DNA from: Verrucomicrobiaceae bacterium
GTDB taxonomy: Bacteria > Verrucomicrobiota > Verrucomicrobiia > Verrucomicrobiales > Verrucomicrobiaceae
Length of the DNA stretch: 64,000 bases
Direction of reading: 5' to 3'
NCBI GenBank assembly: GCA_027490195.1
Contig: JAIXYN010000053.1
Span: 62,001-126,000 of the forward strand
Shown: piece by piece, positions 1 to 64,000 of the stretch
How positions within the stretch are numbered: position 1 is the first letter of the stretch
How the letters are laid out: each line of letters starts with the position of its first letter
The notes under the pieces: generated by a model
Database searches by the model: none
Told to the model about the DNA's origin: nothing
What the model saw: the letters and a program-made list of their open reading frames with translations, nothing else
Made by a program: the position numbers and the translations under genes

Positions 1-60
1 ACCGTGGGTCAGTTCTACGAGGAATCCGCCGGTGTGGGGACGCACATCCTTTTCACCTAA

Positions 61-822
61 TCACCACTGCAGGGTGGACACGTCCACCCGAGTCTCGTTG
101 CGGCTTTCCTTGACGATGTGCCCATCGGAGAGGTGCAGGACGCGGTCGGCCATGGCGGCCATGGCGGCGTTGTGCGTGATGACGACAGTCAGCGTGCCGA
201 GTTCTCGGTTGATGCGCTCGATGGCTTCCAGCACGGTGATGCCGGTGGTCACATCGAGAGCGCCGGTGGGTTCGTCACACAGCAGCACCTCGGGTTTCTT
301 GGCAATGGCACGGGCGATGGCCACGCGCTGCTGCTCGCCGCCGCTGAGCTGGGATGGGAAATGATCCAGTCGGTGGCTCAGGCCCACGCGGTCCAGCGCA
401 TCCTCCGGCTTCATCGGGTCCGGGGCGATGTCGGTGATGAGGGCCACGTTTTCGCGGGCGGTGAGGCTGGGGATGAGATTGTAGAATTGAAAGACGAAGC
501 CCACACAGTTACGGCGGAACTGTGTCAGCGTGCGCTCGCCGCCGCCGGAGAGGTCCCAGCCTTTGTAGCGGAGGGTGCCGGAGGTGGGGATGTCCAGGCC
601 ACCTAAAATGTTGAGCAGCGTGGACTTACCGCTGCCGGACGCGCCCAGCAGCACCACCAGCTCGCCGGGGTGGAAATCGAGGTCGACCCCCTGAAGGGCC
701 ACCACATTGAGATCTCCGGTTTGGTAAACTTTTCGCAGCCCCCGGGCCGCAAAAATCGGCTTCTCGCCCACCGCAGGCGGCTGGCGGGTGCTCATGGTGC
801 TGGTCGGCTGAGGGCTTGGCAT
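61..822 (-). CDS. ABC exporter ATP-binding protein (LolD/MacB type)
   Basis: ATPase subunit of a type-VII (MacB/LolD/FtsE-like) ABC transporter, which would drive an FtsX-fold permease at the inner membrane. In the 253-aa form, Walker [10 protein letters not shown] is near residues 60-68, the Q-loop glutamine near 112, the signature LSGGEQ near 159-164, Walker B VLLCDEP near 179-185 and the H-loop histidine near 217. All catalytic elements are intact. I chose the ATG at 822 because AAGG and AGGGG lie just upstream; an in-frame ATG at 837 has no visible ribosome site, and one at 795 is also possible. The permease would be expected downstream, beyond the left edge of the window, but only 60 bases remain there. 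Substrate unknown. Divergent from the phosphatase operon. Confidence 0.9.
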
Positions 823-905
823 GCCCCTACCTTGCATGGCGAAAGGGATTCTGCCAACACGATGATCGGTGGTTGCGTCCGGCGTTCATCGCGCAAGATT
901 ATACA

Positions 906-1679
906 ATGCCCACTTTGGCCAGCGACGACACCCCCGAGATTCACACGACGAGGGTCAAACTCCCTACGCGTGAACGCACCAGCGGACGCACTTTCGTCAT
1001 TGGCGACATCCATGGCTGTTCGACGGCGCTGGATCTCTTGCTGCAGGAGTTGTCCCCCCAGAGCATGGACAGGGTCGTCACCCTGGGCGATTACGTGGAT
1101 CGCGGACCGGACAGTCGCGGCGTGGTGCAGCGTCTGCTGGATCTGGAAAAGCAGGTCCAACTTATTCCGCTGATCGGCAACCATGAAATTCTCATGCTCG
1201 ATGCCCGCAGCCAGCTGCTTGACTCCGGCTCCTGGTACGGCGTCGGCGGCAGGCAGACCATGCAGTCCTATGGCTGCAAGGACATCCCGGACTGGAACGC
1301 CATCCCGCAGGAGCACTGGGACTTCCTGAGCCAGCGCCTGCGCCGCTGGCATGCGGACGAAACGCATATCTTTGCCCACGCGAATGTGAACGCCATGCTG
1401 CCCTTGGAGGATCAGAGCGACGACTGGCTGTTCTGGCGGCGCTTTGATGATTCCCACCCGCATTTCTCGGGCAAGACGCTGGTGTGCGGTCACACTGCCC
1501 AGAAGAACGGACTGCCCCACATTCTTCCCGGCCGGATCTGCCTCGACACCTGGGCTTATGGGGAGGGCTGGCTCACCGCGCTCGATACCAGCACGCAAAC
1601 TCTGCTGCAGACCAATCAACGTGGCGAGGTACGGCGCTACAGTTTTGACGAGGTGCGCATGCTCACCGATAAAGCGTGA
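906..1679 (+). CDS. PPP-type serine/threonine phosphatase-like metallophosphoesterase
   Basis: Cytoplasmic metallophosphoesterase of the PPP/PrpA type, 257 aa, with no signal peptide. The metal-binding series is complete: GDIHG near residues 33-37, GDYVDRG near 61-67 and GNHE near 91-94, followed by downstream histidines in FAHAN and CGHTA. Enzymes of this family dephosphorylate phosphoproteins or Ap4A-like nucleotides; the substrate here cannot be told. The open frame extends upstream to 816, but the extra 30 residues look non-coding, so the ATG at 906 is preferred. It is the first gene of a compact operon: its TGA overlaps a GTG (1676) that can start the next gene. Confidence 0.88.
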   Translation: MPTLASDDTPEIHTTRVKLPTRERTSGRTFVIGDIHGCSTALDLLLQELSPQSMDRVVTLGDYVDRGPDSRGVVQRLLDLEKQVQLIPLIGNHEILMLDARSQLLDSGSWYGVGGRQTMQSYGCKDIPDWNAIPQEHWDFLSQRLRRWHADETHIFAHANVNAMLPLEDQSDDWLFWRRFDDSHPHFSGKTLVCGHTAQKNGLPHILPGRICLDTWAYGEGWLTALDTSTQTLLQTNQRGEVRRYSFDEVRMLTDKA

Positions 1680-3294
1680 CCTCCCCCGCCATGACACGCG
1701 CGCGCTGGATCCTCTCTGCTGCCACTCTCTGCGCGCTTTGGCTGATCGGTGCACTGGTTTGCCTGCCACACCTGCAGCGAGATCTTGAAACGGCCGCCCG
1801 GGATGTGCTCTCGCAGCAGCCCGCACTGCAAAATCGGATGGTCGGACTGCACCTTGAGTTTGACGGCCAGCAGGCACGAATCACCGGCAGCGTGCGCACG
1901 CAGGAAGACCGCAGCAGGGTCGAAAACACCGTGCGCAACCTGGTGCGACTGCCAGCACCGCTTTCCTTCGGACTTGGGCCTCACCTCAATCCTGTCAGTG
2001 CTGTGCAGAGCGAGGTCGAAGTCATCCCCAGCCCGCCCGGCTGGATGCTGCTAGCCGCCGATGGCACGCGCGCACGTCTGCTGGGCACCGCCGCGAACGC
2101 TTATGAAGCACGCGACCTCGCGCGCAGCGTGCAGGAAGCCTGGAGCATCCGGGGCGGCATGAGCGAAGGCATGCCCGGCACCGACGCGGAGAACCACGAC
2201 GAAGCCGCCAGCGTCGCAACCACACTGCGCACAGTTCCGGCCCCGCAGTCCACGGTGCAGGCTTTCCTGGCCCGCATCGGGCAGCCATGGAAAGAGCTGA
2301 CTCTGGGCAAATCTGATGCCGAACTGCTCGCTGAAGCGCGCGCACTGGGTGTCAGTGAAGATGAGTGGCAGCATCAGGTGCGCCCCGCTCTGGACGAACT
2401 GCGCGCCACCCAACAGCAGCAGCAGCTTCTTCAGGCGCAAAACAACCTTCTCGCCAAACTGCCGCCGGGTTACCTTTTCATCGCGGTTCGTGATCAGCAG
2501 ATCATTCTCCGTGGCGAAGTCGGCAGCACGGCCATGAAGCAGGCGATTCTCGAAGACGCACTCGGTGCCTTCGCACCGCGACGCCTGCATGATGAAATCC
2601 GAGTCAGCGCGCAGCGCCGCCCCAGCGGTGATTTTGGCCCCATCACCAGCGCCCTCTTGCCGCAGGAGGACAAGGTGGGTGGCAAATCCTGTTTTCTCAG
2701 TTTCAGCGGCGAAGCTTGGAAGCCGGTGGACTGGCAGATCTCCCCCCGCGAGCAGTCATGGAAGAGCGACCTGCCAACAGGGCTGGATGCTAGGCTGCTG
2801 GAAAATGACAGCACGGTGCTCAGCAGTTGGCTGCAGGGAGATGACTCCAACTCACGCGGTCCCTCCCAACCCAGAGACACAGCCTTCATCGCCCTCGCCC
2901 TGTTCGGCACGAAGGCCATCGTCTCGGGGCAGGTCGCCGAAGAGGCGGTGCGTGCCCAGCTCATCGCCGCTGTTCGTCAGGCCTACAGCCCACCGTTCCT
3001 CGTTATCAACGACGAGGTTCGTGTGAGCGGCGACTGCGAACCCTCCGGCAGCATTCTGCACACCCTCAAAAGCCTGCCGCCCCCACCTACAGCCAGCAGC
3101 GCCGGGATGTTTGCCATCGCCAAACCGGGCAGCACTTGGACGCTCATTCCGGTGACACGGGAACTCGTCGAAGCAGGGGGGCTGGCCCACTCAGGCCGCA
3201 TTCCCGCCGGTATTCCCGCCGCTGTTGTTGAAGTTCTTGCTGCCGAGGCGATCGAGCAGCTTCGCATGCACCTGACGCCCCCTGTCCTCCACTG

Positions 3295-3295
<1 letters not shown>
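1676..3295 (+). CDS. membrane-anchored protein with BON-like repeats
   Basis: 539 aa. A signal anchor occupies about residues 10-30, and the rest is predicted to lie outside the cytoplasm. At least three stretches have the BON-like pattern of a beta strand with a GxV turn followed by an alpha helix: ITGSVRTQEDRSRVENTV near 70-87, ILRGEVGSTAMKQAIL near 275-290 and IVSGQVAEEAVRAQLI near 415-430. BON modules bind membranes or peptidoglycan-associated partners in OsmY- and OmpA-linked proteins. Start is uncertain: GTG at 1676 overlaps the phosphatase stop as GTGA, while ATG at 1691 starts just before the hydrophobic segment. Its stop overlaps the next ATG by one base, so the two are probably translationally coupled. 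Exact function unknown. Confidence 0.7.
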
Positions 3296-4356
<1,061 letters not shown>

Positions 4357-4369
4357 TTCTTTCCACCGC

Positions 4370-4954
4370 ATGTTCACCCGCTCACGCATCTGCTCATTGC
4401 TCCTGCTATTGGCCCTCGCATTGGCTCTCGACTCCTGCGTCACTCCAGGCACACCCGCCACACGTTTGGAAAGAGCCCGACACCTCAGCCACGATCTCCA
4501 GCAGCTTTCCCCGACAGTGAGTGCACGCGAGGCTGACCGTCTGGCGACCACGGCCATCGAAGAAACCGCCAAACTCTCCGAGGACTTCAAACCCTTCGCG
4601 CACCCATGGATCAACAACGGCCTCGTCAACACAGGCCTGCGCAAGCGCGGCCTCTGCTACCAGTGGCGGGATGATTTGTTCCCCTTCCTGTTCCGCCTCA
4701 ATCTCAAGACGCTGGAGCTGCACCTCGCCTCTTCGAAGCGCGACACCTGGCAAGAGCACCACGGCATCATCGTCACCGCAAAAGGCCAGCGCTTTGAAGA
4801 CGGCCTCGTGATCGATCCTTGGCGCAAGGGCGGCCGCCTCTGGTGGGGCCTGCTCAAAAATGACAAAGGACACCCCTGGGTGCCGCTGCCCTGGAAGCTC
4901 ACCCCCATGGTGCTGCGCCCATTGCTGATGCCGGATCTTTATCCGGCGCGGTAA
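4370..4954 (+). CDS. putative lipoprotein with Cys-His-Asp (transglutaminase/NlpC-like) pattern
   Basis: 194 aa. The N-terminus has a positively charged start, a Leu/Ala hydrophobic run and a Cys at residue 23 (ALDSC), a slightly non-canonical lipobox. Further on, RGLCYQW places Cys96 ahead of a helix, EHHGI supplies His130/131 on a strand and LVIDPWR supplies Asp149. This Cys-His-Asp order is that of papain-like transglutaminase/NlpC-type folds, so a cell-wall or peptide hydrolase/crosslinker is plausible, but this is inference from spacing alone. I start at ATG 4370, 13 bases after the HhH gene; the longer open frame from 4142 overlaps that gene and is not protein-like. Last gene of the four-gene operon. 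Confidence 0.65.
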   Translation: MFTRSRICSLLLLLALALALDSCVTPGTPATRLERARHLSHDLQQLSPTVSAREADRLATTAIEETAKLSEDFKPFAHPWINNGLVNTGLRKRGLCYQWRDDLFPFLFRLNLKTLELHLASSKRDTWQEHHGIIVTAKGQRFEDGLVIDPWRKGGRLWWGLLKNDKGHPWVPLPWKLTPMVLRPLLMPDLYPAR

Positions 4955-4986
4955 GGCATCAACATTTTACGGGTAAGGCGCCAAGC

Positions 4987-5362
4987 ATGAATGGCACTCA
5001 GTAAAGGCGGGGTGTCGCTCCTTTTTGCATCCCCTCGCAAAGCCAATGTGTCTCCGCAGAAGCAAACGCTCCTGGCGCGCGGACCTCCTGAGTCCGCAGC
5101 AGGTCGCTTCCACGCAGCAGGTGTGGCTGCAGGAAGAACATCGGAAGCACGAGAACATCAGGGACGAAAAAGCGAGAGCGGCAGGGACGATTCGGAGCTG
5201 CGCGTGTTTGCGGAACCGAGCAGAGCGAGATAGACGACTGAAAGGAGCCCGAAGGGTGAGCTTAGCAAATCAACGCTGCGGGCTCGGAGGCCCGCGCGCC
5301 GGGGACTCTTTTGCCTGCGGTGGCTCATTCAGCGATGCATACCCTTAACTGAGTTCCATTCA
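4987..5362. repeat. candidate MITE-like element with inverted ends
   Basis: TGAATGGCACTCAGTAAAGG at 4987-5006 is matched in inverted orientation at 5343-5362 (18 of 20 positions when one end is reverse-complemented). The ~340 bases between hold no recognisable protein; the open frames there have atypical composition. This is the pattern of a non-autonomous transposable element or IS remnant, not tied to a known family. The remaining gene-free bases up to 5568 hold the first copy of the direct repeat. Confidence 0.4.
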
Positions 5363-5370
5363 CGCCAGGC

Positions 5371-5450
5371 ATTTTGTAGATAATTCCGGTTTAAATCCCT
5401 GACTTCCAATGGGCTGATCCTATCGTCCATCCAGCATCTCCGGCGCGTGG
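5371..5450. repeat. ~80-bp direct repeat, copy A
   Basis: Aligns without gaps to 6069-6150 at roughly three quarters identity by eye. The best conserved part is CCAGCATCTCCGGCGCGTG, and CTTCCAATGGGCTGATCC corresponds to TTTCCAATGGGTTGAACC. The two copies bracket the toxin-antitoxin module. Confidence 0.65.
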
Positions 5451-5568
5451 GCAACGCCCTGAAGTGCAGATTCGCTCTTCACCGCCTGAATACAGCTCCG
5501 GCACCCGTTGGAGTTTCGAGGATCTAGAAACGAAGTTCCAGCTGCTGCGCTGACGTGTTCGAGGGCGA

Positions 5569-5820
5569 TTAAAGTCGTGCCTCGTAGGCATCATGGCGGC
5601 CGATGAAGAACCAGACGATGGTTCCATCCGCTTCGATACCAAGGGCACGGTGATTGTCATCAATGCGGACGGACCAGAATGGACCGACGCGTTTGAAGTG
5701 GAGGGAGGGATGCCAATGATTCTCACGCCAAAGATCATACTGCTTCCGCGCACGAGCTTGGACCTGCGCGGGAAGGCGGTTGAAACACTGCTAGAAATCA
5801 GGCGCGACGGAGGAATTCAT
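5569..5820 (-). pseudogene. RelE/HigB-type toxin with in-frame amber codon
   Basis: Reading from the ATG at 5820 gives nine residues (MNSSVAPDF), then TAG (5791-5793), then an uninterrupted RelE-superfamily toxin sequence: QCFNRLPAQVQARARKQYDL, LHFKRVG, WSVRIDDNHRALG and a terminal IVWFFIGRHDAYEARL, stopping at TAA (5569-5571). Related toxins carry Trp where the amber codon sits, so one TGG to TAG change explains it. No ATG, GTG or TTG lies soon after the amber codon to restart translation, so the toxin should be inactive unless the base is a sequencing error. It overlaps the antitoxin 3' end by 23 bases, the usual arrangement. Confidence 0.8.
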
Positions 5821-6019
5821 CGAGAGCGATGGTGCGGCCTGCCTGATGATCCCGAAGGGCACGGGCAGCCATTTCATCGAACTGACCGTCTTTAATGGCG
5901 TTCTCAAAGGCACCATCCACGCGGCGGGTGCGGACCTCGTCAAACCAAGCTGCGAAGGTCTGGAAGTCAGGGTCGGGCAGTTGTACCACGGCGTCTTCGA
6001 TTTCAAGCACGGTGTTCAT
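5798..6019 (-). CDS. antitoxin of RelE-type module
   Basis: 73 aa, starting MNTVLEIEDAVVQL and ending ALDEFLRRA. The helical middle, DEMAARALRDHQAGRTIALD, is typical of small antitoxins paired with RelE/ParE toxins, in which the C-terminal half wraps the toxin. The frame stays open upstream to 6187, but that part runs through the direct repeat and is not protein-like, so ATG 6019 is chosen. It overlaps the toxin reading frame. With the toxin interrupted, this antitoxin may now be an orphan. Confidence 0.75.
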   Translation of the reverse strand: MNTVLEIEDAVVQLPDPDFQTFAAWFDEVRTRRVDGAFENAIKDGQFDEMAARALRDHQAGRTIALDEFLRRA

Positions 6020-6068
6020 GCTCGGCAGAATACGGAGTTTCAGGTGAATGCGCAAGTTTGTCGAAAAA

Positions 6069-6150
6069 AAGAGGCCAGTCATTTGGTAGATGACACCAGT
6101 TTTAATCACTGATTTCCAATGGGTTGAACCTACCATCAGTCCAGCATCTC
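6069..6150. repeat. ~80-bp direct repeat, copy B
   Basis: Second copy of the repeat at 5371-5450, just upstream of the antitoxin promoter side. On the minus strand both copies can be read as RAGDAG-x3-GS-x-HWKS-x-I, suggesting a formerly coding or widely dispersed sequence. From here to 6348 I see no gene. Confidence 0.65.
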
Positions 6151-6348
6151 CGGCGCGTGAACAATCTCTAAGAGAGGGCAAATGCACGGCGCAAGCCCCT
6201 TCGCATCCTCTGCTGCGCTCCTACAGAGCGCGGTCTTGGGAAAGGCGGGGCGGTGTCACCCAAACCCAGGGCTTGCTCGTTCTTCGCTGCGACCTGGGCT
6301 GACTCCTGCGGCACGTTGGGTCGCCTAGACTGCCCAATCCACCACGCC

Positions 6349-7533
6349 TCAGGGTTTGCTCTTCCTCACCGCAGGCGGTGGCACCACCTTAATCCCAGCG
6401 GCTTCCATCACCAGTTTCTGGAAGGCGTCCTTGGGCTTGCCGCTGTCTGGCACCAACACATTCTGCACCAAATACACCGTGACGATCCCGCTCTGTGGAT
6501 CGAGGCAGCCATTCGTAGCAAAGGCGCCGCCGTGGCCGTAGCTGCCCACGGGCATCTGCGAATTCACTCGCTGCTTGTCGATGTTCACCTGCCATCCGCA
6601 GGCGTAGTTGAGAGGCTTGCCGCCGGCGGTCACCGGAGTGGTCATGTCCTTGACCGATTTTTCACTGACGATGCGCACGCCGTCGAGTTCACCGCCGTTG
6701 GCGATCATCGCGTAAAAGCGCCCCATGTCCGCAGCGGTGGAAAAGAGGCCGCCAGCAGGCTCCGTCATGTGCGTGACGCTGGCATCGCTGGTGACGAAGG
6801 GATTGTAGCCGGGCACGAGTTCATGGGTGTCCTCATCCATCTTGTAAGTGCGGGCGATGCGTGCGCGGTGGGCGTCATCAGGATTGAACATCGTATCCTT
6901 CATGCCCAGCGGCGCGAAAATCTTGGCCTGCAAAAACGCGTCATACTTCATGCCTGAGGCGAGCTCGATGATGCGTCCGGACACCGTGGGTCCGAAGCCG
7001 TACTCGTAGGCACTGCCCGGCTGAAACGCGAGCGGGGTCTTGAGCAACGAGGCCACGTAGGCCTTCAGCGAGACCGCACCGTCCGAAGGCGAACGGCGTG
7101 GAAAGGCGATGCCTGCGGTGTGGCTGAGCAGCATGCGCAGGGTGATGGGTTTTTCCGGCGCGCTGCCATCGGCCAGCTTCACTTTGGCGAGGTCCGGCAG
7201 CCACATGGAAGCAGGCTCATCCAGCGAGAGCTTGCCTTCATCCACCAGCACCATCACGGCGGTGGCGTTGATGGATTTCGTCATTGAGGCGATCCAAAAC
7301 AACGCGTCTTTTTCCATCGCGCGGCCTTTGCCGATGTCGGCCATGCCTGCGGCCTCAAAGTGAACGACCTTACCCTTTTCCATCACGAGCGTGACGATAC
7401 CCGCAGCCTGCTTGGCCTTCACCGCAGCTTCCATGGCGGGGTGAATGGCGGCCAGTTTGGCCTTATCGAGCGCTGGCAGCAGCGCGGGAAACAGAAGGAG
7501 TGCGGAGTAAACAGTACATGCGAGGCGGTTCAT
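6349..7533 (-). CDS. serine hydrolase, beta-lactamase/class C-like
   Basis: 394 aa secreted serine hydrolase of the beta-lactamase (Pfam Beta-lactamase, AmpC/EstB) superfamily. The N-terminus (MNRLACTVYSALLLFPALLP) is a Sec signal peptide. The nucleophile motif is SMTK (about 83-86), a Tyr motif lies in YEYGFGP, and a GHGG near the C-terminus corresponds to the KTG/HTG box. Family members act as esterases, D-aminopeptidases or carboxypeptidases; true beta-lactam hydrolysis is not implied. ATG 7533 is preferred to the upstream in-frame start at 7605, which overlaps the neighbouring gene. It follows the haloperoxidase-like gene by 29 bases on the same strand, so cotranscription is likely. Confidence 0.88.
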   Translation of the reverse strand: MNRLACTVYSALLLFPALLPALDKAKLAAIHPAMEAAVKAKQAAGIVTLVMEKGKVVHFEAAGMADIGKGRAMEKDALFWIASMTKSINATAVMVLVDEGKLSLDEPASMWLPDLAKVKLADGSAPEKPITLRMLLSHTAGIAFPRRSPSDGAVSLKAYVASLLKTPLAFQPGSAYEYGFGPTVSGRIIELASGMKYDAFLQAKIFAPLGMKDTMFNPDDAHRARIARTYKMDEDTHELVPGYNPFVTSDASVTHMTEPAGGLFSTAADMGRFYAMIANGGELDGVRIVSEKSVKDMTTPVTAGGKPLNYACGWQVNIDKQRVNSQMPVGSYGHGGAFATNGCLDPQSGIVTVYLVQNVLVPDSGKPKDAFQKLVMEAAGIKVVPPPAVRKSKP

Positions 7534-7562
7534 CGCAAAACAACGCACTGGCAGTGCTGGAT

Positions 7563-8942
7563 CTAGCGGCGTCTGCGCGCACCCAGCAGAAACAAACCGC
7601 TGCACAGCATCAGTACGACTCCAGCAGGCTCAGGCACGACGGCAAAGTTGTTGGCCAGCACGTAGTTCGCCACGTTCGCGCCGAGGGCCTGACCGTTGGT
7701 GACGGAGGTCCCAAACTGCGTGCCGCCATAGACGCCCGCCATCGCCGCTTCGTTCGCGGCCTGGCTGAAGCTGGTGAAGTTGCGCGTCAGGTCATTGTTC
7801 CCGTCTCCATTGATGTCACTGCCCAGGCTGAAGGAAACCGTGTTGCCGAGGTAGGAGGCCAGCACGACGGCGGCGGCTTCGCTGATCGTGGCTCCCAGCG
7901 AGACGTATTCCGGCAGCGACGGGGAGGTGATGAGCGGAGCCCAAAATGAATCCACATCTGTGCTGGCGTTGCCATCGATATCGCCGTTCGCGATGGCCGT
8001 TTCGGGACGCCAGAACTGCGTGTCGTAGCTGATGGCCATGGCGGCGGTGCTTGCATCGGCGATGGCCACATTCAGGGTGGCCAGCAGGCGTGCGGTTTCG
8101 GCGGTGGTCAGCCCTGCCGCGGCAGCAGCGGTTTGGGCGATCTGATTCCACATGCCCGTCATCTTCACCGTGCCATCGCCAGCAGCCCAGAAATAGGCCT
8201 GATTCGTTTGATCCGAGGTGCGCGTGGTGCTGAAGTTAGACCCCAGAGCCTTCACCTGCGCGTAATCCGCTGCATAATGGCTGGACTGCAAATACGTGGT
8301 GACCGAGCCGCCCGGCAGCGTGGTCATGTAGGAGCCGGTGCCCGGGATGGCAAAGGTGCCCACGCTCCCCCAGCCAGGAAGGAGCGCGCCTGCGGGTGAG
8401 GTCTGCTGCCAGTAGCCGATGGTGCCCACAGGTGTGTAGGAAGTGGTGGCGGCATCGGCAGAGCCATCTGACGAACGAGCGCTCAGCAGATTGTTGGCGA
8501 TGGTGACTCCCCACGCGATGCCGTCGGTCTTGGCCTGACTGTTCGCAATGCCGCTGAGCTGGGAATTGTAGAGCGCGGTGAAATTGCTGCTCGATCCCGC
8601 ATAGAGATACTGCATCACGGTGTTGGCCGCCGCGATCATCGCCGCCTGGGAGTCTGCCCCTACCGGTGCGCTGCCAATGGTGGGAGCGGGGTAAGAGCCA
8701 TAGCCGTAGGGGTTGTAGGTGCCTGCAATGCTCTGGTCCGCATTGTACATGGATGCCGCCAAGATGGCCAAATCATGCGCCACCAGCGGGTCGGCATTGG
8801 CCGTCATCGACGTCAGCGCCAGCGCATTCCAGTCCGCGACAATGTCCGCCCGCACCGCCGTGACTGCGGTCAGCAGCAGGGCGGCACTCGCGAAAAAGCC
8901 GGAAAAATGGGGGTGAAAGCGCAGCATCGGCTGATAAAGCAT
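7563..8942 (-). CDS. PEP-CTERM vanadium haloperoxidase/PAP2-fold homologue, likely catalytically inactive
   Basis: 459 aa (in-frame ATGs at 8942 and 8927). It has an N-terminal signal peptide and a C-terminal PEP-CTERM tail: VPEPAGVVLML, a hydrophobic helix and RRRR, a tag handled by an exosortase. The middle aligns to bacterial vanadium-dependent haloperoxidases: QFWRPETAI matches the Lys/WRP motif, PEYVSLGATISEAAA matches the PEYxSGHA motif and GVYGGTQF matches the RIYGGIHF motif. At the decisive positions the Lys is Ser, the acid-base His is replaced (SLGA for SGHA), the binding Arg is Gly and the vanadate-ligand His is Gln. The fold is probably kept without the chemistry. Also contains a Ca-binding-like DINGDGNND stretch. 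Confidence 0.8.
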   Translation of the reverse strand: MLYQPMLRFHPHFSGFFASAALLLTAVTAVRADIVADWNALALTSMTANADPLVAHDLAILAASMYNADQSIAGTYNPYGYGSYPAPTIGSAPVGADSQAAMIAAANTVMQYLYAGSSSNFTALYNSQLSGIANSQAKTDGIAWGVTIANNLLSARSSDGSADAATTSYTPVGTIGYWQQTSPAGALLPGWGSVGTFAIPGTGSYMTTLPGGSVTTYLQSSHYAADYAQVKALGSNFSTTRTSDQTNQAYFWAAGDGTVKMTGMWNQIAQTAAAAAGLTTAETARLLATLNVAIADASTAAMAISYDTQFWRPETAIANGDIDGNASTDVDSFWAPLITSPSLPEYVSLGATISEAAAVVLASYLGNTVSFSLGSDINGDGNNDLTRNFTSFSQAANEAAMAGVYGGTQFGTSVTNGQALGANVANYVLANNFAVVPEPAGVVLMLCSGLFLLGARRRR

Positions 8943-9321
8943 CTAAGTTTACAATAATTACCATAGTAAACAACGAGTTTCGGTCCTTTTCCTAGCGACG
9001 CCACAAACCCGAGATCACGGACCCGCACAGCGCTTCCCTACCAGCCAGATGCAACACACCGGGTGGTAGGGACGCGTCGTGCGCGTCCCTAGAATCCTTC
9101 GCCCCAGCGCCACCTGCCCACACACCCCTCTCCCCCTTTTCAATCGCCCCCGCCTCCCCGCCTTCCATCCACCCTCCTTTTCGCGTCTTTTTGCGCCTCT
9201 TTGCGGCCAACAATCTCCTCCCACAACCGCAAACCATCGCCAACCACGGCAAACAACCGCAAACTCCCTCCCCCGCCCACTTCCCCTTGACCTTCGCCCT
9301 ACTGGCCGCACCATGACCGCG
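8943..9321. other. intergenic region with short hairpin
   Basis: No gene recognised. TAGGGACGCG at 9067-9076 pairs with CGCGTCCCTA at 9082-9091 around a 5-base loop; this could end transcription in either direction but has no T-run. Near 9287 TTGACC could be a -35 for thiC, without a convincing -10. Confidence 0.4.
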
Positions 9322-11456
<2,135 letters not shown>

Positions 11457-11470
11457 GCCTCAGAGCCAGA

Positions 11471-11501
11471 AATAGGTCCTATACACCGCATAGGACCTAT
11501 T
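11471..11501. repeat. palindromic AATAGGTCCTAT element after thiC
   Basis: AATAGGTCCTAT and its exact complement ATAGGACCTATT are separated by 7 bases. It can fold as a hairpin terminator for thiC but also belongs to the repeat family seen again at 12250-12280 on the other side of the four-helix-bundle gene. Confidence 0.7.
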
Positions 11502-11530
11502 CCGGAGTCCTCAACCACCCCGCGCACCCC

Positions 11531-12190
11531 ATGCCCTCTGACGAAGAAGACCCACCGCCCTTTCTTCCGAAGACCGGCAACTACCAGGAGCTTATCTCCT
11601 TTCAGAAGACGGAAGTCATCTACGACTTCACCTTCCGCTTCTGCCACAAGTTCCTCCAGCGCGGAGACCGCACCATCGACCAAATGGTGCAGTCGGCGCG
11701 TTCAGGGAAACAAAACATCGGAGAAGGCTGCAAAGCTTCCATTGTCTCAGCGGAGACGGAGATCAAGCTCATCAACGTCGCGCGCGGCAGCTTGGAGGAA
11801 CTCATGCTCGACTACCAGGACTTCCTCCGCGTCCGCGACCACGCCATCTGGGAGAAAGATTCCAAAGAAGCGCTCTACGTCCGTAGGCTCGGCAGGAAAC
11901 CCGGTGAATCCTTCGAGACCTATCGCTCATTCTTCGAGACCCGCCCGCCCGAAGTCCTCGCCAACATCGCCCTCTGCCTCATCCACCAGGCCAACTACCT
12001 CCTCGACCAACAGCGCCGCCGCCTGGAGCGGGACTTCGTCAAACAAGGCGGCATCCGCGAGCGCATGACGCAGGCCCGCGTGGAGTACCGGAAACGGCAA
12101 CGGTCCCAGCCTCCTCAACCCAAGCCGCCTAGTCCCACGAAAGGGAACCAGCCAAGCAAACCCAAGCCACCCGGCCGCAAGCAAGACTGA
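11531..12190 (+). CDS. four-helix-bundle (S23/Avd-like) protein
   Basis: 219 aa. The centre has the signature of the four-helix-bundle family (Pfam 23S_rRNA_IVP, S23): VIYDFTFRFCHKFL, RTIDQMVQSARSGKQNIGEG near residues 50-75, ETEIKLINVARGSLEELMLD near 80-100 and the late ANIALCLIHQANYLLDQQ helix. Such proteins form pentameric helical barrels; relatives include intervening-sequence proteins and the Avd protein of diversity-generating retroelements. No reverse transcriptase is nearby. The C-terminal ~40 residues are a Pro/Lys/Gln-rich tail outside the fold. ATG 11531 starts the conserved part. The gene is bracketed by the TAGGACCTAT-type repeats. Role in the cell is unknown. Confidence 0.85.
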   Translation: MPSDEEDPPPFLPKTGNYQELISFQKTEVIYDFTFRFCHKFLQRGDRTIDQMVQSARSGKQNIGEGCKASIVSAETEIKLINVARGSLEELMLDYQDFLRVRDHAIWEKDSKEALYVRRLGRKPGESFETYRSFFETRPPEVLANIALCLIHQANYLLDQQRRRLERDFVKQGGIRERMTQARVEYRKRQRSQPPQPKPPSPTKGNQPSKPKPPGRKQD

Positions 12191-12249
12191 CGCCCCACGC
12201 AGGCCATCTGCCACATCGCGAAGGCCCTCGGCAACCTCCCCTTCAACCC

Positions 12250-12280
12250 ATAGGCCTTATAAGACCTATATGACCTATTC
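12250..12280. repeat. degenerate TAGGCCTTATAAGACCTATA repeat
   Basis: A run of related decamers (ATAGGCCTTAT, AAGACCTATA, TGACCTATTC) resembling the palindrome at 11471-11501. Together they flank the four-helix-bundle gene. Confidence 0.55.
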
Positions 12281-12355
12281 TGGCGACCGTCCTCAGCGGT
12301 CTCACTCTCCAGTGACACCTCCGCAGACATCGCCGCTCTCGTTCACACCCGGCTC

Positions 12356-12637
12356 ATGGCCAAGAGCGGAGCCGAACGCTTCCTCATGGGCCTGCGCATG
12401 CACGAAGCCGCCCGACGCATGGCCATGGCCCCTTTCCCCTCAGGCACCAGTGATTCAGAGAGGCACCGCCTTCTGCATGAGCGATTTTTTGGTGGCATGG
12501 CAGCTTCTACTGGAGCACTCTATTCTTCTTCGCAGACCTCGGCGCAACTATCTGCCCCCTTCACCCTTGACGTCGTAGTCCCTGTTTTTGAATCTCGCTT
12601 AGTGAAGCGACATCGACAAGACCGCTATGAGCCGTAA
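12356..12637 (+). pseudogene. remnant of a small conserved protein
   Basis: The frame reads MAKSGAERFLMGLRMHEAAR, then RMAMAPFPSGTSDSERHRLL and HERFFGG. It resembles small proteins of the pattern SGAERMRMGxxMFExAR...LASFP...LRRRLYERFYG seen in many bacterial genomes. In-frame residues before 12356 (SDTSADIAALVHTRL) also fit that family but have no ATG/GTG/TTG after the stops at 12251 and 12257, so the natural start seems lost. After about 12495 the resemblance ends and base composition drops toward that of the KAP gene, so the 3' part is probably foreign. It overlaps the KAP start by 11 bases. Confidence 0.35.
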
Positions 12638-14867
12638 AAAGCAGCACAGATACTCGTCCGACCAACCAATTACCAAACTGCCAGATGACAAACTGGGTCG
12701 GAGTTCGTTTGCTAACCGTTTGGCCGACGATATTGCCGCTTGGGATGGTGACAGTTCTTTGGTGATTGGACTTTACGGTGACTGGGGAACCGGCAAAACG
12801 TCCTTAAAGAATCTTGTTTTGGCAGCATTCAAACAGCGCAGAAAGAAAATTCCACTCCTCGAATTCAATCCATGGCAACTGTCAGGTTCGGGTGGGATCT
12901 CACAGACCTACTTCAATGAGCTAAAGATCATGCTAGAGTCCGATACCGTTTCTCACAAGCATGATAAAGCAGAAGCAAAGGAACGCTTATTAAAATACTC
13001 AAAGCGGCTCGCCTTTGGGGGCATTGCCGGGCGCATGTTTAGCGGGCTTTTGGCGGTTCTTGGACAGTCGGAAGATGCTGCTGCCACTGCGGCAGTCGCG
13101 AACGCGTTCAGCGATGCAGCCGAAATCACAAAATCAGGCAGTGAAGCCGTAGATTCAAAATCAGAACCGGGAAACTTGTCCCTGTCTGAACTGAAGAAGT
13201 CATTGGACGAATCCCTGAGGAGGCTAAAGCAGCCTCTGCTTGTTGTGGTTGATGACATTGACCGCCTTACTCACCGCGAAATACTCGACGTGTTTCAACT
13301 TGTTAAAGTTAACGCCGATTTTCCGAGAGTAATCTACTTGCTACTTTTCGAAAGAAATATCGTTTCAGCGGCATTGGACTCGATTTCGAATGGCCGCGGC
13401 AACGACTTTCTCGAAAAGATAGTTCAGGTTGGCTACCACATTCCACGAGCATCAAGAGCGTCGATTCAAAAAGTCCTATTTGGTGGCCTTGACGAGATAT
13501 TGGCTGAACCTGGTGTATCGCGACGTTGGGACAAAAATAGGTGGTCTCATGTTTATCTAGATGGGTTGCAAGGGTTTTTCCGCAATCTCAGGCATGTTTA
13601 TCGGTTTCTGTCATCTTTCGACTTTCACGTGCGTCAATTTCAGAAACGAGATCATTTCGAAGTCAATCCAATAGACCTCATAGCCATCGAAACGCTGAGG
13701 GTCTTCGAGCCAAAGGTTTTTGAGCGCATACCGAGCTTGAAAACGCTTCTGACCAGAGATGTTGGCAAGTCGCTTTTTGGAGGAATCAAACAAAACGAGA
13801 TAGATGCAGCAGTAAATGACTTGGTGCTGCAATCCGCTGAACCCAACCGCAGTTCGGTTCGACACCTTATTGAAGGCATTTTCCCTTCAATCAATAGTTC
13901 ACACGCCGGTGAAAGCGGGATTGAAGGCCAGTATTTACAAGGATGGCTGAAGGACGCAAGAGTGTGTCACCCGAATATGTTTGACCGATACTTCGCCCTC
14001 GCGGTTGACGAAGGTGAAGTGGCTCAAACCGAACTAGATCAATTGATTGATGAATCAGGTGATCCTTCGGGCTTCTTCAAACGCATGCGTGCATTGCAAG
14101 ATCGCGGATTGATGAATCTTGCATTCGAGCATTTGGATGCCTGCAAGGACACACTTCCGTTGCAAAATATGACAGCTCTAATCCAAGGGCTGTCGGACTT
14201 GAGTGATTCATTCCCTCCAACTGGAACGGGCATGTTTGACACTGCAACAAGAGGGATGGCTGCTAGACTAATCTATTTCGGGCTAATTCGCGAAAAGGAC
14301 CAGTCGCAACGACTCAATGTGCTAGTTGATGGATTCACCAAATCATCGGGGACTCTTTTACCTGTCTACGTGACCTCGCTTCAGGAGCGTCGAAAATCAG
14401 AATCCAACCGAGAACGAGACTATTTGGTAAGCGAGAGTGATTGGAGTGTTTTGCGTTGCTTAAGCCTAAATAAGATCAGCGAAGCAGCTGAGTCAGGATC
14501 GATGATGCGCCATCCGGAAGCAAGTGTCCTACTTTGGCGTTGGCACGACTGGGATCCTACCGCCGCGAGGCTTTGGATTTCTAAGCAGATTCAAAATCAC
14601 AAGGGCGCACTTTGGTTTTTGGCAGTCTTACTGGGTGAAGTACATTCACATGGTGACGAGCTAACTATCCAGTATTATATAAAGCTCAGCAGCATCGAAC
14701 AGTTCACAGACATTGGGTCACTTCAAAATGCTCTTTCCGACATTAATTTGAATACAGCTAGTGACAGGGAGCGCATTGCGGTAAAAGAATTTGGGAGGGC
14801 CACGAAAAGACGAGCTGAAGGCAAACCCGAAACTGATGGTTATGAGCAAGGGTTCGATAATGATTAG
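12627..14867 (+). CDS. KAP family P-loop NTPase
   Basis: 746 aa. Walker A GDWGTGKTS is at residues 51-59, and a hydrophobic strand ending in DDIDRL (about 205-213) is Walker B. LLFERNIV and the later Trp/Arg-rich helices fit KAP NTPases (Pfam KAP_NTPase), STAND-like ATPases that include the phage-exclusion protein PifA. The usual inserted transmembrane pair is reduced to one moderately hydrophobic stretch near 130-147. Codon use and AT content differ clearly from the GC-rich neighbours (TTG, AAA and GAT are frequent), which suggests recent transfer. The ~400-residue C-terminal helical region is not recognisable. A defence role is plausible from family and context but unproven; no partner gene is evident. 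Confidence 0.85.
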   Translation: MSRKKQHRYSSDQPITKLPDDKLGRSSFANRLADDIAAWDGDSSLVIGLYGDWGTGKTSLKNLVLAAFKQRRKKIPLLEFNPWQLSGSGGISQTYFNELKIMLESDTVSHKHDKAEAKERLLKYSKRLAFGGIAGRMFSGLLAVLGQSEDAAATAAVANAFSDAAEITKSGSEAVDSKSEPGNLSLSELKKSLDESLRRLKQPLLVVVDDIDRLTHREILDVFQLVKVNADFPRVIYLLLFERNIVSAALDSISNGRGNDFLEKIVQVGYHIPRASRASIQKVLFGGLDEILAEPGVSRRWDKNRWSHVYLDGLQGFFRNLRHVYRFLSSFDFHVRQFQKRDHFEVNPIDLIAIETLRVFEPKVFERIPSLKTLLTRDVGKSLFGGIKQNEIDAAVNDLVLQSAEPNRSSVRHLIEGIFPSINSSHAGESGIEGQYLQGWLKDARVCHPNMFDRYFALAVDEGEVAQTELDQLIDESGDPSGFFKRMRALQDRGLMNLAFEHLDACKDTLPLQNMTALIQGLSDLSDSFPPTGTGMFDTATRGMAARLIYFGLIREKDQSQRLNVLVDGFTKSSGTLLPVYVTSLQERRKSESNRERDYLVSESDWSVLRCLSLNKISEAAESGSMMRHPEASVLLWRWHDWDPTAARLWISKQIQNHKGALWFLAVLLGEVHSHGDELTIQYYIKLSSIEQFTDIGSLQNALSDINLNTASDRERIAVKEFGRATKRRAEGKPETDGYEQGFDND

Positions 14868-14960
14868 CCAAAGCCTTTCCAATGGCCACAAACCAAGGAG
14901 GGCGTGGATGAGGACAGAATATCTGACAAACGGTCAAGTCCCGCGCGTTCCCTCTTCCCC

Positions 14961-15215
14961 ATGAACCTCCGCTTCCTCACCCTGGCCAGCCTTCTCACCG
15001 CTGCCACCTTGGCCGCTGATGCGCCGAAGCTTCCCCCGATTCCCGCAGAGCCGACGGCTAAGAAGAAGGAGCTGCTCTTTTCCGATGACTTTGAGCGGGC
15101 GGAGCTGGGCAAGGACAAGGGCTGGGCCATTGGGGGGCCGACGTTTTCGGTGGAGAATGGCGCGCGGACTCTCGCCGCACTGCGGAGACAATTCAGCTTT
15201 CCCGAAGCCGTCTGA
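14961..15215 (+). pseudogene. truncated DUF1080-like secreted protein (5' remnant)
   Basis: 84 codons beginning MNLRFLTLASLLTAATLAAD, a signal peptide, then LPPIPAEPTAKKKELLFSDD. This matches the start of the complete paralogue at 28588 (LPKIPSKPIAEKKELLFSDE). Similarity continues to about VENGA and then stops, replaced by sequence that terminates after AALRRQFSFPEAV. The paralogue is 249 aa, so about two thirds of the gene is missing. The break lies directly before the YhcG-like gene, as if that DNA had been inserted or recombined in. Confidence 0.7.
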
Positions 15216-15236
15216 TCGCGCTACTCTGACGGAGCC

Positions 15237-15866
15237 ATGCCCGCCAAGCCCAAGCCTCGCACGCTCGCTCCCAAACCCGCCGCCCCTGCCGCGCCGCTGC
15301 TTGCGGATGTGCGCGATCTCATCCTCACGGCCCGCGAAGCCGTTGCCCGGACCGTCAACGCAGGTCTGACGCTCCTCTATTGGGAGATCGGCACTCGCAT
15401 TCGCCGGGACATTCTCCAAGAGAAGCGCGCAGGCTATGGGGACGAAATTTTGCAGTCACTGTCTGCAAAATCGGAAGCGGAGTTTGGCCGTGGGTTTGGT
15501 GAGCGGAACCTAGCGCGGATGGTGAAGTTTGCAGAGGCTTTCCCCGATCCGAACATTTTGACCGCACTGCGGACAAAATTGGGCTGGACGCATTTCCGTC
15601 AGATCATCTACCTCGACAACCCGCTCCAACGCGACTTCTACGCCGAGATGTGCCGCATGGAAAACTGGAGCACGCGGACGCTGGAGCAGAAGATCAAGAG
15701 CATGCTCTACGAGCGCACGGCGATCTCGAAGAAGCCGGACAAGCTCATCAAGCAGGAACTCGCCGCCCTGCGTAGCGAGGACAAGCTCACGCCCGACCTC
15801 GTCTTTCGCGATCCCTACATCCTCGACTTCCTCGGGCTGAAGGACACCTATGCGTCAAGACTTTGA
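15237..15866 (+). pseudogene. YhcG/DUF1016 nuclease, C-terminally truncated
   Basis: 209 aa. Residues ~25-190 are the DUF1016 N-terminal domain: LTLLYWEIGTRI, GYGDEILQSLS, FGRGFGERNLARMVKFAEAF, GWTHFRQII and MLYERTAISKKP. Family members (E. coli YhcG) run to about 340-370 aa and carry a PDDEXK nuclease domain C-terminally. Here the reading frame ends five residues after the very conserved DPYILDFLGLKDTY, exactly where the duplicated palindromic element begins, so the nuclease domain is lost. YhcG relatives are often found with restriction and mobile loci. The remnant could still fold but not cut DNA. Confidence 0.8.
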
Positions 15867-16003
15867 GTCCCCATTTTTTACCCGTCATTTTTTACCAGCA
15901 AATCCGGCTGGTAAAAGATCGGGGGTAAAAGATGGAGAACTTGCACGAGCGGCTGACTGCATGAGCAAAGACGGCTTCTTCGACGACCGCAATATTAGGA
16001 GCG
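15851..16003. repeat. palindromic direct repeat, copy 1
   Basis: Nearly identical to 16077-16213 apart from a 16-base insertion (near 15944-15959) and scattered substitutions. It contains nested inverted repeats: an outer TTTTTTACCC/GGGTAAAAGA and an inner TTTTTACCAGC/GCTGGTAAAA around AAATCCG. It begins at the point where the YhcG frame is broken. Confidence 0.85.
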
Positions 16004-16076
16004 AGGAGCCGAGCGGAGCGAAGTAACGGCTCATGGTCGGAAACCTGCCTCGACTCATGACTGAATGGGCATGGGA

Positions 16077-16213
16077 TGCGTCAAGGCTTTGGGTCCCCAT
16101 CTTTTACCCGTCATTTTTTACCAGCAAATCCGGCTGGTAAAAGATCGGGGGTAAAAGATGGAGAACTTGCATGAGCAAAGGCGGCTTCTTCGACGACCGC
16201 AATATTTGGAGCG
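16077..16213. repeat. palindromic direct repeat, copy 2
   Basis: Second copy of the element at 15851-16003, with the outer arms CATCTTTTACCC/GGGTAAAAGATG perfectly paired. From here to 16452 there is no gene; GCGAATATCC (16261-16270) and GGATATTCGC (16297-16306) form another inverted repeat. Confidence 0.85.
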
Positions 16214-16452
16214 CGGTAAGCGGTGCGGTAGGGGGGGCAAGATTCACAACGCGAATGGCCGCGAATATCCACGAATTTGCAGGAATCATGAACCGGGGAT
16301 ATTCGCGAAAATTCGCGGTCATTTGCTCACATTCGTGTTCAAGAAATCTTCCTCAAGTCCCCCGGCCTCGCCCATTGCCCACCCGACGAAACCCAAGGAA
16401 CTCGCGCGATGGTTTCGATTGAGAATTCTCACATTTCGTGCATTTTTCGTGC

Positions 16453-16692
16453 ATGGCCACAAAGACGATCACCTTGGAGCTCGATGCCTACGAGAAGCTG
16501 CGGCAGGTCAAACGTGGGGGGGAATCCTTCACGGAGGTCGTGCGCCGGGCGGTCTGGCTGGATGCCCCCGCCACGGGCGAAGGTCTGCTCCAGCACTTTC
16601 ACAACGGCGGGAGCGGCATCTCTGACAAGTATCTGGACGCGGTGGAAAAAGCAGCCCAGCACGACCCCATTCCCGACGATCCATGGGCCTGA
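16453..16692 (+). CDS. VapB-type antitoxin
   Basis: 79 aa, starting MATKTITLELDAYEKLRQVK, the ribbon-helix-helix N-terminus of the VapB antitoxins related to UPF0330/DUF217. These dimerise through the short beta strand and bind their own promoter, while the C-terminal tail blocks the toxin. SFTEVVRRAVW is the second helix. ATG 16453 is chosen; the frame opens at 16438 but the five extra residues are not typical. Its stop lies inside the toxin gene (10-base overlap), so the pair is coupled. Confidence 0.82.
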   Translation: MATKTITLELDAYEKLRQVKRGGESFTEVVRRAVWLDAPATGEGLLQHFHNGGSGISDKYLDAVEKAAQHDPIPDDPWA

Positions 16693-17075
16693 TCCTCGAC
16701 ACGAACTTCATCATCGTGGCCGAGCGCGAGGCGAAGCGCGGGGTGACGACCACCATCGACCGATTCTTCGCCAGCCGAACGAAGGAGACTTTTTACATCA
16801 CCTTCACCGTGGCGGGCGAACTGGCCTGCGGTCAGTCGGCAAGCCCCAAGAAGGACTGGGAGCGCGTGTGCCGCCCCTACCCGATCCTGCCCTGGACCAA
16901 CGAAGTCTCCTGGCAGTGCGGTGAAATCTACCGGGCACTGACTGCGAAAGGACAACTGATCGGCACCAACGAAATGTGGATCGCCGCCACGGCGCTGGTA
17001 CACGGCATGGGTGTGGTGACAAACAATGTCGAAGAGTTCAATCGCGTGCCCGGCTTGACGGTGGTCGCGTATTGA
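16683..17075 (+). CDS. VapC-type PIN-domain ribonuclease toxin
   Basis: 130 aa PIN-domain toxin. The first acidic residue is Asp6 in LDTNFI and the second Glu46 in AGELACG. The third position, usually Asp in an NDxxIAA motif, is Glu97 in TNEMWIAATAL; a late TNNVEEFNRVPGL stretch completes the fold. VapC enzymes cut tRNA or rRNA using Mg2+ held by these acids, so activity is likely though the Asp-to-Glu change may weaken it. It starts within the antitoxin gene. Convergent with the phosphoesterase gene 21 bases downstream. Confidence 0.85.
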   Translation: MGLILDTNFIIVAEREAKRGVTTTIDRFFASRTKETFYITFTVAGELACGQSASPKKDWERVCRPYPILPWTNEVSWQCGEIYRALTAKGQLIGTNEMWIAATALVHGMGVVTNNVEEFNRVPGLTVVAY

Positions 17076-17096
17076 ACGGCGTTGATTTGCGATACC

Positions 17097-18026
17097 TCAC
17101 CCCACCCTCCACGCCACCTTCTCCACCTTGCCATTCCACGCATGCGCCTTCTCATGCGTCAGGGTGGTGAAGTCCGCGCCTTGATCACTGAGTTGCGCCA
17201 TCGTCCAGCCGGTGGTGCTGGTGCTTTGTTTGGACACGTAGGAGGTGGCGGGGGTGTTGAGGATGTGGATGCCGCGATGCTGGTAGTGGCTGCGATCATG
17301 GATGTGGCCGTGGATGTAGGCCTTCACCTGCGGGCGTGAGGCGAGGAGGTCCCACAGGGGCTCAGAGTCTTCCAATCCGCCGGGGTAGTGCAGCTCCCCA
17401 CCGCCGAGCCGGGGATTGTGATGCGCGAAGACGAGCGCGGGCTTGCCGGGATGGGCATCGAGCAGGCGGCCCAGCCAAGCGAGCTGCTCGGCACCCAGAA
17501 GCCCCTGCGCGACGACGCGGGCCTCCGCGCCCTGCCCCACGGTTTTGAGCGAGTCGAGCAGGAAGAGATTCGCCTTGGGCAGAGTGACCACGCCGACATG
17601 GCGCGAGACCACGGGCGGCTCCGCTGCTTTCTCGGCCTGCAGCACTTGATAAAAGACATCGCGGTCATCGTGATTCCCCAGCGTCAGGTGCACGGGCATG
17701 CCGGCCTCCCTTAGCGGGGCGATGAGCCGCGCGAAGTGCGCGTAGTCGCCGGGGCGGCCATTGCTCAAGGCGAGGTCGCCATTGATGACCACAGCCGCAG
17801 GCCGCCGCTCCTGCGCGACGAGCCAGGCCACCGTCTCCCGCAGGTGCGTGGGGATGGACGCACTGGCCGGATGCTGCGCGCCGATGTGCGTGTCATTGAG
17901 AATGGCGATGCGGTCCGCATCCACCCGCGCTGCCTCTGCCGCATGGAGCGCCGGAGCACAAACAACCGCGCCACCGAGCTGGGTCAGGAAGGTACGCCGG
18001 GATGGGGTGGAGAGGTGAATGGGCAT
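17097..18026 (-). CDS. Tat-exported metallophosphoesterase
   Basis: 309 aa. The N-terminus SRRTFLTQLGGAVVCAPALH is a twin-arginine signal. The calcineurin-like metal motifs follow in order: NDTHIG (about 44-49), NGDLA, LGNHDDRD and HGHIHDRSHY near the C-terminus. Substrates of such periplasmic enzymes are phosphodiesters or nucleotides; nothing here narrows it. The gene stands alone, convergent with vapC and divergent from the repeat region. ATG 18026 immediately precedes the Tat motif and is the natural start. Confidence 0.88.
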   Translation of the reverse strand: MPIHLSTPSRRTFLTQLGGAVVCAPALHAAEAARVDADRIAILNDTHIGAQHPASASIPTHLRETVAWLVAQERRPAAVVINGDLALSNGRPGDYAHFARLIAPLREAGMPVHLTLGNHDDRDVFYQVLQAEKAAEPPVVSRHVGVVTLPKANLFLLDSLKTVGQGAEARVVAQGLLGAEQLAWLGRLLDAHPGKPALVFAHHNPRLGGGELHYPGGLEDSEPLWDLLASRPQVKAYIHGHIHDRSHYQHRGIHILNTPATSYVSKQSTSTTGWTMAQLSDQGADFTTLTHEKAHAWNGKVEKVAWRVG

Positions 18027-18096
18027 GGTGGGTGAGAGGATAGGGTCATTGAGTCGTGGTGGCGAGGGTGAAATGGAACCACCGAAACCACCAAAA

Positions 18097-18233
18097 CCCG
18101 GTTTCGGTGGTTTCGGTGGTTTCGGTGGTTCATTTTGTGGGGTGTGAATTTTTTCGTGCCTTCCATGTGGGCTTGGAAGGAGGTTGTGTCAGTTGTGTCA
18201 GTTCGTTTTGGGGGAGTGAATTTTTTTTCACTC
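18097..18233 (+). repeat. two forward copies of a TTCGTTTTGGGGG repeat
   Basis: Copy 1 (18097-18152) has GGTTTCGGTGGTTTCGGTGG trinucleotide-phased repeats followed by TTCATTTTGTGGGGTGTGAA. Copy 2 (18187-18233) has GTCAGTTGTGTCAG followed by TTCGTTTTGGGGGAGTGAA. Both end in a run of T. Inverted copies lie at 18788-18912. The whole stretch 18027-18356 carries no gene. Confidence 0.75.
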
Positions 18234-18356
18234 TGGGTCTTGAAGGTTGTCCCCAGTGGTCTTGTTCCCGTGGAACAAAAACCTCTCTGTTCCACAGGGG
18301 CAGGACTGCTTGGGAATACTCTGGCAGCCAGCCCCCAATGGAGTACCCTAAGCCCC

Positions 18357-18609
18357 ATGATCTGGGAGAGACTGAAGGCGCTGTTTGGCGCAGAGTCCAA
18401 GGAGCCAGCGGTGTTCCATGAGGAATGGATCGCGCTGCTGCAGCAGAATGTACCGTTGTATGCCAGGCTGCCTGAGGAACTGTAGCTGTGTCTTCACGAG
18501 AGGATCGGCCACCGAGACTTTCTTCGAGAAACCACAGAAGCTATACGATGAGAGACCTGAGATGTACACAGAGCTGACCATGTACTATCACCTGGATCCA
18601 CGGGAGTAG
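18357..18609 (+). pseudogene. mtfA: decayed MtfA-like (DUF980) zinc peptidase
   Basis: The frame at 18357 reads MIWERLKALFGAESK, then EEWIALLQQNVPLYARLPEE, the N-terminus of MtfA-type proteins, and stops at TAG (18483-18485). A different frame then carries the MtfA C-terminus: TETFFEKPQKLYDERPEMYT followed by ELTMYYHLDPRE. The roughly 150-200 central residues, including the HExxH zinc site, are missing. This is therefore an internal deletion plus frameshift of a gene whose E. coli homologue is a zinc-dependent peptidase that interacts with Mlc. Assignment rests on these two ends alone. Confidence 0.6.
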
Positions 18610-18787
18610 ATGGAAGCACGATAAGAGGGCTTCACCTCTCTCGCCAATCCTTGGCTTTCTTGTCGGTAGGTTCTCAGCGCCCTCTCCCCAGACTGACGGA
18701 CAGGAGTGTCGATCTTAGTTAACTCATCCTGAATAGTATGCAGTGGTATTTACGAGCATGTCCTTGGATTTGCCCACCACGTGAACC

Positions 18788-18912
18788 CCGAATTGAAAAA
18801 AATATTCACTCCCTCAAAACGAACCACCGAAACCACCAAAACCCCCAGCCAGCCTTCCGCGAGGGTGAAAAAATATTCTACCCCTCCAAAACGAACTGAC
18901 ACAACTGACAGA
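18788..18912 (-). repeat. two inverted copies of the TTCGTTTTGGGGG repeat
   Basis: Reverse-complement copies of both repeat types seen at 18097-18233: the GGTTTCGGTGGTTCGTTTTG form (18788-18845) and the GTCAGTTGTGTCAGTTCG form (18864-18912). They lie in opposite orientation on the far side of the decayed mtfA. The rest of 18610-19100 shows no gene. Confidence 0.75.
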
Positions 18913-19100
18913 ACCTCCCCCAAAGAGCCCTGGCGAGGCCACACAGCGTGAGCCACGAATCCTAGCCCTTCCACGGCTTGCAGCGCCTTGCAGCACTGCG
19001 CATCTCAGTTGCGCACTTCCCATTTCCCGCCCACATTTTCCAGCACCACGGGCTCCATCCCAACCGAGGCCCCTGCACCACCCAACCCACCGCAGTCACC

Positions 19101-19589
19101 ATGAAACGCTCTTCTTTGTCCGTCTCCCTGTCCGCCGCGCTACTGCTTCTCATGACCAGCTGCGAGAGCGGCAAGAAGTCCGAGCCCGCTGCGCAAGCCG
19201 CTGCCAATCCTGCCATGAATGCCGCACCCGCGATGGACGGCATGATCTCCACCGCGAGCGGGCTGCGCTACAAGGTGCTGACGCCCGGACCTGCAGGCGG
19301 GCGCTCTCCCACGCTCTATGACTCCGCCACGGTGCACTACAAAGGCACGCTGACCAATGGCACGGTGTTTGACAGCTCCTATGAGCGCGGCGCCCCCGCC
19401 ACCTTTGGCGTGAACCAGGTGATCCCTGGCTGGACAGAGGCACTGCAACTCATGAAGCCCGGCGATCAGTGGCTGATCTACATCCCTTCCAATCTCGGCT
19501 ACGGCCCCCAGTCCATGGGCGACATCCCACCTAACAGCGACCTCATTTTCCAGGTGCATCTGATTCAGGTGCACGGTGCTGGCGCGTAG
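19101..19589 (+). CDS. FKBP-type peptidyl-prolyl isomerase lipoprotein
   Basis: 162 aa. The lipoprotein signal ends LLLLMTSC (Cys21), then comes an Ala/Pro linker and a single FKBP domain from about residue 50: SGLRYKVL, ATVHYKGTLTNGTVFDSSYE, VIPGWTEALQLMKPGDQWLI, YIPSNLGYG and DLIFQVHLIQV. The aromatic pocket residues Tyr, Phe, Asp and Trp of FKBPs are present. It should catalyse proline isomerisation and assist folding of exported proteins at a membrane. The frame extends upstream to 18978, but the ATG at 19101 begins the signal peptide. A perfect CCCCGTTGCG/CGCAACGGGG hairpin follows 18 bases after the stop. Confidence 0.92.
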   Translation: MKRSSLSVSLSAALLLLMTSCESGKKSEPAAQAAANPAMNAAPAMDGMISTASGLRYKVLTPGPAGGRSPTLYDSATVHYKGTLTNGTVFDSSYERGAPATFGVNQVIPGWTEALQLMKPGDQWLIYIPSNLGYGPQSMGDIPPNSDLIFQVHLIQVHGAGA

Positions 19590-19606
19590 TCAGGCAGGCC
19601 TAGTGG

Positions 19607-19627
19607 CCCCCGTTGCGCCGCAACGGG
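19607..19627. repeat. CCCCGTTGCGCCGCAACGGGG palindrome
   Basis: Near-perfect palindrome after the FKBP gene; possible terminator without a T-run. Related palindromes with core AGTTGCG...CGCAACT lie at 19655-19675, 21932-21950 and 21977-21997. Confidence 0.8.
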
Positions 19628-19654
19628 GCTGAGGTCGAGCGGATTGGTCTCAGG

Positions 19655-19675
19655 TCCAGTTGAGGCGCAACTGGA
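19655..19675. repeat. TCCAGTTG palindrome (REP-like)
   Basis: TCCAGTTG-AGG-CGCAACTGGA, an imperfect copy of the same palindromic family found beside other genes in this region. Confidence 0.7.
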
Positions 19676-19726
19676 CGACTTGATGCCGATCTTCAGCACA
19701 AGAAATTTACAGATTGTTTCAGCCCG

Positions 19727-19753
19727 TGTCACAAAACCGAGGCCTCACTCGTC
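19727..19753 (+). promoter_or_regulatory. ECF41-type promoter
   Basis: TGTCACA (19727-19733) and CGTC (19750-19753) are separated by 16 bases. From memory this is the -35/-10 consensus described for promoters of the ECF41 sigma group. It lies 45 bases before the cupin ATG, whose operon includes the ECF41 sigma gene itself, so the site fits autoregulation. Confidence 0.75.
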
Positions 19754-19798
19754 AGGACTGGTGAAGGGAAAACTCCCTGACCAACCCACACCCCACCC

Positions 19799-20212
19799 AT
19801 GAAACCATCGTCTCTCATCACCGCCACTCTTGCCCTGCTCGTCCTTGCGATTTCCGCCCTTCATGCCGAAGAACCGCCAGTGACGATCACGGAGATCTTC
19901 AAGCAGGCTCATCCCGAACTGAAGGACAAGGAGATCGTCGTCAAACGCATCGAGCTGCAACCCGGTGTGGCAGCGCCCCCGCACGTGCATCCCGGCATGG
20001 TGACGGGCTACGTGCAGCAGGGCCTTTTTGAGTTTCAGATCAAAGGCGGACCGCTGCTAAAACTGAAGGCGGGCGATGTCTTCTTTGAGCCTGCAGGCAG
20101 TGTTCACGTGGTCGGCAAAAATCCCGGCACGGAAAAGACGATTCTCATCGCCTTCGTGGAAAATCCGAAGGGCGCGCCGCTTTCGACACCGGTGGAAGAA
20201 CACGGCAAATAG
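19799..20212 (+). CDS. secreted cupin-domain protein
   Basis: 137 aa. A Sec signal peptide (MKPSSLITATLALLVLAISA) precedes a single cupin barrel. The metal-binding histidines are in APPHVHPG (HxH) and SVHVVG, and a glycine-rich turn lies in KLKAGDVFFEPAG. Small exported cupins often bind a metal and may detoxify or sense a reactive compound; the reaction is not known. It directly follows the ECF41-like promoter and sits 37 bases before the sigma factor gene. In other bacteria ECF41 sigma genes are paired with small oxidoreductase, decarboxylase or cupin genes that they control. Confidence 0.85.
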   Translation: MKPSSLITATLALLVLAISALHAEEPPVTITEIFKQAHPELKDKEIVVKRIELQPGVAAPPHVHPGMVTGYVQQGLFEFQIKGGPLLKLKAGDVFFEPAGSVHVVGKNPGTEKTILIAFVENPKGAPLSTPVEEHGK

Positions 20213-20249
20213 AGAGCCCTGGATTTCTTCGACGGACGGCCTTGGACGG

Positions 20250-21191
20250 ATGACCGTCCGGGGCCAATCCATTCGACAGACAGAAAAGCACTGGCCAGAT
20301 AACCTCCCAGCCGCGACGACCTTGATCGAAATCTTCAACACCCACCGGCCAGCGCTCTTCGGCATCGCCTACCGGATGCTCGGGCGCGTGTCTGAGGCGG
20401 AAGACCTGATGCAGGAGGTGTGGCTGCGCTGGCAGAAGCAGGAGGCAGCAGAGATCGAGTCCCCGAAGGCATGGCTGGTCGCCGCCACTACGCGGCTGTG
20501 CATTGATCAACTGCGCTCGGCACGGCATGTGCGTGAGCAATACTACGGCGTGTGGTTGCCAGAGCCTCTGGTGGCGGCGGCGGACGCCGCGCCAGACCAC
20601 CTGGCAGATCTGACCGACTCGCTGAACATGGCCTTCATGATGATGCTGGAAACCCTCGGCCCGGTAGAGCGCGCGGTGTTTCTCCTGCACGAGGTCTTTG
20701 ACTACAGCTATGCAGACACAGCGGCCATCGTCGGCAAAAGCGAAGCCAACTGCCGGCAGATCATCCGACGGTCCAAGGCCAGCCTGCAGACCACTCCCGC
20801 AACTACCCAGCCCCCCAACGACCAGGCGCGGCGCGTGGTAGAGCAGTTTGCCCATGCCACCTCAACGGGGCAGATTGATCAACTGCTGGATCTACTGATG
20901 GAGGACGTCACAGTCTACAGCGACGGCGGCGGCAAGGTGAAGGCAGCCGGGCTGCCAATCCGCAGCGCTGACCGCGTGAGCCGCTTCTTTATCGGCATCC
21001 AGCGGCTGCTCCCCGCTGACATTGCCTGCAAGTTTGCCACCATCAATGGCATGCCGGGGATGCTCATGATCTCTGGCGGCCAAATCTACAGCGCGTATTC
21101 ATTCGACCTCGTGAGTGGCCGCGTGCGGAATATGTATGGCATCTGGAATCCGGAAAAGCTGCGGCATCTGGCGGGCTTTGCTCTGAGTTAG
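20250..21191 (+). CDS. sigJ: ECF41-family RNA polymerase sigma factor (SigJ-like)
   Basis: 313 aa. Region sigma2 covers about residues 25-95 (FNTHRPALFGIAYRMLGR, EAEDLMQEVWLRW), and sigma4 covers about 130-185 (PVERAVFLLHEVFDYSYADT, IVGKSEANCRQIIRRSK). A SnoaL-like C-terminal domain of about 110 residues follows, ending in the NPEKL motif (YGIWNPEKLRHL). A fused C-terminal domain in place of an anti-sigma factor defines ECF41, and the WLPEPL linker motif between sigma2 and sigma4 is also present. Start: ATG 20250 overlaps a GGACGG/CCGTCC inverted repeat; a TTG at 20322 is possible. Cotranscribed with the cupin. Confidence 0.92.
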   Translation: MTVRGQSIRQTEKHWPDNLPAATTLIEIFNTHRPALFGIAYRMLGRVSEAEDLMQEVWLRWQKQEAAEIESPKAWLVAATTRLCIDQLRSARHVREQYYGVWLPEPLVAAADAAPDHLADLTDSLNMAFMMMLETLGPVERAVFLLHEVFDYSYADTAAIVGKSEANCRQIIRRSKASLQTTPATTQPPNDQARRVVEQFAHATSTGQIDQLLDLLMEDVTVYSDGGGKVKAAGLPIRSADRVSRFFIGIQRLLPADIACKFATINGMPGMLMISGGQIYSAYSFDLVSGRVRNMYGIWNPEKLRHLAGFALS

Positions 21192-21213
21192 GCCCGCGGC
21201 GAAATAGAGCCCC

Positions 21214-21885
21214 TCACTTCCCTTCCCACAGCCGAATTGAGTCAATCTGGCAGGTGCCGAAATCGACGGCTTTGAAGTCGATCTGGGCCTGACCGGTCAT
21301 GTCGATGTTCTGGCTTTCAAAGACATGCTTCTTGCCGTCGATCTTGAGCAGGATGGTGCCTTTTTTCAGCTCGATGACCACCTCATGCCATTGGTTCAGC
21401 GCAAAGAGCGGCTCTTTAACGGGGAGGGTCTCGACATTCTTTTTGAGGGTCAGCGTCGTGGCTTTTTCGCTGAAGCTGAGCGTGTGGATGTGGTGGCCGA
21501 GATCGAAGAGCGGAAAACCTTTCTGGTAGGTCGTGGCATCGTAGCGCACACGCATGGAGCAGACGAAATTCTCAGGCACCTTGCGCAGCCAGATCACGGG
21601 CTTCAGCCCCGCGTGAGAGGGGTCATCGCTGGCTTTCTTCTTCTCCTGAAACTCCTTGGAGGAAGGGCTACCCGTGAGCACACCGTCTTTCACCGCCCAC
21701 GTGGTGCTCTGCCGCACCTCCCAGAACTCCGTGTTCAGTGGGCCGTCGAAGTTGTCCGAATAGACCAGCTTGAGGCTCTGAAACAGCTCCGGCTTGTATT
21801 CCGCATCCCCCGTCTGCGCATGGGAGGGTAGGACGGTGAAGGTGAAAGCAAAACACAGGCCGATTAGACGAAGAGGTGTGGTCAT
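21214..21885 (-). CDS. secreted DUF1080/concanavalin-like protein
   Basis: 223 aa. After a signal peptide (MTTPLRLIGLCFAFTFTVLP) the mature protein has the jelly-roll strand pattern of DUF1080/laminin-G-like domains: LVYSDNFDGPLNTEFWEVR, WAVKDGVLTG, FVCSMRVRYD, WHEVVIELKKGTILLKIDG and IDSIRLWEGK. Such domains bind or act on polysaccharides in Planctomycetes and Verrucomicrobia. It is a distant paralogue of the genes at 28588 and (broken) 14961. The frame extends upstream to 21969, but ATG 21885 begins the signal peptide. It is divergent from rlmN; two AGTTGCG palindromes lie between them. Confidence 0.8.
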   Translation of the reverse strand: MTTPLRLIGLCFAFTFTVLPSHAQTGDAEYKPELFQSLKLVYSDNFDGPLNTEFWEVRQSTTWAVKDGVLTGSPSSKEFQEKKKASDDPSHAGLKPVIWLRKVPENFVCSMRVRYDATTYQKGFPLFDLGHHIHTLSFSEKATTLTLKKNVETLPVKEPLFALNQWHEVVIELKKGTILLKIDGKKHVFESQNIDMTGQAQIDFKAVDFGTCQIDSIRLWEGK

Positions 21886-21931
21886 GATGGGCTGTAACGT
21901 GAAAGACGCGCGGAGATTTCGCCGAAGTTGA

Positions 21932-21950
21932 CCAGTTGCGCCGCAGCTGG
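21932..21950. repeat. CCAGTTGCGCCGCAGCTGG palindrome
   Basis: Imperfect palindrome of the same family as at 19607, 19655 and 21977; lies between divergent genes. Confidence 0.7.
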
Positions 21951-21976
21951 GTCGGGGAGGGCGGATCACAGAGAAC

Positions 21977-21997
21977 TCCAGTTGCGGCGCAACTGGA
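21977..21997. repeat. TCCAGTTGCGGCGCAACTGG palindrome
   Basis: Near-perfect palindrome 23 bases upstream of the rlmN ATG; fourth member of the dispersed family in this window. Confidence 0.7.
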
Positions 21998-22020
21998 CAA
22001 CTTTATGTCTGCACTGCCCC

Positions 22021-23115
22021 ATGTCCTTGACCAACCGCCCATCGCGCCCACTGCCCGATCTCTCTGCCGAGGAGCTGGGCACGTGGCTGGACGCGCAGGG
22101 ATTCAAAGCCTCCCATGCACCGCGCGTGCTGCGCAACCTCCTCGAAGTCCACGGAGATCAAAACAAGGAGCACCCGGGCATGCTTCTGCCCGCAGATCTC
22201 TCCCAGCGTCTGCAGTCCGAATTTCCCACTGCAGCAGCGAGCCTCGCGATGCGGCAGGTGTCTGAAGATGGCACTGCGAAGCTGCTGCTGCGCCTGCATG
22301 ACGGCCGCACGGTGGAGTCGGTGCTGATGCCGGACTTCCACCCGGAGCGTGCAGCAGGCTGCATTTCCAGCCAGGTGGGCTGCGCCATGGGCTGTGACTT
22401 CTGCGCCACCACGCAGACCGGCTTTGAGCGAAATCTCACCTCCGGCGAGATCGTGGAGCAGTTCATCCACCTGCGCCGCGAGGCACGCGCCGCTGACCGC
22501 ACGCTGCGCACCATCGTCTTCATGGGCATGGGCGAGCCGATGCTGAACCTGAAAAACGTGCTCGCCGCAGTGCAGCGCATCGCCGCGCCCACGCTTGGTG
22601 CGTTCGGCTGGCGGCAGATCACCATCTCCACCGTGGGCATCGTGCCCGGCATTGATGAACTGCGTGAGGCAGATCTCGGCGTGCATCTCGCGCTGTCTCT
22701 GCATGCGCCCGATGATGCCACGCGTGCTGATCTGCTGCCGATGGGCAAACGCTTTGATGTGCAGGACGTGCTCGCTGCCGTGGATCGTTATCAGGCCAGC
22801 AGCGGCCGCATCACCACCATCCAGTACTGCCTGCTCGATGGCGTGAACGATTCACTCGCGCAGGCGCGTGATCTGTCGCGTCTGCTGGAAGGACGGCGCA
22901 TGCATGTGAATCTGCTGCGCTACAATGCCACCGGCCTCAGCCTGCGTGGCCGCACCTATGCACCCAGCAGCATGGAGCAAACGGAAGCCTTCCTCGCCGA
23001 ACTCCGCGCCCATGGCACCGTGGCCCATCTGCGCCGTGCACGCGGGCCGGACATCGATGCAGCATGCGGCCAGTTGCGGAAGCGCGAGGCGGCGCATACT
23101 TCTTCAACTCCATGA
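22021..23115 (+). CDS. rlmN: dual-specificity 23S rRNA/tRNA methyltransferase RlmN
   Basis: 364 aa radical-SAM enzyme that methylates C2 of A2503 in 23S rRNA and A37 in some tRNAs. The cluster motif CAMGCDFC gives Cys121, Cys125 and Cys128. Other RlmN blocks are IVFMGMGEPMLNLKNV, ISTVGIVPGI, LALSLHAPDD and IQYCLLDGVNDS, and a late cysteine in DAACGQLR is the catalytic methylated residue. All required residues are present. ATG 22021 fits the family N-terminus; the frame upstream is not conserved-looking. Its last codons overlap the next gene as ATGA, a coupling arrangement. Confidence 0.95.
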   Translation: MSLTNRPSRPLPDLSAEELGTWLDAQGFKASHAPRVLRNLLEVHGDQNKEHPGMLLPADLSQRLQSEFPTAAASLAMRQVSEDGTAKLLLRLHDGRTVESVLMPDFHPERAAGCISSQVGCAMGCDFCATTQTGFERNLTSGEIVEQFIHLRREARAADRTLRTIVFMGMGEPMLNLKNVLAAVQRIAAPTLGAFGWRQITISTVGIVPGIDELREADLGVHLALSLHAPDDATRADLLPMGKRFDVQDVLAAVDRYQASSGRITTIQYCLLDGVNDSLAQARDLSRLLEGRRMHVNLLRYNATGLSLRGRTYAPSSMEQTEAFLAELRAHGTVAHLRRARGPDIDAACGQLRKREAAHTSSTP

Positions 23116-23573
23116 ACCCTGTTCAAGGCTTCCATCTCATCACGCCAGATGATCTCACCTGGCGTCTGTCGAATCTCATGCGCATCCCGAACGCAGACTT
23201 TCTGGAGCGCACCGGCAGCGAAAACATGGGCGCACGTTTGTGGCGCATGCCGCCCATGAGCGCGAACACGCTTCACAAACACATCCGCGCCGAGGAGTTT
23301 TATTTTGTGCTCGAAGGCACAGGCCGCATGCGCGTGGGCGATGAAACGCTCACCGTGCCCAAGCATGGCGGCGTCCACGTCGGGCCGGATCAACTGCGCC
23401 AAGTGTTTAACGACACCGCCGAAGAAGTGCTTTGGCTCATCATCGGCGCACCTGAAGAAACCGAATTTCTCCCCGGGGCCGCGACCAAGCCCGACCTGTC
23501 GCTCGTTTATCCCACCGATCCCAAGCAGTTGCCCAAGGAACTCGCAGGCGCGCAGTGGCCGCCGAAGGAGTGA
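23112..23573 (+). CDS. cupin-domain protein
   Basis: 153 aa with no signal peptide, hence cytoplasmic. The cupin motif 1 histidines are in LHKHIRAEEFYFVLEGTG, with a glutamate in the usual spacing, and motif 2 lies in HGGVHVGPDQLRQVFN. The barrel is similar to uncharacterised cupin_2 proteins and sugar-isomerase-like cupins; a metal site is likely but the reaction is unknown. ATG 23112 overlaps the rlmN TGA by four bases (ATGA), which usually means reinitiation by the same ribosome. Confidence 0.85.
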   Translation: MNPVQGFHLITPDDLTWRLSNLMRIPNADFLERTGSENMGARLWRMPPMSANTLHKHIRAEEFYFVLEGTGRMRVGDETLTVPKHGGVHVGPDQLRQVFNDTAEEVLWLIIGAPEETEFLPGAATKPDLSLVYPTDPKQLPKELAGAQWPPKE

Positions 23574-23629
23574 GGCAAGCCTGCCGACTCTGATTGCCTC
23601 GCCGCCCTTCCTGCGGCAGGAGTGAGGCA

Positions 23630-24574
23630 GTGAACCTTCCCCCCGACCCACGTCCTGCCTCTCCATCCGTGACATGGATGACTCCCGCCCAGTGCAAAAC
23701 GATCGAAGCCGCAGGCACCAACGCGCATCGCCTCGCCTCAGGCCCCGGCGGCTGGGTGGAGCGTCTGGGAGATGACGTGATCCTTTCCTATAAGAGCGAC
23801 GATGCCCGTGATTTACTGGCCGCCGGGCTGGCCACCTGGTGCACGAATTCCGGCTGGCAGCCCGTGCGCGTGTTTTACCGCTTCCTGCCGATGAAGAACG
23901 CCGACCGCGTCTCGCCTGTGCTGCACAGCGGCGATGCCTCGCTGCCACTCACCACGGTGGTCACGGAAGCCGGAATCCGCTACGGCCTCGACATCGGCGC
24001 CAGCTACAGCCACGGCCTGTTTCTGGACCAGCGCCTCAACCGCGCCAAGCTGCACGCGCTGAAGCCCAAGCGCGTGCTCAACACCTTTGCCTACACCTGC
24101 AGCTTCTCGCTGGTGGCCGCGCTGGCGGGCGCAGAGACGCTGAGCGTGGATCTGTCCCGCAAGTCACTGGATCGCGGCAGGCACAACCTCACGCTCAATG
24201 GCGTCGCGGAAACGAAGCACCGCTTTGTGGTGGACGACGCCGCAGAGCTTCTGCCGCAGCTCTGTGTTCGCGGCGAGCGATTTGACGCCATAATCCTTGA
24301 TCCGCCCACCTTCTCCCGCAGCAAGAACGGCCGCCGCTGGCAGGTGGAGGATCACTTTGAAGACCTCCTCAATGCCGCGCTGGAAGTGGCCTCACAAAAA
24401 TGCGCCATCCTGCTTTCCACGAATTGCACCAAGCTTGATCTCGCCACCCTGGAGCGCAGCGCCCGCTGGTGCGCCAAAGGCAAACGCCGCAGTGCCGACT
24501 ATCTCAAGCTCGGCACCCCCGTGGACTTCCCACCCGGCCACGGCTCCAGCACGCTGTGGATGATGATGAAGTGA
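23630..24574 (+). CDS. RlmI-like class I SAM-dependent methyltransferase
   Basis: 314 aa. The block GLFLDQRLNR, followed by VLNTFAYTCSFSLVAALAGA and ILDPPTFSRSK, is the signature of the RlmI/RlmK family of rRNA (cytosine-5) methyltransferases. The PUA domain found at the N-terminus of E. coli RlmI is not recognisable here; the first ~110 residues instead contain a domain with VLSYKSDDARD and YRFLPMKNADR. Start: AGGAG at 23618-23622 sits seven bases before a GTG at 23630, the best ribosome site; ATG 23678 is the alternative. Same strand as rlmN and cupin, 56 bases behind. Confidence 0.85.
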   Translation: MNLPPDPRPASPSVTWMTPAQCKTIEAAGTNAHRLASGPGGWVERLGDDVILSYKSDDARDLLAAGLATWCTNSGWQPVRVFYRFLPMKNADRVSPVLHSGDASLPLTTVVTEAGIRYGLDIGASYSHGLFLDQRLNRAKLHALKPKRVLNTFAYTCSFSLVAALAGAETLSVDLSRKSLDRGRHNLTLNGVAETKHRFVVDDAAELLPQLCVRGERFDAIILDPPTFSRSKNGRRWQVEDHFEDLLNAALEVASQKCAILLSTNCTKLDLATLERSARWCAKGKRRSADYLKLGTPVDFPPGHGSSTLWMMMK

Positions 24575-24614
24575 TGGGAGGATGTGCCATTTCCTAACGG
24601 CGCGAGAGCGTCTT

Positions 24615-24687
24615 GGAGTGCGCCGGTCCTCCGGCGCTTTTCGCACGTCCATTGCCTCTCGAAAGCTCCAGAGGACTGGAGCACTCC
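24615..24687. repeat. imperfect inverted repeat GGAGTGC...GCACTCC
   Basis: The left arm 24615-24642 and right arm 24661-24687 pair imperfectly (for example GGAGTGC with GCACTCC and GTCCTC with GAGGAC) around an 18-base loop. A long imperfect hairpin of this kind is typical of dispersed intergenic repeats. No gene spans it. Confidence 0.6.
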
Positions 24688-24717
24688 AGAACGCATAGCG
24701 CACGCGTCTGCTTGCCA

Positions 24718-24799
24718 CTACCAGCCCAACGCCTTCAACTTCTCCGCCATCGCCTTGGCGATGGCGTCATTCCCGGCACCATCGGGATAATGAGGCCCT
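24718..24799 (-). pseudogene. 3' remnant of an SGNH/GDSL-type hydrolase
   Basis: On the minus strand the sequence reads PHYPDGAGNDAIAKAMAEKL followed by KALGW and a stop, resembling the final helix after the catalytic DxxH block of secreted SGNH esterases. It is preceded in frame by a TGA and no start codon. Only about 25 residues remain, so the family call is tentative. Confidence 0.35.
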
Positions 24800-24803
24800 C
24801 ACA

Positions 24804-25016
24804 TTAAACAGTCCGCGCGAAAAACTGCCCGAAATAGCAAAACGCCCCCACGGCCAGATGAGAGCCGCAGGTGGCGTAAAAAGTGCCCGGCGTATCCGCA
24901 CGCCGCACCATGCCACTGCGTCCCAGCGTCGTCCCGCTGAACAGTCCCAGCGCGCCAACGGCGAGCATGAAGACACCGAAATTAGCGGCCAGTTGTACGT
25001 TTTCAGGAGTTGCCAT
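24804..25016 (-). CDS. small membrane protein, unknown function
   Basis: 70 aa (MATPENVQLAANFGVFMLAV...). It has two hydrophobic segments: about residues 10-30 (FGVFMLAVGALGLFSG) and about 50-65 (SHLAVGAFCYFGQFF), joined by a short polar loop with the GMVRRADTPG sequence. No family is recognised. The alternative overlapping frame 24767-25072 is rich in Cys, Trp and Arg and is less protein-like. It sits 60 bases after the peroxiredoxin-like gene on the same strand and may be cotranscribed. Confidence 0.55.
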   Translation of the reverse strand: MATPENVQLAANFGVFMLAVGALGLFSGTTLGRSGMVRRADTPGTFYATCGSHLAVGAFCYFGQFFARTV

Positions 25017-25076
25017 GAAGTACGATCACCGCAGCCACCGCAAACTGGCAACCAAAAAGGTCGTGAATACAAAACC

Positions 25077-25610
25077 TCACGCCGCCTGTAACGCCGTAGC
25101 GAGCGTCACGTAGTCAGGCCGGTCAGCAGCATCGCGATAGGTGTGGCTTTTGACCACCTGTCCGTGATGCAGCAGAAACGCCCCGGGAAGCTGGAGCGTA
25201 TCGCCTTTGATCCGGCCCGGAAGATGTCCCTGCACGGTGGACCTGACCCAGGCACAGAGCACGCGCAGCCCTATCAACTGCGCCATGCGGCCACGCTGCA
25301 ATCCCAGGCCTTTGTAAAGCGTGCGTTCAGGATCCGCCACAGCGGCGATGTCTCCCAAACCGTAGCGTCCGGCGAATGCTGCGAAATCTTCAGCCGTACC
25401 CATGTGACCCAGCACGATGCGCGTGCCGACGTCTTCAATCTGCCGCCGCAGGCGTGCGATGTCAGACATGGCATTGCGGCAGAACGTGCAGCCTTCATGC
25501 CGCAGCAGCACCAGCAGCACTGGCGACTTTTCAGACAGCGCTGCGAGCGATTCTCCACTGCTGGTCAGCGTGTGGCCCAACAGGTTGGCGGAATTGGAGG
25601 AGGCGCTCAT
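25077..25610 (-). CDS. AhpC/TSA-like thioredoxin-fold protein
   Basis: 177 aa. A thioredoxin-fold domain with the redox pair CTFC (Cys41, Cys44) follows a strand VLLVLLRHEG. The pattern LRHEGCTFCRNAMSDIARL matches the AhpC/TSA-2 (PF13911) peroxiredoxin-like group related to SelL and PRXL2 proteins, which are thought to reduce thiols or peroxides. No signal peptide, so it is cytoplasmic. The small membrane protein gene follows. The frame is complete and the start at 25610 is the only plausible one. Confidence 0.85.
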   Translation of the reverse strand: MSASSNSANLLGHTLTSSGESLAALSEKSPVLLVLLRHEGCTFCRNAMSDIARLRRQIEDVGTRIVLGHMGTAEDFAAFAGRYGLGDIAAVADPERTLYKGLGLQRGRMAQLIGLRVLCAWVRSTVQGHLPGRIKGDTLQLPGAFLLHHGQVVKSHTYRDAADRPDYVTLATALQAA

Positions 25611-25647
25611 GGTGGTTGCTGGTCGCCTCGCTCACATCCCCCACGCT

Positions 25648-25812
25648 TTACTTTCCATCGGCAGGCTTCTCAGCAGCAGCCTTAGCTTTGACAGCAGGAA
25701 CTACGGGCTTAGGAGCGGTGAAAATCACCTTGGGTACACGGACGCCCGTCCACCGGTCATTCTTGGTCTTGAAGGGTCTTGGGGCTCTGTTGCTGACTTT
25801 TTGGCTGCGCAT
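25648..25812 (-). CDS. small basic protein, 54 aa (tentative)
   Basis: The minus strand has an ATG at 25812 and TAA at 25648-25650 and encodes MRSQKVSNRAPRPFKTKNDR, then WTGVRVPKVIFTAPKPVVPA and a Lys/Ala/Pro tail. The composition resembles the small Lys-rich proteins common in Verrucomicrobia, and the Ala-Lys-Pro tail is protein-like. GGAAGG lies only one base before the ATG, so the ribosome site is not ideal. No family is identified with certainty. It fills the otherwise gene-free stretch 25611-25919. Confidence 0.4.
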   Translation of the reverse strand: MRSQKVSNRAPRPFKTKNDRWTGVRVPKVIFTAPKPVVPAVKAKAAAEKPADGK

Positions 25813-25843
25813 GCCTTCCGATACTTTTAAAAAGCCTAAATTG

Positions 25844-25865
25844 CAATGGGGGCTTCAGCCCATTG
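25844..25865 (-). terminator. candidate terminator after methyltransferase
   Basis: CAATGGGGGC/GCCCATTG hairpin downstream of the minus-strand methyltransferase, followed on that strand by CAATTTAGGCTTTTT. The T-run is a few bases removed. Confidence 0.4.
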
Positions 25866-25919
25866 GGCCATCAGGCGCATCTTGAAGGCCGACTGGCCCC
25901 TGGCTTGAAGTGATTCCAC

Positions 25920-26939
25920 TCAGGCCACCGCGATCACCGCGCTCTGCGCGGTAGGCGGCAGCGGATGAAACTCAGCATCGCGGAAGCCGGCCGCCGTGAG
26001 CATCTGCTGATACTCGGCGAAGGTGTATGCATCGCCCTCCGGCGTGGTGCCGAGCATGACGAGACTGAAGCTCGCAGCGGGTGGCGGGGTGATGCGATCT
26101 GCATTCGGCACGAATTCCACGATCACCACTTTCCCACCCGGGCGCAGCGCGGCATGCGCCCGCTTCAGGAAGCGCGTGCAGTCCTCGATTTTGAAGTGAT
26201 GCAGGAAATTCGGCACCAGCACGACATCGTAGTCACTCCCGAGGTCCACGGTGAAGGCATCGCCTACGATCTTGCTGAAGCGATCCGCAATGCACGCTGC
26301 TTGCGCGTTTTCTTCGGTGACAGCGAGCACGGCTTCCCAGTCGAGCGCTACGAGATGCGCACGCGGATTCTTCAGTGCAAAGGCAATGCCATAGGCCCCA
26401 TGACTCGCGGAGATGTCCAGCACGCGGGTATCACGGGACGAGTCCAGCGGCACAAGCTCCGCCGCCCCCTGCGAAGTGGGCACCATCATGGGCCCCATGG
26501 CGCGGGCAAACGCCACCCAGGCCGGATGATCCGCCGCCGTGGTGCCTTCCTCCGTGGTATGCAGACGCCCGCGACGAATGGTGGAGGCGAGATCATCAAA
26601 AGCTTCCGTCAAACCGGGAGCGTGCAGAAACTTCACAGCATCTCCCATGTAGGCCGGAGAGCTTTGCACCAGAAAGACCGCAGACGAAGGTGTGAGTGCA
26701 TAGCAGCTGTCCTCCTTCGTGAGGAAGCCCAGGATCGTGAGATTGTCTGCCAGGATGCGAATGCCGCGCTCCGGGCACTGGCAGAGCGTCGCGATCTCCT
26801 CCGCAGTCGCTGGCGTGCTGCCGATGGCGGTGAACAACCCCAGATCAATCGCTGCTTTCAAGGCCGCCGATTTCTGAAAGGCATTGATCGTTTCGAAGAA
26901 AAGCTGGGGAGAGGGGGCAGAGGTTGAACCAGGCATCAT
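25920..26939 (-). CDS. O-methyltransferase (class I SAM-dependent)
   Basis: 339 aa. An N-terminal winged-helix dimerisation region (INAFQKSAALKAAIDLGLFT, AEEIATLCQCPERGIRIL) precedes a Rossmann domain with RVLDISASHGAYGIAFA as motif I, and LRPGGKVVIVEFV as the post-VI strand. This arrangement is that of acetylserotonin/hydroxyneurosporene O-methyltransferase-like enzymes (Pfam Methyltransf_2). The usual VDVGGG is changed to LDISAS but keeps the SAM-binding glycine. Substrate unknown; such enzymes are common in secondary metabolism. ATGs at 26939 and 26936 are equally possible; the frame upstream is not conserved. Confidence 0.85.
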   Translation of the reverse strand: MMPGSTSAPSPQLFFETINAFQKSAALKAAIDLGLFTAIGSTPATAEEIATLCQCPERGIRILADNLTILGFLTKEDSCYALTPSSAVFLVQSSPAYMGDAVKFLHAPGLTEAFDDLASTIRRGRLHTTEEGTTAADHPAWVAFARAMGPMMVPTSQGAAELVPLDSSRDTRVLDISASHGAYGIAFALKNPRAHLVALDWEAVLAVTEENAQAACIADRFSKIVGDAFTVDLGSDYDVVLVPNFLHHFKIEDCTRFLKRAHAALRPGGKVVIVEFVPNADRITPPPAASFSLVMLGTTPEGDAYTFAEYQQMLTAAGFRDAEFHPLPPTAQSAVIAVA

Positions 26940-27082
26940 AGAAGAACAGTAAACGAGCGGGATTGTGATCACCACTTTAACGCCTCCTTCACATGAAAAT
27001 CACCCAGCTAAATAAAGTTTTAGTAGCTGTGAGGGATACATGCCCGCATCATCCTCTTTGAACGGACTCGTAAACTGCTCTC

Positions 27083-28147
27083 ATGGAATCCCTCTCTCCT
27101 GACCGCCAGGCCAAGCCGGCTCTGAATCGCCACATTCTCTTCTGCTTTTTGCCTCATTCGCTGTTTGCCCTCCTGGCCCTGGGTGTTTGGGGAAGCGGTT
27201 GGTGGCTGCTGCTGCCGATTGTCTTTTTGCAGGTCGCACTGCCGATGTTAGATTGGCTCACCGGCTGGCAGGATGACGGCCACTTTGAGAAGTCCGACTT
27301 CTCCGCGCTGCAAGTGTCTCTGCTCCACTGGAACACGCGACTTTACGCTGTGTTTTACATGGGCTCCATCGTGTGGCTGGCGATGTCTCTGGATCTTTTC
27401 AATGCCATGGAAATGGGCATCCTGATCGCGTGCGCCAGCCTTCTGGGCGGCATCGGTTTTGGCGCAGCGCATGAACTGCTTCATGGGAAGGACAAGCTGG
27501 ATCAAATCACGCAGAGACTGCTCACCACCTTCTTGTTCTACCCTCACTACAAGCTCATCCACATCCGCAGTCATCACGTCCACGCTGGGACAGATCAGGA
27601 TGAAAACACCGCATGGCTGAATGAAAACATCTACGCCTACATCTTTCGCACGATTCCCGGCAGCATGGTCCGCTGCTGGAAAATGGAGGCACGGCGGTGC
27701 AGTGGCGACGGCCTGCTGAAGAACAAAATGTTCATCTACGCCCTGGGTCAGGTGGCGCTCCTGATTGGCCTGTTTCTGGTTTCAGGCCCGAACGGCACGC
27801 TGTTTTATCTGGCTCACATTCTGGGCGCCCACATCGTCCTGGAGTCGGTCAATTACATCCAGCACTACGGCCTCATGCGCCAAAAGACAGACGGTGAATA
27901 TGAAAAGACCGGCGCGGAGCACTCCTGGGACACCTACCACTTTTTCTCCAGCTACATCACCTTCCGCGTCGGCCACCACTCCTACCACCACATCGCGGTG
28001 AAGCCCTACTACCTCCTGGACCCCGAGCCCCAGGCCCCCAAGCTTCCGGTCGGTTACTTCTGGGCCATCGCCATGGTGCTGCTGCCCCCATGGTGGCGCA
28101 GTGTGATCAATCCCAAGCTGAATGTGGCCGCAGCGCCGGCCGTCTAG
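27083..28147 (+). CDS. AlkB-like alkane monooxygenase/fatty acid desaturase
   Basis: 354 aa integral membrane di-iron enzyme. Hydrophobic helices occur at about 20-55, 90-110 and 215-260. The histidine boxes are HELLHG (about 134-139), HIRSHHVHAGTDQDEN (about 158-173), NYIQHYG (about 262-268) and FRVGHHSYHH (about 295-304), the eight-His pattern of AlkB-type alkane 1-monooxygenases. It probably hydroxylates or desaturates a hydrocarbon chain using rubredoxin; no rubredoxin gene is adjacent. Its stop overlaps the 3' end of the convergent yjdM by four bases. Confidence 0.9.
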   Translation: MESLSPDRQAKPALNRHILFCFLPHSLFALLALGVWGSGWWLLLPIVFLQVALPMLDWLTGWQDDGHFEKSDFSALQVSLLHWNTRLYAVFYMGSIVWLAMSLDLFNAMEMGILIACASLLGGIGFGAAHELLHGKDKLDQITQRLLTTFLFYPHYKLIHIRSHHVHAGTDQDENTAWLNENIYAYIFRTIPGSMVRCWKMEARRCSGDGLLKNKMFIYALGQVALLIGLFLVSGPNGTLFYLAHILGAHIVLESVNYIQHYGLMRQKTDGEYEKTGAEHSWDTYHFFSSYITFRVGHHSYHHIAVKPYYLLDPEPQAPKLPVGYFWAIAMVLLPPWWRSVINPKLNVAAAPAV

Positions 28148-28485
28148 CTGACGACCTTCTTCACAAAGCAGGCCTTCAGGCCGATCGCGATCCCGTCCAT
28201 CTTGCAGGAGATCTCGTGGTCGCCATCCACCAGACGGATGGGCTTGGATTTGGTGCCCACCTTGAGCACATCATTGGAGCCCTTGAGCTTCAGATCCTTG
28301 ATCATCGCCACGATGTCGCCATCCGCGAGCACCGCACCGTAGGCATCCTTCACCACGCGCTCTGCATCCGGCTCGTCTGCCGCAGCCTCCTTCGGCCACT
28401 CGTGACCGCAGGTCATGCATTCAAAGCGGTCGGCGTGGTCCAGGACATCATTCATCTCGCACATCGGGCAGGCAGGTTGGCTCAT
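28144..28485 (-). CDS. yjdM: zinc-ribbon protein YjdM (PhnA family)
   Basis: 113 aa. An N-terminal zinc ribbon CPMC...CMTC (about residues 6-28) precedes a beta-barrel domain with GDIVAMIKDLKLKGSNDVLK, VGTKSKPIRLV and the terminal KACFVKKV, the YjdM/PhnA fold. Despite the old name alkylphosphonate uptake protein, the role is not firmly known. The frame opens with a TTG at 28491, but the ATG at 28485 is the natural start. Overlaps the 3' end of the AlkB-like gene. Confidence 0.93.
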   Translation of the reverse strand: MSQPACPMCEMNDVLDHADRFECMTCGHEWPKEAAADEPDAERVVKDAYGAVLADGDIVAMIKDLKLKGSNDVLKVGTKSKPIRLVDGDHEISCKMDGIAIGLKACFVKKVVS

Positions 28486-28587
28486 AGGCAATGACCAGAC
28501 ACTTCACGGGCATGAAACTCAAGCGCTGACTGAACTTCGCCAATTTCAGCGCATGAACTCGCCAGATTTACTCGTTACCTTGCGCCC

Positions 28588-29337
28588 ATGAACATCCGCC
28601 CTCTCCTTGTCCCTTTCCTCCTCATCAGTGCTGCAACTTTTGCAGCTGACCTGCCCAAGATCCCTTCCAAGCCCATCGCCGAGAAGAAGGAACTGCTCTT
28701 CTCCGATGAGATGAACAGCAGCGACCACGACAAGCGCTGGCACCGCGTGGTGGACACCTTTGTCTTTGAAAACAACGCGCTCAAAGGCACGCAGACCCGC
28801 GTGAAGGACGAGCCCTCCAAGGATGGCAAATCAATCATCAAGGCCCATGCCGCCGTCTATGGCCTGGAAGTCCCCACCAAGGACACCGTGATCGAGGTGA
28901 AGATGCGATTCGATGGTTGCACGATGATGGATGTGGAATTCGACGACCGCAAATACACCGCCGCCCACTACGGCCACCTCTGCCGTGCCCAGATCCGTCT
29001 GGACAAGGTGACCCTCATGGATGAGCGCGAAGGCAGCCAGAACTTGATCATCAAAGAGCTGCGCAACGACCCCACCAAGAAGGACGAAGTGAACAAGCTC
29101 ATGGCCGGCAAAAGCGCCACCTTCCCCGTGAAGTTGGAGCAGAACAAGGAATACACCGTCGTGGTGGAAACCGTGGGCGATGAAATGCGCGTGAGCATTG
29201 ATGGCAAAGCCGTGGCCTTCCTGAAGTCCGCCGGCATCGGTCACGAAACCAAGTCCAAGATCGAACTCGGCGTCGCTGGCCAGAGCGGCTGGTTTGACGA
29301 CATCAAGGTCTGGAACGCCGCCCCTGCCAAGAAGTAA
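28588..29337 (+). CDS. secreted DUF1080-like protein
   Basis: 249 aa. A signal peptide (MNIRPLLVPFLLISAATFAA) is followed by a polar linker and a jelly-roll-like domain: ELLFSDEMNSSDHDKRWHRV, FVFENNALKGT, DTVIEVKMRFDG, EYTVVVETVGDEMRVSIDGK and SGWFDDIKVWNA. It is the full-length paralogue of the truncated gene at 14961 and more distantly of 21214. Related proteins in this phylum are thought to bind or cleave polysaccharides. It stands alone and ends in a strong terminator. Confidence 0.8.
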   Translation: MNIRPLLVPFLLISAATFAADLPKIPSKPIAEKKELLFSDEMNSSDHDKRWHRVVDTFVFENNALKGTQTRVKDEPSKDGKSIIKAHAAVYGLEVPTKDTVIEVKMRFDGCTMMDVEFDDRKYTAAHYGHLCRAQIRLDKVTLMDEREGSQNLIIKELRNDPTKKDEVNKLMAGKSATFPVKLEQNKEYTVVVETVGDEMRVSIDGKAVAFLKSAGIGHETKSKIELGVAGQSGWFDDIKVWNAAPAKK

Positions 29338-29353
29338 ACTTTCCTGGAAACTC

Positions 29354-29971
29354 TCACGAAGCGCGAGGTGCAGCACCTCGCGCTTTTTTAATGCTCGCCA
29401 CCACGCGCCAGCCCAGCAGCACAGCCAGCACCACCGCGAAGAAGAACGGATACGTGACATCCGACTTCACGATGATCCAGTAGTGCAGCACACCGCCGAT
29501 GGTGATGTAATAGGTGAGGCGATGAAGCTGCGCCCAGCGCGGACCGCCGAGCTTCTTGATCATCGCATTGGTGGAGGTGACCGCCAGCGGCACCATGAGC
29601 AGAAAGCTGAACATGCCGATGGCGATGAAGGGCCGCTTGTACACATCGCCGATCACGGTTCCCAGCTGCCAGTCACGATCATAGGCCAGGTAAGTGAGCA
29701 GATGCGCGAAGCCGTAAAAGAACGCATACAGGCCGAGCAGGCGGCGCTGCTTGAGCAGCCAATTCCAGCCATACATTTTGCGCAGCGGTGTCACCAGCAG
29801 CGTGAGGATGAGGAAGACCAGCGTCAGCACGCCCGTTGCACGCGTGACGAACTCCACCGGATTTGCCCCCAGCTTGCCGCGCCAGCCGTCGATCAAGATG
29901 AGCACGGCGGGCAGCAGGCCATTAAAAACAAAAAGCTGCCGGTGAAATCGTGTGTCTGCGCTGAAGGTCAT
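29354..29971 (-). CDS. msrQ: MsrPQ heme-binding membrane subunit MsrQ
   Basis: 205 aa with six hydrophobic helices of the ferric-reductase-like type. Conserved MsrQ features are the GLYAFFYGFAHLLTYLAYDR block, LGGPRWAQLHRLTYYITIGG with its heme-ligand histidines, and HYWIIVKSD. MsrQ takes electrons from the quinone pool or flavin reductase and passes them to periplasmic MsrP to reduce methionine sulfoxide. ATG 29971 lies five bases after the msrP stop; a TTG at 29980 would overlap it. Clear operon with msrP. Confidence 0.93.
   Translation of the reverse strand: MTFSADTRFHRQLFVFNGLLPAVLILIDGWRGKLGANPVEFVTRATGVLTLVFLILTLLVTPLRKMYGWNWLLKQRRLLGLYAFFYGFAHLLTYLAYDRDWQLGTVIGDVYKRPFIAIGMFSFLLMVPLAVTSTNAMIKKLGGPRWAQLHRLTYYITIGGVLHYWIIVKSDVTYPFFFAVVLAVLLGWRVVASIKKARGAAPRAS
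29359..29389 (+). terminator. Rho-independent terminator
   Basis: AGCGCGAGGT and ACCTCGCGCT form a GC-rich stem around a short loop, directly followed by TTTTTT. It ends the DUF1080-like gene and overlaps the 3' end of convergent msrQ. Confidence 0.85.
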
Positions 29972-29976
29972 ATGGG

Positions 29977-30942
29977 TCAAAAATCCACGCTGAGGTCCAT
30001 GCCCTTGTAAAGGTGCGTCACCTGTTCCGCATAGCCGTTGAACATGAGTGTGGGCCGCGAGCCCATCTCGCCGATGCGCCGCTCATGCGCCTGCGACCAG
30101 CGCGGGTGGTCCACCTTGGGGTTCACGTTCGAGTAGAAGCCGTACTCCCCCGGATTCGCGAGGCTCCAGGTGGTGGGCGGTTCGCGGTCCATCAGCGTGA
30201 TCTTCACCACCGACTTGATGCTCTTGAAGCCATACTTCCAGGGCACCACCAGCCGCACCGGCGCACCGTTTTGATTCGGCAGCGTCTTACCATACAGTCC
30301 GGTGGCCAGCAGCGTCAGCGGGTGCATCGCCTCATCCAGCCGCAGGCCTTCCACATAGGGCAGATCGATGCCGGCGTAGCGTGAGTCAGGCATCTGCTTG
30401 ATGTCGTAGTATGTCTCAAACGCGACATGCGTCGCGGAGCTCAGCGGCTCCACCTGGCTCAATAATTTGGACAACGGAAACCCCACCCAAGGGATGACCA
30501 TCGACCACCCCTCCACACAGCGGAAGCGGTAGGTGCGCTCCACGGATTCAAACTTGAGCAGGTCCGCGAGATCAAAGGTGCGCGGCTTCTGCACCAGACC
30601 GCCCACCTGCACGCTCCACGGATCAGTGACAAAATTCTTCGCCTTCGCCGCGACGGCTGATTTGTCGGTCGAGAACTCGTAGTAGTTGTTGTAGCCCGCG
30701 ATGTCGGTGAACGAGTTCACCTTCTCATCCGCTGCCAGCGTCGTTTGCAACGCAGGCTCAGCCACCGTGGCGATGGCGGCCCCCGTGTTCGCCACTTCAG
30801 GCCGAGGGCTGAAGGTGCGGTACAGCCCCGCCGTGGCCAGCGTGGAGCCCGCCCAGATGGCGGACTTCATGAAGAAGCGCCGATTGAGAAAAGTCTCCTC
30901 AGGTGTGACCTCACTGGAGGGAATGTGGGAACGGTCTTTCAT
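29977..30942 (-). CDS. msrP: periplasmic methionine sulfoxide reductase MsrP
   Basis: 321 aa. Twin-arginine motif NRRFFMKSA (about 20-28) for export with bound molybdopterin. The molybdenum ligand is Cys142 in [10 protein letters not shown]. The SPDSRY-like stretch ([18 protein letters not shown]), [19 protein letters not shown] and the C-terminal [17 protein letters not shown] are family blocks. MsrP repairs oxidised methionine in envelope proteins. ATG 30942 places the Tat motif at a normal distance; the frame is open further up but not conserved-looking. Followed directly by msrQ. Confidence 0.95.
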
Positions 30943-31059
30943 GACGGACGAAGCATGCTGTTCCAAGTGTGAGGAGCAAGCGGTTGGTTTATTCCCACAC
31001 AATGAATGCCAATTGGCAAGTTGCATCCGCCGCCATCAGATCACAGGCTTTGCCCCTCC

Positions 31060-31857
31060 ATGTCCCTCCTCGAACGCCTCTTTTCCATCGGCCCCGTCCG
31101 CAAAGCTATCTGGCAGTTGTGGTATCCCTACCTCACGCGGCGGCTGCGCAGCGAAGAAGTGCTGTTTTTGAATTACGCCTTTGAAACCGACCCGCCCGTG
31201 GGCCTGCAGCTCGACCCCGCTGACGAAGCGAATCGCGCCTGCATCCAGCTCTACCATCACGTGGCCACTCAGGTGGATCTGCAGGGCACGAACGTGCTGG
31301 AAGTGAGCTGCGGCCATGGCGGCGGTGCCTCCTGGCTCACCCGCACGCTGCATCCCGCGAGCTACACAGGTCTCGATCTCAACCCCACCGGCATCGCCTT
31401 CTGCAAGAAGCGCCATCAGGTCAGCGGCCTTCGCTTTGTGCAGGGAGATGCACAGTCGCTATCATTCCCTCCGCAAACGTTTGATGCCGTGATCAATGTC
31501 GAGGCCTCGCACTGCTACCCCGACTTCCCCGGCTTCCTGGCCAAAGTCGCACGCGTGCTGAAAACGGGCGGTCATTTTCTCTATGCCGACTTTCGCTTCC
31601 GCGATCAGTGGGCCGAGTGGGAGCAGGCCATCGCCCAAGCACCGCTCGAGATCGTGCAGACACGCGACATCCGCCCCGAAGTGCTGCGCGGCATGGAGAC
31701 CAATGCCGTGCGCAGCGAGGCTCTCATCTGCCAGCGCCTGCCCAAGTTTCTGCACTCCCTGGGCCGCGACTTCGCCGGACTGCCAGGCGCACGCGTGTAT
31801 GAGGCGCTGAAGTCAGGTGAGCTTTCCTACCGCTCCTGGTGCTTTCGCAAGCCCTGA
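31060..31857 (+). CDS. class I SAM-dependent methyltransferase
   Basis: 265 aa. Motif I is LEVSCGHGGGASWL, with GLDLNPTGI as the acidic loop, VQGDAQSL as motif II and VLKTGGHFLYADFR as the post-motif strand. The N-terminus (MSLLERLFSIGPVRKAIWQL, LNYAFETDPPVGLQLDPAD) resembles the phenolphthiotriol/phthiotriol-type methyltransferase group rather than rRNA enzymes. Substrate is unknown, perhaps a lipid or polyketide. Divergent from msrP with about 117 bases between. Confidence 0.88.
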   Translation: MSLLERLFSIGPVRKAIWQLWYPYLTRRLRSEEVLFLNYAFETDPPVGLQLDPADEANRACIQLYHHVATQVDLQGTNVLEVSCGHGGGASWLTRTLHPASYTGLDLNPTGIAFCKKRHQVSGLRFVQGDAQSLSFPPQTFDAVINVEASHCYPDFPGFLAKVARVLKTGGHFLYADFRFRDQWAEWEQAIAQAPLEIVQTRDIRPEVLRGMETNAVRSEALICQRLPKFLHSLGRDFAGLPGARVYEALKSGELSYRSWCFRKP

Positions 31858-32184
31858 TCAGGCCCCGATGGCCAGCCAGTTGAACTCCACGGAGAAAACC
31901 CGCGACGCATCCCACGTGGAGATGACCGCCTGAAAGCCGAACTCCGTGACGTTTTCCGCTTTCACCGTGATGCGCGAGCTTTCCCGCCGGTCCATGTCAA
32001 AACCCGTGAGGCCGAGGTGCACGACAGGGACGAACGCGAAGGGGGAGTCAAACACGACATCAAAGACGAAATTCCTTGGCTCCGCAAAGTCCGGATAAAC
32101 CACATCAAGCGTCCATCCTGGGGTCAGGATTCCGACACCCACGTTGGACGACAGGACTTGCCAGGGGACAGCGGATGAATACAT
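31858..32184 (-). CDS. H-type lectin domain protein
   Basis: 108 aa and essentially one domain. The pattern FDSPFAFVPVVHLGLTGFD, RITVKAENVTEFGF, VISTWDASRVF and FNWLAIG matches the H-type lectin family (Pfam H_lectin, as in Helix pomatia agglutinin and discoidin), which binds N-acetylgalactosamine as a trimer. No signal peptide is seen, so it may be cytosolic, surface-released or part of another assembly. GGAG six bases before the ATG at 32184 decides the start, over ATG 32205. It lies between the methyltransferase gene (convergent) and the Tat molybdoenzyme (same strand). Confidence 0.75.
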   Translation of the reverse strand: MYSSAVPWQVLSSNVGVGILTPGWTLDVVYPDFAEPRNFVFDVVFDSPFAFVPVVHLGLTGFDMDRRESSRITVKAENVTEFGFQAVISTWDASRVFSVEFNWLAIGA

Positions 32185-32251
32185 GCGAACTCCATACAGC
32201 AGCATCCGGGCCGATCACCACCCTCTTTGTTGTCACAACTCAAAATGGAAC

Positions 32252-33475
32252 CTACGCCACCACTTCCAGCAGCGCCTTCTGAATGTTGTTCTTTCCGGAC
32301 TTCGGAAACGGGCGCGGCATTGGCTGGGCATGGCCGTTTTCATCAATCGTCCGGCAGCGCAGCTCGTACTTTCCAGGCGCTAGTTTGAACGGTTTGGCCG
32401 TCCAGCGGCACAGCGTGTGCCGCAGCGGCCACTGGCGCGGGTTGCGCGTCACGGGATCAAACTGCACGGGGTGCAAGGGCGCGCCTTTGAAGCCTGCGAT
32501 GCCGCTGCCATCAAACGGCACGATCTCCGCCTCCTGCCAAGGTGCCTGGGTGAAGTGCGGATCGTTCGCAGGCAGCGGCGCATTCACGTCGCGCAGCCAG
32601 TACTGCACTTGCTTGAGGCCTGAGATGCCCACCTGCGCGTTGCCATGCAAGGTCAGTTCATCCTTCGCGCTGATCTTGGCCGGCAGATCGCCAAAGCGAG
32701 CGAAGGTCTTGAGCCAGGAGTTGATGTCGTTGTTGCCGTTCGCGTAGGTGTCATCCGACTGATGCGCATTGGTGAAGCCGACGCGCTGCAGCCACTTGAC
32801 CGATTTGAAACCATAAGCCTCCGGCACAATCATGCGCACGGGACCGCCACGCTCGCCGGTGAGAAATTCGCCATTGAGCTTGTAGCAGAGCATCACGGGC
32901 AGCTCTCCGGGCGGATCTTCAAAGACGCGGTTCATCGGCAGGTAGCATTTGAAGATCTGCTTTGGGTCCTCGTTGTGGTGGCCGTGATACCAAACATGGC
33001 GCAGATTTTCCACCGGTCCGCAGTGCCACAGTACATCGCGCAGCGGCACCCCTTCCCACAGGCCATGCCCCAGCGGATCGGCGAGGTTGTTGCAGGTGAT
33101 GACTTTCAAATAACTGACCGCCTTCGTCTTCGCGATCTCCATCAGCTTTTCAAACGTCAGCGCTGTGCCGTCACTGCGCAGCATGGGATGCTCGATCTTG
33201 GAGTTGCTGGCCGGATCGGCGATGATTTCCAGCTGCCACGTCTCGCGCACCATGCCGATCTCACGCAGCTTTTCGATGGGCTGTTTGTACGGCAGCGGAT
33301 TGCCGCGCTCCACGTTGTAAAAATCTCCCGAAGGCGTGATGCAGCAGCCGCCTTCCTCGCACACCGGTCCCGTCTTTTTCCCAGCCGCTTGCAGTTCCGC
33401 ATGAGTCGTCAGCACCGCAGCGCCCGCAGTACCAAGCTTGAATAAATCACGTCGGGAGAGTGCTCTTGCCTTCAT
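32252..33475 (-). CDS. Tat-exported sulfite oxidase-family molybdoenzyme
   Basis: 407 aa. Twin-arginine signal SRRDLFKLGTAGAAVL near residues 7-22. The cysteine in ITCNNLADP (Cys128) is the molybdenum ligand of sulfite-oxidase family proteins. HHNEDPKQIF, GGPVRMIVPEAYGFKSVKWL and a C-terminal dimerisation domain ending APGKYELRCRTIDENGHAQP follow. An extra N-terminal cysteine cluster CEEGGCC (residues 39-45) is unusual and could bind a metal. A sulfite or sulfoxide substrate is likely; cytochrome partners are not adjacent. This is the second Mo enzyme within 3 kb, after msrP. Confidence 0.92.
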   Translation of the reverse strand: MKARALSRRDLFKLGTAGAAVLTTHAELQAAGKKTGPVCEEGGCCITPSGDFYNVERGNPLPYKQPIEKLREIGMVRETWQLEIIADPASNSKIEHPMLRSDGTALTFEKLMEIAKTKAVSYLKVITCNNLADPLGHGLWEGVPLRDVLWHCGPVENLRHVWYHGHHNEDPKQIFKCYLPMNRVFEDPPGELPVMLCYKLNGEFLTGERGGPVRMIVPEAYGFKSVKWLQRVGFTNAHQSDDTYANGNNDINSWLKTFARFGDLPAKISAKDELTLHGNAQVGISGLKQVQYWLRDVNAPLPANDPHFTQAPWQEAEIVPFDGSGIAGFKGAPLHPVQFDPVTRNPRQWPLRHTLCRWTAKPFKLAPGKYELRCRTIDENGHAQPMPRPFPKSGKNNIQKALLEVVA

Positions 33476-33516
33476 ACCGATGATTTAAACCCAGACTTCC
33501 AGCAAAAGACAAGTTC

Positions 33517-34137
33517 TCAATCTGGCAGCTTGTTGGCAGCTGGAGCAGGAGGCGCAGCGCCTTTCACCGTGACGCCATTGCCTGCGTTTTCCAGGGTGGG
33601 ATCAAAGGCAAACTCAAAGATGGCCCCGTCCAGCTTGTTGAGGAAGTACTCCTGCAGCAGCTCGGCATCGTCAGAAAACATAGCCTCCAGCCAGGCCCGG
33701 CTTTCAGCATCGCCGAGTTTGCCAAATCCGATATTCAGCATGCCGTGCTCCAGCCCTCTGGCGGCTATGATAGCCTCCATGCGCTTTTCCATCTCGCTCT
33801 GAAACTCAGGCGTGTCCATCAGCTGCTCAAGGCGCTTCATGAACGGGGCCAGCTCTCCGCCCTTGTTCAGTTCCTCGGGAGGAACGTCTTTGTAGCGGCG
33901 GATGAAGTCATCCACCTTGCGGCGCACGGCTTCAGACACCTGCCTTGGCCTGTAGTGCTTGGCCTGCGCCTCTTGTTTGGGAACTGTTTCCTCACTGGCC
34001 AGTGAAGGAGCTGCTGCTTTTACAGGGACCGGCTTGTCAGCCACCACGGAAGGCTTGGGTTTCGTTGGCTGCCATTTCAGCCACACCAGCGCAAAGAAGA
34101 ACCCCGAGGCCAGCAGCAAGACAAGGTTCTTGTTCAT
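33517..34137 (-). CDS. membrane-anchored protein of unknown function
   Basis: 206 aa. A signal anchor (MNKNLVLLLASGFFFALVWL) is followed by a Pro/Lys/Ala linker, a helical charged region (RPRQVSEAVRRKVDDFIRRY, ELAPFMKRLEQLMDTPEFQS) and a Pro/Ala-rich tail. No family is recognised. It lies 15 bases after the uracil-DNA glycosylase gene on the same strand, so it is probably cotranscribed, though no functional link is evident. Confidence 0.65.
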   Translation of the reverse strand: MNKNLVLLLASGFFFALVWLKWQPTKPKPSVVADKPVPVKAAAPSLASEETVPKQEAQAKHYRPRQVSEAVRRKVDDFIRRYKDVPPEELNKGGELAPFMKRLEQLMDTPEFQSEMEKRMEAIIAARGLEHGMLNIGFGKLGDAESRAWLEAMFSDDAELLQEYFLNKLDGAIFEFAFDPTLENAGNGVTVKGAAPPAPAANKLPD

Positions 34138-34152
34138 GCGGGGTGAAGCAGA

Positions 34153-35040
34153 TTATTTCGCCTGAAAGTAGCCGCGCTGCTTCTCGCTGATGGGCAGGCC
34201 GAGCTTTTCCATGACCTTGAGCATGTCCTCCCACACGGCGCGCTTGGCACGAATGCCGTCACCCGTTTGCTCTTCCCGCAGCAGGTAGGACGGATGGTAG
34301 GTGACCATGGTCGGAATGCCGCCGGTGCTGTGAAACTTTCCGCGCAGACCGCCGACCGTGCCAGGAATGCCGAGCCCTTCGGCTGCGGTGGCACCGAGGG
34401 CCACGATGACCAGCGGCTTGATGAGATCAATCTCCGTGAGTACGAAGGGCACGCAGGCGCGCATCTCTTCGGCGGTGGGCTTGCGGTTGCCGCTGCCCTG
34501 GTTGTCCATGGCAGGACGAAATTTGCAGATGTTGCTGATGTACACCCTCCGGCGTTCGAGCCCCATCGCCTTGATGATGGCGGTAAGTTTCTGCCCCGCC
34601 GGACCCACGAAGGGCTCGCCCAGCTTTTCTTCCTCAGCTCCTGGTGCTTCACCGACAAACATCAGCGATGCCAGCGGACTCCCCACGGCAAAGACCATCG
34701 TTTTGCGCAGGCTGCTCATGGAAAGCGCGGGCTCCCACGTTTCAGCCATCGCGCGCAATGCCGCGAGCTTTTCTTCGAGCGTCTCACCAGCCACTTCGAG
34801 CAACTGTGTCTTCTTCGTTTCCGGCGGCGGAGTCTCGATCAAAATGCGCGCGGCAGGTGCAGGCGCAGGTGCCGCAGCAAAAGATCGAGACGGCTCAGGC
34901 GCGGGAGCAGCACGCGCCGCAGGCTCTCGCACGACACCCGTCAGCCTGTCCATCGTCCCCGGACGCAACGAGACGTGCGTCTTCCCCAGCATCTGACGTT
35001 GCTGCAGGTGCTGTTTGAGGAGTTGCGAGGCGGCGGACAT
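34153..35040 (-). CDS. uracil-DNA glycosylase, family 4/5-like, atypical
   Basis: 295 aa. The first ~100 residues are an Ala/Pro-rich, poorly conserved extension. The UDG core shows [20 protein letters not shown] (motif 1) and [12 protein letters not shown] (motif 3), as in the bacterial/archaeal family 4 enzymes, which excise uracil or deaminated bases. Two of the usual four 4Fe-4S cysteines are absent: the N-terminal CxxC pair is replaced by [12 protein letters not shown], while NICKFRP (cysteine shifted) and RACVPFV remain. The cluster is therefore probably lost or altered. Start ATG 35040. Confidence 0.85.
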
Positions 35041-35148
35041 GGGAGGAAATGACGAATGCAGAATGGCGAATGACGAAGGAATGTCGAATGCGGAGATTCA
35101 GTCCTTCGTCAATCCTCATCATGGCTCGATGATAGCCAACCCTGGAAA

Positions 35149-35388
35149 TCAGTTGTCATCCCCCGCGCGCAGCTCACACATCGCTTCATCTGAGCTGGGC
35201 ACGGCCCCCTCATGAAACTGGCGCGCGTATCCGATCATCGCCACAGGGCCCGGCACGACTGCTGTCGGCTCATCCATGATTTCCACGCGAAATTCATGAT
35301 CGGAAACCTGGGAGCATCGCAAATGGTTGACCGCCTCCGGCTTGAGCCATTTCAGCAGGCTGGCGGGGATGGTTACAGGCGCATTCAT
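35149..35388 (-). CDS. small antitoxin-like protein (orphan)
   Basis: 79 aa. The N-terminus APVTIPASLLKWLKPEAVNH resembles the beta-strand start of small antitoxins, and the end, VAMIGYARQFHEGAVPSSDEAMCELR, resembles the toxin-binding tails of VapB-like proteins. No PIN or RelE toxin frame follows within 100 bases; the sequence there reads MTTDFQGWLSSSHDED then stops. Family assignment is by pattern only. It could equally be an unrelated small protein. Confidence 0.45.
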   Translation of the reverse strand: MNAPVTIPASLLKWLKPEAVNHLRCSQVSDHEFRVEIMDEPTAVVPGPVAMIGYARQFHEGAVPSSDEAMCELRAGDDN

Positions 35389-35467
35389 GCATTAAAGTCT
35401 CACGCCTGTTGGACAAGTCAAAGAGGGTTTATTGTCGCCACGGCTGCCCATCTGCCCTCCTTTCACC

Positions 35468-36592
35468 TCACGCACGGCGGCTAAGCCGCATGTCCATCCA
35501 AACGGCGAGAATCAGCACGACTCCGCGCGCGATGTATTTGTCAGAGTTATCCACGGAGATCAGGACCATGCCGTTCAGCAGGCAGGCAATGATGAGGGCG
35601 CCGAGCAGGACCCCCAGCACATTGCCACGACCGCCGCGCAGGCTGACGCCGCCGATCACGCAAGCGGCGACGGCATCAAGCTCCATCAAGTCCCCCGTGG
35701 ACGAGGTGGAAGAACCGACATACGAAGTCTGCATGAAGCCCACGATGGCCACGATGGCCCCCATGCCGCTGTAGGCGGCGATCACGGTGCGCTTCATCGG
35801 CACGCCAGAAACCAAAGCCGCCTCAGTGCTGCCACCGATGGCATACAGATGCCTGCCCAGCGCCGTGTGCTGCGTGACGGCATAGACGACCAGCGTGACA
35901 CAACCGAGAATGAGCGAGGGCAGTGGAATGCCGCGAAACTGACCAGTCACGAGCACAAACAGCGCGATGGCCTGCGCGGCAATGAACATTCGCATGAAGG
36001 CCATCTCCTTGCTGTCCACCGCAAAGCCATGCTCCATGCGGCGCTTGCGTGCGCTGAGCGTGGTAAAGACCAACGCGAGCACGAGCCCCGCCGCGAGCAG
36101 CCACCCCCATGGAGCCGGCAGGTAGTAGGTGGTAAGCAGCGAGTATAAATTGCTTTGCCCGCCGGGTGCCACGGGCACGGTGGCATTGTCAATGACGCGC
36201 CAGAACAGCCCTTTAAAAATCAGCAGCGCACCTAGCGTGACAATGAAGGATGGCATGCGTTCGCAAACGATGAAGGCCCCCATGGCCATCCAGATCAAAA
36301 CACCGCAGAGAAATCCCAGCCCCAGCGCTGCAGGTGCGGGCAGGTGGAAATGAAACACCAGCACACTCGCGATGCCGCCGAGCAAACCCACGCCGCTGCC
36401 TGCGGACAGATCGATATGACCCGGCAGCAGGATGAGCAGCATGCCCATGGCCAGCGTGGCGGTGATCGAAAGCTCAGTGACGAGCATGGACAGATTACGC
36501 GCGCCCAAAAATGCCGGATCCTTGATGGCAAAGAATGCGCAGATCGCGAGCAAGGCGATGGCGATGGGCAGTTCTCGAAAGCGGAAGTTCAC
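35468..36592 (-). CDS. sugar ABC transporter permease (XylH/RbsC-like)
   Basis: 374 aa with about ten hydrophobic helices. The ISTHAA-type permease block appears as NLSMLVTELSITATLAMGML, LPGHIDLSAGSGVGLLGG and GRHLYAIGGSTEAALVSGVP, and LDAVAACVIGGVSLRGGRGN is the cytoplasmic coupling region of BPD_transp_2 permeases (xylose/ribose). No ATP-binding or sugar-binding gene lies beside it: upstream, six bases away, is a zinc-ribbon gene, and downstream is the small antitoxin-like gene. It may use an ATPase encoded elsewhere. Confidence 0.88.
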   Translation of the reverse strand: MNFRFRELPIAIALLAICAFFAIKDPAFLGARNLSMLVTELSITATLAMGMLLILLPGHIDLSAGSGVGLLGGIASVLVFHFHLPAPAALGLGFLCGVLIWMAMGAFIVCERMPSFIVTLGALLIFKGLFWRVIDNATVPVAPGGQSNLYSLLTTYYLPAPWGWLLAAGLVLALVFTTLSARKRRMEHGFAVDSKEMAFMRMFIAAQAIALFVLVTGQFRGIPLPSLILGCVTLVVYAVTQHTALGRHLYAIGGSTEAALVSGVPMKRTVIAAYSGMGAIVAIVGFMQTSYVGSSTSSTGDLMELDAVAACVIGGVSLRGGRGNVLGVLLGALIIACLLNGMVLISVDNSDKYIARGVVLILAVWMDMRLSRRA

Positions 36593-36598
36593 GCGGGC

Positions 36599-37669
36599 TC
36601 AGTTCTGCGAGGCCATAAAGATGCCAAGGATGATCAGGGCGATGATGACCGCGATGGTGATCTTCACCCAGCTCAGTGGGTATTCGCCACCGATCTTGCC
36701 CGTAGCTCCATTCACGGTGACCTGATAGGTCTTCGTGCCATAAGTGTAAGTCAGCAGCCAGACGGGCAGCAGCACATGCTTGAAGGTTTGCGCGCTGTAG
36801 TCGGGGGAGATTTGCAGATTGCGACTGGTGTCACCGGGGATCTGCGCGGTGCACTGGCTGCGCAGGATGTTATCCATGCGCCTGCGTGAATCCTGCGCGG
36901 CTTGGACAAGATCAATTTGATACTGCTCCACCACCCAGCCGGAGAGATAACCCGGATCATAGGGCAGCAGATCCGTGGTGGTGGGAAACGGTTGCAGCTT
37001 TTCCAGCAGCGCCGTGTGCACACCCTTCGAAGCTGGAACCAGTACATCATCGAAGTCGCTGCTCACGTGGCCGGAGGCATACTCCCAGCGGGTGTAACGG
37101 GTGCGGTTCCCTTTGCTGTCGGTCTCGTAATAATAATAGCCCGCCTCAGCCTCCCACGGGCATTCCGCATGCGCATCAAAGGTCCAAAACGGCAGGTACA
37201 TGCCATGCAGCGTGTCCGTCATGGCCTTCTGGCCGAGGGCATTGGGTGCCCAGAAGTGGCTGGCATACCAGCGGCGGATGTCCTCCCGCACCTGGCTCTG
37301 GGAGATTTTGAATGGCAACTGACTGCCGGGCCGGATCGGCGAGCCCACATCGTCCATGGCGATCATGGCCGGCGAGCCGCAGAAGTCACAATTCTGCGCC
37401 ACCCGCTTTTCATCAAAGACGGAAATGGCCTGGCAGCTCTGGCACTTCACCGTCTTGCGCACCGCCGCCCAACCACGCTGATCATCGGGAATGGCCCGCA
37501 GCATGGCCACCAGATCATTCTCCTCCACCAGTGAGCCATCGCTCTTCAACTCCGCCGGAGACACCGTGCCGCAGTAAGGGCACACCAGTGCATGCTTTGC
37601 AGGCGTCCAGACGGCTTCAGCGCCGCAGGCCGGACAGGCAAATTTGGAAATGGCGGTGACTTCTGACAT
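36599..37669 (-). CDS. zinc-ribbon membrane protein
   Basis: 356 aa. Two CxxC zinc-ribbon pairs lie near the N-terminus: CPAC...CPYC (about 12-34) and CQSC...CDFC (about 75-97). A central beta-rich region follows (FWTFDAHAECPWEAEAGYYY, RYTRWEYASG), then a single C-terminal transmembrane helix (KITIAVIIALIILGIFMA). Such proteins are sometimes mislabelled helicase PriA because of the zinc ribbons; no helicase motif is present. The next gene, a sugar permease, starts 6 bases later, so they are probably one transcript. Function unknown. ATG 37669 preferred to 37696. Confidence 0.8.
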   Translation of the reverse strand: MSEVTAISKFACPACGAEAVWTPAKHALVCPYCGTVSPAELKSDGSLVEENDLVAMLRAIPDDQRGWAAVRKTVKCQSCQAISVFDEKRVAQNCDFCGSPAMIAMDDVGSPIRPGSQLPFKISQSQVREDIRRWYASHFWAPNALGQKAMTDTLHGMYLPFWTFDAHAECPWEAEAGYYYYETDSKGNRTRYTRWEYASGHVSSDFDDVLVPASKGVHTALLEKLQPFPTTTDLLPYDPGYLSGWVVEQYQIDLVQAAQDSRRRMDNILRSQCTAQIPGDTSRNLQISPDYSAQTFKHVLLPVWLLTYTYGTKTYQVTVNGATGKIGGEYPLSWVKITIAVIIALIILGIFMASQN

Positions 37670-37793
37670 AAAAAGTGCGTGGGTGGAAGCTGGCACGATT
37701 TACCGGAGAAAACAGAAGCCTGTCCATTCCAAAAACCGGCTGAAAATAATTCTTGGCTTGCCGTGAACACCGCAATCTCATCAGAATGCCATC

Positions 37794-39110
37794 ATGAAGT
37801 TGCTTTCCCTGCTCATGCTCCTCTCCCTGGCCCCTTACGCAACGGCCGCCACGGTCAAAGACCGCGAAGGCGCGGTACGCGGTGACAAGGCCCGGCTGGA
37901 AAACGACCCACGGTGGAACTGGAATGACATCGACGGCGGCTTCCGCCTCGCAAAGACCACCGGCAAGCCGCTGCTCGTGGTGCTGCGCTGCCTGCCCTGC
38001 ATGTCCTGCGCCGGCATTGACGCCAGCGTGCTGGAAGAACCCGATCTCGTCCCGCTGCTCGATCAGTTTGTCTGCGTGCGCATCATCAATGCCAACGCAC
38101 TCGATCTCTCGCGCTTCCAGTTTGACTACGATCTCTCGTTCTCGGCGATCCTCTTCAATGGCGACGGCACCATCTACGGCCGCTTTGGCTCCTGGGTTCA
38201 TCAAAAGGACCCGCTGAACAAAACCACCGCCAGCTTCAAAAAAGCCCTCGAAGCAGGCTTGGCCCTGCACCAAGGCTACCCAGCGAACAAAGCCGCGCTG
38301 AGCGGCAAGCAGGGCGGTCCCACACCGTATCAGACGCCCATCGAGTTTCCGACACTCGCGGGCAAGTACCAGAGCAAGCTCGACTGGAACGGCAAAGTGG
38401 TGGCCAGCTGCGTTCACTGCCACATGGTCGGCGACGCCTTTCGGGCCTACTACCGTGGCCAGAACAAGCCCGTGCCGGTGGAGTGGATATACCCGCAGCC
38501 TTCCATCGAAACCCTCGGCATCATCCTCGCCACCGATGAGGTCGCCAAAGTCGAGGCCGTCTCTGCCGGTTCGCCGGCCGCCAAGGCCGGTTTCCAGACC
38601 GGAGACAGCTTTCTGTCGCTCAACAACCAGCCGCTCGTTTCCATCGCTGATGTGAGCTGGGTGCTGCATCGTTCACCCGACTCCGGCTCACTGCCCGCTA
38701 CCTTACTGCGGGGCGGCAAGGAAACCCCCGTCACCCTCGAACTTCCCGCCGGCTGGCGTTTGAGTTCAGACATCGGCAAGCGCGTCGGCACCTGGCCCAT
38801 GCGGGCGATGGCCTTTGGCGGCATGAAAATGGACGACATTCCCGATGAGGAGCGCGCCACTCTGGGCCTGGACAAGACCCAGATGGCCCTCCGCGTCTTC
38901 CACGTGGGCGAGTTCGGCCAGCACGCCGCCGCCAAGAGGGAGGGCTTTAAAAAGGACGATATTCTCATTCAGATCGGCGACCTGAAACAGCGCCTCACGG
39001 AAAGCACCATCATCGGCGATCTGCTGCTGCACCACCTGCCGGGGGAGAAAATCCCCGCCGTGGTGCTGCGTGGCAAGGAGCGGGTGGAGCTGAAGCTGCC
39101 GCAGCAGTAG
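37794..39110 (+). CDS. secreted Trx-like/CxxCH/PDZ protein
   Basis: 438 aa. Signal peptide MKLLSLLMLLSLAPYATA, then a thioredoxin-fold domain with three cysteines in RCLPCMSCAG (Cys66, Cys69, Cys72), a central heme c-type motif CVHCH (Cys206-His210) with KVVASCVHCHMVGDAFRAYY, and two PDZ-like domains (about 245-325 with AGFQTGDSFLSLN, and 370-430 with EGFKKDDILIQIGD). The order Trx, cytochrome-like segment, PDZ, PDZ is typical of exported proteins in Planctomycetes and Verrucomicrobia that may sense or transfer electrons to proteins. No catalytic Ser is present. Confidence 0.85.
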   Translation: MKLLSLLMLLSLAPYATAATVKDREGAVRGDKARLENDPRWNWNDIDGGFRLAKTTGKPLLVVLRCLPCMSCAGIDASVLEEPDLVPLLDQFVCVRIINANALDLSRFQFDYDLSFSAILFNGDGTIYGRFGSWVHQKDPLNKTTASFKKALEAGLALHQGYPANKAALSGKQGGPTPYQTPIEFPTLAGKYQSKLDWNGKVVASCVHCHMVGDAFRAYYRGQNKPVPVEWIYPQPSIETLGIILATDEVAKVEAVSAGSPAAKAGFQTGDSFLSLNNQPLVSIADVSWVLHRSPDSGSLPATLLRGGKETPVTLELPAGWRLSSDIGKRVGTWPMRAMAFGGMKMDDIPDEERATLGLDKTQMALRVFHVGEFGQHAAAKREGFKKDDILIQIGDLKQRLTESTIIGDLLLHHLPGEKIPAVVLRGKERVELKLPQQ

Positions 39111-39312
39111 CCAGAAGCAGCCATTCCCGGGCGGTTTCTGCCCCCTATTCCCCCTGAAAAATTCCCGGTTGCATTCCGGGGTCCGGCTTCCATACTCCAC
39201 GCCCCCCGCGAGTCGTCATCCATTCGCCGTTGGTCTCCGCGCCTGCCTCTCTTCGAGATGTGCAGGGTTCTCGCCCGGAGGTAACCCGGCCGTTAGTGCT
39301 AGTACAAATCCT

Positions 39313-40434
39313 ATGTCAGTCCGCCTTGCTCGATTTGAGATGCCAAGCCGCCTTGTGAAAAACGAGGCTACGGCAACCGAAACCTACGCCCAGTTCATTG
39401 CCGAACCTTTTGACAAAGGTTATGGTCATACGATTGGGAACTCCCTCCGCCGCGTGCTCCTCTCCTCCTTGGAAGGTGCCTCCATCACCTCCGTGAAAAT
39501 CCGCGGTGCGGAACACGAATTCACCACCCTTCCGGGCGTGCTCGAAGACGTCGTTCAGATCATCCTGAACCTCAAGAAGGTCCGTTTCAAGCATCACAGC
39601 GATGCCAAGGAGCCCCGCCTCCTTTCCATCCTGGCTGACAAGGAAGGCCCCGTCACCGCCGGCGACATCAAGGACGACAATCACTACGAAGTCATCAACA
39701 AGGACCTCGTGATCTGCACGCTGGACCGCAAGACGAAGTTCGAATGCGAATTCGAAGTCCGCGTGGGCCGTGGTTTCTCCACCTGGGAAGAAAACAAGCG
39801 CGTGGACACCCCGATCGGCGTCATCCCGATCGACTCCATCTACAGCCCTGTCACCCGCGTGAAGTACGGCGTTGAAACCACCCGCGTCGGTCAGAACACT
39901 GACTATGACAAGCTGGTGCTCGACATCTGGACCGACGGCCGCATCACCCCGCAGGATTCCCTTCTGCAGTCCGCCGCCATCCTGCGCCACCACCTCGACG
40001 TCTTCGTCAACTATGACGACAAGGCCATCGAATTCGAAGCCGCACCGGAAGCTCAGAGCGAAGAAAACAGCGAACTGCGCAAGCTCCTGAACATGAGCGT
40101 CAACGAGATCGAACTCTCCGTCCGCGCTGCCAACTGCCTGAACAACGCCAACATCACGAGCGTCGGTCAGCTGGCCATGAAGACCGAAGGCGAAATGCTT
40201 CGTTACCGCAACTTCGGCAAGAAGTCCCTCACCGAGATCAAGGAAAAGCTCGCAGAGCTTGGTCTGTCTCTCGGCATGAAGTTCGATCCAGCGCTGCTTG
40301 AGGCCACCCCTGGCGGTGTCTCCCTCCTTGCCCGCAGCAGCATGATCGGCGACGACGATGAAGAAGCCGATTCCCTCGACTTCACCAAGCTCGTGGACAG
40401 CCATCTGCCTGACGCAGACGACGAAGACGAGTAA
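39313..40434 (+). CDS. rpoA: DNA-directed RNA polymerase subunit alpha
   Basis: 373 aa. The N-terminal dimerisation domain shows GYGHTIGNSLRRVLLSSLEG; the C-terminal domain has LSVRAANCLNNANITSVGQL and LTEIKEKLAELGLSLGMKF, the 265-determinant type helices that touch UP elements and activators. An extra acidic tail (ADSLDFTKLVDSHLPDADDE) lengthens the protein beyond the usual ~330-340 aa. ATG 39313 is supported by the conserved start; the frame continues upstream but is not conserved. Followed by rplQ after 36 bases. The usual ribosomal neighbours (rpsK, rpsD) are not upstream here. Confidence 0.97.
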   Translation: MSVRLARFEMPSRLVKNEATATETYAQFIAEPFDKGYGHTIGNSLRRVLLSSLEGASITSVKIRGAEHEFTTLPGVLEDVVQIILNLKKVRFKHHSDAKEPRLLSILADKEGPVTAGDIKDDNHYEVINKDLVICTLDRKTKFECEFEVRVGRGFSTWEENKRVDTPIGVIPIDSIYSPVTRVKYGVETTRVGQNTDYDKLVLDIWTDGRITPQDSLLQSAAILRHHLDVFVNYDDKAIEFEAAPEAQSEENSELRKLLNMSVNEIELSVRAANCLNNANITSVGQLAMKTEGEMLRYRNFGKKSLTEIKEKLAELGLSLGMKFDPALLEATPGGVSLLARSSMIGDDDEEADSLDFTKLVDSHLPDADDEDE

Positions 40435-40470
40435 TCAATCACAGACAGAATTTTAGAATCATTTTAGGAC

Positions 40471-40968
40471 ATGAAACACGGAAGAAAAATCGTCAAACTT
40501 CAGCGCAAGCAAGATCACCGCGACGCGCTGCTCATGAATCTCACCTGCTCACTCATTGAGCACCGCCGGATTCGCACCACTCTGGCCAAGGCCAAAGCCC
40601 TCCGCCCTTACGCGGAGAAGCTCGTCACCCTTGGCAAGCGCGGCACTCTGCATGCTCGCCGCACCGCTCTCTCCTCCCTGCGTCACAAAGACATGGTGAA
40701 GAAGCTCTTCGAAGAGATCGCCGTGGCCTCCAAGGACCGCGTCGGTGGCTACACCCGCATCACCAAGCTCGGCCAGCGCCGCAGCGACTCCGCTCCGATG
40801 GCCTACATCGAGTGGGTGGACGCCTACGTGCCAAAAGCCGCCCCAGCCCCTGAACCTGAAGTCGCAGCCGAGCCTGTGGCCGAAGAAGCAGCGCCAGCCA
40901 CCAAGGCACCTGCCAAGAAGAAGGCCGCCCCGAAGAAGAAAGCTGCTGAAGCAGCCGCCGCTGAATAA
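40471..40968 (+). CDS. rplQ: 50S ribosomal protein L17
   Basis: 165 aa. The L17 core occupies residues 1-120: MKHGRKIVKLQRKQDHRDAL, LTCSLIEHRRIRTTLAKAKA, LVTLGKRGTL and GGYTRITKLGQRRSDSAPMA. A 45-residue Ala/Pro/Glu/Lys-rich extension (PEPEVAAEPVAEEAAPATKA then lysine clusters) follows; such tails are frequent in this phylum. Located on the large subunit near the exit tunnel. Transcribed with rpoA and closed by a strong terminator. Confidence 0.97.
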   Translation: MKHGRKIVKLQRKQDHRDALLMNLTCSLIEHRRIRTTLAKAKALRPYAEKLVTLGKRGTLHARRTALSSLRHKDMVKKLFEEIAVASKDRVGGYTRITKLGQRRSDSAPMAYIEWVDAYVPKAAPAPEPEVAAEPVAEEAAPATKAPAKKKAAPKKKAAEAAAAE

Positions 40969-40995
40969 GCAGGCGTCTCTCATCGAGAAACCATC

Positions 40996-41030
40996 CAACG
41001 CGGGAGTCGCAAGACTCCCGCGTTTTTTTG
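40996..41030 (+). terminator. Rho-independent terminator after rplQ
   Basis: ACGCGGGAGTC and GACTCCCGCGT pair around GCAA, followed by a run of seven T. Ends the rpoA-rplQ transcript. Confidence 0.93.
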
Positions 41031-41155
41031 TGCCTTCATTGAAAAACGGTGGCAGCCAGCCGTGCTTGCTCCGCTCACCAAAGCATGAGAACCCGGCATT
41101 CGGGTATCAGCTTGACCTCTTGCATGCCGTCTGACTTCGCGTTCCATGAGCCACC

Positions 41156-42424
41156 ATGGAATCCACCATCAAGATCGCCCTCGTTGGCGCCGGCATGTTC
41201 GGCGGAGATGTTCACGCGCGTGCTTACGCGGACTTGCAGCGCTTCGGCATCGCCGGGCAGCTGGCTCGTGTCGGCCTCGACAAATACTCCCGCGAACTCG
41301 CCGGGGTGAAATTTGATCTCGTCGCCGTCGCCACACGCAGCGAAAAGTCAGCGCTGAAAGCCGCAGCAGCCTTCAAGGACCTCACCGGCCACGAACCGCG
41401 TGCCTTCCACGGCGAGTCCCCCTGGGACGACATCCTAGCCGCCTTCCCTGATCTGGACGTGATGGCCGTAGCGACCCCCGATCATCTCCACACGCAGCCC
41501 ATTCTAGCCGCGCTGGCCAAAGGAGTGCACGTCTTGACCGAAAAGCCCATGTGCCTCTCCATTCAGGAGTCGGATGAAATCATCGCAGCAGCCAAGGCGC
41601 AGAACCTCATCGTCGCAGTGGACATGCACAAACGCTACGACCCCGACCATCTGCGCATTCGCGATGACATCCAAAACCGCATCGGTGCGCCGCTGTATGG
41701 CACGGCCTATCTCGAAGAACCGCTCGAAGTCAGCACCAGCACCTTCAAGTGGGTGGAAAGCAGCGACCCCTTCAGCTACGTCGGCCCGCATTGGACGGAT
41801 CTGATCTGGAACTACTATCACAGCAAGCCGGTGTCTCTGACCGCAGTAGGCCAGAAGAAGCGCCTGATCCGCGACGGCATCAATGCCTTCGACGCCGTGC
41901 AGGTACGCGTTGATTTCGACAACGGCATGTCGATCAACTTTAATAACAACTGGGTAACTCCTGCCGATTTTGAAGGTCCGGTGAACCAAGGCCACGAAAT
42001 CGTCGGTGCTGACGGCAAAGTCGAAAGCGACCAGCAGTACCGTGGTTTCCGTTGGTGGAATCAGGGCGGCGGCACGCGCACAAGCAACAATCACTTCACC
42101 CGTGAAGTATCTCGGCCTGATGGCAGCAAAGGTTACATAGGCTATGGAGTCGATAGTCTGACCGTGGGCTTGGTGGCCATCTGCCGCGTCAAGTTTGCCC
42201 AAGAGACACGGGATGCCGTAGCCGGACTCTACCCGACCGCCGAAGACGCCCGTATAACCTGCGCCATAGTAGATGCTGCCGCCCGTGTACGGGATCTCAA
42301 CTGGAAATACATGCAGGAAGGCAAAGGTGCGACTGTGACCGCACGTTTCGACCAAAACGGCATCACAATCATAGACCCAAATGCCGTCGAGGTATTCCAG
42401 AGCATCTATGACAGGGCGCTTTAA
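41156..42424 (+). CDS. Gfo/Idh/MocA family oxidoreductase
   Basis: 422 aa. The Rossmann start IKIALVGAGMFGGDVHARAY binds NAD(P), and the family EKPMCLS motif (about residues 128-134) holds the catalytic Lys. AVDMHKRYDPDHLRIRDDI and the C-terminal beta-sheet domain (WVESSDPFSYVGPHWTDLIW, NFNNNWVTPADFEGPVNQGH) are as in sugar dehydrogenases. It oxidises or isomerises a sugar; the substrate is unknown. No signal peptide, so it is cytoplasmic. Complete at both ends and stands alone. Confidence 0.93.
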   Translation: MESTIKIALVGAGMFGGDVHARAYADLQRFGIAGQLARVGLDKYSRELAGVKFDLVAVATRSEKSALKAAAAFKDLTGHEPRAFHGESPWDDILAAFPDLDVMAVATPDHLHTQPILAALAKGVHVLTEKPMCLSIQESDEIIAAAKAQNLIVAVDMHKRYDPDHLRIRDDIQNRIGAPLYGTAYLEEPLEVSTSTFKWVESSDPFSYVGPHWTDLIWNYYHSKPVSLTAVGQKKRLIRDGINAFDAVQVRVDFDNGMSINFNNNWVTPADFEGPVNQGHEIVGADGKVESDQQYRGFRWWNQGGGTRTSNNHFTREVSRPDGSKGYIGYGVDSLTVGLVAICRVKFAQETRDAVAGLYPTAEDARITCAIVDAAARVRDLNWKYMQEGKGATVTARFDQNGITIIDPNAVEVFQSIYDRAL

Positions 42425-42459
42425 CCGACATTACGGGGAATAGTCTTAAAGTTCGGGGC

Positions 42460-42488
42460 TTGACTTTGTCCTAGTACTTTAATAAACA
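42460..42488 (+). promoter_or_regulatory. candidate promoter
   Basis: TTGACT (42460-42465), a 17-base spacer and TAAACA (42483-42488), in an AT-rich patch carrying two AATAAACAA copies just before the small basic protein gene. The -10 match is weak. Confidence 0.3.
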
Positions 42489-42516
42489 AGGTATTGTACC
42501 CCAATAAACAAAATAA

Positions 42517-42795
42517 ATGACCCTATCCTCATCCCAACTTCGCCGCGCCGCTGCTCTTCAAGAAAAAATCGAAGGCCTGCAGCAGGAACTGGCCCAGCTC
42601 CTTGGAGCTTCCTCCACTAAAGCCTCCAAGTCGTCCAAGTCTTCCGCTGCATCCGAATCTTCGGACGGTGAAAAGCCTGCCAAAAAGAAGCGCGTCATGT
42701 CCGCCGCCGCACGCAAGAAAATCGCCGACGCACAGCGCAAGCGCTGGGCCAAGCAGAAGGGTGAAGCCCCTCCCGCTGAAAAGAAAGGCAAGTAA
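42517..42795 (+). CDS. small Lys/Ala-rich protein with KRWAKQ motif
   Basis: 92 aa. A short coiled coil (LRRAAALQEKIEGLQQELAQ) precedes a Ser/Lys-rich linker and a C-terminal basic block MSAAARKKIADAQRKRWAKQ. The AARKKIAxAQRKRWA block is widespread in small, presumably nucleic-acid-binding proteins of this phylum, sometimes annotated histone-like. The product has a very basic C-terminal half and no membrane segment. Preceded by an AT-rich promoter-like patch and followed by a strong terminator, so it is its own transcription unit, likely well expressed. Confidence 0.75.
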   Translation: MTLSSSQLRRAAALQEKIEGLQQELAQLLGASSTKASKSSKSSAASESSDGEKPAKKKRVMSAAARKKIADAQRKRWAKQKGEAPPAEKKGK

Positions 42796-42827
42796 GTTTT
42801 AACTTACGGTTACCACCTTCATTACAC

Positions 42828-42866
42828 AAAGGCCCCAGTTCGCGAGAACTGGGGCCTTTGTTTTTG
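42828..42866 (+). terminator. Rho-independent terminator
   Basis: AAAGGCCCCAGTTC and GAACTGGGGCCTTT pair around GCGA, followed by GTTTTT. Possibly bidirectional, as it also stands 3' of the convergent cytochrome gene at 42887. Confidence 0.92.
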
Positions 42867-42886
42867 AACCAGACCGAAGTGCCGGA

Positions 42887-45364
42887 TTACTTCACAAACA
42901 TCGGATCGTCCGGATTTCCCTTGCTCAGCAGATAGGCCATGAGATCAAGAATATCATCTTCCTTGAGCATGAAGAGCAGACCAGGCGGCATCATGCTGAT
43001 CTTGCTCTCCTCTGTTTTCACGACCTTGCGGGCATCCACATTGGTGAAGTTGTTGGGGTCCATCATGTTGGTGCAGACCATCATGTTGTTTTCCTTCATG
43101 TTGGCGATACGTCCAATAACCGTGCTGCCGTCCTGCAGCGTGAAGACGGTGCTGCCATACTGGTCGCTGATTTCCTTGCTGGGCTCCAGGATATGCTCCA
43201 GCAAATCGCGCGGGCTGTATTTGCCGGCCACACTGGTTAGGTCAGGGCCCACAGCACCACCTTCGTTGTTGAAGCGGTGACAGGCAAAGCAGGTGGCGGC
43301 ACCAAACATGTTGCGACCATTGGCGAAGTTGCGATTGCCCTCCAAACCAACACCGAGCGACTTGCTGAGTTCATCAAGTGTCCAGGCTTTGACAAACTGC
43401 ATCGGCTTTGCGGTAAACGATGGTGCTTTGGCCTCCGGCTTCGCATCCAGCACATCCTTGATGGCCAGCTTTTCCTCCTCCGTCATGGTGGAGAGCGCAT
43501 TCTGCTTGATCTCGCCGATGAACAGGTCAAACGACGCACCACCTTTGTAATTCGCGGCGCGAAGGAACCAACTGAAATAGTCCGCGCGCAGCTCCTTCGT
43601 CCAGCCACTCTTCGCAAAGCGCAGGATGCGGGCGTAGTCGATCTGCTCCTCCTGAGTGGGCGAGCCATTGACCAGCGGCTCAGCTTTGGCGACGATGCCT
43701 GCGTCTCCCAGATAGACCAGCACCTCGCAAAGGTCACGGTTCAAGGCCGGATCATTCGTGGGGAACAGCGGCGCAAGATGCTTGATCAACGCCTCCTTCG
43801 TCGCGGCATCCGGCTCTCCCATGCGTGTGAAAGCAAGCATGTAATCACGGATCAGCGTGACACGATCCAGACCTTTCAGCGCCTTGAAGTCGATCTTGTT
43901 CAGTGCAGCCAGCACCGGCTGCTGCAATGCTTTGTCCCCACCACTGCTACGGATGAGGCCCATCAACGCTGTCAAGGCAGCACGAGGATTGGACTCATTG
44001 AGCGCCTTGTCCTTCCATAAAGCGATGGGTTGATGCTCCAGCGCGATGCGGGCGGCGAAGCGTGTCTGGCGGTCAGAATATTCGAGATAAGGCCATGCCA
44101 TCTCGATAGCTTTGGGATTTTGTTTGCCATGGAAGTCTTCCAGCATGCGGCGCATGGATGGTTTTTCCTCAACCTGCGGAACAGGTGCCAGTGAGTCTGT
44201 CCCCGTGTAAGTCACCCGATAAAGTCCTGACTGCACTTTGCGGCCGCCGACGCTCACATACATCGCACCGTCCTTCTTCGAGACTTCAATGTCCGTCAGC
44301 GGCAGCGGCGAGGCGCTCATGAATTCCTCGGTCACGCCGGTGTAACCACCACCATTGGGCGAGAGATGCACCGCATACATTTTGCCATAACTCCAGTCGC
44401 AAATGAAGAGCGCGTCCTGATACTTCGCCGGGAACTTCGCACCATAGCCAAAGGCCACGCCAGTGGGTGAGCCAGGGCCGATGTCCACCACGGGCGGCAG
44501 ACTGTCCTCCCAGCGCACAGGCCACTTCTTGCTGCAGGTGCGCCAGCCAAATTCACCGCCCCTCTGCATGAAGCACACGCGGGTGGGCCTATACCACGGC
44601 ATGCCGGTATCCCATTCCATGTCCGCGTCAAAGCCAAAGATGTCGCCGTTGCGATGCATGGCGATGTCGTAGGTGTTGCGGGTGCCGGTGTTCACCAGTT
44701 CCCACTTTTTGCCATCGAGATCGGTCTTCGCCAGCCAGCCGCCAGGGGCCAGCACATCGCGCATGAAGCCGCGTCCCAGCAGCATGGGATAAAGCTGGTC
44801 CTCTGCCCAATGGCGGGGCACACGGCTGGTCTCGCAGCTCGGCTCAGGCGTCTGGTTGCCACACATCACATACAGGCTTTTGCCATCCGGGGCGGCGATG
44901 ACGCCGTGCGGGCCATGCTCACCGGCCTTGCCGGGGAAGGAGCGCAGCAGCTCCACGGTGTCGAATTGGTCATCGCCATTCGTGTCCTTGCAGCGGTAAA
45001 GACCGCGGCCCTGATAGGCTTCGTCGTTCACCACGCCGTAAAGCGCGCCCGCATGATACAGCAGGCCCTGGCAGTGGCCGAAGTCGGTGCTGAGCTTTTC
45101 CACCTTCGTTGCACCGGGGCTGCCACCCAGCGCAGGAGGGGTGATGCGGTACAGCGCGCCATACTGGTCGCTGCAAATCATGCGGCCTTTGTCGTCCTGC
45201 GTCATGGACACCCAGGAGCCTTCCTGCTCCTTGGGCACAGAGTACAGCAGCTCCACTTTGAAGCCTTTGGCGACCTTGATCTTGTCCACCGGCGTTGCTT
45301 GACCGGCCAGTTGCGCGAACGACGACGTTGCGATGAGCAGAAGAGGAATGAGAAGGGTTTTCAT
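42887..45364 (-). CDS. PVC-type secreted heme-binding dehydrogenase
   Basis: 825 aa. Signal peptide MKTLLIPLLLIATSSFAQ. The N-terminal part (about 30-390) has the glucose/sorbosone-dehydrogenase-like propeller pattern with repeated DKGRMI, GPHGVIAAPDGKSLYVMCGN and GSPTGVAFGYGAKFP. An alpha-helical (HEAT-like) middle follows, then a c-type cytochrome domain with TCFACHRF (CxxCH near residue 690) and GPDLTSVAGKYSPRDLLEHI, EPSKEISDQY. This matches the planctomycete/verrucomicrobial heme-binding family TIGR02603. Located in the periplasm or outside; substrate sugar unknown. ATG 45364 begins the signal peptide. Confidence 0.93.
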   Translation of the reverse strand: MKTLLIPLLLIATSSFAQLAGQATPVDKIKVAKGFKVELLYSVPKEQEGSWVSMTQDDKGRMICSDQYGALYRITPPALGGSPGATKVEKLSTDFGHCQGLLYHAGALYGVVNDEAYQGRGLYRCKDTNGDDQFDTVELLRSFPGKAGEHGPHGVIAAPDGKSLYVMCGNQTPEPSCETSRVPRHWAEDQLYPMLLGRGFMRDVLAPGGWLAKTDLDGKKWELVNTGTRNTYDIAMHRNGDIFGFDADMEWDTGMPWYRPTRVCFMQRGGEFGWRTCSKKWPVRWEDSLPPVVDIGPGSPTGVAFGYGAKFPAKYQDALFICDWSYGKMYAVHLSPNGGGYTGVTEEFMSASPLPLTDIEVSKKDGAMYVSVGGRKVQSGLYRVTYTGTDSLAPVPQVEEKPSMRRMLEDFHGKQNPKAIEMAWPYLEYSDRQTRFAARIALEHQPIALWKDKALNESNPRAALTALMGLIRSSGGDKALQQPVLAALNKIDFKALKGLDRVTLIRDYMLAFTRMGEPDAATKEALIKHLAPLFPTNDPALNRDLCEVLVYLGDAGIVAKAEPLVNGSPTQEEQIDYARILRFAKSGWTKELRADYFSWFLRAANYKGGASFDLFIGEIKQNALSTMTEEEKLAIKDVLDAKPEAKAPSFTAKPMQFVKAWTLDELSKSLGVGLEGNRNFANGRNMFGAATCFACHRFNNEGGAVGPDLTSVAGKYSPRDLLEHILEPSKEISDQYGSTVFTLQDGSTVIGRIANMKENNMMVCTNMMDPNNFTNVDARKVVKTEESKISMMPPGLLFMLKEDDILDLMAYLLSKGNPDDPMFVK

Positions 45365-45398
45365 GGTTGGATAATGATACTGACTGGCTCGCTCCACA

Positions 45399-46142
45399 CT
45401 ATTTCATGAGCTCCTTGACCTTGCCTTCGATGGCGTCGGCCCACATCTGATACCCTTGAGCGCTGAGGTGCAGCAGGTCGGGCATGATTTCCTTCGGCAG
45501 CGTGCCATCGGGCTTCAGGAAGGTGTTGCCGATGTCCATGTAGAAGACGCGTTTATTGTCTGCAAAACCGGAGATGAGGTTGTTGGTGGCGATGTTCTGC
45601 TTGCGCATCGCATCCTCCTTGGTGGCACCTCGTGGAAAAATGCCCAGCAGCAGCACCTTGGCCTCCGGCAGTTTCTTACCCAGGATGTCGAGGATCATCT
45701 TCACGCCCTCGGCGGTTTGTTCAGCGCTGCTGGCATACGCCACACCGCCATGCTCGGCGGCAGGGCGGCCCTGATGGCCGGTGTTGTTGGTGCCGATCAT
45801 GAGCACCACAAGCTTCGGCTTGATGCCGTCAAAGTTGCCGTTCTGCAGACGCCAGATCACGTGCTCGGTGCGGTCACCGCCGATGCCAAAGTTCGCCGCC
45901 TTGTGCGGTGCCCAGGTTTTGGCCCAGACTTCCTTGCCGTTGCCTCCCCAGCCTTGGGTGATCGAGTCGCCAAGAAACACCAGCTGCGCCTCGCCCTTCT
46001 TGGAAATGGCATTGAAGCTCTCGTGCCTTTTCATCCACCCGGCATCGCGCGGTTTGGGGGCGATGGCGAGGTTCTTGGCCGTTTCAGCAGAGCTGATGGC
46101 GGCGACACAAAGGGAGGCAAGCAGGATGGCGAGGAGTTTCAT
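45399..46142 (-). CDS. secreted SGNH/GDSL hydrolase
   Basis: 247 aa. Signal peptide MKLLAILLASLCVAAISSA. Block I is LGDSITQGWG (Ser60), block II GIGGDRTEHVIWRL, block III IGTNNTG and block V DLLHLSAQGY with the catalytic Asp and His. All catalytic residues are intact. It is likely an esterase acting on an acetylated polysaccharide or lipid. It starts 58 bases before the D,D-carboxypeptidase stop; same strand as the cytochrome gene, 34 bases ahead of it, so cotranscription is possible. Confidence 0.93.
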   Translation of the reverse strand: MKLLAILLASLCVAAISSAETAKNLAIAPKPRDAGWMKRHESFNAISKKGEAQLVFLGDSITQGWGGNGKEVWAKTWAPHKAANFGIGGDRTEHVIWRLQNGNFDGIKPKLVVLMIGTNNTGHQGRPAAEHGGVAYASSAEQTAEGVKMILDILGKKLPEAKVLLLGIFPRGATKEDAMRKQNIATNNLISGFADNKRVFYMDIGNTFLKPDGTLPKEIMPDLLHLSAQGYQMWADAIEGKVKELMK

Positions 46143-46200
46143 GGTCAGAGCCGGCGATGATGCCGGGAAGCCATGAAACTGGCAAGTCGCGATTGTTATT

Positions 46201-47268
46201 TCACGCCTTCAGCGCCCAGTCGAGCAGGGCCTGCGCGTCACGCCAGACGCCTTCGTGGCTGTCGTTGAGGATGACCACTATGCGGCGGCGGCCATTGCGC
46301 TCGCCGGTGGCCACGAGGCAATAGCCCGCAGCTTCAGTGTAACCAGTTTTCATACCATCGCAGTAGCTGGCGGTGCGCAGCACGCGGTTGGTGTTGGCCA
46401 GTTCGATGAACTTACCGTCGGGCTTGGCGAATTTGAAACTCTGCAGCTTCACGATCGCGCGGATGTCCGGCAGCTTGTCCGCCGCCTTAGCGATCATCGC
46501 CAGGTCCCGCGCCGTGGAGTAGGGATTCTCATCGGTAAGTGATGGCAGGCCGTGCGGATTGACGAAATGCGTGTTCTTCAGGCCGAGTGCCTGCGCACGT
46601 GCGTCCATCTTTTCAGCAAAGGCGGCCACGCTGCCAGCATTGTCACGCGCCAGCGCCTGCGCGATGTCGTTGGAGCTTTTCACCATCATGGCGGTGAGGA
46701 GCATGCGGCGGGTGTACTGCTCACCCACCTTGAGGCCGATGCGCACCGGCGCGCACTGTGTGTCCGCCAGTTCAATGGTGACCACTTTGTCCAGGTCTCC
46801 AGCCTCAACCACAAGCAGGCCGGTCATGATTTTCGTCGTGCTGGCGATAGCACCACGCAGGTCGGGACTCTTTTCGAAGAGCACATCATCGTTCTCTGGA
46901 TCAATGACGATGCAGCGCCCGGCAGTGATCTGTGGAATGGAACCCCGCAGATTTTTGATCTCAATCTCACGGCGCACCTTCTTCGTTTTCTCGATCTCCT
47001 CGGCAAGCTGCGTCTCCAGCTTTTTCTTCAACTGTGCCACTGCGACCTCACGCGCGGCGATGTCCGCCTTCGCCTGCACGATCATCTGCTTCTCTCCAGC
47101 AAAATCCTGCTCACGTTTGGCGATGGCTGCGGCCTTCGCTTCGATCTCCTCCTCCCTCCATTGCAACTGCTGCTCACGCTTGGGGTCACCGCAGCCGGAG
47201 ATGGAGACGCAAAGAAGGCTGGCCAGCAAGGCGCGGCGGAAGGAGGGAGACTGACGATGGGGGATCAT
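46201..47268 (-). CDS. D-alanyl-D-alanine carboxypeptidase lipoprotein (S11)
   Basis: 355 aa. Lipobox SISGC gives lipidated Cys26, then a coiled coil (about 30-105) rich in Glu, Lys and Ala separates it from an S11 penicillin-binding domain: STTK (143-146), SSND (about 199-202) and KTG (about 309-311). The coiled coil could reach the peptidoglycan from the membrane, an arrangement less common than the C-terminal anchor of PBP5. It trims D-Ala from peptidoglycan stems. Starts one base after the aroD stop, so the two are cotranscribed. Confidence 0.92.
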   Translation of the reverse strand: MIPHRQSPSFRRALLASLLCVSISGCGDPKREQQLQWREEEIEAKAAAIAKREQDFAGEKQMIVQAKADIAAREVAVAQLKKKLETQLAEEIEKTKKVRREIEIKNLRGSIPQITAGRCIVIDPENDDVLFEKSPDLRGAIASTTKIMTGLLVVEAGDLDKVVTIELADTQCAPVRIGLKVGEQYTRRMLLTAMMVKSSNDIAQALARDNAGSVAAFAEKMDARAQALGLKNTHFVNPHGLPSLTDENPYSTARDLAMIAKAADKLPDIRAIVKLQSFKFAKPDGKFIELANTNRVLRTASYCDGMKTGYTEAAGYCLVATGERNGRRRIVVILNDSHEGVWRDAQALLDWALKA

Positions 47269-47269
47269 T

Positions 47270-47980
47270 TCAGAGTTCAGCGAGGAGTTCTTTCAGGCGG
47301 GCGACAGGCCACTGGCCAGGAGCATTCGAAGCACCAATAAAGCCGTAATTCAACAGGCTGCCACATTTAGCCAGCACCAGACGTGAAACTCGTCCCCATG
47401 GCCCCATGCCCATGACTGAAAGCCGCAGCCGATGCGTCTCCCCGGCCAGCTTCATGAGGCTCGCCAGATCATCCTGCGTGTTCAGGTAGGTGGCGATCTT
47501 CACGGCATCCAGTCCCGCCTGCTGGGCGAAATTCACCGCCCCGCGCAGCACCTCCTCCGCAGGGGTTGCCTGAAAGTCATGGAACGAACCGACCACCGGC
47601 ACGCCTGCGGCACGCGCTTTCTGGATCGTGCCCTGCATCTGCGCCGCACTGCGAAGTTCGAGGTCGATCAGCGTGGCGAGATCCAGCAAAGGCTCGATCA
47701 TCGCCGCACGGGCCGCCGGATCTTCCGGGGCCTGCCCGCCCTCCGCCGGGTGGCGTGCTGTGAGCAGCAGCGGCAGGGTATTGCCAGCCAACGCAGCACG
47801 CAAATCTGCTGCAGGCAGCTTCAATTGGTCCAGCCGCAGCTCCGCAACGTCGCACAAGTTCGCGCGTGAGGCATTGTCGAGCGAGGTAAAGTGCTCAAAG
47901 GCAGTCGAATCGGCCACCACACCGACCGCCAAGGGCCGGGAGGAGAAAAGCAGGTTTTTAGATGAAACAAGTTGAGCCAT
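47270..47980 (-). CDS. aroD: 3-dehydroquinate dehydratase, type I
   Basis: 236 aa. Type I dehydroquinase with Glu47 in VAELRLDQL, His134 in GSFHDF and the Schiff-base Lys161 in DAVKIATY. These correspond to the catalytic Glu, His and Lys of AroD. It removes water from 3-dehydroquinate in the shikimate pathway, in the cytoplasm. Its stop is immediately followed by the D,D-carboxypeptidase gene. Its ATG overlaps the promoter region of the divergent sugar transferase gene. Confidence 0.92.
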   Translation of the reverse strand: MAQLVSSKNLLFSSRPLAVGVVADSTAFEHFTSLDNASRANLCDVAELRLDQLKLPAADLRAALAGNTLPLLLTARHPAEGGQAPEDPAARAAMIEPLLDLATLIDLELRSAAQMQGTIQKARAAGVPVVGSFHDFQATPAEEVLRGAVNFAQQAGLDAVKIATYLNTQDDLASLMKLAGETHRLRLSVMGMGPWGRVSRLVLAKCGSLLNYGFIGASNAPGQWPVARLKELLAEL

Positions 47981-47999
47981 TGGCTAGGCGGAGTATAAT
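47972..47999 (+). promoter_or_regulatory. candidate sigma-70-type promoter
   Basis: TTGAGC (47972-47977), 16 bases and TATAAT (47994-47999), 42 bases before the sugar transferase ATG and across the divergent aroD start. Confidence 0.55.
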
Positions 48000-48005
48000 T
48001 TTAAT

Positions 48006-48021
48006 AAATCTAAATAGATTT
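48006..48021. promoter_or_regulatory. AAATCTA/TAGATTT palindrome (possible operator)
   Basis: Perfect 16-base palindrome AAATCTAAATAGATTT (7-bp arms) just downstream of the -10, an ideal place for a dimeric repressor. No regulator is known for it. Confidence 0.4.
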
Positions 48022-48040
48022 AAGTATCTTACTCGTCACT

Positions 48041-49435
48041 ATGCTTGGCAGGAAGCAAGAAATCAATTTGCAGCTCACTGAACTGCTCGACAGCGCGCTC
48101 CTGGCGTTCTGCCTGTGGTTTGGCCATTTCCTGCGTGCGGATCTCGTGCCGGTCTTTTTTCCTGATGCGGTTGAGATTCCGCCCATGGAGAAATTTTACT
48201 GGGTGATTGCAGTCGTGGCACCGTTCACACCCATCGTCTTGGAGGCACGCGGGTTTTACTCCAACATTTACAACAAGACACCCGGACGCTCGATACGCCA
48301 GTTGTCGGAGGCACTGGCTGTCATAGGCATGTGCATCGCCTTTTGCATCGTGTTCTTCAAATGGTCGGTCGAAAGCCGTGCCGTGGTCGTTTTCTCCGTG
48401 GCTCTCGGGGCGCTGTCGCTGCTGCTGCGCGAAGCCTGGCAGCGTGAAATCCTGCGCAAGCAGATGGCTTCTGGCAAAGGCCGCGAACGCGTCATCATCG
48501 CCGGTGCGCAGGCCGATCTGGCCGCCTTCCTGACAAACATGACTTCCGAGCAGCGTGCCGAGATTGAAGTCGTTGGGCAGATCGACATCATGCAGCAACC
48601 GGTGGCCGATCTCGTTGCAGAGCTGCATGAGCACTCCATCAGCCGCGTGCTCTTCGCCGCACAGCATGTGCATTTCAGCAAGATCGAGGAGGCGGTGCAG
48701 GCCTGCGAAACTGAAGGCGTCGAAGCCTGGATCGCCGCAGATTTTTTCCAAACCGCCATCGCTCGTCCGACCTTCGACGTTCTCGGCGGCCGCCTGATGC
48801 TGGTATTTCATTCCACCCCACAAGCCTCCTGGGAGCTGCTGTTTAAAGGCATCGTCGATCGTGTCGGCGCATTGATATTGCTCCTGTTCTCACTGCCGCT
48901 GTGGCTCGTGGCCATCATAGGCATTCGTATCGGCTCACGCGGTCCGGTCTTCTTCAAGCAGGAACGCGCCGGGCTCTACGGCAAGCCCTTCATCATGTGG
49001 AAGTTCCGCACCATGCAGACTGACGCAGAATCCCAACGCGATGGACTGGAAGCTCACAACGAGATGGACGGCCCGGTCTTCAAAATCACCAACGATCCGC
49101 GCATCTTTGCCTTCGGCCGCTGGCTGCGCCGCACCAGCATCGATGAACTTCCCCAGCTCATCAACGTGCTGCGTGGCGATATGAGCCTGGTCGGTCCGCG
49201 CCCCCTGCCCGTCTATGAGATTCAGCGCATCGAGAAACACGCGCAGCGCCGCCGGCTCAGCGTCAGACCCGGCCTGACGTGCCTGTGGCAAGTCACAGGC
49301 CGCAACGGCATCAAGAACTTCGAAGAGTGGGTCGAGCTCGATCTCAAGTACATCGACAACTGGTCTTTCTGGCTCGATCTGAAAATCCTCGCGCAGACCC
49401 TGCCCGCCGTGATTCGCGGCATCGGCGCGAGCTAA
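48041..49435 (+). CDS. polyprenyl-phosphate glycosyl-1-phosphate transferase (WcaJ-like)
   Basis: 464 aa. Four N-terminal membrane helices and a CoA-binding-like fold (RVIIAGAQADLAAFLTNMTS) are followed by a fifth hydrophobic segment (VGALILLLFSLPLWLVAIIG) and the bacterial sugar transferase catalytic domain: GPVFFKQERAGLYGKPFIMW, KFRTM, RTSIDELPQLINVLRGDMSL, VGPRPLPVYE and RPGLTCLWQVTGRN. It attaches a sugar-1-phosphate to undecaprenyl phosphate at the inner membrane, starting exopolysaccharide synthesis. The genes after it are not part of a polysaccharide cluster, so the rest of the pathway is elsewhere. Confidence 0.94.
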   Translation: MLGRKQEINLQLTELLDSALLAFCLWFGHFLRADLVPVFFPDAVEIPPMEKFYWVIAVVAPFTPIVLEARGFYSNIYNKTPGRSIRQLSEALAVIGMCIAFCIVFFKWSVESRAVVVFSVALGALSLLLREAWQREILRKQMASGKGRERVIIAGAQADLAAFLTNMTSEQRAEIEVVGQIDIMQQPVADLVAELHEHSISRVLFAAQHVHFSKIEEAVQACETEGVEAWIAADFFQTAIARPTFDVLGGRLMLVFHSTPQASWELLFKGIVDRVGALILLLFSLPLWLVAIIGIRIGSRGPVFFKQERAGLYGKPFIMWKFRTMQTDAESQRDGLEAHNEMDGPVFKITNDPRIFAFGRWLRRTSIDELPQLINVLRGDMSLVGPRPLPVYEIQRIEKHAQRRRLSVRPGLTCLWQVTGRNGIKNFEEWVELDLKYIDNWSFWLDLKILAQTLPAVIRGIGAS

Positions 49436-49505
49436 GTATCAGGATACGTGCCTTTCGCACCGCATGTGATTGAAACGTGCCGTCCATGGCCCCCGTAATG
49501 GTCTG

Positions 49506-51152
49506 ATGCGCCACGTTCTCTTACTCTTCGCCGCCTTTGCCTCCCTGCAGGCCGCCACACCCGCCAAGCTCGATTTCGGCTCCGTCCGTGAAGAGCATCT
49601 CATGATCCCAATGCGCGACGGCAAGCGCCTCTCCGCCTATGTGTTCTTCCCGCCGGGCCAGGGCAAATTTCCCGCCATCTTTGAGCAGCGCTACGGCGAC
49701 ATCAGCAGCGCCGGGTCACGCAAGGCGGCCGCCAAATTTGCAGAAGGCGGCTTTGTCATCGCTCTGGTAAACTACCGTGGCACGCATGAGAGCGAGGGCG
49801 TTTACCGTGGCTACCGTGGCCTGCAATGGGGACCGCTGCGCGATGGCTATGACGTGTGTGAGTGGCTGGCGGCGCAGCCTTGGTGCACAGGCAAAATCGG
49901 CACCTATGGCGGCTCGCAGGCGGGCTACGCGCAGAACTACCTCGCAGTGACTCAGCCACCGCATCTCGTGGCGCAGTACATGACCGATACGGGACTGAGC
50001 TTGTATCAGGAAGGCTACCGCATCGGCGGTGCCACCAAGCCGCAGCGCTTCATCAAAGGCGGCTCTGTGGCACGCGACATCAAGGACAATGAAGCCATGC
50101 TGCGTGAATGGGACCAGCACCCGGACTATGACGATTTCTGGAAGGACGAAGACGCCTCGCTGCATTTCGACAAGATGAACTACCCCTGCTTCACCATCGG
50201 CAGTTGGTTTGACTTCATGTGCCAGGGTAGCGTGGCCAGCTTCATCGGGCGCAATCAGCATGGTGGCCCGAACTCAAGAGGCCAGCAGCAGCTCATCATC
50301 GGCCCCTGGCTGCATGGCGGCTATCCGAAGTCCAACAAGATCGGCGATCTTCTTTTCCCAGAGAACGCCATGTTCGATGTTTACTCGCACATGACGAAGT
50401 GGTTCAACCATTACCTCAAAGGCGAAAACAACGGCGTCGAAAAAGATACCACCGTGAAATACTATGTGATGGGCGCAACCGGTGAGGAAGGCGCTCCCGG
50501 CAATGTGTGGCGTGAGGAAAAAGACTTTCCGCCTGCCAGCAAGGCCTCCGACTGGTTCTTGCAACCCGACGGCAAACTCGCCGCCGCGAAACCCTCTATC
50601 GATAAAGCGAGCACCGCGTATCTCAGCGATCCTGCGCATCCCATGAGCCTGCCATACACGGGTTTCCCCGGTGCCAAAGATGCTCGCGCCTTTGAAGAGC
50701 AGGCCGAGGTTCGCACCTGGACCAGCGAGGTGCTGAGCAAGCCACTCGAAGTCACCGGTCGCATCAAAGCAGAAGTCTTCGTGTCATCGACCGCGAAGGA
50801 CACGGACTTCTTTCTGCGCGTGACCGATGTGTATCCCGATGGCCGCTCCATCCTGATCGTGGACTACCCGCTGCGGGCGCGGTATCACGAAGGTTTCGAT
50901 CATCAAAAATTGCTCGTTCCTGGCGCAGTGACGAAGCTCGCCTGGGACATCGGATGGACCAGCATCATCTTCAACAAAGGCCACCGCATCCGCATCACCA
51001 TCGCCAGCACCGGCGCGCCGTATTATGAGCCGAACCCGCAGACCGGTGCCCCCATCAGCCACTTCATCACCGAACCCGGTGTGTCTGCCATCAACACCAT
51101 CTGGCACGATGCCACACATGCCTCGCGTGTGATTCTGCCCGTCATCAAATAA
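49506..51152 (+). CDS. secreted CocE/NonD family hydrolase
   Basis: 548 aa. Signal peptide MRHVLLLFAAFASLQAAT. The N-terminal alpha/beta-hydrolase has the nucleophile elbow GTYGGSQAGYAQ and follows LMIPMRDGKRLSAYVFFPPG; IIGPWLHGG is another conserved block. The C-terminal jelly-roll (about 360-545) with VTGRIKAEVFVSSTAKDTDF, RVTDVYPDG and GHRIRITIASTGAPYYEPNP is that of PepX_C. Members hydrolyse esters or X-Pro peptides. The frame starts at 49470 with TTG; ATG 49506 begins the signal sequence and is chosen. Followed by the lactonase gene after 13 bases. Confidence 0.92.
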   Translation: MRHVLLLFAAFASLQAATPAKLDFGSVREEHLMIPMRDGKRLSAYVFFPPGQGKFPAIFEQRYGDISSAGSRKAAAKFAEGGFVIALVNYRGTHESEGVYRGYRGLQWGPLRDGYDVCEWLAAQPWCTGKIGTYGGSQAGYAQNYLAVTQPPHLVAQYMTDTGLSLYQEGYRIGGATKPQRFIKGGSVARDIKDNEAMLREWDQHPDYDDFWKDEDASLHFDKMNYPCFTIGSWFDFMCQGSVASFIGRNQHGGPNSRGQQQLIIGPWLHGGYPKSNKIGDLLFPENAMFDVYSHMTKWFNHYLKGENNGVEKDTTVKYYVMGATGEEGAPGNVWREEKDFPPASKASDWFLQPDGKLAAAKPSIDKASTAYLSDPAHPMSLPYTGFPGAKDARAFEEQAEVRTWTSEVLSKPLEVTGRIKAEVFVSSTAKDTDFFLRVTDVYPDGRSILIVDYPLRARYHEGFDHQKLLVPGAVTKLAWDIGWTSIIFNKGHRIRITIASTGAPYYEPNPQTGAPISHFITEPGVSAINTIWHDATHASRVILPVIK

Positions 51153-51165
51153 TCCCACCCCCATC

Positions 51166-52404
51166 ATGCCAGCCTATTTCTCCCGACGCTCACTCTTGTG
51201 TGCCTTCACCGCCTTTGGCGCATTGCTGCAAGCCAAAGCCGAGGCTCCACTGATCGCCTACGTAGGCACCTTCACCTCACCGCTGCAGAACATGAAAGCG
51301 ACGCAGGTGGATCTGCCGCCCGGCAACGGCCAGGGCATCCACCTGTTTGAAGTGAACCGCACCACCGGTGCCATGACCCCCTGCGGTCTTTTCAAATCGG
51401 GCACGAGCCCGAACTGCCTCACCTTCAACGCAGCAAAGACCGTCCTGTACTCAACGAATGAAACCGACCATCAGGGCGACAACGAAGCGGGCTCGGTCAG
51501 CGCCTTTGCCATCAATCCCGCCGATGGCCAGTTAAAACTCCTGAACACCGTCAGTTCCGGCGGCAAGGGACCAACCTATGTGAGCCTGCATCCCTCAGGA
51601 CGCTTCCTCCTGGTGGCAAACTACTTTGGTGGCTCCATGTCGGTACTTCCAATCAAGGCCGATGGCAGCCTCGGTGAAGCCACAGACTTCAAGCAGGATG
51701 CTGGAACCATCGGGCCTAAAAAGGCCACGAATGCTCCTCCCGGCAGCTTCGCTTTCAGCGGGCATGATGGAACGCATTCACACATGATCGCGGCCGATGC
51801 CTCGGGGCGCTTTGTGCTGTCTGTCGACCTCGGCTTGGATCAGATTCTGATGTGGAAGTTTGATGATCAAAAAGGCACGCTGACGCCGAACGATCCTCCC
51901 CATTTCACCTTTCCAGCAGGAGATGGCCCACGTCACTTTGCCTTTCATCCCAACAACCACTGGCTCTACTCCCTGCAGGAAGAAGGCTCCAACATCGTGC
52001 TGCTTGATTACGATACTGAAAAAGGCCGCCTCACCTCACGGCAGACCATCTCCAGCCTGCCACCCGGATTCGCTGGCAGCAATTTCTGCTCCGAGATCCT
52101 GGTTTCCGCCGATGGCCGCTTCGTGTATGCCGGCAATCGTTTGCACGATAGCATCGGCATTTTTGCCGTCGGCAAAGACGGCACCCTCACCTTCGTAACA
52201 GAAGAGTGGACTCGCGGCGACTACCCGCGCAGCTTCAACTTCGACCCCACTGGTGAGTTCTTCTACAGCCTTAACCAGCGCGGCGACAACGTCGCAGTGT
52301 TCCGCGTCGATCGCAAAACCGGCGTCCTCAACTTCACCGGCCATTACGCAGCCGTAGGCAATCCTTCGAGCATCGTGTTTCTCGATCTGGCAAAAGCAAA
52401 GTGA
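51166..52404 (+). CDS. lactonase family protein (6-phosphogluconolactonase-like)
   Basis: 412 aa. Export signal with twin arginines at SRRSLLCAFTAFGALL. A seven-bladed beta-propeller of the Lactonase family (PF10282): YVGTFTS, GIHLFEVNRTTGAM, KGPTYVSLHPSGRFLLVANY, GTHSHMIAADASGRFVLSVD, GPRHFAFHPNNHWLYSLQEE and GDYPRSFNFDPTGEFFYSLN. Cytoplasmic relatives are 6-phosphogluconolactonases; this exported form more likely acts on another lactone. Cotranscribed with the hydrolase. A GCCCGCAG hairpin (52413-52439) separates it from convergent fabV. Confidence 0.92.
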   Translation: MPAYFSRRSLLCAFTAFGALLQAKAEAPLIAYVGTFTSPLQNMKATQVDLPPGNGQGIHLFEVNRTTGAMTPCGLFKSGTSPNCLTFNAAKTVLYSTNETDHQGDNEAGSVSAFAINPADGQLKLLNTVSSGGKGPTYVSLHPSGRFLLVANYFGGSMSVLPIKADGSLGEATDFKQDAGTIGPKKATNAPPGSFAFSGHDGTHSHMIAADASGRFVLSVDLGLDQILMWKFDDQKGTLTPNDPPHFTFPAGDGPRHFAFHPNNHWLYSLQEEGSNIVLLDYDTEKGRLTSRQTISSLPPGFAGSNFCSEILVSADGRFVYAGNRLHDSIGIFAVGKDGTLTFVTEEWTRGDYPRSFNFDPTGEFFYSLNQRGDNVAVFRVDRKTGVLNFTGHYAAVGNPSSIVFLDLAKAK

Positions 52405-52412
52405 GCGAAGTA

Positions 52413-52439
52413 AAGCCCGCAGCAAAGCGCTGCGGGCTT
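52413..52439. terminator. intergenic hairpin between convergent genes
   Basis: AAGCCCGCAGC and GCTGCGGGCTT pair around AAAGC. No T-run, but its place between two convergent stops suggests shared termination. Confidence 0.6.
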
Positions 52440-52454
52440 GGAAACCCATAATCC

Positions 52455-53648
52455 TTACGCCAGTGATGGCACGCCAATGCTGACATCCACCTCGGCATTG
52501 TAGTCCACGCCTTCGAGACCAAAGCCAAAGAGGCGCAGGAAGCTGGTCTGGTAGCCTTCGAAATCACCCAACTCAGCGAAATTCTCAGTGTTCACTTCGG
52601 CCCAGCGTTTGCCCACAAGCTCCTGCAGGGCAGGCTTCATTTCCCAGTCGTCCACGCGGATGCGTCCGGCTTCATCTGGCTGCGGGTTGCCATTGTAGAG
52701 GCGCTCGCGGAACAGGCGGTCCATCTGCTCGATGCAATCTTCATGCGTGCCTTCGGCCTTCATCGCCTTGTAGAGCAGTGAGATGTAAAGCGGCACCACA
52801 GGAATGGCGGAACTGGCCTGAGTGACCAGCGCCTTGTTCACAGAGACCCAGGCCTTGCCTTTCAGCGCGGCGAGCTTGCCGTCCAGCACACGCTGCACGC
52901 GCTCAAGGTCTTCCTTGGCACGGCCGATGGTGCCGTTCTTGTAGATGGGCCAGGTCACTTCTGGCCCGATGTAGCTGTAGGCCACGGTCTGCACGCCTTC
53001 AGCAAGCACCCCGGCGCTCTGCAACGCATCAATCCACATTTCCCAGTCTTCACCGCCCATGACAGCCACGGTCTGCGCGATCTCGTCTTCATTCGCCGGG
53101 TCGATGGTCACTTCATTGACCACGCCGTTGCCGGTGTTGAGATTTTTGTTGGTGTAGGAAGCTGAGCCGATGGGTTTGAGCACGGACTTGAAAACCTCGG
53201 CGGTTTTCGGATGCGTGCGCCGTGGCGAAGCAAGGCTATAAATAACGCAATCGACCTGGCCCATATCCGCTTTGATTGCTTCGATGACAGTGGCCTTCAT
53301 CGCATCCGAGAAGGCGTCTCCATTGAAAGAGCGGGCATAGAGGCCGGCAGCCTTGGCTTCATTTTCAAAGGCGGCGGAGTTATACCAGCCTGCGGTGCCG
53401 CAACGCTCAGCCTCACCGGGCTTTTCAAAAAACACGCCCATGGTGGCAGCGCCCGAGCCAAAAGCCGCCGCGATGCGGGAGGACAGGCCATAGCCGGTCG
53501 AGGAGCCAACGACCAGCACCTTCTTGGGGCCATTGGCGATAGGGCCGCGCGATTTAACGACGGCGATCTGGTCAGAGATATGTTTGGCACAGCCAGTGGG
53601 GTGTGCGGTGGTGCAGATGAATCCGCGAATTTTAGGGGCGACGATCAT
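52455..53648 (-). CDS. fabV: trans-2-enoyl-ACP/CoA reductase FabV
   Basis: 397 aa. Start MIVAPKIRGFICTTAHPTGC and nucleotide loop VLVVGSSTGYGLSSRIAAAF are FabV signatures. The catalytic pair sits in YSYIGPEVTWPIYKNGTIGR (Tyr-x8-Lys), and CVIYSLASPRRTHP and EDWEMWIDALQSAGVL are further blocks. It reduces enoyl-ACP in fatty acid elongation with NADH and is intrinsically resistant to triclosan. No fabI is seen in the window. Cytoplasmic; single gene. Confidence 0.96.
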   Translation of the reverse strand: MIVAPKIRGFICTTAHPTGCAKHISDQIAVVKSRGPIANGPKKVLVVGSSTGYGLSSRIAAAFGSGAATMGVFFEKPGEAERCGTAGWYNSAAFENEAKAAGLYARSFNGDAFSDAMKATVIEAIKADMGQVDCVIYSLASPRRTHPKTAEVFKSVLKPIGSASYTNKNLNTGNGVVNEVTIDPANEDEIAQTVAVMGGEDWEMWIDALQSAGVLAEGVQTVAYSYIGPEVTWPIYKNGTIGRAKEDLERVQRVLDGKLAALKGKAWVSVNKALVTQASSAIPVVPLYISLLYKAMKAEGTHEDCIEQMDRLFRERLYNGNPQPDEAGRIRVDDWEMKPALQELVGKRWAEVNTENFAELGDFEGYQTSFLRLFGFGLEGVDYNAEVDVSIGVPSLA

Positions 53649-53810
53649 AGGTGGGTAAATTGAGCGTTAGCAGTGGCGAGGGTGCTGGCAACTGGTTTTC
53701 CCCACCTGAAACCGCCAGCTCACCCCAAGACCGGGCGAAATGAGTTCGTGTATTGAAGCGCCCCCGATGGTAATTTACCCGCTGAATTGCCGATCCAACC
53801 CATCGCCACG

Positions 53811-55469
53811 ATGAAAACCACGATTCTCCTGTCACTCATGCTCGGCCTGAGTGCCGCAGCTCCACTCAGCGCTGGCACAGCCCCCGCGCCTGACAAATCT
53901 TCCGCTATTCGGCCCTTCGCACCCGGCCTCGTGGTGACGGAATATCCGCGCCATGCATCGCAGGCGAATGACAAGGAGGGCTTCTACCTGCCGCTGGAAC
54001 AAATGGGCGAGCCGGTGGGCGAGAAATACATCGTGGAGTCCCTGGCACCTTGGAAATGGGAAACCGAACGAAATGCCGTGGCCTGCGGCTTTCTGGAGAT
54101 CGAAGCCGATGGCGACTACAGCTTCACCTCGCGCAGCTTTTATGATCGCAACCTGCTCATGGTCCAGGGCGAGATCGTCTGTAGCTTCCGCGACGGCGAG
54201 GAAACCGTGGCGACGATCCCACTCAAAAAGGGAGGTCGCGTGAACATCGTCTCTGCAGGCTTTGTCGGCGGGCGTGGAGCCAGTGGCATCCACATCCGCT
54301 GGAAACCACCGGGCCAAACCGAACTCAGCCCGATCCCCGCACACCTCCTATCGCACGTGGATGACGGAAGTATGAAACCGAAGCCAGTGGAGAAAAAGGT
54401 TCAGCCATCGAAGGCCCTGCTCGCTACGCATCTCATCACCGTGACGGATGATTTTGTGGTCGAGGCCTACAAGAACGGCGTGCGCATTCAGGATGGCAAG
54501 CGCACGCTGCTGGATGAAATTTTTGGCGCCACGGTCGAGCGCATGGCGGAGGATGTGCGTCCAGGCGACTGGCTGGTGTTTCATGTGGTCAACAATCACC
54601 TGCGCTGGGGGGGCTCGAAGTATTTCGCCGTCGCCGGAATGATGGGGACAAATGACTTCGGCTTTGTGTCGGATCCCGCAAGTGAGGCATGGTCGGCATG
54701 TGATGACCCTGACCGCGTCCGTGATTTCATCCGCCTCCGAGATGAGGGCACCGACATCCGCGCCAGTCCCATCGCCAAGCCCTGGAAGGAAGGTGACGAG
54801 CATATGCGCAAAAGCGCCGGGGCTGGATTTCCCGGCAAGTCACTCTGGGGTGGGGGTTCTTCGACTTGGATCAAATTCGTCGCGCCGAAAAACTATCCTA
54901 AGCCTGTGGCACTTCCTGCAATGGAGCCCGCCAAGCCCGCGCCCCAAGCCATGCTCACCCCCAAACGCTGGCCTGTGCAAATCTTGTACGGCATGTATGG
55001 CAGCGGCGACAAGAATGCGGATGTCACCCTGAAACTGAAGGAGTACATTGAACAAAAGAAGACCTGGTTTGCCGTCACCCCATCCGCGCTCGGCATTGAT
55101 CCCATTCCCTACTGGAACAAAAGCCTGTGGATTGCCTATGTGAAGGATGGCGTGCGGCGTGAGGTGCGGCGTTATGAAAACGAGCATGTGCTGGCGGAGA
55201 CCTTCTACGGCCCGCAGGATGCGCCGGAGCTGGCCCAATGGTTGCCTGAAACCCGCTGGCGTGCCGAGAAGGGCGAGCTGCAATTTCACGCCGACCACAC
55301 CGCTACAGGTTACGGCTTTGAAGGTCTGCCGCAGTGGGAAGCACTGGCCCAAAACAAGATGCGCATCACCTGGGCTGATGGCCGCAAAGCGGAATACTTT
55401 TTCGACTACACTTGGAGCAGTTTTCGCGAAGAGGGCAACGCCAAGACGACATTCCACGTAATGCAGTAG
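53811..55469 (+). CDS. secreted protein with PA14-like N-terminal domain
   Basis: 552 aa. A signal peptide (MKTTILLSLMLGLSAAAPLS) precedes a PA14-like beta region (about 40-170: FAPGLVVTEYPRHASQANDK, ADGDYSFTSRSFYDRNLLMV, GGRGASGIHIRWKPPGQTEL). The middle (about 195-350) has the form of a beta-sandwich ending in WGGGSSTWIKFV. The C-terminal quarter (RWPVQILYGMYGSGDKNADV, ADHTATGYGFEGLPQWEALA) is unrecognised. Probably a carbohydrate-binding envelope or exported protein. The start at 53811 is preferred to 53787. Genes of similar domain type (giant PA14 protein) follow directly. Confidence 0.75.
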   Translation: MKTTILLSLMLGLSAAAPLSAGTAPAPDKSSAIRPFAPGLVVTEYPRHASQANDKEGFYLPLEQMGEPVGEKYIVESLAPWKWETERNAVACGFLEIEADGDYSFTSRSFYDRNLLMVQGEIVCSFRDGEETVATIPLKKGGRVNIVSAGFVGGRGASGIHIRWKPPGQTELSPIPAHLLSHVDDGSMKPKPVEKKVQPSKALLATHLITVTDDFVVEAYKNGVRIQDGKRTLLDEIFGATVERMAEDVRPGDWLVFHVVNNHLRWGGSKYFAVAGMMGTNDFGFVSDPASEAWSACDDPDRVRDFIRLRDEGTDIRASPIAKPWKEGDEHMRKSAGAGFPGKSLWGGGSSTWIKFVAPKNYPKPVALPAMEPAKPAPQAMLTPKRWPVQILYGMYGSGDKNADVTLKLKEYIEQKKTWFAVTPSALGIDPIPYWNKSLWIAYVKDGVRREVRRYENEHVLAETFYGPQDAPELAQWLPETRWRAEKGELQFHADHTATGYGFEGLPQWEALAQNKMRITWADGRKAEYFFDYTWSSFREEGNAKTTFHVMQ

Positions 55470-55638
55470 TTACGATTTCCCCGCCTTCACCCGCCACAGC
55501 TTACCCGCAGGAAGTCATCCCGCTGCTAAAGAGTGAAAAAGTCACTCAAATGAAAGAATTCCAGGCTGGACATCGGGGCCAACTTTTGGGTATCTTGATC
55601 AAGCGCACAAAAAAAGCAGCGCTCAATCCCAACCCACT

Positions 55639-58600
55639 ATGAATAACCGCAGACGTCTTTCGCTGTATCACAGCTTCGATCTGCCTTCATGCCTTGCCCG
55701 GTCACTGCTGCTAAGCGTCTGCTGGTTGTCAGGCATCGTTGCAAGCCATGCGATCGATTCCGCTCTCTGCCGCTCCGCCTGGAAGCTGAAATATGGCGTG
55801 ACAGATCCGCAGATCACTGATTCCGCCTGGCTGGCGCAAGACAGCGATGGCGATGGATGGAAGAATTTGGACGAGATCACAACGGGAACCAACCCGTTTG
55901 ATGCCAAAAAAAGGATCGCAGTGACGAACTTTACCAAAAGCGGCGATAAAGTGGACATCCAGTTTCCCTCGGAACTCGGCAAGCTCTATCAGGTTCAGTT
56001 TACCACGACGCTGGCCAACGTGAACAGCTGGGCCTTGCATGCCCCCCCGGTTCAGGTCATCGGCGATGGCACCGTCATGACGCTCAGCGCGCCCTATCTG
56101 GCGAATTCGTTCTACCGCATTTCAGTGACCGATTTCGACACCGATTCCGACGGACTGAGCGACTGGGTCGAGCGAGCTGTATCGCTCAATCCGAGTCAGG
56201 CGCAGACGGTTCCAGGCACAGACGACTACACTTATGTCAGCGAGCAGGTGGCGCTCCCGAATGTGGTCTCCATCAGCGCCGCCGAGCCGTTTGCCTCGGA
56301 GGACGGCCCCACTGCCGGGAGGCTGACGGTGACACGCACTCAGACGCTGTTTCCGCTGACCCTCAGTTACAACGTCGGCGGCACCGCTCTGCCAAACACA
56401 GACTACACTCCACTGGCTGGCACCGTGACTTTTCCAGCAGGCAGATCAGCTTCGGCCGACATTTTTGTGAATCCCAAAATTCAAAGCACGTTGAAAGGCG
56501 GGCGCTCCGTCACGACAGCGCTTGCCGCTCCCGGGTCACAAAGCAACTATGAGCTGGGATCACCAAGCGCGGCCACGGTCATCATCAACACCTCCACCGC
56601 AGCGACTGGCACCGGCCTGCTGGCACGCTACTATGACACGGCGAGTTCGACCTACGCTGATGCGGCAAACTTCGGGCAGGCGGGAGCTTATTCTTTCGTG
56701 CGCGGCACACCGACGACGACAGGCAGCATTGTCGTCACATACATCGACCCCGCGATTTCAGGACTTGCGGTTGGAAGCCAGGTGAAGCTCAGCTTCAGCT
56801 CGGGCAGCCTGAACAATTCGTTGTACAATAATCTCATCTGTCCCGTGACGGCGGTGTCGGGCAAGACATTCACGGTTTCCATCTCCGTTGCAGCGGCTTT
56901 TTCATTCGCAACGGCGAACGGTAACTGCGTTTTCAGCATTCAGTCCTTCACGCACCCCGGAACGTTTGAGCGGGTGGACTCGACTGTGAATTTTGACTGG
57001 CAGCATGGCACTCCAAGCGGCGTGACGATCGCCCCGCTGAATTCACCGGACAACTTTTCCTCAATCTGGGAGTGCTATCTGCACCCGACCGTCGCCGGCA
57101 ACTACAGATTTCAGCTTGATGCCGATGACAAGGCAGAGGTCCTGCTGGATACCGGCTCTGGGCTGACACAAATCGTGCAGCATAACTGGACCACTCCGGG
57201 TTCAGACGCCGTCGGCACGTTCAAGCAAAGCGCACCCATCGCGCTGGTGGTGCCCTCCGGCCCTGGCCAGCGCTATCGTCTGGTGGTGCGTCATGTGGAA
57301 ACCACGGGCGATGCCCGCTGCCGTCTGCAGTGGCTGGTTCCCGGAACCACGGCCTATGCCAATATTCCCCAGGCCAATGTGTTCACCCACACGCAGGCAT
57401 TGAGTTACAGTTTCTCGGCGGGAAACCTCGTCGTCACCCCCACGGGCGGCCACAACTACAGTGTGGGCAGCACGGTGCAGCTGGCGTTTTCTACCGGCGC
57501 GCTGTTCACCCCAGGAGCCACGAACACGTACAACGGCACTTACACCATCTCCGCAGTGAATGGGACGACTACCTTCACCGTGCCAGTCACCGGATTCACC
57601 ACCACCACAACGGCAACGACCACCGCCGGCAGTCCCACGCTTGCCGTTAATTCCATTGCAGGGCTGGCGGTGGGCATGGCCGTGACGGGCAGCAGCCTGC
57701 CCGCCAACGAATTCATCACGGCGATTGCACCTGGGCTGATCTCGGTGACCACCGGCGTCGGCGTCACCGCACAGGCAGGCTTGACCATTACCGCTGCGCT
57801 TCCAACCACGGGCTCAGCACTCACTGGCAATGGCTTCGTGCTGGGCAACAGCAGCAGCACCACGACGGGGCTTTACAATCTCTGCTACGCCAACACGGCC
57901 GCCACCGGTTCTCCCGGACGCGTGGGCGTGGACTCCACCATCACCGGCTCGAACAACGGCATCTGGTCGTCGGGCTCGCCGAATGCCGCACAAATTCAGC
58001 CGGACACATTCTCGGTGCGTTGGTCTGGCCAGGTGCAGCCGCAGTTTACCGAGGATTACACCTTCGTGGTGCAGTCGGATGATGGCTGCACATTAAAGAT
58101 CAACGGGCAGCAGCAGACGCTCATGCCAGCGCCCTCAACGAGCGTGGGCGGCACAAACAACTACATCTACCGGGCCAGCACGGGAGAGGTTGTCTTCAAC
58201 TACTCCTCCCTGGCCGCCACGTTTGGAAGCTTTCTGCTTGGAGAGACTGTGCGTCTGGACCCCTCCTCAGGGAACTTATCCCATGCACCCACCACGTCTC
58301 CCACCTATACTTATGACGGCAGTACGGGCTTAGCGGTCATTGATTACTCCAACCTCATCACCACCGCGCCGGGCGGTACTGTCGTTGCTGGCAGCTTTGC
58401 GGTGGGCGAGATCATTGAACTGGATCCCACCAGCGGCAGCCTGAACGCGCTGAGCACCTTTCACTATCCGATCACCGCCGTTTCAGGCAACACGTTCACG
58501 GTCAATTTTGGCACCGGAATCTATGCCTCGGGAACTGGCAACATCACCGTCGCGGATGTACGAAACGCGGTCATCACCAAGCTTTACGCCACCGGGAGTT

Positions 58601-61600
58601 CTTACAGTTACAACAGCGGCACTGGACTGGCGGTGATTGATTACACCAATCTGACCGGCGTGCCTGCCGGCAGCTTCCCGGTGAACTCCACCGTTGAACT
58701 CATTCCGGCCTCCGGCAATCTCAACGGCCTCTTCTCCACCTCCTACACCGTCACAGCCACCAGCGGCACCACATTCACGGTCAGTTTCGGCGCAGGTGCT
58801 TTCGCCACCGGCACGGGCACGATGAATATTCGTGCGCAGGCAAACGGCCCCATCCCTCTGTCCCAAACCTCCGGCTTTGCCTTCAACATGGGCACCGGCA
58901 AATACACCAACGGCAGCACCGGCAACATGAGCGTTGAGATCATGAATAAGCCGCTGAAGGACTGGTCCTCGATGGGCAACGAGCGCTTCGTCCGCATTCC
59001 GATGATCGGTGGAGTGCGCTATGACATCCAGTTGGACTACATGGAGAGCGGCGCGGCGGCGCGGTGCTTCCTTTCCTGGTTCAGCCCCAGCCAGACGAAG
59101 CAGATCATTCCCGCCGAGCGCCTCTACCCATCCAGCTTGCCGCAGGCGCCTCCGGCCCATATCAGCGCGACGGCGGCCACCGCCCTCTCCGGCGGAAGCT
59201 TCTCGTATCAAGTCGGCGGTAGCAATGGCGCAAACGTGAGTGTGAGCGGCAATCCTCCCTGGCTCAGCTACAGCAATGGCGTGCTCAGCGGCACTCCGCC
59301 ATCGGGTGCCGCCGGAGATTACCAGATTCTCATCACCACGACCAACAGTGCCGGCACGAGCACCTCCGTGCTGAATCTGCATGTGGATGAAAATCCCGGC
59401 ACGGTGCCACGTGAATACTGGAGCGGCCTGCCAGGCAACAGCGTCAGCAGCATTCCCACTGCCACCGCTGCCACCAGCACGTCCTATCTGACCGCGCTTG
59501 AAGGACCCACGAACTCCGGCTCGGACTTCGGTGCCCGCATTCGCGGCTACATCACCGCCCCCGTCACCGGCAATTATTACTTCTGGATCGCCGCGAACAA
59601 CAGCGCGGAACTGTGGATCTCCAATGACGATGAACCCGTGAACAAATTCCGCCGTGCGGTAGTGACCACTGGCAGCTCAACAGCCAGAAACTGGAACAAC
59701 GAAGCCAACCAGAAATCGCCGTGGCTGGCGCTGGAGCAGGGGCGGAAGTATTACTTTGAAGTCCTGCACAAAGCTGGCAGCGGAACGACGGACAATCTCG
59801 CCGTGGGTTGGAGCAAACCGGGAGAGGCGACCACTGCGCCTAGCCAAGTCGTCCCCGGCTTTGTACTTTCTCCCTATGTCGCACCCGCCGCAGGCTCCAC
59901 GCCAGGCACGCTGTACGTGTCCACGATGCTGTCGCAGAATGGTGCCATCACCAAAGGTGTGGGCAATTCCACGCTGCGCCTGAGCGAGGATGAAAACACA
60001 GCCTACATGACGCGAACGCACAGCGGGCTCACAGGGCCGATCACATCCGAGCACATCCATGTGGACCCGTATCTCACCCATCCATCGACCATCGTTTTCG
60101 ACATCGACGCACCGGCCACGGCAGGTGACGGCCTGCAACCCGACGGCCGCTACAAGTGGACGATCCTCCCGGTGGGCACGCTGAGTAAGGCGGACATCAT
60201 TGAAATCATCAAGGCGGGCAAGGCCTACATCAACTTGCACACCGCTGCCTACCCCAATGGTGAAATCCGCGGCAACTACACGCTGGCCAACGGCACGCGC
60301 ACTTTCTCGCCGCCGCCTGCGCCGCCAGCCGTTGCTGACGACCACACCACCGACAATGGTGCCGTGCGCTTCCTCACGCAGGCCACCTTTGGCCCCAGCC
60401 TGGCCGACATCCAGGCGGTGAAGGCAGCGGCCAGCTACGAGGCATGGATTGACAATCAGTTCACCAAGCCGGCCACCCCCCACCTGCCAGAGGTGCTCTC
60501 CCATGAACTCGCCGATGTGTTTGGCTCGTTCGATACCAAGCTGAGCTCCAACACCTGGTGGAAGACCTCCATCACGAGTGAGGACCAGTTGCGTCAGCGC
60601 ATCGCCTTTGCGTTGAGCGAAATCCACGTCGTGTCCGGCCAGGGACCGCTGGAGGACAACTCCCTCGCCATCTCTCACTTTTACGACACGCTGCTGACCA
60701 ACGCCTTCGGCAATTTCCGCGCTATCCTCGGCGCCACAACGCTGACGCCGGGCATGGGTCGCTACTTGGACATGCTGCGCAATGACAAGCCGGATCTCGC
60801 GGTGGGACGCACGGCGAATGAAAACTATGCCCGTGAGATCAAGCAGCTTTTCTCCATCGGCCTGTACCGCATGTGGCCGGATGGCACGCTGATGCTCAAC
60901 TCCAAGGACACCCCGATCGACACCTACTCCCAACTCGAGGTCTTGGGACTGGCCCACACCTTCACCGGCTGGGACTATGGCTACGATGGTGAGCCGCGCA
61001 CCTCGTTCTCCGCTCCCTCGAACTGGATGCGCCCCATGCGTGATACACCAGCCCGCCACTTCACTGGAGCCAAGCGCGTGCTCAACAACGAGGTGCTGCC
61101 CGGCCTCAGCAGCGTGGGTGGCCAGCCGCTGGACCCCTACGCAACGCACAACTCGACTCACTTTCGGGACGCCGCTTACTCCGCCCTGCCCGCGCAGGAG
61201 TTCAACGCCGTGCATGACATGCTTTTCAACCACCCCAACGTCGGTCCCTTCATCTGCCGCCAGCTCATCCAGCGCCTCGTCACCAGCAGCCCTTCGCGCG
61301 ATTATCTCTACCGCGTGGTGCAGAAGTTCAATGACAACGGCTCCGGCGTGCGTGGAGACATGAAGGCGGTGATCAAGGCCATCTTGCTCGACTATGAAGC
61401 ACGCAGTCCGGACCTGATCAGCATTCCTGCCTATGGCAAACAGCGCGAGCCCGTCCTGCGTGTCACCGCTGCTGCGCGTGCCTTCCGCGCAGCCGATCTC
61501 ACGGGTGGCTACACGCAAAACGGCAGCAACGCGATCACCATCACCACCAGCGCGGCGCATCTCCTGCAGGCGGGCAACAACGTGCAATTGGAATTCACCG

Positions 61601-63075
61601 ATACCTCCGGCAACACGCCCCCCGCCGCCGGCACCTATGCCGTGGCCAACGTCGGCAGCACAACACAGTACACGATCAACTCCCCCGGCTGGATGACCGG
61701 CACTTACAATCAGTTAAGCGGCTCAAGCGTGATGACTGTGACCATGAACGGGCACTGGCTGCCAGCAGGTGGGCAGGCGTGGTTTGACTTCACCAGCGGC
61801 ACGGCCAATGGGAATGCCTCACTGGACCAAAGGCTGCTGACCGTGGCGACCTCCACCGCTTTTGATACGCCGAGCGGTGTGGGCAATGTCTCCGGCAGCA
61901 CCTTCACCCTCACGTCACCAGACACCACGGCGCGCAGCGGGAGTGTGATGATCGCCCGCTTTGCTGGATCGTACTCCTGCACGGGAGCTGGCGGCACCAT
62001 CACCATCGACACCTCCAATGGCGGCACGGGCACGTATGGCGTGATGGCCAATCACGGCCTCTCAGTGGGAGACACGGTCTTCCTCAACTTTACCAACTCG
62101 CGTGACACCACCTCGTTCAACGAAACCTCGACGGAGAACGACCTCGTTTACACTATTGTCAGTGTGCCTGATGCCACCACCTTTACCGTAACCGCGCGCA
62201 GTGCGGCCAATGCCGCCATCAACAGTGATAATCAGGTCGTCATCTTCCCGCTCAAATCACAGCCCCTAGTGCGCAGTGGCACCATCAATACCGTGGCCTC
62301 CACCTTCACGATGGACAACACGGATGTGGACCTGGCGCAGACCCCGCTGTACTCGCCCACGGTGTTCAACTTCTTCCTGCCAGACTACAAGTTCTCCGGC
62401 ACGCTCGCCTCCCAGGGCATCACGACACCGGAGTTCCAGCTCACGGCTGAAACAAGCGCGGTTTACCAGTCCAACTTCCTCTACAATGGCCTCTTCAACC
62501 CTTCCAATACGACGGGCATCAGCAGCTTCAAATCCGGGACCAATGCACTGGTGCTGGACTTCAGCACCTGGATGAGCAATGCCACTGACAAAGGACTGGG
62601 TGCAGGCCCGGTGCCCACCGAGGTATGGACGAGCAATGCCAACGTCAGCACCTTGATTGATCGCTTCAACACACTCCTGCTTGCAGGCCAGCTACCGGCC
62701 GCCGCCAAGACAGCAATCCTGAATCTGCTAGGTGGCCAGATTTCCAGCATCAGCACGGGCAATCCCTGCACGATCACGATGGGCAGCGCCCATGGTCTGC
62801 AAACGGGTGATTCAGTCACGATCACGGGAGTGAGTGGCGGTACTTTCAGCACCTCCATCAACGCCACCTTCACCATCACTGTGCCAGCAGGGAGCACCAC
62901 CACCTTCACGGTGCCGGTCAACTGCACCAGCATCAGCGGTCTGCTGCTGACGAATTCCAATGCAGGGATCATCTCCTACACCAACGCAACGCCTTCGGCG
63001 ACGAACATCCGTGACCGACTGCGCAACATTTTGCATCTGATCCTGACCAGCCCGGACTATACCATTCAGAGATAA
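55639..63075 (+). CDS. giant secreted PA14/CHRD/DUF1800 protein with inserted beta modules
   Basis: 2478 aa. Signal region about 15-38, then a short thrombospondin-3-like patch (DSDGDGWKNLDEI) and a Calx-beta-like region (about 210-310). PA14-like domains lie at about 325-585, 740-1160 and 1255-1418; a CHRD domain (about 1419-1555, STLRLSEDENTAYMTRTHSG, HIHVDP) follows, then DUF1800 (about 1574-2478: FLTQATFGPSLADIQAV, DQLRQRIAFALSEIHVVSGQ, EIKQLFSIGLYRMWPDG). The first two PA14 domains and DUF1800 are interrupted by beta modules with TTFTV and GLAVIDY signatures. DUF1800 proteins pair with DUF1501 in export/surface systems of unknown chemistry. Start ATG 55639. Confidence 0.88.
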   Translation: MNNRRRLSLYHSFDLPSCLARSLLLSVCWLSGIVASHAIDSALCRSAWKLKYGVTDPQITDSAWLAQDSDGDGWKNLDEITTGTNPFDAKKRIAVTNFTKSGDKVDIQFPSELGKLYQVQFTTTLANVNSWALHAPPVQVIGDGTVMTLSAPYLANSFYRISVTDFDTDSDGLSDWVERAVSLNPSQAQTVPGTDDYTYVSEQVALPNVVSISAAEPFASEDGPTAGRLTVTRTQTLFPLTLSYNVGGTALPNTDYTPLAGTVTFPAGRSASADIFVNPKIQSTLKGGRSVTTALAAPGSQSNYELGSPSAATVIINTSTAATGTGLLARYYDTASSTYADAANFGQAGAYSFVRGTPTTTGSIVVTYIDPAISGLAVGSQVKLSFSSGSLNNSLYNNLICPVTAVSGKTFTVSISVAAAFSFATANGNCVFSIQSFTHPGTFERVDSTVNFDWQHGTPSGVTIAPLNSPDNFSSIWECYLHPTVAGNYRFQLDADDKAEVLLDTGSGLTQIVQHNWTTPGSDAVGTFKQSAPIALVVPSGPGQRYRLVVRHVETTGDARCRLQWLVPGTTAYANIPQANVFTHTQALSYSFSAGNLVVTPTGGHNYSVGSTVQLAFSTGALFTPGATNTYNGTYTISAVNGTTTFTVPVTGFTTTTTATTTAGSPTLAVNSIAGLAVGMAVTGSSLPANEFITAIAPGLISVTTGVGVTAQAGLTITAALPTTGSALTGNGFVLGNSSSTTTGLYNLCYANTAATGSPGRVGVDSTITGSNNGIWSSGSPNAAQIQPDTFSVRWSGQVQPQFTEDYTFVVQSDDGCTLKINGQQQTLMPAPSTSVGGTNNYIYRASTGEVVFNYSSLAATFGSFLLGETVRLDPSSGNLSHAPTTSPTYTYDGSTGLAVIDYSNLITTAPGGTVVAGSFAVGEIIELDPTSGSLNALSTFHYPITAVSGNTFTVNFGTGIYASGTGNITVADVRNAVITKLYATGSSYSYNSGTGLAVIDYTNLTGVPAGSFPVNSTVELIPASGNLNGLFSTSYTVTATSGTTFTVSFGAGAFATGTGTMNIRAQANGPIPLSQTSGFAFNMGTGKYTNGSTGNMSVEIMNKPLKDWSSMGNERFVRIPMIGGVRYDIQLDYMESGAAARCFLSWFSPSQTKQIIPAERLYPSSLPQAPPAHISATAATALSGGSFSYQVGGSNGANVSVSGNPPWLSYSNGVLSGTPPSGAAGDYQILITTTNSAGTSTSVLNLHVDENPGTVPREYWSGLPGNSVSSIPTATAATSTSYLTALEGPTNSGSDFGARIRGYITAPVTGNYYFWIAANNSAELWISNDDEPVNKFRRAVVTTGSSTARNWNNEANQKSPWLALEQGRKYYFEVLHKAGSGTTDNLAVGWSKPGEATTAPSQVVPGFVLSPYVAPAAGSTPGTLYVSTMLSQNGAITKGVGNSTLRLSEDENTAYMTRTHSGLTGPITSEHIHVDPYLTHPSTIVFDIDAPATAGDGLQPDGRYKWTILPVGTLSKADIIEIIKAGKAYINLHTAAYPNGEIRGNYTLANGTRTFSPPPAPPAVADDHTTDNGAVRFLTQATFGPSLADIQAVKAAASYEAWIDNQFTKPATPHLPEVLSHELADVFGSFDTKLSSNTWWKTSITSEDQLRQRIAFALSEIHVVSGQGPLEDNSLAISHFYDTLLTNAFGNFRAILGATTLTPGMGRYLDMLRNDKPDLAVGRTANENYAREIKQLFSIGLYRMWPDGTLMLNSKDTPIDTYSQLEVLGLAHTFTGWDYGYDGEPRTSFSAPSNWMRPMRDTPARHFTGAKRVLNNEVLPGLSSVGGQPLDPYATHNSTHFRDAAYSALPAQEFNAVHDMLFNHPNVGPFICRQLIQRLVTSSPSRDYLYRVVQKFNDNGSGVRGDMKAVIKAILLDYEARSPDLISIPAYGKQREPVLRVTAAARAFRAADLTGGYTQNGSNAITITTSAAHLLQAGNNVQLEFTDTSGNTPPAAGTYAVANVGSTTQYTINSPGWMTGTYNQLSGSSVMTVTMNGHWLPAGGQAWFDFTSGTANGNASLDQRLLTVATSTAFDTPSGVGNVSGSTFTLTSPDTTARSGSVMIARFAGSYSCTGAGGTITIDTSNGGTGTYGVMANHGLSVGDTVFLNFTNSRDTTSFNETSTENDLVYTIVSVPDATTFTVTARSAANAAINSDNQVVIFPLKSQPLVRSGTINTVASTFTMDNTDVDLAQTPLYSPTVFNFFLPDYKFSGTLASQGITTPEFQLTAETSAVYQSNFLYNGLFNPSNTTGISSFKSGTNALVLDFSTWMSNATDKGLGAGPVPTEVWTSNANVSTLIDRFNTLLLAGQLPAAAKTAILNLLGGQISSISTGNPCTITMGSAHGLQTGDSVTITGVSGGTFSTSINATFTITVPAGSTTTFTVPVNCTSISGLLLTNSNAGIISYTNATPSATNIRDRLRNILHLILTSPDYTIQR

Positions 63076-63080
63076 CCGCC

Positions 63081-64000
63081 ATGAAGCCCTTCCAAGCTCC
63101 CAACATCCTGACCCGGCGCGGCTTTTTGCACCGGGGTGCCGTGCTCACCGGCAGTGCCGCCGTGGCCAGCCATACCATCCGCGATCTTCGTCTCATCAAC
63201 ACCGCCATGGCCGCGCAGGGGCCGGTTTCTGGCTACAAGGCGCTGGTCTGCATTTTCCTCAATGGCGGCAATGATTCGAACAATTGGATCGTGCCCACGG
63301 ACACTAGCAGCTTTGCGGATTACACGGCCATCCGCGGCAATCTCGCACTGCCGCAGTCCTCACTCCTGACTTTGCGTCAGGGGCCCAATACCGGCGACGC
63401 AGCGTATCAGGACGCCGATGGACACACCTATGGCTTCCATCCCGGCTGCCCCGAACTGCGCACGCTCTTTGGCGAAAAAAAACTCGCTGTCCTCTTTAAC
63501 GTTGGCACCCTGGTGCGGCCCACCACGCGTTCCGACTATGCCTCGGGGTTGGCAGCCTTCCGGCCGCCGCAGCTTTTTTCCCACAGCGATCAGGTCACCC
63601 AATGGCAGACTTCGATTCCCGATCAACCGCCCACAACCGGCTGGGGCGGGCGTGTCGCGGACCTGCTCAATTCGGTGGCCAATCCCTCGGGTTCAATATC
63701 CATGTCCGTGTCCCTGAGCGGTGCCAACACCTTTGAGGTGGGCAATCTCATCACCCAATATCAGGTGGCCACCAGCGGCGCGATTGTGTTGAGCGGCGGT
63801 CTCATGTCTGGCACGAGCGCACGTGTGCGCGCTCTGAAAAACATTCTGGGCGTCTCCCACACGAATCTGCAGCGCAAGGCCTACGCAGGTGTCAGCAACA
63901 ATGCCATCGCCGTGGGCGACGCCTTGAACACCAACATCGCGGCCTCGCTGGACCCGACGGATTCACCCGCCAGCTACACTTCTCAAAGTGCTGCCGCGCC
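63081..64000 (+). CDS. DUF1501 family protein (partial, runs off the window)
   Basis: At least 306 codons, open to the right edge. A twin-arginine signal TRRGFLHRG lies near residues 11-19. KALVCIFLNGGNDSNNWIVP, HPGCPELRTLF, FNVGTLV and PQLFSHSDQVTQWQT are hallmarks of DUF1501, an alkaline-phosphatase-fold family found beside DUF1800 genes. The ATG at 63081 is six bases after the DUF1800 stop, confirming an operon. The catalytic role is unproven; the C-terminal part is missing. Confidence 0.93.
   Translation, partial: MKPFQAPNILTRRGFLHRGAVLTGSAAVASHTIRDLRLINTAMAAQGPVSGYKALVCIFLNGGNDSNNWIVPTDTSSFADYTAIRGNLALPQSSLLTLRQGPNTGDAAYQDADGHTYGFHPGCPELRTLFGEKKLAVLFNVGTLVRPTTRSDYASGLAAFRPPQLFSHSDQVTQWQTSIPDQPPTTGWGGRVADLLNSVANPSGSISMSVSLSGANTFEVGNLITQYQVATSGAIVLSGGLMSGTSARVRALKNILGVSHTNLQRKAYAGVSNNAIAVGDALNTNIAASLDPTDSPASYTSQSAAA

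Follow-up and report, generated by a model that had tools for sequence, protein, structure and literature searches.

Within the 64-kb window, by which we mean the whole stretch of DNA that was analysed, a promoter motif, a small cupin gene and a sigma factor gene follow one another on the forward strand as a compact unit of ∼1.5 kb (19727-21191, window coordinates). As originally predicted, a TGTCACA element (-35, 19727-19733) and a CGTC element (-10, 19750-19753) are separated by a 16-bp spacer, and this site (19727-19753) lies 45 bp ahead of the cupin ATG at 19799. The cupin gene (19799-20212) encodes a protein of 137 amino acids and the sigma factor gene most likely occupies positions 20322-21191. 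The genes around the sigma factor encode an FKBP isomerase, the cupin and a protein without a Pfam family. Pfam searches of the neighboring genes revealed no classical anti-sigma gene beside the sigma factor, in agreement with the original prediction. Nor is a COE neighbor (CMD or oxidoreductase) adjacent to the unit; such a neighbor is usual but not obligatory, and is missing from ∼30% of ECF41 loci (PMC3426412). Loci related to this one do carry COE genes. The locus had also been described as a compact stress-response unit. Promoter, target and sigma factor are indeed compactly arranged, but nothing in the sequence points to a role in stress.

The sigma factor contains sigma2 (PF04542, E 4.5e-16) and sigma4 (PF08281, E 3e-12) domains according to Pfam, a WLPEP linker motif (GVWLPEPLV) that is kept in the orthologues, and the DGGGK and NPEKL motifs in a C-terminal extension, a region that in ECF41 factors spans ∼100 amino acids. 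It matches both NCBIfam TIGR02957 (SigX4) and SigJ PRK09636 above cut-off and aligns nearly full length with Mycobacterium tuberculosis SigJ (residues 26-303 against 9-296 of PDB 5xe7, E 9e-49). Judged by these matches, it is a sigma factor of the ECF41/SigJ type. The predicted combination of sigma2, sigma4 and a fused SnoaL-like domain ending in NPEKL was recovered except that Pfam did not report the SnoaL-like part: SnoaL_2 scored 14.7 (homologues 21.2 and 20.8), and because this is below the gathering score of 27, the assignment of a SnoaL-like domain rests on the full-length homology to SigJ. An AlphaFold model, run together with three orthologues, had a mean pLDDT of 41 and was not used for the fold. 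In two same-genus orthologues, the sequence ahead of TTG 20322 diverges in this frame and has no ATG corresponding to 20250. Since the TTG is common to the orthologues and the ATG is not, translation probably starts at TTG 20322. The 37-bp gap between the two genes that was first reported assumes ATG 20250, and becomes 109 bp with the shared TTG. The sigma factor is under purifying selection (dN 0.03-0.06, dS 0.31-0.35, dN/dS 0.10-0.18).

The partner gene was predicted to encode a secreted cupin, and the Cupin_2 match (Pfam, E 2.4e-13) together with a signal-peptide-like N-terminus favors this prediction. Cupin motifs 1 and 2 are matched by an HVH sequence and GDVFFEPAGSVHVVGKN; motif 1 shows no clear sign of its customary Glu ligand, and the motifs make a metal site of three histidines plausible. 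The product is probably a metal-binding exported protein. By analogy with the usual roles of cupins and COE enzymes, one guess is that its substrate could be a small compound, either oxidised or aromatic. Purifying selection appears weaker than on the sigma factor, as judged from the comparison with the same-genus orthologue in G021 (dN 0.08, dS 0.28, dN/dS 0.29). In the other same-genus orthologue, G038, a 49-bp deletion breaks the cupin frame (L046, ∼10130-10491) next to an intact sigma gene; either G038 may do without the cupin, or this is an assembly error. About 2 kb past the sigma gene of the window lies another, distinct cupin gene (23064-23573) that has no ECF41-type site.

Taken alone within the window, the promoter match is weak evidence. 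It is the single TGTCACA-N16-CGTC match in 64 kb against 0.22 expected by chance, and 18 of 100 shuffled windows held at least one, which are the figures one would cite for a chance match. Such a match would nevertheless not be kept in position and sequence in orthologues, nor recur consistently across a phylum. The -35 element is identical in both same-genus orthologues, and over the whole site 27/27 (G038) and 25/27 (G021) bases agree while the DNA farther upstream has diverged. Among 32 Verrucomicrobiota ECF41 loci, which share ancestry and are therefore not fully independent, 22 had a matching site on the sense strand within 2 kb upstream, compared with none antisense and one within 2 kb downstream; shuffling these loci gave a mean of 0.6 sites and a maximum of three in 60 rounds. 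The spacer was 16 bp in 21 of the 22 upstream sites with 15-17 permitted. TGTCAC is present in all of them because the search demanded it, and the base that follows is A in most. No recognisable site was found in the remaining ten loci, mostly distant paralogues. The original prediction had named conservation of the motif in orthologous loci as a check, and this check was passed; its promoter pattern also fits the published ECF41 consensus (PMC3426412). This conservation, in orthologues and across the phylum, makes the call convincing: an ECF41-type promoter is well supported by comparative sequence data, and a chance match is exceedingly unlikely. We infer that the promoter is active and that cupin and sigma gene are co-transcribed.

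The host genome contains 11 matches when spacers of N15-17 are allowed, nine of them inside longer reading frames and two intergenic. Only the two intergenic sites have an N16 spacer: the cupin-sigma site and one in L011 that precedes a metallo-hydrolase gene by 22 nt. The latter was considered as a second target and rejected as a chance occurrence, since its -35 element is not conserved in G021, G038 and G034. With this site set aside, the best reading of the sequence data is that the sigma factor has one target operon, as published for ECF41.

The cupin (at E 1e-15) and the sigma factor (at 1e-50) were each found in 9/68 genomes of the family, and the two genes adjoin in only part of these. 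Two same-genus genomes, G034 and G059, have both flanks of the unit, the FKBP-type isomerase gene and the gene at 21217-21888, directly adjacent, the segment 19682-21212 being missing; the break in G034 corresponds to window positions 19681/21216. Four intergenic palindromes of the type CCAGTTGCGGCGCAACTGG flank the unit and the next gene (19609-19674 and 21932-21996), giving eight strand matches in four places with at most three mismatches, against 0.15 expected. A copy similar to CCAGTTGCGGCGCAACTGG is found at the empty site in G034. Elsewhere in the window, a VapB-like antitoxin and PIN-domain toxin pair is located at 16438-17075, and a KAP-family NTPase gene with a nearby DUF1016 N-terminal domain gene at 12627-15866.

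Three genomes from the host's family and order (G060, G061 and G313) carry a larger operon, NmrA/epimerase-cupin-DoxX-ECF41, in one direction behind one promoter of the TGTCACA-N16-CGTC type. The NmrA/NAD-binding and DoxX genes were assigned by Pfam, DoxX just over the cut-off, and the cupins and sigma factors are 63-66% and 62-65% identical, respectively, to those of the host unit. In a tree of 37 sigma factors, the trio of host, G038 and G021 falls within a clade with 99/98 support, and the other four members of this clade all retain NmrA: the three operons above and G154, which has NmrA and the sigma gene without a cupin. The simplest reading of this distribution is that NmrA was lost in the trio. 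However, the tree was rooted at its midpoint and leaves the branching order inside the clade uncertain, and the direction (loss rather than gain) is for that reason only inferred. Searches with NmrA and DoxX (tblastn) gave no significant match to coding remnants of either gene in the 64-kb window, and DoxX was not found anywhere in the host genome. A search for the cupin in genome contigs returned three relatives, two of them matching G021 and G038, as well as an epimerase-cupin pair in Chthoniobacteraceae with no sigma gene and no convincing promoter nearby. None of three plasmid-borne cupin matches that were examined had an ECF41 gene near it. Caballeronia sp. NK8 (L060) carries ECF41-CMD-cupin in one direction, and there a TGTCACA-N16-CGTC sequence (∼5458-5484) lies after the cupin, 33 nt before the start of a LysR-type gene.

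Four cupins had already been reported in ECF41 operons (Wecke 2012, PMC3426412), and the cupin is a regular member of the larger operon in the relatives. The original description of a cupin as an effector not commonly described for ECF41 consequently has to be corrected, and the cupin is more likely a remnant than a newly recruited effector. The reverse order of events would have the cupin recruit the sigma factor and promoter as a new minimal unit, with the larger operons gaining NmrA and DoxX later, and the unit does sit like an inserted cassette between two genes that directly adjoin each other in G034 and in G059. Yet the sigma factor nests among NmrA-associated factors, including that of G154 with NmrA and no cupin, and the leader of the host cupin resembles the start region of an NmrA gene. 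The absence of the unit from G034, the nearest compared genome as judged by one protein, also fits loss there. We consider recruitment unlikely, and the cupin-sigma unit is most likely what remains of an NmrA-cupin-DoxX-ECF41 operon, as far as gene content and phylogeny indicate.

Three further loci have an ECF41-type site without an adjacent sigma gene: cupin-DoxX in G019 (L048), NmrA-cupin in G245 (L058) and a cupin in G520 (L102). Other ECF41-like factors are encoded elsewhere in G019 and G245, so that control in trans is possible there, and the arrangement of the three loci suggests either such control or loss of the sigma gene. These loci also bear on whether the cupin could be part of signal sensing rather than an effector, by analogy with ChrR, an anti-sigma factor that has a cupin-like domain. 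The cupin does match the ChrR cupin-like family of Pfam weakly (27.9, cut-off 27), and it adjoins the sigma gene apparently under one promoter. Nevertheless, matches to five cupin families overlap here, that to Cupin_2 being far better, the protein has a signal-peptide-like start and lacks a zinc anti-sigma domain, and the cupins or cupin operons of G019, G245 and G520, which follow an ECF41-type site but have no neighboring sigma gene, are placed as a target would be. Moreover, COE proteins had no signaling role in the two organisms tested (PMC3426412). A sensing role is accordingly quite improbable, and we retain the cupin as putative effector.

In Sinorhizobium meliloti the ECF41 transcript begins 9 nt after CGTC (PMC3616915), which would place the predicted transcription start of the host unit at 19762 on the forward strand. 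A start codon, counted if it opens an ORF of at least 90 amino acids, lies within 13 nt of CGTC in 19/23 Verrucomicrobiota sites, compared with 8.7% of CGT[CT] sites taken at random from these loci. The binomial probability of ∼1e-16, computed for 19/24, makes the pattern look stronger than it is, because the loci share ancestry and the range of offsets was set once the data had been seen. Start codons this close to CGTC imply that Verrucomicrobiota ECF41 promoters would drive leaderless mRNAs. The host cupin is an exception, with a 45-nt leader and no clear Shine-Dalgarno sequence. This leader is similar to AGCACTGGTGATGAACACTCC, the region where NmrA starts in G061, and is perhaps the scar of a lost NmrA start. 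It contains a possible 13-codon ORF (GTG 19761 to TGA, 19761-19802, forward strand) whose stop overlaps the cupin ATG; G038 has the same leader, and in G021 the ORF is in frame with the cupin. It is conceivable, though we hold it only tentatively, that these mRNAs are normally leaderless, and that deletion of the first gene fused the cupin to a leaderless start, so that what is left of it is a relic ORF at GTG 19761, coupled to the cupin by stop and start codon (in frame in G021). If so, trimming of the operon would have rewired translation of the target while the promoter was kept. The coupling should be interpreted with caution since GTG starts on leaderless mRNAs are reportedly inefficient (PMC3616915).

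Previous reports indicate that the C-terminal extension of Ecf41 controls the sigma factor (PMC3426412, PMC8999054). By homology, the fused SnoaL-like domain would set the activity of the host sigma factor without a separate anti-sigma factor, its ligand state changing the engagement of sigma with RNA polymerase. Active sigma would then transcribe the gene of the exported cupin together with its own, resulting in positive feedback, and the loss of NmrA and DoxX from the ancestral NmrA/epimerase-cupin-DoxX-ECF41 operon would have left the cupin as sole effector. Overall, we regard it as very probable that an ECF41 sigma factor under C-terminal domain control activates its own cupin-sigma operon from one promoter, and that this operon was trimmed from NmrA-cupin-DoxX-ECF41.

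The unit is ordinary in kind, and what it adds is a trimmed gene set. It adds a Verrucomicrobiota unit with a cupin alone to the known range of the ECF41 design, with the promoter rule kept across the phylum, and is a plausible instance of an operon under its own control being reduced to one effector. With a single effector left, it also narrows the search for the ECF41 signal, and the start-codon spacing provides a testable prediction of leaderless transcripts for these sigma factors. A literature search for ECF41 joined with DoxX found no paper. With the ECF41 group, represented by the Ecf41 proteins from Bacillus licheniformis and Rhodobacter sphaeroides and by RpoE9 from S. meliloti, the unit shares the order sigma2-WLPEP-sigma4 followed by a C-terminal extension, the TGTCACA-N16-CGTC promoter, a target gene upstream of the sigma gene in the same direction, the lack of an anti-sigma gene and apparently a single target operon. 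It differs from that group in having no carboxymuconolactone decarboxylase, oxidoreductase or epimerase, a probably exported cupin being the only partner. Homology to M. tuberculosis SigJ (PDB 5xe7) is near full length and includes the C-terminal extension, although the two are distant in sequence. The closest counterpart is the operon of G060, G061 and G313, which has a homologous cupin and sigma factor and the same promoter pattern, but from which the host unit differs by the absence of NmrA and DoxX and by a 45-nt cupin leader in place of a start codon near CGTC.
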